Origin: a bacterium
GTDB lineage: Bacteria > Acidobacteriota > Thermoanaerobaculia > Multivoradales > JAHEKO01
Direction of reading: 5' to 3'
NCBI GenBank assembly: GCA_024224155.1
Contig: JAAENP010000402.1
Coordinates: 1 to 33,485 of the forward strand
DNA: 33,485 nucleotides
The notes beneath the pieces are model-generated. The model ran no database searches and had not been told where the DNA came from. It saw only the letters and a program-made list of their open reading frames with translations. A program made the translations under genes and the position numbers. Below, piece after piece: positions 1 to 33,485 of this stretch. The stretch's first letter is position 1, and each line of letters opens with the position of its first letter.

Positions 1-246
1 GCCTCGACCATCAACGCAGCACTCTGGGTCCAGTCCGGCCTAACGCTCCTCGCCGGCGATCTCGCGCACACGGGCACCAACTTCGGCCTCTACGGAACGG
101 CACCCACGCCGCAGAGCGCAGCGTACACGCCCACCAACGTCACGACCGACCGTACGTACGACGCAGATTCAACCAACGTCGACGAGATCGCCGACGTGCT
201 TGGCACTCTCATCGAAGACCTACAGCTCACAGGGATCATCGGATGA
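1..246 (+). CDS. Fibre/appendage protein, C-terminal end (partial)
   Basis: Frame 1 is open from the window edge to TGA at 244-246, giving about 81 residues of a protein whose start lies outside. Its last 45 residues contain YTPTNVTTDR followed by a helical segment (IADVLGTLIEDLQ). The same module, nearly residue for residue, closes the next gene (YTPTNVTTDR and LADVVGTMIADLQ). The two proteins are therefore paralogous appendage components sharing a C-terminal tip. I infer that this tip trimerises or attaches the fibre; nothing here proves it. The TGA overlaps the next ATG (ATGA), so the genes are translationally coupled. Confidence 0.75.
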   Translation, partial: ASTINAALWVQSGLTLLAGDLAHTGTNFGLYGTAPTPQSAAYTPTNVTTDRTYDADSTNVDEIADVLGTLIEDLQLTGIIG

Positions 247-3200
247 CTACTGCATTTGGCCAGATTCTCACGACGACAGAGATGAACGTGGCGGCCGACG
301 GTGTCACCGCGGACTTCGTCAACAGCCTCAATACCAATGACAACGTCAACATCTCACGCACGTTCGTTGGCGGAGGTCGAGGGCTCTTCGTCGATATGGG
401 GCCCGGTGGTCAAGCCGTCACAGGCAATGCCATCGAAGTGGCGTTGGGTACGGGCTCGACAGGGCACGGACTGCGTGTCGATCTCGCCGCAGGTGCGACA
501 GGCGATGGCCTGCACATCGTCGACGCGGGAGACGGCCCCGCCATCTTCGCGAATAAGACGAGCGGCACAGGATCGCTTCTCGATCTTCAGATCAGCGGAA
601 CGACAGCGATGGGGGTCAGCGCAGCCGGCGCAGTCAACGTCAACGCGGGGGCGAACATTCTACAGCTCCTCGCGGACTCGGGCTCGATGGAGGTTACGAC
701 AACCATTGGAGGTGCCGGGACAGCCGGTGACATCGACATCCTGAGCGATTCGAGCACCGCAGGCGCGACCAGTGGCGACGTGTCTTTGGCCTCCATCAGT
801 TCGGGTTTGGGCACCACAGGTGGTGTTGTCCTCCAAGCCGGCGGGGCTTCGGTTCCTGCGGCCTCTGCGGGCGTCGTGAGCATCGACGCGTCGGTTTCGG
901 TCGACCTGGGCACGAGCGCGGCCGTGGCCGTCAACTCGGGCTCGGGAACCACGCGCTGGACACACAGCGGCATTCTCGACCTAACCAGCGCAAGCTCGGC
1001 CGAGGGCGGCGTCAACATCGCTGAGCTGATCGAGCTGAACAGCACAGGTACTGGCGCGGAAACGGCGTCCATCTTCATCGGCGATGCCGATCCCGACGGC
1101 AATGTCACTTCGGGCGATGTTGGTTCGCTGTTCCTCGATGCGGCGACTCCGGCGCTCTATCAGAAAACGGGTGCGCCCAGCACCTGGTCGGCGTTTGGCG
1201 CAGGCGCCGGCAACACGCTTCAGCAGGCGTACGCTGCGGGTAACACCATCGCCGTCACGACTGCCAATGGTGCAGTCGCGATGTCCAACTCGGCAGACAC
1301 GACCGATGTGCTGACAATCGACCGCTCTTTTGCAGGGTCCGGCGACGGTATCGACATCAATATGGGCGCAACGACGACCGGCCGTGGTGTTCGTGTCGTA
1401 GCGGGCGGAAGCGGCACTGGTGTTCTCGTGACCGATGGCGTCCAGGACCAAACAGGAATCAGCCCCGGCCTCATCTTTCAGTCGAGCGGCAACGACCTCG
1501 ACATCAGTATCCTTAGCGGCACGGGAGCCGCCGGCAATCTGTCGGCGACCGCAGGCACCTCGACGACCGTAGGTACCGCAGGCGGAACCTTCTCGGCTGA
1601 TGGTGGCACAGGCGCTGTGGCTTCAGGTGGAAGTTCTGGCGCCGCTGGTGGTCCGATTAGCGTAGCCGCAGGCGTTGGTGGTGCGGGTGCTGCTGGCGGG
1701 GGTGAGACTGGCGGTTCAGGCGGTCTCACGGCAGTCCGCGGCGGCATAGGCGGCCTAGGCGGCGGCGTTGGAAGCGGCAGTGGTGGACTCATCACGGTCG
1801 CTGGAGGCCCAGGCGGCGTAGCCGATGCGACATCGGCGGGCAGCGGTGGATCGGCCTTCTTCGTCGGCGGAGCGGGCGGCGCTGCGACGGCTGCGATTGC
1901 AGGTGGTGCAGGTGGCGGATGCTTTTACACTGGCGGAAGCGGCGGTGCAGGCACTGCTACAGGCGCGGCGGGCGCAGGTGGCCTGAACACCATCACTGGC
2001 GGCAATGCCGGTACTGACGGAGGAGGAGGCGGCGCTGCGGGCGCAGATGTCCTAATCGCAGGCGGCGGCGGCTCTGGCGGTTCAGTCGACGGCGACGTCA
2101 ACATCGGGCCTTCGGTTACGCAAGCCATCACCATCGGCAACGGCTCGCTTCCCGGCGATGTGTCTGTTCTCTCGGGCGGAAGCTCGGACATCACGTTCGA
2201 CTCGCGCGGTGCGACGTCGGCAATCCCGTTCAACGGTCCTGGCGCTGGCGATGTCGACCTCGTCGGCTTTACGGCGACCTCGGTCATCGGTGCGCTGAAC
2301 GAGCTGGCGGCAGGTGGCGCCGTGCCAAGCCTCGACACAGTGATGACGACTGGCACGCCGGACAACACCGTCGCGCTTGCTGCGGCTGCTGCGGCGACGG
2401 CCGGTGAAGACATCAGCTTGACTGCCGGAGCGGGCGGAGTCGGTACGGGCACCGACGGCGGCACTGGCGGCGCGGCCGTCTATGTCGCGGGCGCGGGCGG
2501 TGCAAACGACGGCAGCACAGACGATGGCGGTGTGGGCGGCGCGGGAACGATCACTGCTGGCGCAGGTGGTGCAGCTACGGGCGCTGGCCGCACAGGTGGT
2601 GTAGGCGGTGATCTGAGCGTCGCAGCCGGCGCGGGCGGCGACTCCGCATCCTTCGGTGATGGTGACGGTGGCAATCTGACTCTCAGTGGTGGAGATGCTG
2701 GTTCGACCGGCATCTTCGACGGCGATGGCGGCGACGTGACCATCACTGGCGGCGACTCCGCTGGTGCAGGCGGCAGCCGTCTCGGAGGCAGCGTCAACCT
2801 CGATCCCGGTTTCTCCGGCACGACAGACGGTGACGTGAACATCGCCACGACGGTCTCGACCGGCGCTGGGGACACATCGATCAACATCGGCAACAGCACG
2901 GACAACCCGTCGGTCAACATCGTCGGCTCGCTCGACATCAACCGGAACGCGGTCGGCATTCCGCTGGATGTGACCGGCGGCGCCAGCGTCAACAATCCGT
3001 CGTTTCGCCTCTCGCACGCTTCGACCAGCTCATCGACGAGCGCGGAGTCCGCGGTGCGACTCACCAGCAGCGTGGCGGGCACGACGGCCGATCCGCGTTA
3101 CCCCCTCCTGATGGACCAAGCGACCCGCGCCGAGACCGTCAACTACGGCGAGTTTATCCAGATGCGCACGTCTGGCACTGGCGCGGATGAGGCGTCAATC

Positions 3201-4502
3201 TTTCTCGGCGACGCCGATCCCGATGGGAATGTGACCGAGGGCGAGCTGGGCTCGCTCTTCATCGACGCGGTCAACGCGACGTTGTACCAGAAGACGGGAG
3301 CCCCCAGCACCTGGACGGCCTTTGGCGCGGGCGGTGTCTCGGACCTTCAGGGCGCCTACGCGGGCGGCAACACGATTGCTGTGACCACTGCCAATGGTAC
3401 GGTCGACATCAGCAACTCGGCCGACTCGACCGATCTCATGCAGCTCGACCGCACGAACACGGGCTCGGGCGACGGCATTCAGATTTCGATGAGTCCCGGC
3501 GGCGAGTCGCAGTCTGGCTTCGGCATCAACATGTCACTCGGCACCGGACACACCACTGCGGGCGTCGGGGTCAACAGCACGGCGACCGCGAACATCGCGT
3601 GCTTCAACGCGGTGCAGGGCGCCAGCTCTTCGGGTGCGGGTTACCGAGCCTTCATGACGTCGGGCGGCACAGGCGATGCGCTGAGCATCACAGACGGTAC
3701 AGAGACGACGCGCATCAACATGGACGACTTCATTGCGAGTCAGGCGTTCACCTTTGCGACCGACGATAACGCACTGACCGATGGCTCGGCCGGCTTCCTG
3801 ATACAAATGCAGCCGGGTGCCGGTTCCGACAATGCAGCCGGCTCTGGCGGCTCTGGCGGCACCCTCAGCGTCGTGGGCGGCACTGGCGGCACTGGTAGTG
3901 GCGCGAACCTGGGCGGCGACGGTGGCGGCAGCACTCACACCGGCGGAACGGGTGGGACTAGCGCAACGGGTCAAGGCGGCGATGGTGGTCTGGTGCAGAT
4001 GCGCGGCGGCGTTGGAGCAGTTGTGCTCGCAGCCGGTACGTTCGGTGGGTCGGGCGGCGATGCCAATGTGATTGGCGGTATTGGCGGCGCGAGCGCCGCG
4101 GCGCTCGCGGGCCGAGAGGGCGGCTTCGCTACTCTCCAGGGAGGCGCAGGGGGTGCCAACACAGGTGGGACGGGAACGTCTGGGGCTGGCGGCGCGATCA
4201 TTGTCGTAGGCGGCGCGGCCGGAGCCGACAATGGCGGTACCGGCGCGGCCGGTGGCGACGTCGCCATCAGAGGCGGTGCGGGCACAGGCGCGGCGGCCGA
4301 CGGCGACATCACCATCGGCGACTTCAACACGAATGGCATCGGCTTCTTCGGTGCCACGCCGGTCGGGCAGTCCTCGGCGTACACGCCGACGAATGTGACC
4401 ACCGACCGCAGCTTCGACGCGAACAGCACGTCGCTCAACGAGCTGGCCGATGTGGTCGGCACCATGATCGCCGACCTTCAAGCGACGGGGCTCTTCGGAT
4501 GA
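243..4502 (+). CDS. Giant glycine-rich phage fibre/adhesin-like protein
   Basis: This 1,419-residue protein is dominated by Gly, Ala, Ser and Thr. Three long glycine-rich blocks, at about residues 426-616, 720-850 and 1180-1360, are built from GG-x-GG steps reminiscent of the polyglycine type II bundles of phage adhesin tips such as those of T2/S16-type phages. Between them are beta-rich segments with D/N-G turns. A module of about 110 residues is present twice (about 253-375 and 960-1090); both copies carry GDADPDGNVT, LYQKTGAPSTW and NTIAVTTANG. The C-terminus repeats the YTPTNVTTDR module of the preceding gene. Its probable role is host-surface binding from the virion exterior. The start overlaps the upstream stop, and the end overlaps the next gene by ATGA. 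Confidence 0.75.
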   Translation: MTTAFGQILTTTEMNVAADGVTADFVNSLNTNDNVNISRTFVGGGRGLFVDMGPGGQAVTGNAIEVALGTGSTGHGLRVDLAAGATGDGLHIVDAGDGPAIFANKTSGTGSLLDLQISGTTAMGVSAAGAVNVNAGANILQLLADSGSMEVTTTIGGAGTAGDIDILSDSSTAGATSGDVSLASISSGLGTTGGVVLQAGGASVPAASAGVVSIDASVSVDLGTSAAVAVNSGSGTTRWTHSGILDLTSASSAEGGVNIAELIELNSTGTGAETASIFIGDADPDGNVTSGDVGSLFLDAATPALYQKTGAPSTWSAFGAGAGNTLQQAYAAGNTIAVTTANGAVAMSNSADTTDVLTIDRSFAGSGDGIDINMGATTTGRGVRVVAGGSGTGVLVTDGVQDQTGISPGLIFQSSGNDLDISILSGTGAAGNLSATAGTSTTVGTAGGTFSADGGTGAVASGGSSGAAGGPISVAAGVGGAGAAGGGETGGSGGLTAVRGGIGGLGGGVGSGSGGLITVAGGPGGVADATSAGSGGSAFFVGGAGGAATAAIAGGAGGGCFYTGGSGGAGTATGAAGAGGLNTITGGNAGTDGGGGGAAGADVLIAGGGGSGGSVDGDVNIGPSVTQAITIGNGSLPGDVSVLSGGSSDITFDSRGATSAIPFNGPGAGDVDLVGFTATSVIGALNELAAGGAVPSLDTVMTTGTPDNTVALAAAAAATAGEDISLTAGAGGVGTGTDGGTGGAAVYVAGAGGANDGSTDDGGVGGAGTITAGAGGAATGAGRTGGVGGDLSVAAGAGGDSASFGDGDGGNLTLSGGDAGSTGIFDGDGGDVTITGGDSAGAGGSRLGGSVNLDPGFSGTTDGDVNIATTVSTGAGDTSINIGNSTDNPSVNIVGSLDINRNAVGIPLDVTGGASVNNPSFRLSHASTSSSTSAESAVRLTSSVAGTTADPRYPLLMDQATRAETVNYGEFIQMRTSGTGADEASIFLGDADPDGNVTEGELGSLFIDAVNATLYQKTGAPSTWTAFGAGGVSDLQGAYAGGNTIAVTTANGTVDISNSADSTDLMQLDRTNTGSGDGIQISMSPGGESQSGFGINMSLGTGHTTAGVGVNSTATANIACFNAVQGASSSGAGYRAFMTSGGTGDALSITDGTETTRINMDDFIASQAFTFATDDNALTDGSAGFLIQMQPGAGSDNAAGSGGSGGTLSVVGGTGGTGSGANLGGDGGGSTHTGGTGGTSATGQGGDGGLVQMRGGVGAVVLAAGTFGGSGGDANVIGGIGGASAAALAGREGGFATLQGGAGGANTGGTGTSGAGGAIIVVGGAAGADNGGTGAAGGDVAIRGGAGTGAAADGDITIGDFNTNGIGFFGATPVGQSSAYTPTNVTTDRSFDANSTSLNELADVVGTMIADLQATGLFG

Positions 4503-5293
4503 CCGAGTTTGGCGCCATCAACTCGCAGGCCGACATCGACGGCGGTGCTGAGGTCTTGTGGGCATGGGATGGCTCCGGCGTCACGCAGCTTGGCGACGGT
4601 GACGGGACGCCAGATGGTGTGATAGGCACTCCAACCGGAACGATCGCCAAGAGCACTATCGCTACGGAATCGCCTGTCAATCTCGACGCATCTGACGCGC
4701 CGATCGTCGTCCATTCGTTCACGGGCAGTAGCGGTACGCCAACGGCGTTCTACACGTTCAACGATGTGCCGACGCTACCTGATCGCTTCATCGTGGAAGC
4801 GCGACTGGGTCCGCGTCAGGCTGGCAATCTGGGGCTCAACTGCACGCCGCATCTGATCATCGGCTATCAAGACCCCACGCACCGCGTGAGTTTCTACCGG
4901 GTGTCGACGAACATCCGAGCTGTGACAGGTAATGGTGACGACGGCATCAACGTTGGCGCCTTCATCGATCTGACCGGCTCTGTTCTCAACACAGACGAAG
5001 GCACCTGGATGCGCGTGACGCTCGATCTTCGAGAGCCCGATGCGAGCAACGACCCAGGAATGCGCATCTTGGCCAACGTGCTGCCGTTCGGCGCGGAAGA
5101 GCAAGACATCCTTGCGAGTACGTCCGCTTGGACTGCGTTTGGCGGTGGTACGTCGCCGGCTTCGTCGTGGGACGCGGGATGGCGCACGGGCGGCTCGATC
5201 AAGAACGTCGGCATCGCGTTCACCGAACACGCGGCAGCCGGCCAAGGCTACATGGGCGACATGCGCATTCTCGGCTTTCCGGGAGTAGACTGA
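4499..5293 (+). CDS. Virion-associated protein, possible lectin-like jelly roll
   Basis: 264 residues, starting in the ATGA overlap with the giant fibre gene. The N-terminal 40 residues are Gly/Asp-rich. From about residue 75 there is a beta-strand-rich domain with FYTFNDVP, RFIVEARLG, HRVSFYRV, WMRVTLDLRE and MRILGFPGVD. This alternation resembles concanavalin/LamG-like sandwiches used as carbohydrate-binding modules in phage fibres. No catalytic motif is visible. Its position after two fibre genes suggests an adhesin or fibre accessory protein. The family assignment is inference from strand pattern only. Confidence 0.6.
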   Translation: MTEFGAINSQADIDGGAEVLWAWDGSGVTQLGDGDGTPDGVIGTPTGTIAKSTIATESPVNLDASDAPIVVHSFTGSSGTPTAFYTFNDVPTLPDRFIVEARLGPRQAGNLGLNCTPHLIIGYQDPTHRVSFYRVSTNIRAVTGNGDDGINVGAFIDLTGSVLNTDEGTWMRVTLDLREPDASNDPGMRILANVLPFGAEEQDILASTSAWTAFGGGTSPASSWDAGWRTGGSIKNVGIAFTEHAAAGQGYMGDMRILGFPGVD

Positions 5294-5301
5294 GACACAC
5301 A

Positions 5302-5688
5302 ATGATCATTCAGCTCAATACTCCCTTCATACTCCCCGCGCACGGACGCAGGCCCGAACGGACCTTCATGGAGGTCAAGATCATCGACTGGGACCCGCGA
5401 CCCGAAGCGCGCGAACTTACGATCTTCGCCCAGTACGGCAATACCGTTGATGGGGTGTGGATCGGCGCACAGAATGTGGCGGTCGACCCCGTCATCTTCG
5501 AGGACCGGGGCCCGCACACTGGCGCTGGCGGCATTGAAATCGACGAAGACCTCGCCTACAGCGATCTCGTCAATGGCGCTTTGGTCCCACCCGGCGCCGC
5601 GGGTCGGCCCGTCTTCAACGTCGTCATGCGTGCGCTCTACACCGCGCTGATCGTGCGAGTCCCCGCTTTTGCCGGTACAGTCGTCTGA
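5302..5688 (+). CDS. Small putative virion protein, unknown
   Basis: 128 residues from ATG 5302, 8 bases after the previous stop. An in-frame longer reading begins at 5128 but would lie inside the upstream gene, so I reject it. The protein starts MIIQLNTPFILPAHGRRPER and is a compact alpha/beta sequence rich in short beta strands (MEVKIIDWDPR, ELTIFAQYGN, ALIVRVPAFAG). There is no signal peptide or membrane segment. It closes the fibre run and is followed by a hairpin that may end the transcript. I do not recognise a family. Confidence 0.6.
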   Translation: MIIQLNTPFILPAHGRRPERTFMEVKIIDWDPRPEARELTIFAQYGNTVDGVWIGAQNVAVDPVIFEDRGPHTGAGGIEIDEDLAYSDLVNGALVPPGAAGRPVFNVVMRALYTALIVRVPAFAGTVV

Positions 5689-5699
5689 CGGTGCTGGCT

Positions 5700-5724
5700 C
5701 GAGTGTGGGACACCTCCACACTCG
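5700..5724 (+). terminator. Hairpin, possible terminator after fibre operon
   Basis: CGAGTGTGG (5700-5708) and CCACACTCG (5716-5724) form a perfect 9-bp stem with the loop GACACCT. Only a weak T-tract (TCTT) follows, so it could be a terminator or an RNA-protein site. The loop sequence recurs in two other hairpins of the window. Confidence 0.5.
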
Positions 5725-5776
5725 TCTTGCACTCGGGTCGCGCCGTCTTTAGGCTTCGGCTTTGGAGGTGTCCAAT

Positions 5777-6214
5777 ATGACAGCCAAGCAGACAGCGGCG
5801 AAGAAGCGCGCAGCACGTAAGAAGACCGCGACGAAGAAGACGTTGGCGGCGGCGAAGAAGTTGGCGGCAGCGGCCAAGCGGTCCAGAGCCAATGGTGCGG
5901 CGCCGATCGAGGTCGAGATAGAAGACGAAGCCACGCGCTTCAAGCTCGAAGCGCTTCAGCTCAAGCTCGACAACAAGCGCAAAGAGATCAGCGACGTTGT
6001 CGTCGCCGAGTTTCAACAGAAGGCCAATGCGGCGATCGATCGCAAACTCCGCAACGATGCGACGTTCAAGAAGCTCAACGACGAGTTTCAGCTCCTGATG
6101 AACGAGACGGCTGAGGAGCTGAGCCCCGGTGACGACTACGTCGCGCAGAACCTGAACACCAACGACGGTGTCTTTCGCTACGTCCCCAAGCAGCCAGAGC
6201 CAGAACAACCCTGA
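5777..6214 (+). CDS. Basic histone-H1-like tail plus helical protein
   Basis: 145 residues. ATG 5777 is preceded by GGAGGTG at 5764-5770, which fixes the start against an in-frame TTG at 5762. The first 40 residues are almost only Lys, Ala and Arg (AAKK and ARKK repeats) like histone H1 or AlgP-type tails, and suggest nonspecific DNA or RNA binding. Residues 45-125 are predicted long helices (FKLEALQLKLDNKRKEI, FQQKANAAIDRKLRND) likely to form a coiled coil. The tail is acidic and Pro/Glu-rich. It could be a nucleoid or scaffold protein of the virion. Function is inferred from composition alone. Confidence 0.65.
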   Translation: MTAKQTAAKKRAARKKTATKKTLAAAKKLAAAAKRSRANGAAPIEVEIEDEATRFKLEALQLKLDNKRKEISDVVVAEFQQKANAAIDRKLRNDATFKKLNDEFQLLMNETAEELSPGDDYVAQNLNTNDGVFRYVPKQPEPEQP

Positions 6215-6271
6215 CGCGGCGATCACCGCTGTGCTATACCCCCCTTTCCTTTTACACAGTGGAGGTTGGAG

Positions 6272-6700
6272 ATGGGCGGACGCGTAGTCAGAAGGACGAG
6301 CAGCATGGCGGGCAAAGACGGAAACGGCGCAGCGAAGGGCGGCGAGGGGGCCGACGAAGGGGGCGACGCCAAGGCGCCTGAGACGGCTCCTGAGGGGGGC
6401 GGCTCGGAGACGGTCGAAGGGTCTGCAGGACCCGAAGCGGGGGCTCAGGCGCGCACTGGCAGGGGCCGTGGGCGACGTGGGAACCAGCCGGCGAGCGCGG
6501 GGTCTGCGGCCGACAAAAGCCGCAAGAAAAAGAAGGAAAAGAAGGCCAAGCCGCCTTCAGCGGACGATTTCATGATGGTAGGTGAAGTCGTACACATCGC
6601 CTTCGGCAAGGGCGGCAAGGACTCGATTCCGCCTGCGGAGCTGATCGCGGCCTGGGAAGCGCGAATCGCCGCCTGGCACCGGGTCCACGGGGCGAGCTGA
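6272..6700 (+). CDS. Low-complexity charged protein, unknown
   Basis: 142 residues from ATG 6272, with GGAGG at 6261-6265. A later in-frame Met at 6305 is an alternative start. Residues 10-75 are disordered (Gly/Glu/Ala/Asp). They are followed by an Arg/Gly patch (RTGRGRGRRGN) and a lysine run (KSRKKKKEKKAK). Only the last 45 residues look folded (DDFMMVGEVVHIAFGKGG, ELIAAWEARIAAWHRVHG). The preceding gap has a possible -10 (TGCTATAC near 6230). The likely role is nucleic-acid binding or a virion internal protein; there is no family match that I know. Confidence 0.6.
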   Translation: MGGRVVRRTSSMAGKDGNGAAKGGEGADEGGDAKAPETAPEGGGSETVEGSAGPEAGAQARTGRGRGRRGNQPASAGSAADKSRKKKKEKKAKPPSADDFMMVGEVVHIAFGKGGKDSIPPAELIAAWEARIAAWHRVHGAS

Positions 6701-6707
6701 TCTTGCC

Positions 6708-6820
6708 GCCCCCTCCGGGGGCTGGTAGAAAAGAGATCACAACAAGACGGGCCCCTTCCCTACACACGAGGAAGCCCGAGGCGGAGGGCGGCGGGTGAAA
6801 GCCTGGCCGCTTTTCGTTTG
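6708..6820 (+). terminator. Two hairpins downstream of 6272-6700, second with T-tail
   Basis: GCCCCC-TCC-GGGGGC (6708-6722) is a perfect 6-bp stem. A second hairpin pairs GCGGC (6788-6792) with GCCGC (6806-6810) and ends in TTTTCGTTTG. The same tail ends the hairpin at 26099-26131. The second looks like an intrinsic terminator, yet gene 6839 starts only 19 bases later without a clear promoter, so it may act as an attenuator. Confidence 0.5.
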
Positions 6821-6838
6821 CCCGAAGGACGGAGGCGG

Positions 6839-7006
6839 ATGAGCATTTTTCACCAAGCGGTCGGCAACAAAGACGACCACACCTTCGACGGCGCATTCGA
6901 GTTTCTGGTGCTGATCGCACGAGAGCTGGTTGTCGGCTTCGTCGCGATCGGCTTCGAGGCGACCAAGTCCGGACTGCGCCGCACCTGGGCTAAAATCAAG
7001 AAATGA
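6839..7006 (+). CDS. Small single-pass membrane protein
   Basis: 55 residues; ATG 6839 is preceded closely by GGAGGCGG. A central hydrophobic stretch (FEFLVLIARELVVGFVAIGF, residues 20-39) is flanked by acidic N-terminal and basic C-terminal residues (RRTWAKIKK), giving a probable N-out/C-in topology. The stop overlaps the glycosyltransferase start (ATGA), so the two are coupled. Function unknown; it may anchor a partner at the membrane. Confidence 0.6.
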   Translation: MSIFHQAVGNKDDHTFDGAFEFLVLIARELVVGFVAIGFEATKSGLRRTWAKIKK

Positions 7007-7761
7007 AGCTCACGCTCGGCACGACGCTGTGGGCGCGTCCGCGCATCGAGATTTTGACGCTCGGCTACTACGCCAAGCTCGCTGGAGAGGCCGCGGTCGA
7101 CGTCGAGCTGGTATGCGCGGTGAGCGAAGACTGGGCGGAGCGCGCAGCCCGAACGCTTGGTTGGCACATCGTTCGCACGCCGAACGCGCCGCTGGGACAG
7201 AAACACAACGTGATGCTCGCCGCGGTGCGCGCCACGCAGCCAGACGCGTTCATCCTCATCGGCTCCGACGATTGGCTTGTGGCGAAGGCGCCGCTGCTGT
7301 TTCCGCTCCGCAACCCCTTCGATGCGCTCGCAGCCCACGCCGACAAGCCGCTCGTGGGCCTGACCGATCTGTGGGTGCTCGATTTGGTGGACCGCCGCGC
7401 TGCGTGGTGGAGCAATCCGCCGCAGCTCATCGGGCCGGGCCGGATGGTACGAAGCGATCTCCTCGACGAGGCGGCGTGGAAGCTCTGGCCTGACGAAATG
7501 GAGCGCGGGCTCGACGCTCCGATGGGCGGCGCGCTGTCGTCACAGTCCTGGACGCGGCTGGGCTGGGACGACCATGGTCTCGGCTGCATCGACTTCAAAA
7601 CGGGCGTGAATCTGTGGAGCTACGAGGCGTTCGAGGCGCGTTCGCTGCCCGTAGGCTTCGACGAGGTGCTGCTTGCGACGCTTCCAGAGTGGGCCAAGGA
7701 CGATTTGCGTCGAGAATGGGTCGATAAGGCGGCCGTTTCACCTCCTACGCCCCTGAGCTAG
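7003..7761 (+). CDS. GT-A-like glycosyltransferase
   Basis: 252 residues. The N-terminal half reads like a GT-A nucleotide-sugar binding fold. A beta strand (VELVCAVS) is followed by LGQKHN (residues 64-69), the position where family 2-like transferases hold the nucleotide. A hydrophobic strand then ends in the acidic triad SDD (88-90), a DxD-like metal site in FILIGSDDW. The second half has aromatic and acidic residues suited to an acceptor site. Phage enzymes of this type modify phage DNA, virion glycans or the host surface. Which of these applies cannot be told here. Its neighbours are virion-like genes, which slightly favours virion or surface decoration. Confidence 0.65.
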   Translation: MKLTLGTTLWARPRIEILTLGYYAKLAGEAAVDVELVCAVSEDWAERAARTLGWHIVRTPNAPLGQKHNVMLAAVRATQPDAFILIGSDDWLVAKAPLLFPLRNPFDALAAHADKPLVGLTDLWVLDLVDRRAAWWSNPPQLIGPGRMVRSDLLDEAAWKLWPDEMERGLDAPMGGALSSQSWTRLGWDDHGLGCIDFKTGVNLWSYEAFEARSLPVGFDEVLLATLPEWAKDDLRREWVDKAAVSPPTPLS

Positions 7762-7771
7762 ACTCGAGGCT

Positions 7772-8125
7772 GTGAACCGCGTCATCCCGACCATCGGCGC
7801 CTGCGCCGGCTGCAGCCAAAACGCCGCGCTGCGGCCCGGGGCGGTGATGCCTCGGGACCTTCGCGGCCTAGCCGCGGCGGCCGTGACCGCCACCGGAACA
7901 GGCCCCAAACCTGCTGGAATGCCCAAGGACGTCTCGCGCAGGACCGCACGGCTGCTCCAAATCAGCGGCATTACGGTCTCCGCGGTCTTCGCTGTCGGGG
8001 GTCTCATCGCTTCCGCACGCGGCAACGAAGCTCGAGCGGCGCAGTTTGCGCTGTTCTCCATCCTGAGCGGCGCGGCGGTCGGCATCGCGCGCGTCTTCGT
8101 CGAAGAGGAAGAGGGTCTGCTCTGA
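7772..8125 (+). CDS. Two-helix membrane protein, unknown
   Basis: 117 residues from GTG 7772. Residues 1-60 are Pro/Ala-rich with CAGC near residue 11. Two hydrophobic segments follow (ISGITVSAVFAVGGLIASA and AQFALFSILSGAAVGIARVF), and the tail is acidic (EEEEG). A TAGACT box at 7759-7764 lies 7 bases before the GTG, so a leaderless transcript is possible. The stop overlaps the next ATG by one base. Probable virion-membrane or inner-membrane protein. Confidence 0.55.
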   Translation: MNRVIPTIGACAGCSQNAALRPGAVMPRDLRGLAAAAVTATGTGPKPAGMPKDVSRRTARLLQISGITVSAVFAVGGLIASARGNEARAAQFALFSILSGAAVGIARVFVEEEEGLL

Positions 8126-8565
8126 TGCAATACGTCTATCCGTCGCGCTACAACGTCCGCTCGCTCGGGCAGCTTCAGGGCCTTGGTCAAATCGACCCCA
8201 AGGCAATCGGCATGGTCGTCGTCGCGGGGGGCCTACTCGGTGCGTGGATGCTCTGGGCGACGCTCGCCGATCGTCCGTCCATGTTCGCTGGACTTGGCAA
8301 AGCGGCGCCGCCAACGAAGGGCTGGGCGAAGCAGGCGCCGAAGAAGATGAGCACGCGCAAGAAGATGCCGAAGAGCTGCTTCCTCGACCAGAAGAACCGC
8401 AAGTACCCGGTCTGCGCGAAGAGCGTTCGTGGCCGGCAGCGCGTGAGCTGCAAAGGCACCCTCGCGGCGTACCAGAGAGCGCGTCAGCAGAAGAAACAGA
8501 AGCTCGCGAACAAGGCGATTCGCATCGGCAAGCGCAACGGATGCAGCTGGGCCGCAGCGCACTGA
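8125..8565 (+). CDS. GLGQ-motif membrane protein with basic Cys-rich tail
   Basis: 146 residues. The N-terminus carries SLGQLQGLGQ (residues 13-22) directly before a transmembrane helix (about 28-47). At least four other small proteins of the window share this pattern. After the helix, a lysine/arginine-rich domain holds four cysteines (KSCF, PVCAK, VSCKG, NGCSW) that could bind zinc or form disulfides. The strong positive charge suggests contact with DNA or phospholipid. I infer a structural membrane protein; no catalytic motif is seen. Confidence 0.6.
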   Translation: MQYVYPSRYNVRSLGQLQGLGQIDPKAIGMVVVAGGLLGAWMLWATLADRPSMFAGLGKAAPPTKGWAKQAPKKMSTRKKMPKSCFLDQKNRKYPVCAKSVRGRQRVSCKGTLAAYQRARQQKKQKLANKAIRIGKRNGCSWAAAH

Positions 8566-8568
8566 GCA

Positions 8569-8793
8569 ATGGGATACGCGTTCGTTGAAATGGCAGATCG
8601 GCCTCGCTGCGCGGTGGGCTGCGGAGAGCCCGTCGAGAACCAACTGGCTGCCCACACAGGTGGCTACGTCCCCATCGATGCGGGTTTGTGCGAAGACCAT
8701 TACGAGGAAGCGTACGACGCTGCCCTCGTCGCTAAGCGACTGTGCCGCCGTTTCAACATGGCGACTTGGATCGCCGACAATCAACCGAACTGA
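8569..8793 (+). CDS. Small zinc-ribbon-like protein
   Basis: 74 residues from ATG 8569, three bases after the upstream stop; a second in-frame Met at 8590 is possible. Possible metal ligands are C-x3-C (CAVGC), then C-x-x-H (CEDH) about 35 residues later. The layout resembles small phage treble-clef or zinc-ribbon proteins. The stop overlaps the next start as TGATG, so it is coupled to the kinase-like gene. Function unknown. Confidence 0.55.
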   Translation: MGYAFVEMADRPRCAVGCGEPVENQLAAHTGGYVPIDAGLCEDHYEEAYDAALVAKRLCRRFNMATWIADNQPN

Positions 8794-9677
8794 TGACGGG
8801 TCTTGGCGAAACGGCATGGGTTGACCGGCATCTGGGTTTGGCCTGGGACCGTGTCCGCGCCGTCGTGCCGAACGAAGAGTGGCTGCCGCTCGTCACCGAG
8901 GATGGCAAGGGCCGCGCGAAGGTCAGCTTCGAGGAGTACGGCTGCGGCCGCTACGGCTGCGTCATGCCGACGTACGAGCCCAACGTTGTCGTCAAGCTCA
9001 CGTCGGACGTGACCGAAGCGTTTTTCGTCGCAGCGGCGCTCAGTATGAATGACCCAAACGCGTGGAACGGGATGGTCGAGTATTACGCCATCTACCGAAT
9101 CAAGAACGCGTTTCATCGTCGGCGTCCCCTTTACGTTCTGTGGCGGGAGGCTGCGGTGCGCGTGGGTCGCGACAGTCTGGTGCATTGGTCGAGTGCGATG
9201 CAGCGCGACGACGGTGGCTACATGGCGCGCAGCATGTCCGCGTTGTTCCACAACCTTCACGAGTTTCGGCAGTACGCCGAGGCCGTGCGAAAGCAGCTCA
9301 AGCGCAGCAAGGACCCCTACGCGCTCGTCGCCGAAGCTGAGGACAAATACGCGGACTGGGCGTGGAAGCAGATCAGTCACGACGCCGGGGAGAACATCGA
9401 TTTCTTTCAGCGCACGCGTGGCGCGCAGCGACTCGCGGCGCTGCTGCGCTTCCTCGCGATTCAGGCTGAGATGATGGAGCACACGTACCTGTCCGACGGC
9501 CTCGGCGAGTCGCTCGCCTTCTTCTTGGAGAACGGTCTTCTCCTCGCCGACGTCCACGCCGACAACATCGGGCTCGTCGTGCGCGAAGACTACGGCGAGC
9601 GCATTGTCATCACGGACCCCGGCCACGCTGTGCCGCTCATCGAACGGTGGGACCACGTCGAAATCGAGGAAGTCTGA
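8793..9677 (+). CDS. Kinase-fold (protein kinase/APH-like) enzyme
   Basis: 294 residues from ATG 8793, in the TGATG overlap; an upstream in-frame ATG at 8742 lies inside the previous gene. It shows the landmarks of the kinase fold in order: a glycine-rich loop GCGRYGCV (residues 50-57), the VVVK lysine (K68), a helical middle region, the catalytic loop H-x-D-N (VHADN, 254-258) and the metal-binding DPG (275-277) in place of DFG. The spacing fits an atypical kinase or aminoglycoside-phosphotransferase-like enzyme. The target is unknown: virion or host protein phosphorylation is possible. The next gene (TGATG overlap) encodes a very acidic protein that might be a partner. Confidence 0.65.
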   Translation: MTGLGETAWVDRHLGLAWDRVRAVVPNEEWLPLVTEDGKGRAKVSFEEYGCGRYGCVMPTYEPNVVVKLTSDVTEAFFVAAALSMNDPNAWNGMVEYYAIYRIKNAFHRRRPLYVLWREAAVRVGRDSLVHWSSAMQRDDGGYMARSMSALFHNLHEFRQYAEAVRKQLKRSKDPYALVAEAEDKYADWAWKQISHDAGENIDFFQRTRGAQRLAALLRFLAIQAEMMEHTYLSDGLGESLAFFLENGLLLADVHADNIGLVVREDYGERIVITDPGHAVPLIERWDHVEIEEV

Positions 9678-10711
9678 TGCCAGAGCCCCAAGTCTTCGAT
9701 CCGCTGCCCGACGAAGCCTACGAGGTCGACACGGCGGTGCGGCTGCGTGACGTCGCTGAGAAACCGCACGTCACCGACGACGGCTGGGTGGAGGTGCCGT
9801 ACACCACGTTGAACCCGTATGGCGAGACCGATGTCACCATGGAGTCGAACCACCGATCGCTACTCAGAGCGTACGAAGACAACGATGAAGTCACCGTCGA
9901 CGCCGGCACTATCTACTTTGCGGCCGACACGACCGACACCGATCTCATCGAGACGTACAACGCGCTCATGTCGTATCCCATCTTTGATGAGGACGACGAG
10001 TCCGAGCTGCGTATGGAGCGCGAGAGCGAAGCGTGGGACGATTGGGCACGCGACGATTTCTATCGCGCGCTCGATGCGCAGTTTCCGTTGGTTGCGGAGG
10101 GCGGCGGTTTCGACGAGTTTGTCCCACCGGAAGGCGCCGCTGCGGTGTTTTTCGAGATGGAGCCTCAGTGGGAACACACGAGCGACGGCACGTGGCTCAA
10201 TGTCGGTGACATGCTTGAGCGACGCGTGCAGTACAGGGGGGCGGACGAGGTGTTGGGTGAGGTCGGTGGCGCGATATTCTACGACCAAGCGTGGAACGCC
10301 AAACGGGCGCTTACTGAGTTTCTCGGCTTCAAGTATCCGCCAACCGACGATCAGCTCATGCTGCTCATCAACGTGCTGTGGGACTTGGGCTATCAGGCGC
10401 GCAACGCACCCGGCACGGGGCTCGAGCCCGACGACATCGAGACGAACCTCGCATCACAGCCGCCAGTGCCTGGCCTCATCGCGCTGTTCGATGCCGACCC
10501 CGAGGCGGAGGTTTGGTACCAGTACCTCGCGGAACGCTGGGTCGCGTTCACCGCGCTCCGCGACGAAGCTGCGCTCGCCGGCAGCGAAGGCGAAGAGTCG
10601 TTCGTCGAGTTTCTGCGCGAAGCGCAGCCGTACCTCGAAGCTGAGGACCCCGTCGAATACGCCGAGGCGCACGGCCTCATAGGAATGACAGATGGCCGCA
10701 CCACCCGTTGA
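9677..10711 (+). CDS. Large acidic protein, unknown
   Basis: 344 residues from ATG 9677, whose first base is the last base of the kinase-like gene's stop. It is strongly acidic throughout (many Asp/Glu, for example DEDDESELR and TDTDLIE). It is rich in aromatic residues and predicted helical in the last third, where LLINVLWDLGYQARN and WYQYLAERWVAF stand out. No signal peptide or membrane helix is seen. The 3' end overlaps the M23 peptidase gene by 20 bases. I do not recognise it; its acidity and position suggest a virion internal or accessory protein. Confidence 0.6.
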   Translation: MPEPQVFDPLPDEAYEVDTAVRLRDVAEKPHVTDDGWVEVPYTTLNPYGETDVTMESNHRSLLRAYEDNDEVTVDAGTIYFAADTTDTDLIETYNALMSYPIFDEDDESELRMERESEAWDDWARDDFYRALDAQFPLVAEGGGFDEFVPPEGAAAVFFEMEPQWEHTSDGTWLNVGDMLERRVQYRGADEVLGEVGGAIFYDQAWNAKRALTEFLGFKYPPTDDQLMLLINVLWDLGYQARNAPGTGLEPDDIETNLASQPPVPGLIALFDADPEAEVWYQYLAERWVAFTALRDEAALAGSEGEESFVEFLREAQPYLEAEDPVEYAEAHGLIGMTDGRTTR

Positions 10712-11426
10712 TCCCGCGCGCTCCCGGCGCACCTCCGCTTTCGGCACGCGCATCGGGCGTACGTCGGGCCAGCCCACCTTCCACGCGGGGCTCGACTTCC
10801 GCGGCAGCCGTGGCGATCCCGTCTTCGCAGCGGACGGCGGGGAGATCGAGTACATCGGCCGTGAGGCGGACCAGGCCCGACGGACGCGCGGCTACGGCAA
10901 CGTGATCGCCATTCGCCACGACGACGGGACACGGACCGTCTACGCGCATCTGAACCACGTCTACCCCATCCTCGGTCAGCGCGTCGGTCCGGGAAAGCTC
11001 ATCGGCACGGTGGGCAACACCACCAACGGAAAGTTTCCGCGCATGGGCTCGCACCTCCATTTCGAGGTGCGTCGACCCGCACGCGACGGCTCCGCGCCAT
11101 TTCCCGGTCCGTACCGCGCGCTCAACATCGATCCCGAGCAGTGGCTCAGCGAGCGCGGTGTGCAGCTCGCGCGCAACGGCACCATCACCCTCGACACGGC
11201 GCGAGGGGGGCAGGCGCCAGCTTCCGGTCCGACGCTTTCGGGGCTCGGGATCAACGATGCCGGTCTCGACCTGAGCGCCGAGGGGCTGCCTGACGAGCCG
11301 CTACGGGACCCGTGGACGTTCGAGCCGACGAGCCCAATCTTCATCGCGAGCGTCGTCGCCATGGGCGCGTTCATCGTTGTCGTGGGCGCGTTCACAATCT
11401 TCCGAGACGTGCGTATCGTAGCGTGA
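10692..11426 (+). CDS. M23-family peptidoglycan endopeptidase with C-terminal membrane anchor
   Basis: 244 residues. The M23 (LytM/lysostaphin-like) zinc peptidase core is clear: H31 and D35 in FHAGLDFRG, then YAHL (H86) and the HLHFEVR box (121-127). This family cuts peptide cross-bridges of peptidoglycan. A spacer of about 80 residues contains SGLG. One hydrophobic helix at about 215-235 (IFIASVVAMGAFIVVVGAF) and a short basic tail follow. A carboxy-terminal anchor is unusual for a soluble endolysin and suggests that the enzyme sits in a virion or host membrane. It overlaps the preceding gene by 20 bases. Confidence 0.85.
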   Translation: MAAPPVDPARSRRTSAFGTRIGRTSGQPTFHAGLDFRGSRGDPVFAADGGEIEYIGREADQARRTRGYGNVIAIRHDDGTRTVYAHLNHVYPILGQRVGPGKLIGTVGNTTNGKFPRMGSHLHFEVRRPARDGSAPFPGPYRALNIDPEQWLSERGVQLARNGTITLDTARGGQAPASGPTLSGLGINDAGLDLSAEGLPDEPLRDPWTFEPTSPIFIASVVAMGAFIVVVGAFTIFRDVRIVA

Positions 11427-11429
11427 GCG

Positions 11430-11654
11430 GTGTCTGCGCACTTCGACGAGCAGCACTACGGCTTTTGGCGCTGCGATGAATGCGGCCGAACATTGAGCGC
11501 GGTCGCGTCACCGAACATCGTCGAAGCACAGCTCCCACCGCCGTGGCGCGAGGTTTACGTCGAGACGCACATCGGCGCGTTTCACTGCTGTCGTGATCAA
11601 TGCGAGCTGGACCTGCGCTTGCGCGTTGCGAAAGACGCAAACGCAGGTCCGTGA
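11430..11654 (+). CDS. Small zinc-ribbon protein at the end of the + strand block
   Basis: 74 residues starting at GTG 11430. A C-x-x-C knuckle (CDEC, residues 15-18) and a later CCRDQC give four well-placed cysteines, as in zinc ribbons. The N-terminal FDEQHYGFWRCDECGR resembles small phage zinc proteins. Its stop (11652-11654) ends one base before repeat array 1 begins, so this is the last gene of the rightward block. Function unknown. Confidence 0.55.
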   Translation: MSAHFDEQHYGFWRCDECGRTLSAVASPNIVEAQLPPPWREVYVETHIGAFHCCRDQCELDLRLRVAKDANAGP

Positions 11655-11655
11655 C

Positions 11656-12006
11656 GGCTCGCTTGGCGCCAACGGGTGTCTAAGATAGCACGGCTCGCTC
11701 GATTGAAATGGGTGACTACGTTTCGTCGGCTCGCTATTTGAACGGGTGGCTACTCGGCTTCGGCTCGCTTCGAGTCCATGGGTGTCTATTGTCCGTCGGC
11801 TCGCTAAACCCATGTGGGTGTCTCCAAACCTTTGGCTCGCTCCGCAAGGGTGGGTGCCTCCGATTGCACGGCTCGCTTGGTGGGCAATGAACGGCGCGCT
11901 ACGTTTTACCGGGTGACTGCAGTTATACGGCTCGCTCTTTACCGCGGGTGTCTGCTTGTTTCGGCGCGCTTCCTGGTCTCGGATGCTTGTCCTGATACGG
12001 CGCGCT
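11656..12006. repeat. TIGR-like array 1 (about 10 units, 36-nt period)
   Basis: GGCTCGCT or GGCGCGCT occurs at 11656, 11692, 11728, 11762, 11798, 11834, 11870, 11893, 11929, 11963 and 11999. GGGTGTCT-type motifs lie midway at 11674, 11710, 11744, 11780, 11816, 11852, 11911, 11946 and 11981. Each 8-mer is followed by about 10 variable bases. One unit (11870-11893) has lost 13 bases and its middle motif. The 8-mers alternate, so one 36-nt unit has two different repeats and two different spacers, as in TIGR arrays whose dual-spacer guide RNAs serve Tas proteins. It fills the gap between convergent genes. No protein-coding role is likely because 8- and 9-base spacers break any frame. Confidence 0.85.
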
Positions 12007-12008
12007 GG

Positions 12009-12434
12009 TCAGTTGCAAGCTGTCTCGTCGCAGATGATGTCGTTGGCGAGGCGGTAGGTGTACTCGGCACAGTCGTCCATCTCGGCGGCGTAGATGATGG
12101 CGACGACGCACGCTTCGACTGCGGCCAGGTCGCACGGACCGGGCCGTCCTTCCCACGGGCAGAAGTGATCACAGTCGAGCGCGTGCTCGTCGTAGACGGT
12201 TTGAAGCCGCGCGCACGCGTCAGCCACGTCGATGGTCGGCGGAGGCGCCGTGTCCGGTCCGGGCGTCGTGTCGGGTTGCGTGGTGTCCGGCGTGGTGTCG
12301 GGTACCGCGTCCGGTTCGGCATCGACGACAGCGTCGTCGACGAACGTGTCGACGCTCGCATCGGTGCTCGCGTCCTCGATGGGATGAGCTGCACCGCAGC
12401 CCGCCAGGGTCAAAATCAGAATCACGTACTTCAT
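12009..12434 (-). CDS. Lipoprotein with Asp/Thr/Pro linker, Myxococcota style
   Basis: 141 residues with a short signal peptide and lipobox LAGC (C13), so it should be lipidated and exported. Residues 18-68 are a low-complexity linker of Asp, Ala, Thr, Val and Pro (DTTPDTTQPDTTPGPDT), as seen in many Myxococcota surface lipoproteins. The C-terminal 70 residues hold six cysteines (DACARL, DCDHFC, GPCDL, EACVV and others), probably disulfide-bonded. It may be a cell-surface factor expressed by a prophage (a moron), for instance in superinfection exclusion; that is inference. Its stop lies two bases from array 1, and its start follows AGGAGTGAACC. Confidence 0.7.
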   Translation of the reverse strand: MKYVILILTLAGCGAAHPIEDASTDASVDTFVDDAVVDAEPDAVPDTTPDTTQPDTTPGPDTAPPPTIDVADACARLQTVYDEHALDCDHFCPWEGRPGPCDLAAVEACVVAIIYAAEMDDCAEYTYRLANDIICDETACN

Positions 12435-12793
12435 TGGTTCACTCCTAGTTCGTCGCCAAGCTCAGCAGCAGCTCGACGCCACGTGGCGATGGCTTCGCGC
12501 ATCTTGGCGCGGTCGTTTTCGCTTTTGGCCATGATGGTATCGATGATCAGGTCGGTGTGTTGCGCCACGGCGACGCGGTGCGCCACATTGCCGTTGAGAA
12601 GCGGTTGCCAGTCTTGCTTCGAGCCTGTTCTCAGGACGGAGAGCGACCAGTCATTTTCGCGGTGGTTCCACCGCACGGTGAGCGGCGGGTCGCAAGGAAC
12701 CTCGATCATCGCTGGCCACAGCAGCCCAGCGCGTTCGAGCGCGTCCTCAAACTCGCCGATGGCTTCGTTCAGCTCTTCGTAGATGTTGGTCAT
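12431..12793 (-). CDS. Hypothetical protein, mixed alpha/beta
   Basis: 120 residues, overlapping the lipoprotein gene by 4 bases. A helical N-terminus (YEELNEAIGEFEDALERAG) is followed by a short beta region with a Trp (LTVRWNHRENDWSLSVL) and a C-terminal helix (KMREAIATWRRAAAELGDEL). It is cytoplasmic by composition. Coupling with the lipoprotein and with the upstream membrane gene suggests a joint function, but I recognise no family. Confidence 0.55.
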   Translation of the reverse strand: MTNIYEELNEAIGEFEDALERAGLLWPAMIEVPCDPPLTVRWNHRENDWSLSVLRTGSKQDWQPLLNGNVAHRVAVAQHTDLIIDTIMAKSENDRAKMREAIATWRRAAAELGDELGVNQ

Positions 12794-13032
12794 CGTACGA
12801 CTGGTATCGGCATGATGACGGTCGAGTCGTGTGACTCGGTGATGACGTCGCCGTTTTCACAGAGACAGCCGATGCTGTTCCGCTCCTTCATGCGCGAGTG
12901 TCGCGTCTCACAGATGGTGGCGCACGCTTCGTCCATCGAGACCTCGGCGTAGTAAATGCCGAATGGCAGCGAGACGAGCAGCAAAACTATGCCGCCTATG
13001 ATCAACCGAAGAACCCACTTTTCCGCCTTCAT
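12790..13032 (-). CDS. Small membrane protein with extracytoplasmic Cys domain
   Basis: 80 residues. Lysines at the N-terminus are followed by one hydrophobic helix (LRLIIGGIVLLLVSLPFGIYY, about residues 8-28). The remainder contains four cysteines (EACATIC, GCLC) that are well placed for disulfides outside the membrane. It overlaps both neighbours by 4 bases. With the lipoprotein it may form an envelope-facing set; function unknown. Confidence 0.55.
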   Translation of the reverse strand: MKAEKWVLRLIIGGIVLLLVSLPFGIYYAEVSMDEACATICETRHSRMKERNSIGCLCENGDVITESHDSTVIMPIPVVR

Positions 13033-14024
13033 CGCGCGGCCCCCTCGACCTCTTCTTCGACCTCGATCTCTTCCTCGACCTCGACGCGGTCACCTTCCAG
13101 CTCGGCGATGCGGAGCTTGAGCGAACGCAGCTCCTGGGCGACCTCAGCGTCGGCGACGGCCATCTCCTCTTCGGTGTACTCGCCCTCGACGTTCTCGCCG
13201 ATCTTCGCGAGCTTCGTCAGGTGTTTGCGCATCTTGTTGAGCCTCGGTCCGAGGAGCGTGAACGACGACGCGGTCATCTGCAGCTGACACGCCTTGCCGA
13301 TGAGCCGGCCTTGCGGGATGACGTTCGTCTGACTGACGCCGGTGTGCAGCATCATGGCGACCAGGAGTTTGGCGATCTCTCGGCCGTCCTCGCTCTCGAG
13401 CGCGAGCTGCACAGCGGGGACGTCGCTGGCCAGCTCCCGAGCGATGTCGACGAGGACCTCGCCGGCCTCGTTGGCTGCTGCGAGCTGAAGGCCCGCACCG
13501 ATGGCGCCTCCGACTTCACGCGCCTGCGCTTTCAGCTTGCCCTTGCGCGTGTACAGGATTTCGTCTTCGTCTTGTTCTCTGGTCATGGTTTCCTCCGAGG
13601 CGATGACGCCTATTGTTTCTAAATCTGCGATTACGCCGCCAATGGTGACGGCGTTGATTTCGATGTTGCTGGCGTCGGGGTCAGCGTAAGCAACTTGGAG
13701 CGACTGTGCGCGGTGGATGAACTTGATTTGCGTCGTCGACTTGCCGTCTCCGTAGCGGTCATCTTCGTACATCCACACGTCGTACTCTTCGTAAAACTTC
13801 GGCGCTGTTTTGTTGTGGCGCGTGCAGTCAGGACAGCGCAGCGCGAGATCACGCGCGGCGACCGACCACTCTGGTGGTGTGTAGCGAAACGGGTAGCGGC
13901 TGATTTCGTGTGTCGCCGTCGCGTGCTGTCCGCACACAACGCATACGCACGGCTTAGTCGGCAGCGTCGATGGACAGAACGGTCTCTCGTAGAGAAATCC
14001 GCGTTCGTCGCCGGATTGTGTCAT
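13029..14024 (-). CDS. Zinc-finger protein with long helical C-terminus; internal start possible
   Basis: 331 residues from ATG 14024 behind the stereotyped leader GGAGACCTGACCA. Residues 25-80 hold two knuckles (CVVC and CPDC) around a conserved H/E stretch (ATHEISRYPF), reminiscent of HNH-type zinc cores but without a clear HNH. The second half is helical, ending in a Glu/Val-rich coiled coil (VEEEIEVEEEVEG). Within the frame, a perfect GGAGGAAACC precedes ATG 13586 and would give a 185-residue product starting MTREQDEDEI. It may therefore make two products, or be a fusion of two genes. Confidence 0.6.
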   Translation of the reverse strand: MTQSGDERGFLYERPFCPSTLPTKPCVCVVCGQHATATHEISRYPFRYTPPEWSVAARDLALRCPDCTRHNKTAPKFYEEYDVWMYEDDRYGDGKSTTQIKFIHRAQSLQVAYADPDASNIEINAVTIGGVIADLETIGVIASEETMTREQDEDEILYTRKGKLKAQAREVGGAIGAGLQLAAANEAGEVLVDIARELASDVPAVQLALESEDGREIAKLLVAMMLHTGVSQTNVIPQGRLIGKACQLQMTASSFTLLGPRLNKMRKHLTKLAKIGENVEGEYTEEEMAVADAEVAQELRSLKLRIAELEGDRVEVEEEIEVEEEVEGAAR

Positions 14025-14037
14025 TGGTCAGGTCTCC

Positions 14038-14247
14038 TCATACGAACACGCCGTAGCGGCGCAGAATGGATTTCAGGTTCTTCAGGGATCGATATTCGCT
14101 CGGCGTCTTCGGGATGAAGATGACCGGGATGTTGGGGTTGGGTGCGACGGCTTTGTAGTGTCCGCCCTTTCCGAGCGTCACCGTCCAGCCGAGTCGAGTT
14201 AGGTCCTTGACGAGGCGCTTGACCTCACGCTGCGCGCCGCGGTTCAT
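14038..14247 (-). CDS. HicA-like mRNA interferase toxin candidate
   Basis: 69 residues. The sequence follows the small dsRBD-like HicA fold: an N-terminal helix (REVKRLVKDLTRLGW), a glycine-rich strand with the key histidine (GKGGHYK, H30) and a second strand with a Pro (IPVIFIPKTP), then a last helix (SLKNLKSILRRYGV). HicA toxins cleave mRNA ribosome-independently. The upstream gene (4-base overlap) encodes an XRE-type regulator rather than a HicB, a variant but plausible antitoxin. It could also be a HicA-fold RNA-binding protein without toxicity. Confidence 0.6.
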   Translation of the reverse strand: MNRGAQREVKRLVKDLTRLGWTVTLGKGGHYKAVAPNPNIPVIFIPKTPSEYRSLKNLKSILRRYGVFV

Positions 14248-14507
14248 TCGAGCTGATCCCAGATGGTCTCAGCTGCGCGGAGCACACTCGACGGAACGAG
14301 GCCGTGCCCTTCGTAAATCTGCCAAAGCGTTTCGACAGAGACGTCGCACGCGCCTCGCTCGATGCGGCTGAGCATCGCCTGCGTGATACCGGCGCGCTCT
14401 GCGAAGACGCGCTGCGAAGCCTTCTGTTTCTTTCGGAAAGCGTGAATCACGCCGCCGAGAACCTCCGCGAAAGTCACCTCGGTAGTCTGCTTTTTTGTTC
14501 GTCCCAT
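14244..14507 (-). CDS. XRE-family helix-turn-helix regulator / antitoxin
   Basis: 87 residues. Residues 17-60 form a typical lambda-Cro/XRE fold with SQRVFAERAGITQAMLSRIE as the HTH. Starting at ATG 14507 behind GGAGAACCTGACCA, it overlaps the HicA-like gene, so it probably serves as antitoxin and autoregulator of that pair. As an alternative it may be the immunity or early regulator of the phage. No inducer domain is present. Confidence 0.75.
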   Translation of the reverse strand: MGRTKKQTTEVTFAEVLGGVIHAFRKKQKASQRVFAERAGITQAMLSRIERGACDVSVETLWQIYEGHGLVPSSVLRAAETIWDQLE

Positions 14508-14529
14508 TGGTCAGGTTCTCCTTGTTGGT

Positions 14530-15411
14530 TCATTCGTCTTCGGACCGGAACATCTGTCCCAGCTGCTTTCGCAGCTCGGCTTCACGCTCCGGCCTGGCCT
14601 CACTCACGTAGCCGAGTGTGGTGTTGATGCTCTTGTGTCCGAGGAGCTGCTGGACGGCCGGCAAGTCTTCGGTGAGTCGGAGCGCTTGAACGGCGACGGT
14701 GCGCCGGATGCGGTGTGTGCGATGCGGGCCGGGAATACCGAGGTCCTTGCCGAGCTTTTTGAGCCGTCGGTTGACGGCCATGTAAGCCGCGTCGCTGCTC
14801 AGCGGTGAGCCATCGCCGTTGGGCGCGACGAGCCAAGCTACGGTGCTCGCGTGGACACCCTCAAACGCGCTGTAGAGGCGCTTCCACGGCCATCTGGTGC
14901 CTTCGGTGTAGATGAGGCGGTCGTCACCACCTTTTTGCTCGATGGTGATGACATTGCGGTCCAGACCATCGCGCAGCCGGCGTCGACTGAGACGAAGGAG
15001 ATCGCCCACCCGAAGCCCTGTGACCACCATCAGCTCGATGACGCGCGCTGGAGTGCTGTCGTCCTCGCGAATGGCCACCCAGAGCCGCTTCCAGTCCTTG
15101 TCGGCGTAGCTCTTCTGCTGGCGCTTTTTACGGCCCTGACGGGCCCTGCGACGCTCCAGCGGCGTCTTGGGTGGGGGCGCGGCCAGAACGGCGTCCATGC
15201 CCTTTCTGAGCCAGCTCATGGGTTCGACGTCGAGGTCGTCGAAGTAAAACTCCAGGCGCCGGACCGAGGCCCTGAGGCGCCGCGGAGGGTCCTTCCCTTC
15301 ACGAAGCCACGTGAGCAGCTGCGTGGTGTCTTGAAGGGTGCGCCGGATGGTCGACTGACGAAAGCCGGACCGGCGCATCCATTGTTCAAGGTCGTCGATG
15401 AAATCATTCAT
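14530..15411 (-). CDS. Tyrosine recombinase / integrase
   Basis: 293 residues. Residues 1-60 look like a SAM-like core-binding domain, followed by a basic linker (RRARQGRKKRQQK). The catalytic domain carries the family set: R134 in TGLRVGDLL, K160, H233-x-x-R236 (HRIRR), H259 in LLGHKS and nucleophile Y268 in TTLGYV. It is complete and expected to be active for phage integration, excision or dimer resolution. The base directly upstream of the ATG lies in a degenerate repeat unit (15412-15419) of array 2 instead of a standard Shine-Dalgarno site. No attachment site was identified. Confidence 0.9.
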   Translation of the reverse strand: MNDFIDDLEQWMRRSGFRQSTIRRTLQDTTQLLTWLREGKDPPRRLRASVRRLEFYFDDLDVEPMSWLRKGMDAVLAAPPPKTPLERRRARQGRKKRQQKSYADKDWKRLWVAIREDDSTPARVIELMVVTGLRVGDLLRLSRRRLRDGLDRNVITIEQKGGDDRLIYTEGTRWPWKRLYSAFEGVHASTVAWLVAPNGDGSPLSSDAAYMAVNRRLKKLGKDLGIPGPHRTHRIRRTVAVQALRLTEDLPAVQQLLGHKSINTTLGYVSEARPEREAELRKQLGQMFRSEDE

Positions 15412-15429
15412 GAGGGTCTTTCTGCGTGC

Positions 15430-15852
15430 GGCTCGCTTCCCTGGAACGGGTGTCTGTGGGGGAGAGGCTCGCTATGAAGGAACGGGTGGTTTGTACAGGA
15501 CGGCTCGCTCGCGTGGGATGGGTGTCTCGTGTGCAGCGGCGCGCTCGGATTTGATGGACGTCTGCTGATGTGCGGCTCGCTTGCATATAACGGGTGGCTT
15601 GATGCTTACAGCACGCTTGGTTTTGTTGGGTGTCGAATAACTTACAGCTCGCTTGTGATCGACGGGTGTCTTTTGAAGAGCGGCGCGCTCCAGCCGATCG
15701 GGTGTCTGTATGCCAAAAGGCGCGCTCGGCTCTATTGGGTGTCTGGAGCAACTCGGCTCGCTAACACACAGCGGGTGTCTAGTCGGTTCCGGCTCGCTCG
15801 CAGCCTGCGGGTGTCTCTACATTGCCGGCGCGCTGCTTCCTTGTGGGTGTCT
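15430..15852. repeat. TIGR-like array 2 (12 units, 36-nt period)
   Basis: Twelve GGCTCGCT-type motifs (15430, 15466, 15502, 15538, 15574, 15610, 15646, 15682, 15719, 15755, 15791, 15827) alternate with twelve GGGTGTCT-type motifs (15448 to 15845). Spacing is regular at 18 bases, with one 11-base spacer after 15700. Variants include GGCGCGCT, AGCACGCT, AGCTCGCT, GGGTGGCT and GGACGTCT. A degenerate half motif at 15412-15419 reaches the integrase start codon. On the right, the last spacer overlaps the stop codon of the Tas-like gene. All 12 spacers before the second motif end in a pyrimidine. In the - strand sense it lies directly downstream of the Tas-like gene. Confidence 0.9.
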
Positions 15853-15859
15853 TCCTTTC

Positions 15860-16660
15860 CTAGGCATGATGCTTTCGGCCCAGGTACTCCTCCGCGTAGG
15901 AAGGCCGGACCGGGAGTCCTTCGAGCGTGCGCCACGTGGTGTGCAGCTCGGCGAGGAAGAGCTTGACCATGACGCGTCGTGCGTCGCGCTCTCGATGCGC
16001 ATCGCTCTTTCCCCACGGCGCAGGTCCGCCCTTGCCCTTGCAGTTGAGACAGACGGCGCCCTTGATCTTGCCGGTGCCGGCGCACGCCATGCACTCGTCG
16101 AGGAGCTGATTGCGGCGTCGGTTCTTTCGGCCGTCGTAAATGTCCTTCCACGGCGACTTGGCCTTGATGAGGCAGCCGGCGAGCACCTCGACCATCTTGG
16201 CTTTGAGGAACGGGTTGTACCCGCACTTCTCGCCCTTGCGCCGTCGGTCCGACTGGCCGTTGACGACCGCAAGCCCGCAATACTTCCACACGCTGCTCAC
16301 GGTCGGCGCGCGATGGACGTTGATGTAGGCGATGAGCACGCCGCCCATCGTCGGTCCGACGCCCTTCTGGTTTTTGATCCACGCGTTCCAGATGGGCTCG
16401 CACTTCAGCAGACGCTTGACCTCCTTGAGCGCGTCCTTCTCGACGGCTTCGAGGCCCGTGCTGAGCTTGCCGACGAAGACGCGGTCCGCCTCGTCCAGCT
16501 CGATGGTGTCGACGCCCGCACTCGTTCGGTTGCCCGACTGAATGCGTAGCTTCTGTAGGTCGTAGAGCAGCCCCACCGCGTGACGAATCCGGATTTGGTT
16601 CTCCGTCAGGTCACTGTGATCGGGCTTCGGGTTTCGCTTCTCGGTTGTCGCTTCTTCCAT
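15860..16660 (-). CDS. Tas-like protein (Nop / IS110 C-terminal-like RNA-binding domain, no nuclease)
   Basis: 266 residues. Residues 18-98 form long helices (coiled-coil-like). A hairpin with GVGPTMGGVLIAYI (100-113) and APTVSSVWKYCGL (118-130) follows, then YNPFLKAKMVEVLAGCLIK and SPWKDIY (148-175). This signature is that of the C-terminal domain of IS110/IS1111 transposases and of Nop-type RNA-binding domains, which Tas proteins share. A Cys4 element (C190, C193, C204, C207) interrupts the last part, then a basic helix (residues 221-244). There is no DEDD/RuvC domain of IS110 and no HNH, so it matches a nuclease-less Tas (TasA type). It is flanked on both sides by 36-nt arrays. The start follows GGAGACCTGACCC. 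Confidence 0.8.
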   Translation of the reverse strand: MEEATTEKRNPKPDHSDLTENQIRIRHAVGLLYDLQKLRIQSGNRTSAGVDTIELDEADRVFVGKLSTGLEAVEKDALKEVKRLLKCEPIWNAWIKNQKGVGPTMGGVLIAYINVHRAPTVSSVWKYCGLAVVNGQSDRRRKGEKCGYNPFLKAKMVEVLAGCLIKAKSPWKDIYDGRKNRRRNQLLDECMACAGTGKIKGAVCLNCKGKGGPAPWGKSDAHRERDARRVMVKLFLAELHTTWRTLEGLPVRPSYAEEYLGRKHHA

Positions 16661-16687
16661 GGGTCAGGTCTCCTTGTTGTTGGTTTT

Positions 16688-17043
16688 GGCTCGCTGAAAT
16701 GGTGCGGGTGTCTTGCGTCGAATGGCTCGCTGAAGTGGTGCGGGTTTCTCGCATCAAATGGCTCGCTCGCATTTGGCGGGTGACTGACTTTCCCCGGCTC
16801 GCTGAACAACCACGGGTGTCTATTGTCGTAGGGCTCGCTAAGTTCATGTGGGTGTCTCCAATGCTTCGGCTTCGGCTCGCTTTAGGAGAACGGGTGGCTG
16901 CGGTAACGAGGCGCGCTCGAAAAAGATGGGCGCCTGCTCGGTTTCGGCGCGCTGGGGGTTTTCGGTGGGCTGGCAAGCCGCGGCTCGCTCGATGCATCCG
17001 GGTGTCTGGTAAACCATGGCTCGCTGCGCTTCAACGGGTGTCT
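16688..17043. repeat. TIGR-like array 3 (10 units, 36-nt period)
   Basis: GGCTCGCT-type motifs lie at 16688, 16724, 16760, 16796, 16832, 16874, 16910, 16946, 16982 and 17018; GGGTGTCT-type motifs lie at 16706, 16742, 16778, 16814, 16850, 16892, 16928, 16964, 17000 and 17036. A degenerate GGCTACGT at 17054 contains the stop codon of the next gene. One spacer (16858-16873) is 16 bases long through a 6-base GGCTTC duplication. The first two units are near copies. In the - strand sense the array lies upstream of the Tas-like gene, 27 bases before its start codon, so the array, the gene and array 2 could be one transcript. Confidence 0.9.
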
Positions 17044-17055
17044 GGGGACGTGTGG

Positions 17056-17250
17056 CTACGTTGGTCTGCGGTGCTTCGGGGGGAAGCGCACCTCGGGGAA
17101 GGCTTGGCGCAGACGCTCCGCAACGTGATCGTGGGCGAGGATTGACTCTGCTTCGGTCGCCTCGTAGGTTTCGGCTTCCTTCACGAAGCGATTGACGATC
17201 TTGGCGACGCAGTCGCGCATGAGGTCTGGATCGATTCCGTCAGGCATCAT
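17056..17250 (-). CDS. Small helical acidic protein
   Basis: About 64 residues. Three consecutive ATGs (17253, 17250, 17247) follow GAGGAG; the middle one is listed because spacing improves from the first to the third. The sequence has helices (RDCVAKIVNRFVKEAETYEA, HVAERLRQAF) and a basic Pro-rich end. It overlaps the upstream gene's stop. Its TAG stop lies inside a degenerate repeat of array 3. Function unknown. Confidence 0.5.
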   Translation of the reverse strand: MMPDGIDPDLMRDCVAKIVNRFVKEAETYEATEAESILAHDHVAERLRQAFPEVRFPPKHRRPT

Positions 17251-17560
17251 CATGCTCCTCGTCATCCTCTTCCTCTTCGTCATCATCGGCCTCTTCGTCA
17301 TCGCTGGGCTCCTCGAGAAGCTGCGCGGAGGCAATGCTCATGGCGTGTAGCGTCAGCTCCTGAGGCGGGTCTGCCTCAACGGCTTCCGTTTCGCCAGAGA
17401 GCCAGACTTCGGACGCATGGACGCGCAGGTAGTCCGCCCCCGCGGAGATGACAGTCCCGCTGACGGCGTCGATGGAGAGGCTCACTCCATCAGGGTCGAG
17501 AAGGCGCGCGCCGCGCACCGCGACGTGGACGTAGCAGTCCACCATGTTGGCGTAGATCAT
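17240..17560 (-). CDS. Hypothetical protein with very acidic tail
   Basis: 106 residues from ATG 17560, which overlaps the upstream stop (ATGA). A longer in-frame reading from 17794 is out of frame with the real upstream genes and is rejected. Residues 1-55 are beta-rich (YVHVAVRGARLL, GTVISAGADYLRV). The last 25 residues are nearly all Asp and Glu, which might mimic DNA, as in some phage anti-restriction proteins. That role is only a suggestion from composition. Confidence 0.55.
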   Translation of the reverse strand: MIYANMVDCYVHVAVRGARLLDPDGVSLSIDAVSGTVISAGADYLRVHASEVWLSGETEAVEADPPQELTLHAMSIASAQLLEEPSDDEEADDDEEEEDDEEHDDA

Positions 17561-17739
17561 TTCGGTTCCTTTCGGGGCTGCTCCCACTTCCATACGATGC
17601 GATGCGTGCCTTTCGGCAGCGGCTTGTTGTCTTCTTCGGTGTAGTATGACGTGAGCGTCATCCCAAGAGCGCCGCAGTCGCGACACCAATGGTAGATGGT
17701 CGGGCCGATCCGCTTCTTGTCGGCGTGCGCGCACGCCAT
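17557..17739 (-). CDS. Small zinc-binding-like protein
   Basis: 60 residues from ATG 17739, which shares one base with the upstream stop. It contains C-x-H (CAH) near the start and a C-x-x-C knuckle (CRDC, about residues 19-22), consistent with a single zinc site. The rest is short and aromatic-rich (IVWKWEQPRKEPK). It is sandwiched in a coupled run of four genes. Function unknown. Confidence 0.5.
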   Translation of the reverse strand: MACAHADKKRIGPTIYHWCRDCGALGMTLTSYYTEEDNKPLPKGTHRIVWKWEQPRKEPK

Positions 17740-18167
17740 CAGGTGATTTCCTTTTTGTAGGGCGCGTAGTTGCGGCGCGCATCGGTGAGCCCATCGTCGT
17801 CGTACTCGGGGCACGTGAGCCGCAGCCGGTGCAGCTCCTCGCCCCAGAGGCGGATGGCCATGATCAACGGCGTCGTGGTCTCGGCGTTGACCTCGATGTC
17901 GTGGGTGGTCTCCAGGTGTTTGCACAGCTGCAGCCATGCTTCGTGCTCGTCGTGTTGCGCCTCGAACTTGGAGAGGAGAGTTTCGGGTTCCGACTCGTCA
18001 GCGCGTGCAGCAAGCGCCGCGTCGACGCGATCGTGCAGCTCGTCGAGCTGGTTAGCGATCGCCCACGCCACGGAGTCGACCGTGTCGCGTGTCGGGTTGT
18101 CGAACGCGTACTTGAGCGCTTGGTGTAGATCGCGCTTGATCTCTTCGCGTCGTGTCTTTTTGGTCAT
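17739..18167 (-). CDS. Helical hypothetical protein
   Basis: 142 residues from ATG 18167, behind AGGAGTGAACC. Mostly alpha-helical with alternating charged residues (KRDLHQALKYAFDNP, AIANQLDELHDRVDAAL, HEAWLQLCKHLETTH). There is no signal peptide, membrane helix or metal motif. It is the first gene of the run that leads into array 3, and a strong terminator separates it from the upstream gene. Function unknown. Confidence 0.55.
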   Translation of the reverse strand: MTKKTRREEIKRDLHQALKYAFDNPTRDTVDSVAWAIANQLDELHDRVDAALAARADESEPETLLSKFEAQHDEHEAWLQLCKHLETTHDIEVNAETTTPLIMAIRLWGEELHRLRLTCPEYDDDGLTDARRNYAPYKKEIT

Positions 18168-18191
18168 CGGTTCACTCCTGGCCTCCTGGGT

Positions 18192-18239
18192 TGAAAGAAA
18201 GTGCGGGACGGGAGGACAGGAGGGAACCTCCCGCCCCGC
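18192..18239 (-). terminator. Strong intrinsic terminator for - strand transcription
   Basis: The 13-base arms 18203-18215 (GCGGGACGGGAGG) and 18227-18239 (CCTCCCGCCCCGC) pair with one mismatch around an 11-base loop. Read on the - strand the stem is followed by ACTTTCTTTC. It lies just after the stop of gene 18249-18548 and separates two - strand runs. Confidence 0.75.
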
Positions 18240-18248
18240 GGGTTGTAA

Positions 18249-18548
18249 TCAGTAGGTGTGCGGCAGGCACGAGATGCAGTCGCAGTCCTCGTGTGGTGGC
18301 TGCGGTGTGAGCCCCGCGAAGGGGTTCGGCTTGCGCCTACGCAGCTCCTTCGTTTTGGTCCGCCAGTTGGGCCGGCGCGTCTTCTTTCCTCGGTCCGGGC
18401 GGTCGGCCACGTACTGCACGATGAGGGCTTTCCCCTCTCCGTGCTTGTAGAGCCCGCCCTTCTTCGCGATGCGCTTCGCAGCGGCGTCGTCCTTGGCTTC
18501 GACGTCGCCTCGATACTCGTCGTCTACGTATACCTCGAAGAGTTTCAC
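18249..18548 (-). CDS. Hypothetical protein with Cys-rich C-terminus
   Basis: 99 residues from GTG 18548, which overlaps the previous stop (GTGA). Residues 1-50 form an alpha/beta unit (LFEVYVDDEYRGDVEA, AAKRIAKKGGLYK). The middle is Arg/Lys-rich (RRPNWRTKTKELRRRK), and the end holds CDCISC, a possible metal or redox site. Nucleic-acid binding is plausible. It is the last gene before a strong terminator. Confidence 0.5.
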   Translation of the reverse strand: MKLFEVYVDDEYRGDVEAKDDAAAKRIAKKGGLYKHGEGKALIVQYVADRPDRGKKTRRPNWRTKTKELRRRKPNPFAGLTPQPPHEDCDCISCLPHTY

Positions 18549-18847
18549 GAGCCTTCCTTCGGGTAGTGCGCGGTCATGTACTCGTCGACGACTGTCATCA
18601 GGTCGTGAAGCCGCGCCATGAAGACGTGCCCGTGTTCGTCGCCGCCGCTGTAGACGTTGACGATGGTGTTGCCGGCCATGCCGGTGGCTACATCGAAGCG
18701 TCTGCCGTTGCCCAGCGTGCCATCGCCGATGCCGTTGCGCAGGAACAGCGCCAGTCGCGGCTTGCCGTCCGCGTCGACAGCTAGCTTGATCGGGATGGTT
18801 CCGATCTCCAGCCACTTGTCGTTCGGGTCTTCTTCTTTTTCAGCCAT
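18545..18847 (-). CDS. Hypothetical protein
   Basis: 100 residues from ATG 18847, behind AGGAGGACTGACC. Beta-rich in the centre (IPIKLAVDADGKPRLALFL, GRRFDVATGMAGNTIVNVY), with a C-terminal helix (FMARLHDLMTVVDEYMTAH). No metal site or membrane segment. Translationally coupled to the following gene through GTGA. I do not recognise a family. Confidence 0.5.
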   Translation of the reverse strand: MAEKEEDPNDKWLEIGTIPIKLAVDADGKPRLALFLRNGIGDGTLGNGRRFDVATGMAGNTIVNVYSGGDEHGHVFMARLHDLMTVVDEYMTAHYPKEGS

Positions 18848-18849
18848 GG

Positions 18850-19182
18850 TCAGTCCTCCTGTGTTTGCATGAGCCTGGCGAGCGCCGCGATGAACGCGTC
18901 GTGGCTCGTGAAGTTCCACTTCCCCGAGAATGTGTTGAGCGCGTCGGGGCTCGCGTGAGTCGCGTTGACGACCTGCTCAGCGCGGATGGGCTCCGCAAAG
19001 CGCGCGTGGACCCACAAGTCATCGGGGCACGTCGATGGCTCATACGGGCTCACCATGAGGTTGCCCGCTACCGTCTTCATGATGTAGCGATAGCCTGCAC
19101 GGCGCGCCGGCCTCTTGGTCGCACCGTGCTGGATGAGCGCCGCGTGGAGCGCTCGCTTCGCTTCGGGTCGGCTCACTTGCAT
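18850..19182 (-). CDS. Hypothetical protein
   Basis: 110 residues from ATG 19182, overlapping the upstream gene by 10 bases. The N-terminus is basic and helical (EAKRALHAALIQHGATKRPARR), the middle is beta-rich, and a helix (HDAFIAALARLMQTQ) closes it. Nothing in the sequence points to a function. Confidence 0.5.
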   Translation of the reverse strand: MQVSRPEAKRALHAALIQHGATKRPARRAGYRYIMKTVAGNLMVSPYEPSTCPDDLWVHARFAEPIRAEQVVNATHASPDALNTFSGKWNFTSHDAFIAALARLMQTQED

Positions 19183-19589
19183 TGCTTTTCTAGCTCCGTC
19201 TGAAGAGCGCGCAGAAGGTCGATGGTTGTAGCGACGTGCCCGACGCGGACTGCGAGCTTTCGCACATTGTCCACGTCAGCACCCACCACAGTCGTACGGT
19301 GAGCTTTCGCGTCGAGTGCTTCGGCCGCTTCAACGAGCGCTCGGCACTGTCGGTTCAGCGCGATCGACCGCGCCTTGACCTCGTCGTGGAGCAGGTCGAA
19401 GGCGACATCGACGGGAACGGTGACGGGCGGGTCGCCCCCGTGGCGCTCTTCGACGGTCACGGCGTTGCCAGCGTCGACAGCTTCTTGGTCTAGATCAACT
19501 TCGTACTCTATAGCGCTAGTCACTTCATCGAGCACGCGGCTGGGGTCGTCCTCGTCGACCTCGACGAGCAGGGTCACGGTGTACTTCAC
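19173..19589 (-). CDS. Hypothetical protein, beta then coiled-coil
   Basis: 138 residues from ATG 19589, overlapping the upstream gene by 4 bases. The first 45 residues look like a small ferredoxin-like sheet (KYTVTLLVEVDEDDPSRV). From residue 60 the chain is continuous helix (FDLLHDEVKARSIALNRQCRALVEAAEAL, split over two helices) and probably forms a coiled coil. Function unknown. Confidence 0.5.
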   Translation of the reverse strand: MKYTVTLLVEVDEDDPSRVLDEVTSAIEYEVDLDQEAVDAGNAVTVEERHGGDPPVTVPVDVAFDLLHDEVKARSIALNRQCRALVEAAEALDAKAHRTTVVGADVDNVRKLAVRVGHVATTIDLLRALQTELEKQCK

Positions 19590-19927
19590 AGCTCACCTCC
19601 CAGGACGTAGCCGCCGCGGATGCCGGCGCACTTGCGCGTCACGGGCGTGAGCTTCAGATTGCCCATCGGGGCCGTGGCGCAGAGGAAGATCACCGCGTGG
19701 TCTTCGTCGCCCACCCCGAGGAAGTACGCCGTGTCGGCCTCGCGGATGTCGTCGCTCTTGAGGTAGCCCTTTTTGACCTCTTCGAGCATGTTGTCGATCG
19801 CCGTGAGCGCCCAGCGCTTCGTCTCTTGGATGGCTTCAGCGTAGCCCTCGGGCGTGAGCGGCCACGCGTTGACGTGGTTCGCGTCGCCGTCGAATAGGTG
19901 GTAGCGGATTTGGTTCGTCGTCTTCAT
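19586..19927 (-). CDS. Hypothetical protein
   Basis: 113 residues from ATG 19927, behind GGAGACCTGACC. The N-terminal IRYHLFDGDANHVNAW and a helix (YAEAIQETKRWALTAIDNML) are followed by a beta region (HAVIFLCATAPMGN). No motifs are recognised. It heads a run of overlapping genes that ends at the terminator at 18203-18239. Confidence 0.5.
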   Translation of the reverse strand: MKTTNQIRYHLFDGDANHVNAWPLTPEGYAEAIQETKRWALTAIDNMLEEVKKGYLKSDDIREADTAYFLGVGDEDHAVIFLCATAPMGNLKLTPVTRKCAGIRGGYVLGGEL

Positions 19928-19948
19928 GGTCAGGTCTCCTTTTTTGGT

Positions 19949-20458
19949 TCAGCTGATCGGTCCCTGCAGGATGTGGCGCACAACCTTGGCGCCCTCCCAC
20001 GTGACCGATTCCAGGTCGAGATTGGTGAGCGCTTCGGTGAGTAGCACGCGCTCCTCGACGGTGTGATGTTCATCGAGTTGATTCCGCACGTAGGCGCGTG
20101 ACGCTTCGAGCCCAGCGTGCGAACACGCGCGGTCCTCCGCGGCGCCGAGCAAGTAGCCTTTGGCCCCGTCGACGTTGTACACGCGCGCAGCGTAGGCTTC
20201 GTAGCCGTTGCGAAACGCCTCGAAGGCAGCCTCCGCGAGACCGCGAAGCACTTCGTGGCGCTCTGTTTGCTCGCGCTTGCGCGCGTCCTCGGGCCACTCG
20301 ATGTCCGCGTTCATCGTATCGCAATCGGGGCAGAAAACTTGATTGTCAGGTCCCTCCTCGTCGACGACTTCCTTGCCGTTCAGCATGACCCACGCAGTGA
20401 TCTGCAAATCCTTGCAGCCGCACGCCGCGCAGCGGGCGGGTTCCTTCTCTTCAGCCAT
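19949..20458 (-). CDS. Zinc-ribbon protein with helical domain
   Basis: 169 residues from ATG 20458, behind GGAGACCTGATC. A zinc ribbon is plain: CAAC (residues 9-12) and CPDC (about 43-46). From residue 60 there are four helices (HEVLRGLAEAAFEAFRNGY, YVRNQLDEHHTVEERVLLTEAL). It may bind nucleic acid or be an accessory regulator of early phage genes; no enzyme motif is seen. Confidence 0.55.
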   Translation of the reverse strand: MAEEKEPARCAACGCKDLQITAWVMLNGKEVVDEEGPDNQVFCPDCDTMNADIEWPEDARKREQTERHEVLRGLAEAAFEAFRNGYEAYAARVYNVDGAKGYLLGAAEDRACSHAGLEASRAYVRNQLDEHHTVEERVLLTEALTNLDLESVTWEGAKVVRHILQGPIS

Positions 20459-20460
20459 GA

Positions 20461-20805
20461 TCAGGTCTCCTTTTTCACGAGCGCGGCGAGCGCGCTCAGG
20501 TCGATGTCGGTGGGGAGCACGAACAGCTCGCACCCCTTGGGGATGGGTCCACCGTGCCAGCGCTCGCCTGGTGGGTTGCGCCGGCATGGCAGGCAGACGC
20601 CTTCGGCGTTGGTTGCCTGCGCGTTCTTTCCGCAGCGTGCGCCGCAGCGCGTGCAGGGGAAGCCGAACGCGTCTAGCTCGACGCCGGGGGGCGGGTTGTA
20701 GGTGGGGGTGTGGTCGACGTCGGCGCACGCTTCACAGCGCTCGTCTTCGTCCGGTCCGCAGTGCGGGTCCTCGATGGGCGCGTCGCACTTGACGCACCGT
20801 TTCAC
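20461..20805 (-). CDS. Small protein with two zinc ribbons
   Basis: 114 residues from GTG 20805, in a GTGA overlap with the upstream gene. Cysteine pairs are CVKC and CEAC in the first 30 residues, and CTRCGARC and CLPC at about 51-75, giving two treble-clef or ribbon-like sites. The C-terminus lacks further motifs. Such double-ribbon proteins are common in phage early regions; the role is unknown. Confidence 0.55.
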   Translation of the reverse strand: MKRCVKCDAPIEDPHCGPDEDERCEACADVDHTPTYNPPPGVELDAFGFPCTRCGARCGKNAQATNAEGVCLPCRRNPPGERWHGGPIPKGCELFVLPTDIDLSALAALVKKET

Positions 20806-21068
20806 GAGCGCACCCTCCGAAGCCAGCCGGTGATCGTGTTGCACGCGCGGATGACAATGACGTGGTGGTCGAGGTTTTTCGCGATGATGCGGTCCGCCTC
20901 GACCTTGTCGGCGTAGATGATTTGCTCCACGTCGGATTCGTTGACTGCGCGCCAAGCGTCGTCGAGCGTCGCCGCTCGGTCGTGATACTTGACGGCAGCC
21001 TCGGCGGGGTTGTCCTCTTCGTTCCACGCCCAGTCGATGACGATGAGCGGGGCGGTTGTGTCGTACAT
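20802..21068 (-). CDS. Hypothetical protein
   Basis: 88 residues from ATG 21068, behind GGAGGACCTGACC. Short alternating beta strands and helices (TAPLIVIDWAWNEED, VEQIIYADKVEADRIIAKN, HHVIVIRACNTITGW) suggest a compact alpha/beta fold. Coupled to the zinc-ribbon gene downstream. No known family. Confidence 0.5.
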   Translation of the reverse strand: MYDTTAPLIVIDWAWNEEDNPAEAAVKYHDRAATLDDAWRAVNESDVEQIIYADKVEADRIIAKNLDHHVIVIRACNTITGWLRRVRS

Positions 21069-21136
21069 GGTCAGGTCCTCCTGTCGAGCGCGAGAGCGCC
21101 CACCGGAGCGTCCGCAGGATGCGAACGCCCCGAGGG

Positions 21137-21167
21137 GCGCCCCCAAGATCGCGAGTCTTGAGGGCGC
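21137..21167 (-). terminator. Hairpin between DUF932 gene and downstream genes
   Basis: Arms 21137-21148 (GCGCCCCCAAGA) and 21156-21167 (TCTTGAGGGCGC) pair at 11 of 12 positions. It lies 55 bases past the DUF932 stop on the - strand. A second GC hairpin (GCCCC/GGGGC around 21127-21138) follows. No strong T-run is present, so it could be a stabilising structure instead of a terminator. Confidence 0.45.
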
Positions 21168-21221
21168 GGCTACGGTCAGAACCGGAAGGACGAATCCGGA
21201 CCGGAGTGCCCGCAGCGTAGG

Positions 21222-22364
21222 TCAGGCGGCGACGCGGCGATAGAGGTACTGCGCCGCAGCTTCCTCCATCTCGACGCGGCGATCGGTGCCCTTGGCCTGC
21301 GCGATGTGCGTCACGCCGTTCAGCACGTCGAAGGCGCTGATGTCGACGTCCGCCAGGATGTCGCCCCATTCCTTCGTGTCGCTGGGCAGGGCGATCCGTT
21401 GCTCCGCCATGACGTCGCGTGCGACGTCACGCGTCTCGGCCTTGCTCAACCCGAAGCGGGTCAGACCCAGGATTTCATCGAGCGCGCCGTCGATCATCTG
21501 GTCAACGGCCTTGTTCATGCGCTCCTGAAGGCCGCGGCTCGCTGCGATGGCCAGCGGGACCGCGTCCTGGAACGACTCGCGAAGCCGCGCCGGGTCACCG
21601 ACATGTCGGAGCCGCGTGGACACTGAGCGGTCTGCGCGTCGCATCCCGTTCAGGCACACGAGGCGCCACGCCAGCGGCGTGATGCTCACCGAGCGATTGC
21701 CAACCTCGCCGTTCAGAACGTCGAGCCCAACCTCTACGATGTCGTTGACCTTCCGCGAGTGCTTGACCACCGCGTCGTGTTCAGGGAACGTCAGGCGCAG
21801 CGAGCACGTACGACCGAGCGCCACCGACCGGACCCGCGTCTCACCAAGGAGACCGCTCCGCTGCAGCGAGCCCCGAAGCGTCTCGACAACCAGATCGTTA
21901 TCGAGCGGCGCGTAGCCGCGTGCCCCGTGCGACAGCATCGCGCGAGCCTCGCCGCCAGCCATCCGCACGAGGTTACCGGCGTCGTCGGCGCGGTTTTGGA
22001 TTCCGTAGTTCAAGCACGCCATTTGGAGCTTGGTCGGTAGGCCCCGCACGTAGCTCGCTGGCGCGCCGAGGCGACCACAGAGCTGGCCGAACGCGTGCGA
22101 CCGAAGCGGAATCTCCCGGTGCTCTCGGCCCGTGTTCGGCGCCGTCACCAGCGAGGCGACCCCGTCGCGGCGCGGACCGAGCACGTAGCCTTTGAGCGAC
22201 GCGATCCCAAAGTCCTCGCGCGAGCCATCCTTGACGGCAGCCTTCGCGATCATCTCGGCCGCTTCATCGAAGCTGACGGGCTCGCGGAAGTTGTGCCAGC
22301 GCTCGGGCTCATCGGCGAGCACCTTCATGGGTTCGCTCGGGTTCCAGTTTTGATTTTCATTCAT
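21222..22364 (-). CDS. DUF932 family protein
   Basis: 380 residues from ATG 22364, behind GGAGGACCTGACC. The hallmark of the phage/plasmid DUF932 family is present: SVSITPLAWRLVCLNGM (about residues 226-242), preceded by a sheet region with GYAPLDND and followed by long helices and an end motif (FDVLNGVTHIAQ). Length is normal for the family. DUF932 proteins are widespread in phages and plasmids; proposed links to DNA modification or recombination have not been settled. The structured leader before it (22382-22459) may control it. Confidence 0.8.
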   Translation of the reverse strand: MNENQNWNPSEPMKVLADEPERWHNFREPVSFDEAAEMIAKAAVKDGSREDFGIASLKGYVLGPRRDGVASLVTAPNTGREHREIPLRSHAFGQLCGRLGAPASYVRGLPTKLQMACLNYGIQNRADDAGNLVRMAGGEARAMLSHGARGYAPLDNDLVVETLRGSLQRSGLLGETRVRSVALGRTCSLRLTFPEHDAVVKHSRKVNDIVEVGLDVLNGEVGNRSVSITPLAWRLVCLNGMRRADRSVSTRLRHVGDPARLRESFQDAVPLAIAASRGLQERMNKAVDQMIDGALDEILGLTRFGLSKAETRDVARDVMAEQRIALPSDTKEWGDILADVDISAFDVLNGVTHIAQAKGTDRRVEMEEAAAQYLYRRVAA

Positions 22365-22381
22365 GGTCAGGTCCTCCTGGA

Positions 22382-22459
22382 CGTCTGTGTATCAGACGCC
22401 TCGACCTACGTGCAAACTGACAGCTTGCGCGCAGGTCGAGACGGCGCGCCGAAGCGCGC
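22382..22459 (-). promoter_or_regulatory. Structured intercistronic leader with three hairpins
   Basis: Read on the - strand there are: GCGCGC-TTCG-GCGCGC (22454-22459 with 22444-22449), a stable UUCG tetraloop stem; CTCGACCT/AGGTCGAG (22400-22407 with 22433-22440); and CGTCTG/CAGACG (22382-22387 with 22393-22398) just upstream of the ribosome-binding site. They lie between gene 22466 and DUF932. They may stabilise or process the mRNA, or gate translation. Confidence 0.6.
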
Positions 22460-22465
22460 ACGATC

Positions 22466-23146
22466 TCAGTGCCAGCGGGTGGGCAGCGCGTCGCTTGTGG
22501 GCAGCGCGTGTAGCTCCGCGATGACATCGGCGGGGACCTCCTCGCGGAGCCACGCGGTGCCGTACTTGTACCCGCATTCCGGGCACGGCTTGGACAGCAG
22601 CCCGTCGGGGTGTTCGTTCACGTTCACCCACCCGACAGATTTCGTCTCTCGCTTGACCACCTTGTACCGGCCGGAGCCGATCGAGTCGGCATCCGGAGCC
22701 GTGGTCATTTGGAAAGGCAGCGCTGCAAGGGCGCGATCTTCGGCGCTAAGCTGGACGGTCTCACCGTCGCGGAGGAGTTTCTTCGCGCGCGTCATGACGG
22801 CGCCGGATTCGCTAAGCGCTTCCGACGTCAGCTGGTAGGTGACGATCTCCACCGTTTTCGATAGGTCGAGCGTGGCGCGTTGGTGCTCGCACCCAGCGTT
22901 CATGTCGTTTAGGTGCCAGCGCTTCCACAGGTCCGCGAGTCGTGCGACGTCGATGCCTTTCGCGGGCTTGGTGACCTCAGCAGCGACGTCGATTTGTCCG
23001 CAGCCGCCTCGTGCGTCGCCGCTCGGCTTCGGACCAACGACGCCGGTCAGGGACAAGCGCTTGCCGTCCCATTTGATGGTGACGAACACCTTGCCGGCGT
23101 CGGCGCTGGTACCCGCGAGAATGTGGTGCGTGAATGGTTCAGTCAT
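22466..23146 (-). CDS. Phage early protein, unknown, paired with DUF932
   Basis: 226 residues from ATG 23146, behind AGGAGGACTGACCG. The N-terminal part reads LSLTGVVGPKPSGDARGGCG, followed by LADLWKRWHLNDMNAGCEHQ (about residues 79-98). From memory, this pair of motifs recurs in uncharacterised phage and plasmid proteins near DUF932-type genes. The C-terminal half has a C-x-x-C pair (CPEC, near residue 190) that could be half a zinc site. No enzymatic motif is recognised. Confidence 0.6.
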   Translation of the reverse strand: MTEPFTHHILAGTSADAGKVFVTIKWDGKRLSLTGVVGPKPSGDARGGCGQIDVAAEVTKPAKGIDVARLADLWKRWHLNDMNAGCEHQRATLDLSKTVEIVTYQLTSEALSESGAVMTRAKKLLRDGETVQLSAEDRALAALPFQMTTAPDADSIGSGRYKVVKRETKSVGWVNVNEHPDGLLSKPCPECGYKYGTAWLREEVPADVIAELHALPTSDALPTRWH

Positions 23147-23158
23147 CGGTCAGTCCTC

Positions 23159-23338
23159 CTAGCTGTCGAGGTACAGCGCTCGCGCGCAATCCTCGCACAG
23201 TGATTCGATTGCTTCGGTCGTGTCGAAGCTACGCGCCTCGACGGCGTACAGGTTGACGCGCGGCTTGACGTCGGGGCGCGGCGCTCGACAGTGGGCACAC
23301 GTAGCGTGCTCCGCGCTGAGGTATTCGTCGGGAGTCAT
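23159..23338 (-). CDS. Small zinc-ribbon protein
   Basis: 59 residues, found by reading the - strand. ATG 23338 follows GGAGAACCCTGACCG, the same leader as its neighbours, and TAG lies at 23159-23161. C-x-x-C knuckles (CAHC, residues 14-17, and CEDC, 48-51) give a classic two-knuckle zinc ribbon with a central beta hairpin (RVNLYAVEARSFD). Function unknown. Confidence 0.6.
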   Translation of the reverse strand: MTPDEYLSAEHATCAHCRAPRPDVKPRVNLYAVEARSFDTTEAIESLCEDCARALYLDS

Positions 23339-23649
23339 CGGTCAGGGTTCTCCTTTTTCGCGTCGACGGACCAATCGCCGTCGAGCGTGTCGATCGTCCA
23401 GTCGTCTCGGTCCTCGGTTGAAAAGCACGCCTCCGAATCGGCGCGCACCTTGCGGCGCTTGCCTTCGTAGTCGTGGGTGTGCGCAGCGTCCGCGGTGACG
23501 GCGTACGTGTACGTCACGAACCCGTAGTAACCGCTCTCGCTCCGGCCCGTACGATCGCCGACGGTCCAGCGGGTTCCGTCGAGGGTGACGAGAACGGCCC
23601 CGGTGTGCTCACCGGGACCGCTGAGCGTTTCGCTCATGGCGATCAACAT
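23335..23649 (-). CDS. Hypothetical beta-rich protein
   Basis: 104 residues from ATG 23649; ATG 23637 in frame is a possible alternative. The first ATG has GAGG five bases upstream and overlaps the upstream stop, so I prefer it. The chain is beta-rich with Thr, Gly and Trp (AVLVTLDGTRWTVGDRTG, GFVTYTYAVTADA). The tail is charged (DAKKENPDR). It overlaps the zinc-ribbon gene by 4 bases. No family recognised. Confidence 0.5.
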   Translation of the reverse strand: MLIAMSETLSGPGEHTGAVLVTLDGTRWTVGDRTGRSESGYYGFVTYTYAVTADAAHTHDYEGKRRKVRADSEACFSTEDRDDWTIDTLDGDWSVDAKKENPDR

Positions 23650-23897
23650 GACGCCTCGCGTAGCGCGTCCGGGTCCAGGAACGTGTCGGGGCTCTTGCCG
23701 TCACCTACAGGCGACGACGGCGGGCCTTCGGAGTAGTTTGCGCTCAGCCCGAAGACCTTGCGCCCGTCGGTCAGCTCCGCGGGGAAGCCTCCCCGGCCGA
23801 TCCATGCGTTGTAATCGTCGGCCGCCTCGGTCAGCTCCGCGCGATCGTCGTCTGCGTAGGCGTCCAAGTAGCGCTGTAGGGTTGCGTTCGGGTCCAT
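23643..23897 (-). CDS. Small hypothetical protein
   Basis: 84 residues from ATG 23897, behind AAGGAGGACTGACCAC. A helix (LQRYLDAYADDDRAELTEAADDY, residues 7-29) precedes a Gly/Pro-rich half (GRGGFPAELTDGRKVFG). Acidic overall, cytoplasmic. Reading frames upstream of this ATG are rejected because the leader motif fixes the start. Confidence 0.5.
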   Translation of the reverse strand: MDPNATLQRYLDAYADDDRAELTEAADDYNAWIGRGGFPAELTDGRKVFGLSANYSEGPPSSPVGDGKSPDTFLDPDALREASC

Positions 23898-23901
23898 GTG
23901 G

Positions 23902-24063
23902 TCAGTCCTCCTTTTTGGCGCGCTTGCGACGCCGGCACGCTTTGCCGTGCCTTCGTGCGTTGCGGTGGTCAACATACAAACCGCACGATCCGCAACGCCG
24001 AAAGCGTGTGCGGATGCGCGGATTGGTCTTCGCTAGCTCGCGTAGCTCTTTCGCTGTCCACAC
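23902..24063 (-). CDS. Small basic zinc-finger protein
   Basis: 53 residues from GTG 24063, just past the upstream TAA. A finger of the form C-x-x-C-x9-H-x3-C (CGSCGLYVDHRNARRHGKAC, residues 25-44) is followed by a Lys/Arg cluster (RRRKRAKKED). Small nucleic-acid-binding phage proteins look like this. A larger in-frame reading from 24201 lies within the upstream gene and is rejected. Confidence 0.55.
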   Translation of the reverse strand: MWTAKELRELAKTNPRIRTRFRRCGSCGLYVDHRNARRHGKACRRRKRAKKED

Positions 24064-24064
24064 T

Positions 24065-24427
24065 TTACGCGGCTCCCTTCCACCATGACGGCATGGCGAG
24101 CCCAAGGTGTCGGTTTCGGTTGTCGACAACGCCCGAGGCGCCGCGAGTGAACGCGACATATCGAGCGCGGAAGGCCGCAAGGTCGACCGAGTAGGTTTCA
24201 ACCTGGACGGCGATCTGCGATTGCCGAACGCTCGACATCACTTCGTCTAGGTGCGCGTGAACGCGCGACAGATGGACAAGCGGGCCGTAGTCGGTGCGCT
24301 CAAACCCGACCACCATCGTGGTCGAAAATGGCCGGTGCTCGGGGACGTGTGTACCCGTACCGTCTAGCATCGTGACAACGTCACCGATGCGGGGGTCCGT
24401 CTCTTCGTATGTGTGGAATCCGTTCAT
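24065..24427 (-). CDS. First gene of the - strand early block, unknown
   Basis: 120 residues. ATG 24427 is preferred over ATG 24433 because the AGGAGG spacing and the GACC-ATG ending match the leader of the other genes. Beta-rich start (GDVVTMLDGTGTHVPEH, STTMVVGFERTDYGPLVHL), later helices (VDLAAFRARYVAFTR). The promoter for the whole block should lie just upstream, in the palindrome-rich region from 24440. Function unknown. Confidence 0.5.
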   Translation of the reverse strand: MNGFHTYEETDPRIGDVVTMLDGTGTHVPEHRPFSTTMVVGFERTDYGPLVHLSRVHAHLDEVMSSVRQSQIAVQVETYSVDLAAFRARYVAFTRGASGVVDNRNRHLGLAMPSWWKGAA

Positions 24428-24445
24428 GGTCATGGTCCTCCTATC

Positions 24446-24520
24446 GGAGCATTCGCTCCCGTCGGCGCTCACTCATGAGAGACGACGGGAGCGCTCCACT
24501 TCTGACAGTGGAGCGCTTCC
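24446..24520 (-). promoter_or_regulatory. Nested palindromes upstream of the early block (operator or leader)
   Basis: CGCTCCCGTCG (24454-24464) pairs with CGACGGGAGCG (24483-24493), 11 bp. GGAGCGCTCCAC (24488-24499) pairs with GTGGAGCGCTTCC (24508-24520) with one extra base. GGAGC-ATTC-GCTCC (24446-24459) is a competing small hairpin. GGAGCGCTCC is itself a 10-base palindrome that recurs 22 bases on. The arms can swap partners, which fits either tandem operator sites or an attenuator-type leader of the - strand operon. Confidence 0.55.
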
Positions 24521-25086
24521 GATTTCGGTGCGTCGGGGTGCGGGCCCGATCGGGTGTGCTGTGACGTCGCACGTACGGGGGCGGCTCGCCCATGTGGTGA
24601 ATGTCGCGTTGCGTTGTACCTCGGGGGTGTGGGTTGTCGTTAGAGTGTCGTGCCTGTCGCCTGGACGTTGCTCGCTCGGCTTTCGCCTACTGCTTCGCGC
24701 CGTCCGGGCCCTCCCTGTGGAGCGTTACGAATCCCCTCATGGTTCCAACATCAGGGCGCGACTAACGAACCGGGGAGCCACTCTCGACCCCTGCCTACCG
24801 GCAGCGCGCAACAAGGAGACTGCTCTCGCACGGCGAGAGGGTCTCAAGGGGTTCCCCGGCTTGTATCCGCGTCCTGCGCGGTGAGGTCATTCAACCAGGG
24901 TCGGTGTTGTCAGAGATCGCACCCCTCCCTACCCTCGAGTCGGCTTCGCTCGCCGCCGTCCGTAGCTCCGCCTATGCGGGCACGGTCCCGAGGTCCGGTG
25001 TCCACGTGCCGGAGCACGTGGCGTCATGGGGATTTTTCTGGGCGGGATTTCGTCCCCGCCATCGTCGTTCGGTGATTAGACGGCGA
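24521..25086. other. Gene-free, hairpin-rich region; possible structured RNA or origin
   Basis: No convincing gene here. Stems seen are GGACG...CGTCC enclosing GGC-TTTC-GCC (about 24661-24709), TCCCC-tcat-GGTTC pairing with GAACC-GGGGA (about 24731-24777), CTGCC-TACC-GGCAG (24791-24804), CTCTCGC-ACG-GCGAGAG (24823-24839), GGGG-TT-CCCC (24848-24857), CCACGTGC-CGGA-GCACGTGG (25002-25021) and GGCGGG/CCCGCC (25041-25060). Possible explanations are a long noncoding RNA on the + strand, ended by the terminator at 25087, or a replication origin. I could match it to no known RNA family. Confidence 0.4.
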
Positions 25087-25121
25087 TGTCACCACATGTA
25101 TTCAAAGTGGTGACAACTTTT
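25087..25121 (+). terminator. Intrinsic-terminator-like inverted repeat with T5 tail
   Basis: TGTCACCAC (25087-25095) and GTGGTGACA (25107-25115) form a perfect 9-bp stem with an 11-base A/T-rich loop, followed by ACTTTTTC. As a + strand terminator it would end a transcript covering the structured region. It lies in the most AT-rich 80 bases of the window, so it may also be an operator. Confidence 0.55.
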
Positions 25122-25223
25122 TCGTAACTTGTTGAAATCATTGATGTTTTAGGAATCGGGTGTACCATGGTGGGGACGGGTGATCCCGGTCCGGGGTGGC
25201 GATTTCGCGCCATTTTCGGCCGT

Positions 25224-25245
25224 CCCCGGATGGTGATATCCGGGG
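25224..25245. promoter_or_regulatory. Perfect inverted repeat upstream of gene 25343
   Basis: CCCCGGAT (25224-25231) and ATCCGGGG (25238-25245) enclose GGTGAT. It lies about 100 bases upstream of gene 25343. It could be a repressor site or an RNA hairpin; nothing further supports either. Confidence 0.4.
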
Positions 25246-25330
25246 GTCCCAAAGCGGGGATGGAAGGCCGCGATCGGCGCTCCCCGGCGCTGTGGAGCCG
25301 TTGGACGGCGACGGAACGGCCGGGGCCGGC

Positions 25331-25342
25331 TATGCTCGGACC
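25331..25342 (+). promoter_or_regulatory. TATGCT box 6 bases before ATG (possible leaderless promoter)
   Basis: TATGCT at 25331-25336 is placed so that transcription would begin at or next to ATG 25343. The same arrangement occurs before 7772, 26166, 27031 and (on the - strand) 29650. There is no strong -35 box and no good Shine-Dalgarno site. Confidence 0.45.
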
Positions 25343-25744
25343 ATGGCCAAGACGACTCGAAGCCCGTTCACCGCCCCGCAGAAGGTCCGCGCTCCGGCGC
25401 CACGGTTTCGAGCGCGCGGTCCTGCGCCGGCGACGCGTAACGTGTCCGCCGAGCGGCTCCGCGTGTGTGAACGTAAGGTCGCCCGAGTGCGCGCCGCCAT
25501 CGGCCCAGTATCCGACCATGCCGATCGGATACTGCGACTCACCGAGACCCCGCAAAAGGCCAGGCGCGAGTACCGAAACCTTCGCACCTCTGTTCATCGT
25601 CTGAGTCGCAGCGTCGGCGCGCTTCGTATCGCGGGCGTAAGCGGGCTCGGCCAGCTGTCGCCCGGTGTGATGAGCCCCGTCATGTGGGGAATCGCTGGCG
25701 CCGCCGTTGGAGCCGGCGTCACCTGGCTCTGGCTGCTCAGGTGA
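25343..25744 (+). CDS. Basic protein with GLGQL motif and C-terminal membrane helix
   Basis: 133 residues. ATG 25343 is preferred to the in-frame upstream ATG at 25196, which lies in palindromic non-coding sequence. The first 90 residues are strongly basic (Arg/Lys, with KVRAPAPRFRARG and CERKVARVRA) and helical. Residues 101-105 are GLGQL, followed by one transmembrane helix (113-131, GIAGAAVGAGVTWLWLL). The tail-anchored topology with a large basic domain suggests a link between membrane and DNA or capsid. Shares the GLGQ-helix pattern with four other proteins. Confidence 0.6.
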   Translation: MAKTTRSPFTAPQKVRAPAPRFRARGPAPATRNVSAERLRVCERKVARVRAAIGPVSDHADRILRLTETPQKARREYRNLRTSVHRLSRSVGALRIAGVSGLGQLSPGVMSPVMWGIAGAAVGAGVTWLWLLR

Positions 25745-26013
25745 GACCAGGACAAAACGCCAACCCCTTCGATCAGTGGACACTGGTCCATCTACTCGTC
25801 GGGGCTGGGTGCCGGGTTCTGGGAATGCGCGTGGGTTGGACGATCGCCGGCGGCCTCGTCTACGAGGGCATCGAACAGGTCTTCGAGCGCACCGCTGAAG
25901 GCCGGACCTTTTTCAAGATCAGCGGACCTGAGAGCGGCTGGAACATCGCCGGCGACATGGTGGCGTTGACGATGGGCTGGTACATCGCGCACTCATTGAT
26001 GCCGCCGCGCTAA
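25741..26013 (+). CDS. Small multi-helix membrane protein
   Basis: 90 residues from GTG 25741, in a GTGA overlap with the previous stop. Hydrophobic segments are WTLVHLLVGAGCRVLGM and GWTIAGGLVYEGIEQVF near the N-terminus, and IAGDMVALTMGWYIAHSL near the C-terminus. Charged residues within the helices (H, E, D, and SGPESGWN between them) suggest an enzyme-like or channel-like membrane protein. It superficially resembles VanZ-like small phage proteins. Function unknown. Confidence 0.55.
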   Translation: MRPGQNANPFDQWTLVHLLVGAGCRVLGMRVGWTIAGGLVYEGIEQVFERTAEGRTFFKISGPESGWNIAGDMVALTMGWYIAHSLMPPR

Positions 26014-26063
26014 TGGGTTGCGGGGGCCTCCGGCCCACGGTAGGTTCGGGGCTCAAACAGAAC

Positions 26064-26087
26064 GAATGTGGACACCCCTTCACATTC
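26064..26087 (+). repeat. Hairpin with GGACACC-type loop
   Basis: GAATGTG (26064-26070) and CACATTC (26081-26087) enclose GACACCCCTT. The arms and loop resemble the hairpin at 5700-5724 after the fibre operon. It lies between the end of gene 25741 and the terminator at 26099. Confidence 0.5.
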
Positions 26088-26098
26088 ACTCGGGCGGG

Positions 26099-26131
26099 GG
26101 CCAGGCGCGAAAGCGTACTGGCCTTTCGTTT
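26099..26131 (+). terminator. Intrinsic terminator
   Basis: GGCCAG (26099-26104) pairs with CTGGCC (26118-26123); inside, CGC-GAAA-GCG forms a tetraloop stem. TTTCGTTTG follows immediately. This is a textbook Rho-independent terminator ending the 25343-26013 transcript. Confidence 0.8.
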
Positions 26132-26165
26132 GTGCGGGGCTCGAGGCGGGCGTAGGCTCGTCAAC

Positions 26166-26360
26166 ATGTCGCGGCTCCCTTGTCACGTCCCGAAGCGTCT
26201 CGCCGGTCACTACGTAGCCTTGTGCGGTGCGGAGTTTCGCGACGCCAAAACCAGGAACGCGCACGACCAGAAACGCCATCCGTTCTTCGAGCGTCACACA
26301 CGCGGCGACGGGCCATACCGATCTACACGAATGCTCGTTCCACCGAAGGGCTTCGTGTGA
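26166..26360 (+). CDS. Small C2H2-like zinc-finger protein
   Basis: 64 residues from ATG 26166, which follows TAGGCT (26153-26158) by 7 bases, so the transcript may be leaderless. Candidate metal ligands are CH near the N-terminus, ALCGAEF, and NAHDQKRH, in the manner of a C2H2-type finger. The protein is basic and rich in Arg/His. DNA or RNA binding is likely by composition. Its stop is next to a possible GTG start of the following gene. Confidence 0.5.
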   Translation: MSRLPCHVPKRLAGHYVALCGAEFRDAKTRNAHDQKRHPFFERHTRGDGPYRSTRMLVPPKGFV

Positions 26361-26404
26361 CCGTCGACGACCGAGAAAGAGCTGCTCCGTCTGGTGAGGT
26401 CCGC

Positions 26405-26629
26405 ATGAAGAAGATGATCTACGCGCCTGAGGGGCTCTTGGGGATCGACGCGTTGGCGCTGCCGCCCGAAGAGGTTGAGGTGACCGAACACGGCGAGCGC
26501 GTTTCGGTAATCCGCACGCCGCTGACCGAAAACTGCTTCATCAACCTCGCGCGCAAGCGCTACGGCTATCCGCTGCTCAAAGAAATCGAGCGCGAGGTGC
26601 TCACCGAGTACCTCAAGCCCATTCAATGA
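26405..26629 (+). CDS. Small hypothetical protein
   Basis: 74 residues from ATG 26405, behind GAGG. A longer form from GTG 26357, overlapping the upstream stop as GTGA, is also possible. The sequence MKKMIYAPEGLLGIDALALP, then EEVEVTEHGERVSVIRTP, and a helix (LLKEIEREVLTEYLKPIQ) look like a compact alpha/beta unit. It overlaps the receiver-like gene by 4 bases. No family recognised. Confidence 0.5.
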   Translation: MKKMIYAPEGLLGIDALALPPEEVEVTEHGERVSVIRTPLTENCFINLARKRYGYPLLKEIEREVLTEYLKPIQ

Positions 26630-27009
26630 AGACGATCCTCGTTCTCGAAGACAACGAGATGCGCATCCGCTGGCTTCAGCGGCTGATGAGGCGGCGCGCC
26701 GACGTGCTGTGGACCGACAACGTGCTCGACTTCCTCGACACGGTGGAGATCGACCCAGACCTCATCCTCATGGACCACGATTTGGGCCAGGAGCTAGACG
26801 GTCGGGACGCAGCAAAAGCGCTCTACACGAGCGCACCCATCATCGTGTGGAGCGCGAACACCCTGCGCGGTCCGCAGATGGTCGACATCCTCGAGCAGAG
26901 GGGCTTGGACGTCTTCCCGATCTGGCTGCCGTTCGGCTCGCCGGGACTGCCGCTCATCATCCAGACGACGCTGCGCAATCGCGAGCTACCGCAGCTCCGC
27001 GGCGTTTGA
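26626..27009 (+). CDS. Receiver-like protein (cREC type)
   Basis: 127 residues with a response-regulator-like Rossmann fold: TILVLEDNEMRIRWL (residues 3-17) with acidic E8/D9, and LILMDHDLG (46-54) where D50 takes the phospho-acceptor position and is followed by His-Asp. The MDHDLG box, in place of the usual D-x-M-P, is that of the cyclic-phosphate-processing receiver (cREC) group predicted to act on RNA 2',3'-cyclic phosphate ends. No output domain or histidine kinase is present. I infer an RNA-end-processing role, possibly in RNA repair. Confidence 0.65.
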   Translation: MKTILVLEDNEMRIRWLQRLMRRRADVLWTDNVLDFLDTVEIDPDLILMDHDLGQELDGRDAAKALYTSAPIIVWSANTLRGPQMVDILEQRGLDVFPIWLPFGSPGLPLIIQTTLRNRELPQLRGV

Positions 27010-27030
27010 ACGCACTGCTATGCTTCGGGC

Positions 27031-27297
27031 GTGGGTGAGCGCGAAGAAATCGAGCCGCTGCTCGACGTGCTGCTCGATGCAATCGCCAGCGAGTGCGGAC
27101 GAAGCCGCGAGTTTCTAAGCCTCGAGATTGAGCAGGTCGTCGCGCAGACGCTCTTCGCTGCCCTCCGAGCGGGTCGGCGCCGGCAGCGGATGCGACGGCA
27201 GAGTAATACGGCCTACCACCAGCTGCCGGATCGGCACACCGATGAGACGCTGGCCAGCGTTCCGGCTGTGGATGTCGACGTGGACCTCGACGAATGA
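27031..27297 (+). CDS. Small hypothetical protein, Asp-rich end
   Basis: 88 residues starting at GTG 27031, 6 bases after a TATGCT box (27019-27024), so the message may be leaderless. The N-terminal two thirds are helical (EIEPLLDVLLDAIASE, LSLEIEQVVAQTLFAALRAG) with a basic patch (RRRQRMRRQ). The C-terminus is acidic (DVDVDLDE). It is followed closely by a strong hairpin. Function unknown. Confidence 0.5.
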   Translation: MGEREEIEPLLDVLLDAIASECGRSREFLSLEIEQVVAQTLFAALRAGRRRQRMRRQSNTAYHQLPDRHTDETLASVPAVDVDVDLDE

Positions 27298-27298
27298 A

Positions 27299-27330
27299 AA
27301 CGGCCCGCCTCCGTGAAGAAGCGGGCCGTT
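27299..27330. terminator. Terminator between converging transcripts
   Basis: AACGGCCCGC (27299-27308) and GCGGGCCGTT (27321-27330) form a perfect 10-bp stem with a 12-base loop. On the - strand it is followed by TTTC, on the + strand preceded by AAAA. It lies between the + strand gene ending at 27297 and the - strand genes ending at 27446. Confidence 0.75.
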
Positions 27331-27445
27331 GGAAGTAGTGGCAGTCGAGTGTGCGGAACGCGAGATTTGTCTGTACCAAAAACAGATGCCTTGCAGCATG
27401 TTGCGTGTAGGTTCCGTCCGTTGACTGCGCGCCCAGGGTGGGTCG

Positions 27446-27598
27446 TCACCTCTGCGGTGTCAAGGCAGCCCGGAGCACGCGCACCAAGCGCCTTCCGAAC
27501 CTGACGTTTTCACGGCGCATCCGAACAAGCTCCTCGTCGAATGCGCGGCGAACCTCGGGGTCCGCCAGCTGCCGCTCAAACCAATCGTCGTACGTCAC
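27446..27598 (-). CDS. Small helical protein, antitoxin-like N-terminus
   Basis: 50 residues, found by reading the - strand. GTG 27598 follows a GGGGG ribosome-binding site at 5 bases, and TGA lies at 27446-27448. The sequence begins MTYDDWFERQLADPEVRRAF and continues as an amphipathic Arg/Glu helix. The opening resembles the N-terminal arm of HigA-like antitoxins, but no HTH follows. It could be a truncated regulator or an independent small protein. Confidence 0.5.
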   Translation of the reverse strand: MTYDDWFERQLADPEVRRAFDEELVRMRRENVRFGRRLVRVLRAALTPQR

Positions 27599-27609
27599 TT
27601 CAGCCCCCA

Positions 27610-27635
27610 CAAAAGCGAACGGACACCCGCTTTCG
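27610..27635. repeat. Hairpin with GGACACC loop
   Basis: AAAGCG (27612-27617) and CGCTTT (27628-27633) enclose AACGGACACC. This is the third hairpin of the window whose loop contains GGACACC; compare 5700-5724 and 26064-26087. It lies between gene 27717 and the start of gene 27446. Confidence 0.4.
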
Positions 27636-27716
27636 CACGTGCCCGCCCAGCCGTTTAGGAGTGTTCCTGACCTGGAACCCCATGAGTTTGGTGGGCCGTA
27701 GGCCCCCAGTCAACCC

Positions 27717-28046
27717 TTATCGCCCTTCCAGAGCCCAGGCCGTTTCTTCGGCCGCAACGTGGCGTCGGAGCAGCCTGACGAGAATCGCAGCAGCCATAAC
27801 AGGATCGGCAGCGAGGCCCTCGAGCGCGATTCGATGAAAGACAGGGTGCTCTTCGCAGTGACAGCCGCTCACTTCGTACGCCTCTTCCATCGCCGCGTGC
27901 GCCGGGAGGTAGTTGACCACGTGACTGAGCAACGCGCGGGCGTCGCCGGCCGAGCCCGTCGCATCGAACCTGTCGATTTTCCGCAGCAGCGCGCGGTGAT
28001 CTGCACGCAGCTTGGCGTAGACCGCTGCTGTCCGCCGAGGCTGCAC
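27717..28046 (-). CDS. Hemerythrin-like protein candidate
   Basis: 109 residues from GTG 28046. The spacing of His and Glu fits the four-helix HHE fold: DHRALLRKIDRF, then LLSHVVNYLPAHAAMEEAY, HCEEHPVFHR and LLRRHVAAEETAW. Hemerythrin-like domains bind a di-iron centre for oxygen or redox sensing. A phage copy is unusual and it may be host-derived. Cysteines in GCHCEEH could also bind metal. Moderate certainty only, because helix boundaries cannot be tested here. Confidence 0.5.
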   Translation of the reverse strand: MQPRRTAAVYAKLRADHRALLRKIDRFDATGSAGDARALLSHVVNYLPAHAAMEEAYEVSGCHCEEHPVFHRIALEGLAADPVMAAAILVRLLRRHVAAEETAWALEGR

Positions 28047-28054
28047 GCGGTAGG

Positions 28055-28162
28055 TCAGCCGCGACCGAGTCGCAGCACTTCAGGCGCCTTCTTGTTCCAC
28101 CAGAGAAACTGCGCGACGACGAGTCCGCCGAGCGCGAAGGTAGCGATCTTCCATCCGTTCAT
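28055..28162 (-). CDS. Very small single-helix membrane protein
   Basis: 35 residues from ATG 28162 in an ATGA overlap with the upstream stop. Almost half is hydrophobic (WKIATFALGGLVVAQFLWW, residues 4-22), followed by a basic tail (NKKAPEVLRLGRG). Typical size and layout of small phage membrane or virion proteins. Function unknown. Confidence 0.55.
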   Translation of the reverse strand: MNGWKIATFALGGLVVAQFLWWNKKAPEVLRLGRG

Positions 28163-28401
28163 TGCATCTCCTGCTGTTGAAGGGCACCTGCGCGCCGTGC
28201 TTGGTCGACGACCCACCAGTTGCGGCCGTTGAAGAGCACCGTGCCGATGCCCATGGCGCCGAGCGCGACGCCCCAGAAGGGGCTCTTCTTTGTGAGCGCC
28301 ATCCCGCCCGAAATCATCAGCGGGCCGATGAGCACGACATCGAGAATCCGAATCCACTGACTCTTGCCGGTGCCGACCGAAAACGTGATGTCGTTGTTCA
28401 T
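28159..28401 (-). CDS. Two-helix membrane protein
   Basis: 80 residues from ATG 28401, overlapping the upstream gene. Hydrophobic segments lie near residues 17-36 (IRILDVVLIGPLMISGGMAL) and 43-58 (WGVALGAMGIGTVLFN), with a charged C-terminal tail. A hairpin topology is likely. It sits among other small membrane proteins, and the role may be virion membrane or lysis. Confidence 0.5.
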   Translation of the reverse strand: MNNDITFSVGTGKSQWIRILDVVLIGPLMISGGMALTKKSPFWGVALGAMGIGTVLFNGRNWWVVDQARRAGALQQQEMQ

Positions 28402-28856
28402 GGGCGCGCGTACGCTTCACCGGTATCGGGGTCGAAGCGAAGCGACTTGGGCGCTTTGTCGCTGTCGAAAATGGCCCACGTCTCGTCATCGTCCAGTGCG
28501 TCGTTACGCCGCATGAAATCGGCCAACTCTTGTTTGTTGTACTGGGGGATAGATACCTCCCCAAGTAGGCGTCCGGTTTCGCGGTTGTACACGCCCGCCA
28601 CCAGACCGAGGGCGCGTGACCAGCGTTTCCTTCGTTTCTTTCCTCGACCCTTCTTCCCGAGCCCTCGCAAAGTGTAGCGCTCGCCGGTCGCGGCGACGGT
28701 GAACCAGATGAACGCGCCGATGGCAGCGACCGCGAGGATGCCGATGACGGCGGTGCCACCGAGCACAGGCTTGGGCGCCTGGCCGAACCCGGCGATGGGG
28801 CGGCGGTTGCGCACCTGAATGTTGTGGCCGTAGTTGCCGAGCGTCATCACGTCCAT
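28398..28856 (-). CDS. Membrane protein with GFGQ motif and cytosolic domain
   Basis: 152 residues from ATG 28856. GFGQ at residues 23-26 is placed shortly before a transmembrane helix (about 32-55), as in the GLGQ family. A basic patch (GKKGRGKKRRKRW) and a folded C-terminal domain (AGVYNRETGRLLGEVSIPQYN, split by turns) follow. A second GLG occurs at 65-67. Probable virion or inner-membrane protein; no enzyme motif. Confidence 0.55.
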   Translation of the reverse strand: MDVMTLGNYGHNIQVRNRRPIAGFGQAPKPVLGGTAVIGILAVAAIGAFIWFTVAATGERYTLRGLGKKGRGKKRRKRWSRALGLVAGVYNRETGRLLGEVSIPQYNKQELADFMRRNDALDDDETWAIFDSDKAPKSLRFDPDTGEAYARP

Positions 28857-29650
28857 GGGAGTCTCCGTCCTGAGTAATACCAGACGCCGGCGCCAGCTGC
28901 AGCCACTCCAGCAAATCCGAGTGTGAGCAGCCACCACGGAATGACGCGCGAGGTGCGCACGAAGCCGAGGAGCTTATTGAAATCGCCGCGAAACACGTTG
29001 AAGTCGACGTCGCCATGGATGCCTGGAAGCGAGCCCGACGAGGTGTATTGGTGAATCGACGCGTCGGTGAAGCCCGGCGGCACGGTGATGCATCCACCAG
29101 AGCCGTACTGCGGACGCCAGAGCTTGTAGTCCTTGAACGCTTCGCGGTACGCAGGGTGGCGGCCGACGAACGTCGTCCACGCGCCACCGGTGTAGATGAT
29201 CGGTCGGCGGAAGAGGCGGCTCTCGATGAGCCCCATGTACCGCTTCGCTTCCTTGATCACGCGCTCGGGCGGCAGCGGCGTGCCTTCGCAGTGGCGCGTC
29301 TCGCTCAGCGGGCCCGTGTTGTACGTCGGGCACTCGAAGTCGAGCGCGGGCGGCATGTCGGAGCGCTTCATGCCGCCGGCCCGCTTGACCGCGGCGATCG
29401 CTAGGTTCGCTTGGTCACGGCCGGGCAGACCGCCTCGGAAGAAGTGGTAGAAGCCGCGCATGAAGCCGACGCGCCCAGCCTCTCGCCAGTTGCGCTCGAA
29501 CTTCGTGTCGAGGTTCATCCCGTCGGCGACGCGGATGTAGACGAACTTCGCGTCCGTCGACGCAGCGACCGCGTCCCAGTCGATCGTCCCCTGCCACTTC
29601 GAGACGTCGATGCCCTGCACCTCCGGTCCCGTGTAGCAGCTCCGCGCCAT
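28847..29650 (-). CDS. GH25 lysozyme (N,O-muramidase-like) with membrane anchor
   Basis: 267 residues. GH25 signatures are present: GIDVSKWQGTIDW (residues 13-25) with D15, FVYIRVADG (36-44), GFMRGFYHFF (62-71) and the catalytic LDFE (103-106). This family hydrolyses beta-1,4 bonds between MurNAc and GlcNAc. At about 238-258 a hydrophobic helix anchors the enzyme (WLLTLGFAGVAAAGAGVWYY), uncommon among endolysins. A TAGTCT box lies 5 bases before ATG 29650 (29656-29661), so the gene could have its own promoter and a leaderless message. Role: cell-wall degradation at entry or lysis. Confidence 0.85.
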   Translation of the reverse strand: MARSCYTGPEVQGIDVSKWQGTIDWDAVAASTDAKFVYIRVADGMNLDTKFERNWREAGRVGFMRGFYHFFRGGLPGRDQANLAIAAVKRAGGMKRSDMPPALDFECPTYNTGPLSETRHCEGTPLPPERVIKEAKRYMGLIESRLFRRPIIYTGGAWTTFVGRHPAYREAFKDYKLWRPQYGSGGCITVPPGFTDASIHQYTSSGSLPGIHGDVDFNVFRGDFNKLLGFVRTSRVIPWWLLTLGFAGVAAAGAGVWYYSGRRLPWT

Positions 29651-29813
29651 GGCTCAGACTATCATTTGAATGGACGGGCGGCGGCCTTGCTGTAGCGCCC
29701 TGATCCGCAGCTCCGGGGCCCCTACTGACGTCGAACAGCAATGTACGCGAGGTTCGAGGTTTACCCGGCTACTACGGGGAACGATTCCGCCGCCCGTCGC
29801 GTAGACCGTAGCA

Positions 29814-30425
29814 TCATTCCCAGCGGCAGAGTCCCGAGACGCAGAAAAAACCGTTGATGGTGGGCACGCCCTCTTCGTCGCGGCATTCCGCGTCCCGCCA
29901 GCGACCAGAGGCAATCGCGCGGTTGGCTCGAGCGCGGTCGCGAGCCCGGCGCATGCCGCCCCAGTGAAGCGGCCTGTATTTGCAGTCAGCGCGGATTTCC
30001 CCGTCGAGCCACGCCTCGGCGCGATCGATCGTCTCCAGCCAGGGCTCGCGGTACCAGCGATCCCAATCGGCGTCCGCCGGCCAGCTTTCGGGGGCGATGG
30101 CCGCGAAGTTGAGACCCAAAACCCAGCGATTTCGGTTGTTGGTGACGTTTTCGCTTCGGCCAGCGGAGTAGCGCAGCGCGGCGCACCTCAGGTCCCCCTC
30201 GCATTCGGCTCGCAGAGGCCCCTCAGCGCGCTGTTTGAGGACCTCCCAGACGGCGAGATGGTCGGCGTGAGCGCGGAAAAAGCCGGCCTCATGGATGCCG
30301 TAGCGGGCCAGGGTGATGACGAGGTCGTCGTGGTCGCGGGGCTCATCTTCGGCCCCTACCGGGGCCACAGCTGTGCAAGTCAGGAACAGCAGCGCCAAAG
30401 CGGTGCCGAGTAGGGTTCGAGTCAT
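29814..30425 (-). CDS. Secreted protein, possible cell-wall-hydrolase-like
   Basis: 203 residues with a clear signal peptide (LLGTALALLFLTCTAVAPVGA, first 25). The mature part has helices and four cysteines (ECEGDLRC, DCKY, ECRD, FFCVSGLC), likely disulfide-bonded. Segments such as ARYGIHEAG and NGFFC faintly recall SleB-type cell-wall hydrolases, without a decisive active site. Its place beside lysozyme and amidase supports a periplasmic wall-related role. The 163 bases after its stop contain no gene. Confidence 0.5.
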   Translation of the reverse strand: MTRTLLGTALALLFLTCTAVAPVGAEDEPRDHDDLVITLARYGIHEAGFFRAHADHLAVWEVLKQRAEGPLRAECEGDLRCAALRYSAGRSENVTNNRNRWVLGLNFAAIAPESWPADADWDRWYREPWLETIDRAEAWLDGEIRADCKYRPLHWGGMRRARDRARANRAIASGRWRDAECRDEEGVPTINGFFCVSGLCRWE

Positions 30426-30444
30426 CCTCTACCTCCGAGCCGCA

Positions 30445-30473
30445 GGGGTAGAGGAGCCGCGAAGCTAGGTCAA
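30445..30473 (-). promoter_or_regulatory. Possible promoter for the secreted protein
   Basis: On the - strand, TTGACC (30468-30473) is followed at 17 bases by TACCCC (30445-30450), upstream of ATG 30425. The -35 is good, the -10 poor. Confidence 0.35.
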
Positions 30474-30483
30474 GGCGGAGGTG

Positions 30484-30777
30484 TCACTGCGCAGCGATGA
30501 ACCAGAACGCAGCCGCAGCGAGGGCGGCGCCGCCTAGGACGATGCCGATCGTCTTCTGTGTGTCGGTGAGCTGACCGAGGCCCCTGATTCCGTACGGCGA
30601 GAGGTTCACCTGGTGCAGGCTGTACGGGCTGAAGGGCTCCGGCATCTGCACCGTCGCGCCGAGCTGGGGACGAGGACGACCGAAGATCGCCATGCGGCCG
30701 AGATTGCGCTCGCGCATCGCGTCGTGCTCGTCGCGATGTGCCTTGAGCACGTGAATCCATCTCTCGTTTTCGTTCAT
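30484..30777 (-). CDS. GLGQL-motif membrane protein
   Basis: 97 residues from ATG 30777, overlapping the upstream stop by 4 bases. The N-terminal half is charged and Pro-rich. GLGQL at residues 66-70 precedes one transmembrane helix (75-95, TIGIVLGGAALAAAAFWFIAA). The very short C-terminus (Q) makes it a tail-anchored-like protein. It shares the motif and layout with genes 8125, 25343 and 31981. Role unknown; a processed membrane structural protein is possible. Confidence 0.6.
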   Translation of the reverse strand: MNENERWIHVLKAHRDEHDAMRERNLGRMAIFGRPRPQLGATVQMPEPFSPYSLHQVNLSPYGIRGLGQLTDTQKTIGIVLGGAALAAAAFWFIAAQ

Positions 30778-30998
30778 AGATAGTTCCCCTGTTCCATGTG
30801 CTTGACGGCCGTCTGAAACGCCTGAAGCGCCGTCCGACCCGCGCTCCACACAGAAACGTCTTCCTCGATGTCGGTGATTGTACAACCGACACCCAGCCGA
30901 CCAGGTGCTGGGCCGACACCGACAAAATCAAACTCCACACGCAGCTCGTCCGTAGCGACCAGTTGTGTCAACAGTTTGGCCATTTGCGTAGCTGTCAT
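30774..30998 (-). CDS. Small soluble protein, unknown
   Basis: 74 residues from ATG 30998, in an ATGA overlap with the amidase stop. Composition is mixed; helix KLLTQLVATDELRVEF and a C-terminal helix (ALQAFQTAVKHME). No signal peptide or metal site. It is embedded in a strongly coupled run of amidase and membrane genes, so co-expression with lysis genes is likely. Confidence 0.5.
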   Translation of the reverse strand: MTATQMAKLLTQLVATDELRVEFDFVGVGPAPGRLGVGCTITDIEEDVSVWSAGRTALQAFQTAVKHMEQGNYL

Positions 30999-31984
30999 CG
31001 ATAGCTCCCGACCCCGTTCGGGTCCCATTGCTTCGGAATCGGACGACCGTCGTCCAGAGTGAAGTCGTAGCGCGGCACGAGACCGAGCACTGGCACAGCG
31101 TAATCGATCACGAGGGCTTGCCACAGAGCTTCGCCGGGATCGCCTGGCTTGCCGCCGTTGGACTGGCGATGCGCGTAGACGAAACGGATGGGCATCCCCT
31201 GTTTGCGGCCTTCCTCGACAGCGTAGCGGACCGCGGCGCGACCTCCGCGAATGCGCGCCGGCGTCAGCACCATCGGCGGCTCGTCGCCCCACGTCGTGCG
31301 AAGGTCTTCGCGCGGTGGAGTGTTCGGGTCGTCGAGCAAGCCGCTGAAGCGTCCGCTGACCTCGATGCCGAGCGTCGGACGGTTGAGGCGGTTGCCGTGA
31401 TAGATGTACCAGTCGAGCGGCATCGTGCAGATGACAAGGTCGTCATGCGCGACGAGCGGGGCAGCGACGCCGCCCTTTTTGCTGTTCCGAGGTCCGTAGA
31501 GCGCGCGAAGGGCGATGGCGTACTCATCGAGCACGTCGTCGTGCGCATCGAACGGCGGCTTGCTCGCGAGCTGCTGGTAGTAGGCGCTGGGTCGAAGCTC
31601 GACCGCCATCTGGTGCAGCGTGATGCCGTCGATGACGGCGTGGTTGCGACGCACGGTCTGACCGTGACGAACGAGGCCCTTGGGGTGCGGGTCGAGCGCG
31701 TGCTCTTCGAGATGGATGAAGCTGACGTCGTCGAGGTCAGGCTCCGTCGTCGCCACCGTGATGGGGATGTCGGGCATCGTCGGGCCTCGACGCAGATCGT
31801 CGAGCGCCGCTTGCGGCACTTCTGGTGCCCACCCCAGTCGTCGATCGCGCGCGTACTGCTGAAGCGCGTCCCACGTCTCATCGCCACAGTGACCGTCCGC
31901 ACCGTACCGCGGCAACCGATAGCCGAGACGCAGGAGCTTGCCCTGCACCGTCTCGACGACAGCACCTCGGTCGTTGAACTTCAT
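30995..31984 (-). CDS. Peptidoglycan-binding N-acetylmuramoyl-L-alanine amidase
   Basis: 329 residues from ATG 31984, the start that forms ATGA with the preceding gene's stop. Residues 1-50 form a PG_binding_1 domain (GAVVETVQGKLLRLGYRL, then ETWDALQQYARDR). Residues 115-290 resemble amidase_2 (PGRP-like): a His in GITLHQM (H124), then DWYIYHGN (191-198), in place of the usual zinc-site partner, and LGIEVSG (205-211). The zinc histidine at the C-terminal end is not obvious, so activity is not certain. It should cleave the MurNAc-L-Ala bond. Confidence 0.75.
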   Translation of the reverse strand: MKFNDRGAVVETVQGKLLRLGYRLPRYGADGHCGDETWDALQQYARDRRLGWAPEVPQAALDDLRRGPTMPDIPITVATTEPDLDDVSFIHLEEHALDPHPKGLVRHGQTVRRNHAVIDGITLHQMAVELRPSAYYQQLASKPPFDAHDDVLDEYAIALRALYGPRNSKKGGVAAPLVAHDDLVICTMPLDWYIYHGNRLNRPTLGIEVSGRFSGLLDDPNTPPREDLRTTWGDEPPMVLTPARIRGGRAAVRYAVEEGRKQGMPIRFVYAHRQSNGGKPGDPGEALWQALVIDYAVPVLGLVPRYDFTLDDGRPIPKQWDPNGVGSYR

Positions 31985-32124
31985 GCTTCGATGGTGCGGG
32001 CCATGCCCCAAACGAACGCGAGGCCGATGAGCCCCACCGCGCCGACCCAGAGCACCGCTTTGGCGCCCGTAGGAAGCTGACCGACGCCGCGCAGCTGTCC
32101 GAGAGTGTTCACGCGTCTAGTCAT
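31981..32124 (-). CDS. 47-residue GVGQL-motif membrane protein
   Basis: A gene too short for routine gene finders. ATG 32124, TGA 31981-31983, 4-base overlap with the amidase gene. It reads MTRRVNTLGQLRGVGQL and then one transmembrane helix (AVLWVGAVGLIGLAFVWGMA). The duplicated G-Q-L motif links it to genes 8125, 25343 and 30484. Confidence 0.65.
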   Translation of the reverse strand: MTRRVNTLGQLRGVGQLPTGAKAVLWVGAVGLIGLAFVWGMARTIEA

Positions 32125-32371
32125 TGAGGGCGTCCTCCACCTTGTCTTCAACCGCGTCGAGATCGCCGAGGTCGACCTTCTTCGCAGGGTTGGCCACGAG
32201 GTCCTCGATGAGCTTCTGCGTTTCCTCGGGCGTGTGGTCGGCGAGCAGCCCGCTGACCGCCTTTAGAATACCAGCGACGCTGAGCGCGACGAGCTTGGCG
32301 GTGCCCGACGCGAAGCTGCCCGCAGCCTCTGCGCCGATTACCAGCGCGTCGATGTAGGTCTTGACGCTCAT
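32117..32371 (-). CDS. Small helical protein, possible membrane-associated
   Basis: 84 residues from ATG 32371. It has an Ala/Gly-rich hydrophobic half (SFASGTAKLVALSVAGILKAVSG, residues 19-41) and then an acidic amphipathic helix (EETQKLIEDLVANPAKKVDL, DAVEDKVEDAL). The hydrophobic part may be membrane-embedded or a buried helix. It overlaps both neighbours, 8 bases with the 47-residue gene and 4 bases upstream. Function unknown. Confidence 0.5.
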   Translation of the reverse strand: MSVKTYIDALVIGAEAAGSFASGTAKLVALSVAGILKAVSGLLADHTPEETQKLIEDLVANPAKKVDLGDLDAVEDKVEDALND

Positions 32372-32874
32372 GGTGAACCTCCGAGAAAACCGCTGATGAG
32401 CTGTGGGACTTCTGGAAGGGTGAGATCGAAGTGCGCACCGAGCGGGATCAGCTCGATGTAGAAGCGCACGGCGTCGGCTGCGAGCGAGAGCAGCACCTGC
32501 GTGTCGAAGCGTTCAGTCGAGATGGCTGTAAGCAGCGCGCTCACCCAAAGCGTGTGCGCTGCGGCGATCGCGTGCTGCGTGGTCTCGATGGCGCGGCACT
32601 TCTCGATGACTGTGTCGGCGCGTGCGCGGCGCGTGTCGTCATCGGCGTTGGCCGGTGGGTCTTCGTTGGCGATGGCCAGCGCGTCGCCTTCGCAGTCGAT
32701 TTCGCTCTCCATGAGATCGACGGCTTCATTGTTGAGTGTCCGCACGGCTTCGGCGGCCTGTGCGTGAAGCTGAAGCGTGGAAGGTCCGCACCCACCGAGA
32801 ACGGTGGCGTAGAAATAGATCAGCGACCCGAGGAAGACGGTGTAGATCACATGAGGGGCGTAGCGACGAATCAT
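32368..32874 (-). CDS. Putative lipoprotein or membrane-anchored protein (spanin-like?)
   Basis: 168 residues. A hydrophobic N-terminus ends in a lipobox-like VLGGC (25-29), giving a plausible lipid anchor. The mature part is helical with regular Ala/Glu (LQLHAQAAEAVRTLNNEAVD, IEKCRAIETTQHAIAAAH), and a second hydrophobic stretch lies near the end (TLWVSALLTAIS). Close neighbours are a holin-like gene and an amidase, so an outer-membrane spanin role is possible but unproven. Confidence 0.5.
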   Translation of the reverse strand: MIRRYAPHVIYTVFLGSLIYFYATVLGGCGPSTLQLHAQAAEAVRTLNNEAVDLMESEIDCEGDALAIANEDPPANADDDTRRARADTVIEKCRAIETTQHAIAAAHTLWVSALLTAISTERFDTQVLLSLAADAVRFYIELIPLGAHFDLTLPEVPQLISGFLGGSP

Positions 32875-33107
32875 CCTGCTTCCTCAGTAGGCCCTGGCGC
32901 TGGACGACGCAAGTCTTTGATCTTCTCGACCGTCTCGCGCACCTCTTCTTGGCACTCCTCGGCCACGCGCTTCGTCTGCTCGAGCGACAAGTCGATGATG
33001 TCGGTCACCTCGTCGACCTCAAACTCGATGGAGTCGTCCTTCTTCCGCTTGTCGACTACGGCTTTGAGATCACGCTTGCTCCGTCGCTTCTTTCCCCTTT
33101 TCCACAC
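32871..33107 (-). CDS. Small charged coiled-coil protein
   Basis: 78 residues from GTG 33107, with GGAGG at 8 bases upstream (33116-33120). A basic N-terminus (KRGKKRRSKRD) is followed by a long acidic helix (VTDIIDLSLEQTKRVAEECQEEV, then RETVEKIKDL). It is cytoplasmic by composition and could regulate the holin or bind nucleic acid. Overlaps the downstream gene by 4 bases. Confidence 0.5.
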   Translation of the reverse strand: MWKRGKKRRSKRDLKAVVDKRKKDDSIEFEVDEVTDIIDLSLEQTKRVAEECQEEVRETVEKIKDLRRPAPGPTEEAG

Positions 33108-33111
33108 AGCA

Positions 33112-33339
33112 CTACCTCCTACGAAGCTCTTTCACAGCCGCCGCCAGGTCGGACACCGTCGTGTTCCACTTGTCGTTCAGCTCGAGAAGCATCGCTGTCA
33201 CCTTCTTCGCGTCAGCAACCCGCGCGTCCTGCGCTTTGCTCAGCTGCCTGTTTTGTACGACGAGCGCAATGCCGAGTGCGACGATGACCGCGCCTAGGGG
33301 TCCGGCGGATAGTAGCGTGTTGACAACACCCTCTTCCAT
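33112..33339 (-). CDS. Holin-like protein with one membrane helix and coiled coil
   Basis: 75 residues from ATG 33339. One strong transmembrane helix (PLGAVIVALGIALVV, residues about 14-28) near the N-terminus is followed by a charged coiled coil (KKVTAMLLELNDKWNTTVSDLAAAVKEL, split over two helices). Size, topology and position beside amidase and lysozyme fit a small phage holin or holin-associated protein. It shares one base with the stop of the partial gene upstream. Confidence 0.55.
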   Translation of the reverse strand: MEEGVVNTLLSAGPLGAVIVALGIALVVQNRQLSKAQDARVADAKKVTAMLLELNDKWNTTVSDLAAAVKELRRR

Positions 33340-33485
33340 CAGGCGGCTCCGTCGTTTTTGGCGCCGTAGAAGATGAAGAGGAACGCCGTGATGGTCGCGC
33401 TGCTGAGCAGGCTGCCCAAGATGAGGTTGCGACCCTTGGCGCCAGCGAGCGCCATGCCGGGTGCGATGAGGATCGCGCGCAGCCC
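33339..33485 (-). CDS. Membrane protein, C-terminal part (partial)
   Basis: The frame is open from the window edge to TGA (33339-33341), giving 49 codons. Two hydrophobic segments are visible (AILIAPGMALAGA and LILGSLLSSATITAFLFIFYG) before a short polar tail. Its stop is coupled to the holin-like gene, so it probably belongs to the same lysis or membrane block. Confidence 0.55.
   Translation of the reverse strand, partial: GLRAILIAPGMALAGAKGRNLILGSLLSSATITAFLFIFYGAKNDGAA

What the first reader, a model, noticed from the sequence alone, without database searches (positions are those of the whole stretch)
15430..17043. TIGR-Tas-like locus: nuclease-less Tas-like gene flanked by two 36-nt dual-repeat arrays
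Seen: 12 and 10 units with two alternating 8-mers per 36-nt period, flanking a 266-residue protein with GVGPTMGG and WKYCGL. Known: TIGR arrays yield about 36-nt guide RNAs with two short spacers, and Tas proteins use a Nop-like domain related to the IS110 C-terminal domain. Inference: this is a complete TasA-type locus in a phage-like element, likely a co-transcribed guide system that binds but does not cut DNA, unless a partner nuclease exists elsewhere.
Basis: partly seen in the sequence, partly recalled or inferred. Interest (0 to 1): 0.95.

Follow-up and report, generated by a model that had tools for sequence, protein, structure and literature searches.

The report
Nuclease-free TIGR-Tas locus with three arrays
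A phage-like piece of bacterial DNA carries a small RNA-guided DNA-binding protein of the recently described TIGR-Tas family with about thirty two-part guide RNAs in three arrays, and comparing it with some 200 related arrays suggests how such guides read their DNA targets.

Summary
The 266-residue protein passes NCBI's curated TIGR-Tas model (153.9 bits, cut-off 100). Its predicted fold matches TasR and TasH best, then IS110. It has no nuclease domain. The arrays hold 12 and 10 units. In the whole assembly the exact repeat pattern occurs only on this contig.

I then compared about 2,400 guide units of the same repeat type from 208 loci. The last bases of spacers A and B in one unit covary as Watson-Crick pairs: 478 of 2,107 units, 322±13 expected, 0 of 2,000 shuffles. 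G-U combinations are depleted, and the signal is absent across the edge repeat. Published work saw no A/B covariation. The simplest explanation is a 17-bp target whose central base pair is read by both spacers, one strand each. Codon-phase evidence that targets are coding DNA is weaker. The window alone is only suggestive (12 of 24-30 units, p 0.04-0.09).

No convincing target was found in the contig, a 14% host sample, or related contigs. Guided blocking of other mobile DNA is the inferred role.

The parts
15860..16660 (-). tasA: 266-aa Nop-domain (TIGR-Tas) protein without a nuclease domain
   Evidence: NCBIfam NF052498 153.9 bits, cut-off 100; PDB TasR 9mty E 8e-16, TasH 21kl E 5e-12; Pfam Transposase_20; fold Z 22.3 to TasR
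16013..16105 (-). residues 186-216 of TasA: four-cysteine (CxxCxGxG...CxxC) zinc-knuckle-like insertion relative to TasR
   Evidence: gap between the two aligned stretches to 9mty, query 185 to chain 266 and query 217 to chain 267, the second stretch weak; weak DnaJ/anti-TRAP matches; by eye shared with L182
15430..15865 (-). TIGR array 1, 12 units, from the last codons of tasA to just before the integrase start
16688..17057 (-). TIGR array 2, 10 units, from the stop codon of the upstream ORF to just before the tasA ribosome-binding site
11656..12006 (-).
11609..11650 (-). 16-bp hairpin 5 nt after the last edge repeat of array 3 (terminator-like, but no U-run)
   Evidence: -40.6 kcal/mol for the 81-nt stretch, z -4.7 against 200 shuffles; not among the sites of the terminator scan
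14530..15411 (-). tyrosine recombinase (phage integrase) directly downstream of array 1
   Evidence: Pfam Phage_integrase E 3e-16; phrog_1/phrog_216
14244..14507 (-). XRE-type helix-turn-helix regulator downstream of the integrase
   Evidence: Pfam HTH_3 E 9e-9

Best explanation
This is a TIGR-TasA system on a phage-like element. Shown: the gene belongs to the Tas family, lacks a nuclease, and shares its strand with three dual-repeat arrays, two of which flank it. Inferred: the arrays are transcribed together with the neighbouring genes, which they separate, and cut into 36-nt guides. A TasA dimer carries one guide; spacer A pairs with one DNA strand and spacer B with the other, so the target is opened, bent and occupied without being cut. 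About thirty guides let one small protein block many sites, most likely on competing mobile elements. Inferred from covariation across loci: the natural target of this TasA family is 17 bp, written 5'-B(9 nt) overlapping rc(A)(9 nt) by one base pair, so that the central pair is read twice, once on each strand.
For: Family. Arrays. Same repeat type in 208 loci; 291 of 291 array chains (some overlapping) in 111 Tas-bearing loci lie on the strand of tas. Guide geometry: A9-B9 Watson-Crick covariation, 478 of 2,107 units against 322±13, all four pair types enriched, G-U depleted, 69 loci up and 15 down; none across the edge repeat (263 of 1,894 against 285±12). Purine content of A and B is anticorrelated within units (r -0.136, 0 of 1,000 shuffles) but not across the edge (r -0.011). 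Codon-phase likelihood favours exactly one base between the two 8-mers (3 of 1,000 shuffles; edge control 711 of 1,000). Window: 12 of 24 units Watson-Crick, p 0.036.
Against: No convincing natural target was found for any guide. In the window alone the covariation is marginal: p 0.036 with near-copies removed, 0.048 on the 26 parsed units and 0.09 on 30 curated units. Loci that group with TasH show none (3 of 69 units, 2.7 expected). Purine content of successive B spacers is also slightly anticorrelated (r -0.056, 20 of 1,000 shuffles), a control that is not flat. Codon periodicity inside single spacers is not significant (distance 3: z 0.4 in A, 1.9 in B). The covariation tests were chosen after looking at the data. 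No small RNA or binding data exist for this locus.
Confidence: 0.75

Rival explanations
1. The A9-B9 covariation is an RNA-RNA base pair inside the guide RNA that stabilises the folded guide, and says nothing about the target.
For: A strict Watson-Crick pair between two bases of one RNA is the usual reading of covariation; excess of A-B complementarity on the hairpin register s=7 (78 units with 5 or more contiguous pairs, 50±9 expected).
Against: G-U combinations are depleted (obs/exp 0.75 and 0.68), unlike RNA helices. Many units have two purines there and cannot pair. The opposite-strand purine signal and the codon-phase signal leave base 9 out and still point to the same arrangement. In the published figure-eight the two bases should lie near opposite protomers (my inference).
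Confidence: 0.2
2. TasA is an RNA-guided helper of the neighbouring integrase, bending DNA at chosen sites for integration.
For: A tyrosine recombinase gene follows array 1 directly; Faure et al. proposed such a role from the DNA bend.
Against: The neighbour is not conserved. Among 93 unique Tas loci a motif search for tyrosine recombinases within 2 kb gave 3 hits, of which only the window's looks real by eye. A profile scan of 132 nearest neighbours finds the integrase family phrog_216 in 2, the window's own included. About thirty different guides are many for one attachment site.
Confidence: 0.08
3. The guides regulate the host chromosome or the element's own genes.
For: A nuclease-free binder is suited to repression. 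One 16-nt exact host match exists, in the less likely orientation.
Against: No exact target in the window outside the masked arrays; in 821,178 host bases (14% of the assembly) 0 exact hits in the B.rc(A) orientation (0.13 expected), and 1 in the other, where 0.07 are expected on average (largest 1). The assembly may not be the true host.
Confidence: 0.12
4. A decayed system: an IS110-like remnant with degenerate arrays.
For: Array 3 has one lost loop repeat; some spacers in the arrays are odd in length and some repeats carry mismatches.
Against: Open reading frame intact, confident fold, nearly invariant family residues present; no DEDD domain match; most units remain in register.
Confidence: 0.05

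Closest known systems
TIGR-TasA systems (Faure et al. 2025, Science, PMC12045711), e.g. Flavonifractor plautii FpTIGR
   Same: Solo Nop-domain protein, dual-repeat arrays of 36-nt period up- and downstream of the gene, 5'-truncated first edge repeat, phage-like setting.
   Different: Here three arrays, one of them 3.9 kb from tasA beyond an integrase and other genes; a four-cysteine insertion in the Nop domain; the base after CC is mostly G (18 of 26 after edges, 17 of 26 after loops) where A is common in the family and CCA is the published box C; inferred 17-bp target with a shared central pair.
TasH (Salicola phage CGphi29; PDB 21kl, 9w04) and TasR (PDB 9mty)
   Same: Fold and sequence of the Nop part; same array logic.
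   Different: No HNH or RuvC domain here. TasR was reported to use a contiguous 18-bp target and to tolerate gaps of 1-2 bp; an overlap of one base pair was not among the gaps reported. Loci that group with TasH lack the A9-B9 covariation.
IS110/IS621 bridge-RNA recombinases
   Same: C-terminal (Nop-like) domain, Z about 16.
   Different: No catalytic DEDD domain; guides in arrays and not in one bridge RNA.
Type IV and V-M CRISPR systems
   Same: Nuclease-free, guide-directed interference between mobile elements (comparison made by Faure et al.).
   Different: Different protein and dual short spacers. I made no dedicated CRISPR search; 5 window proteins gave no defence-model hit.

Membership tests
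TIGR-Tas | Nop-domain Tas protein | tested here: met
   NF052498 153.9 bits, cut-off 100; TasR/TasH best in sequence and fold
TIGR-Tas | array of two alternating 8-12-nt repeats with about 9-nt spacers, 36-nt units | tested here: met
   three arrays, 31 units with both spacers
TIGR-Tas | array next to tas | tested here: met
   arrays 1 and 2 flank the gene on its strand; family-wide 291 of 291 chains on the strand of tas
TIGR-Tas | edge and loop repeats share box C/D end motifs that covary | tested here: met
   both repeats run AG...CC, mostly plus purine; the base after CC co-varies between edge and loop across 189 loci, rho 0.61, partial 0.57 after G+C; shared descent of loci not removed
TIGR-Tas | 5'-truncated edge repeat at the start, terminator at the end | tested here: inconclusive
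   truncated edges at the gene ends before arrays 1 and 2; hairpin without U-run after array 3; arrays 1 and 2 run into genes
TIGR-Tas | processing into 36-nt tigRNAs; guided DNA binding | not testable with these tools
   needs RNA sequencing and binding assays
TasA subtype | no nuclease domain | tested here: met
   Pfam shows only Transposase_20 above its cut-off; the family profile starts at residue 62 of TasH, whose HNH is N-terminal; model helix begins at residue 20
TasH / TasR | N-terminal HNH or RuvC nuclease | tested here: not met
IS110 transposase | N-terminal DEDD catalytic domain | tested here: not met
   only Transposase_20, the C-terminal domain family, matches; first long helix starts at residue 20, so there is no room for it

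The most novel reading that the evidence does not exclude
Nuclease-free TIGR systems read a 17-bp duplex whose central base pair is captured twice, one base by each spacer, and each guide unit is selected as a pair against real, probably protein-coding, DNA. The covariation of the two last spacer bases is the fossil record of these targets, and the window's arrays carry it too.
Probability: 0.6. Interest if true: 0.78.

Novelty: new member of a known kind. Interest (0 to 1): 0.6.

Why it matters
What TIGR-TasA systems target in nature is open; Faure et al. write that genuine targets are hard to identify, that TasA function is less apparent, and that spacers A and B show no obvious covariation. 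The covariation found here says that guide pairs in natural arrays were chosen against contiguous duplex DNA, points to the order of the two half-sites, and gives an exact target to test and to search for: 17 bp instead of 18. It may also help to tell functional arrays from decayed ones.

Tried and rejected
Targets. Guides of 154 loci (1,745 distinct units) against 1.9 Mb of held sequence, one half exact and up to 2 mismatches in the other: no clear excess over re-paired guides. Repeated with 2,410 units, 8-nt cores and spacings -1 to 3 on 2.4 Mb: 34 exact hits against a mean of 28 for re-paired guides. One of ten classes exceeds all 10 shuffles (rc(A).B, spacing 1: 7 against 1.9, largest 6), but 3 of these 7 are one guide on near-identical phages. 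Window guides against the window, 14% of the host assembly and viral loci: one exact host hit in the unlikely orientation, near chance level. One guide of L011 matches L081, whose TasA is its sister, at 16 of 16 bases; given the totals I do not claim it.

Near-copies of guide units exceed chance (48 pairs with 3 or fewer differences; 2-4 in three permutations). I first read their differences as codon-periodic; within-spacer periodicity was not significant (p 0.07-0.65, 0.12-1.0, 0.10-0.30). The A-to-B phase had p 0.005-0.025 at all thresholds except the strictest, which had no informative pair; without base 9 it had p 0.38, 0.011 and 0.13. I kept it only as a lead; the later tests use all units.

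Integrase partnership: not conserved. Partner nuclease: none identified. Of 39 other window ORFs one has a weak HNH-family match (phrog_865, E 3.5e-4) that I could not assign to an ORF. Defence-system models: 0 hits in 5 window proteins. No relative came from the single-protein scans of IMG/VR and GTDB. TasA was not detected in 58 related genomes. In 396 genomes of the phylum 6, the window's own included, match phrog_4285; apart from the window's protein the matches are partial and were not followed. No match among plasmids. IS110 rows meant for the tree could not be read and are missing from it; the tree holds 57 hand-picked proteins.

Full report
Observation. On the minus strand, array 2 (16688-17057, 10 units) precedes the 266-aa gene (15860-16660) and array 1 (15430-15865, 12 units) follows it. 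The repeats are AGCGAGCC and AGNNACCC, mostly followed by G, each about 18 nt from the next. With up to two mismatches the edge-spacer-loop pattern occurs 26 times, against a mean of 0.61 in 100 shuffles. That search showed a third array at 11656-12006, with 9 units that have both spacers and one that lost its loop repeat. It starts 2 nt after the stop codon of a small ORF and is followed by a 16-bp hairpin (z -4.7). The exact array pattern is found nowhere else in the 576-contig assembly: 15 hits on this contig, 0 for the reversed control. The window is given there as C402:1-33485; since that stretch begins at base 1, I take it for a whole contig.

Which repeat is the edge. Arrays 1 and 2 begin with a truncated copy of the AGCGAGCC repeat that overlaps the end of the preceding gene. 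[quoted passage not shown] So AGCGAGCC is the edge and AGNNACCC the loop, and a guide is edge-A-loop-B-edge.

The protein. It passes NCBI's curated TIGR-Tas model with 153.9 bits, cut-off 100, although that model's name says endonuclease. Against solved structures it finds only TasR (E 8e-16) and TasH (E 5e-12). A profile of 52 sequences finds TasH (2e-69), TasR (4e-50), then two IS110 transposases. The predicted fold (pLDDT 86.5, pTM 0.83) matches TasR at Z 22.3, TasH at about 19-21, IS110 at about 16, and archaeal Nop5 at 8.2, which is not above the background for helical models. No nuclease domain is present. Residues 186-216, with four cysteines in CxxCxGxG style, fall in a gap of the alignment to TasR and give weak DnaJ and anti-TRAP matches. 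By eye the same insertion is in L182, its sister in a tree of 57 proteins (support 99). Two CxxC motifs close together, at any place, occur in 6 of 93 unique Tas proteins.

Setting. Integrase, XRE regulator, three endolysin-like proteins (GH25, M23 and one with a weak peptidoglycan-binding match) and DUF932 mark a phage-like element. No capsid or terminase family is among the matches listed (25 of 26 families; the head and tail families there and match through the M23 peptidase). Both proximal arrays fill the gaps between genes of one strand, so co-transcription is likely but not shown.

Relatives. The edge-loop-edge pattern was scanned in IMG/VR (120 stretches, scan stopped at its limit; four narrower scans) and in the GTDB species genomes (28 stretches). 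Record titles include archaea and candidate phyla that I know as Patescibacteria. Of 154 array loci held at that stage 111 have a Tas gene in the held DNA; 8 of the 154 are the window or had been fetched through their Tas protein. All 291 array chains in these 111 loci, some overlapping, run on the strand of tas. Nearest neighbours (132 genes, the window's two included) are mixed phage genes with no common partner; the most frequent PHROG family is ParB-like, 5 of 132, in line with the ParB link reported earlier. A motif search found one credible tyrosine recombinase within 2 kb in 93 loci, the window's; the profile scan found one more integrase-family match among the 132 neighbours.

Targets. 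No guide of the window has a convincing target in the window, in 821,178 bases of the host assembly or in the related contigs. Nor do the family's guides clearly exceed the re-paired null (one of ten classes does, partly through one guide on near-identical phages). Host targeting by most guides is unlikely if the assembly is the true host.

Guide covariation. This part was not in the finding. From 265 loci and the window I parsed 2,731 units, 2,410 distinct, in 208 loci. Within a unit, purine-rich B goes with pyrimidine-rich A (r -0.136; 0 of 1,000 within-locus shuffles). Between B and the next unit's A, across the edge repeat, there is nothing (r -0.011); successive B spacers show a slight anticorrelation (r -0.056, 20 of 1,000). 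This supports, independently of the truncated ends, that A-loop-B is the unit and that A and B describe opposite strands. The last bases stand out: A9 and B9 are Watson-Crick partners in 526 of 2,390 units against 355±13 expected. With near-copies removed the count is 478 of 2,107 against 322±13, 0 of 2,000 shuffles. All four pairs are enriched (1.39-1.66-fold) and G-U combinations depleted (0.75, 0.68). 69 loci lie above and 15 below expectation; 18 of 125 loci with 6 or more units have p under 0.05; without the 15 strongest loci z is still 5.2. Across the edge repeat there is no excess (263 of 1,894 against 285±12). Of the other position pairs that involve base 9, the largest has z 3.2 (A9 with B6). 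The window has 12 Watson-Crick units: 12 of 24 without near-copies (p 0.036), 12 of 26 as parsed (95 of 2,000 shuffles) and 12 of 30 curated (181 of 2,000). Loci that group with TasH in the tree show none (3 of 69).

Reading. If the target strand is 5'-B-rc(A)-3', bases A9 and B9 meet at its centre. The order agrees with the 8-nt 3' overhangs reported for TasR (my derivation). Covariation there means that both spacers copy the same base pair: a 17-bp target, with one base of the central pair captured by each spacer. In the opposite order A1 and B1 would be central, and they do not covary as Watson-Crick pairs (diagonal 0, z 0.55). A codon model trained on long ORFs of the same loci, ignoring base 9, favours exactly one base between the two 8-mers (0 of 300 shuffles; 3 of 1,000 after removing near-copies, edge control 711 of 1,000), as expected for coding targets with this geometry. 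This last signal is modest: three spacings were tried, the contrast among spacings has 22 of 1,000 shuffles as high, and single spacers show no clear codon periodicity.

Literature. Of Faure et al. 2025 I read the outline and abstract, the text from the introduction to the start of the last results section, the Discussion, two methods sections and passages found by search. It states that A and B show no obvious covariation and are unlikely to overlap, and that gaps of 0-2 bp are tolerated. Searches for 'TIGR-Tas', 'tigRNA', 'TIGR-Tas' with 'TasH', and two sets of terms around TasA (one search listed 5 of 12,079) showed me no other primary TIGR-Tas study in the held open-access library; of those papers I saw only listings and abstract openings. 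PDB titles show TasH structures of 2026, one with a 'gap' DNA, whose papers I did not see.

Judgement. The locus is a sound new member of TIGR-TasA. The mechanism at this locus (guided binding, no cutting) follows from the family. The shared central base pair is a statistical result on the family, with the window consistent but not decisive alone.

Noticed in passing
window 14038-14247, minus strand: 69-aa ORF that overlaps the end of the XRE regulator gene and looks HicA-like by eye; a possible toxin-antitoxin pair, or an RNA-acting protein in the same gene run as the arrays. PDB sequence search gave nothing significant.
   Followed up: partly
window 13029-14024, minus strand: N-terminal CxxC...HEI...CxxC...HNK pattern resembles an HNH nuclease by eye; no Pfam family above its cut-off, no PHROG match, no significant PDB match.
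   Followed up: partly
window 16661-16680, 14025-14040, 14508-14530, minus strand: A near-identical ribosome-binding leader GGAGACCTGACC(A/C)ATG, or a variant with one extra base, precedes tasA, the HNH-like gene and the XRE gene.
   Followed up: no
window 16688-16767: The last two units of array 2 are near-copies (4 of 18 spacer bases differ, all transitions), a sign of unit duplication followed by change.
   Followed up: partly
L003 2602-2956, L002 2590-2863, L005 2557-2998: Actinobacteriophages (75 Mycobacterium phage records among 83 phage matches) carry TasA homologues; the three loci read have inverted-repeat, stem-type arrays by eye. In Sorpresa the gene lies near the immunity repressor and a superinfection-immunity gene: culturable systems for finding TasA targets.
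   Followed up: partly
window 26626-27009 (+) and probably 27717-28046 (-): A receiver-like (cREC_REC) gene on the plus strand; one of 39 other ORFs matches Hemerythrin, by eye the one at 27717-28046.
   Followed up: no
L011 array and L081 position 2677 (minus): One guide pair of L011 matches 16 of 16 bases in L081, a contig with the sister TasA; overall hit counts are near chance.
   Followed up: no
array loci in general: Base 9 of both spacers is mostly a purine (about 74-80% over 2,410 units), as if repeats were 10 nt and spacers 8 nt; 32 loci without this bias show stronger pairing (271 of 638 units against 168 expected) than the rest (255 of 1,752 against 188).
   Followed up: partly
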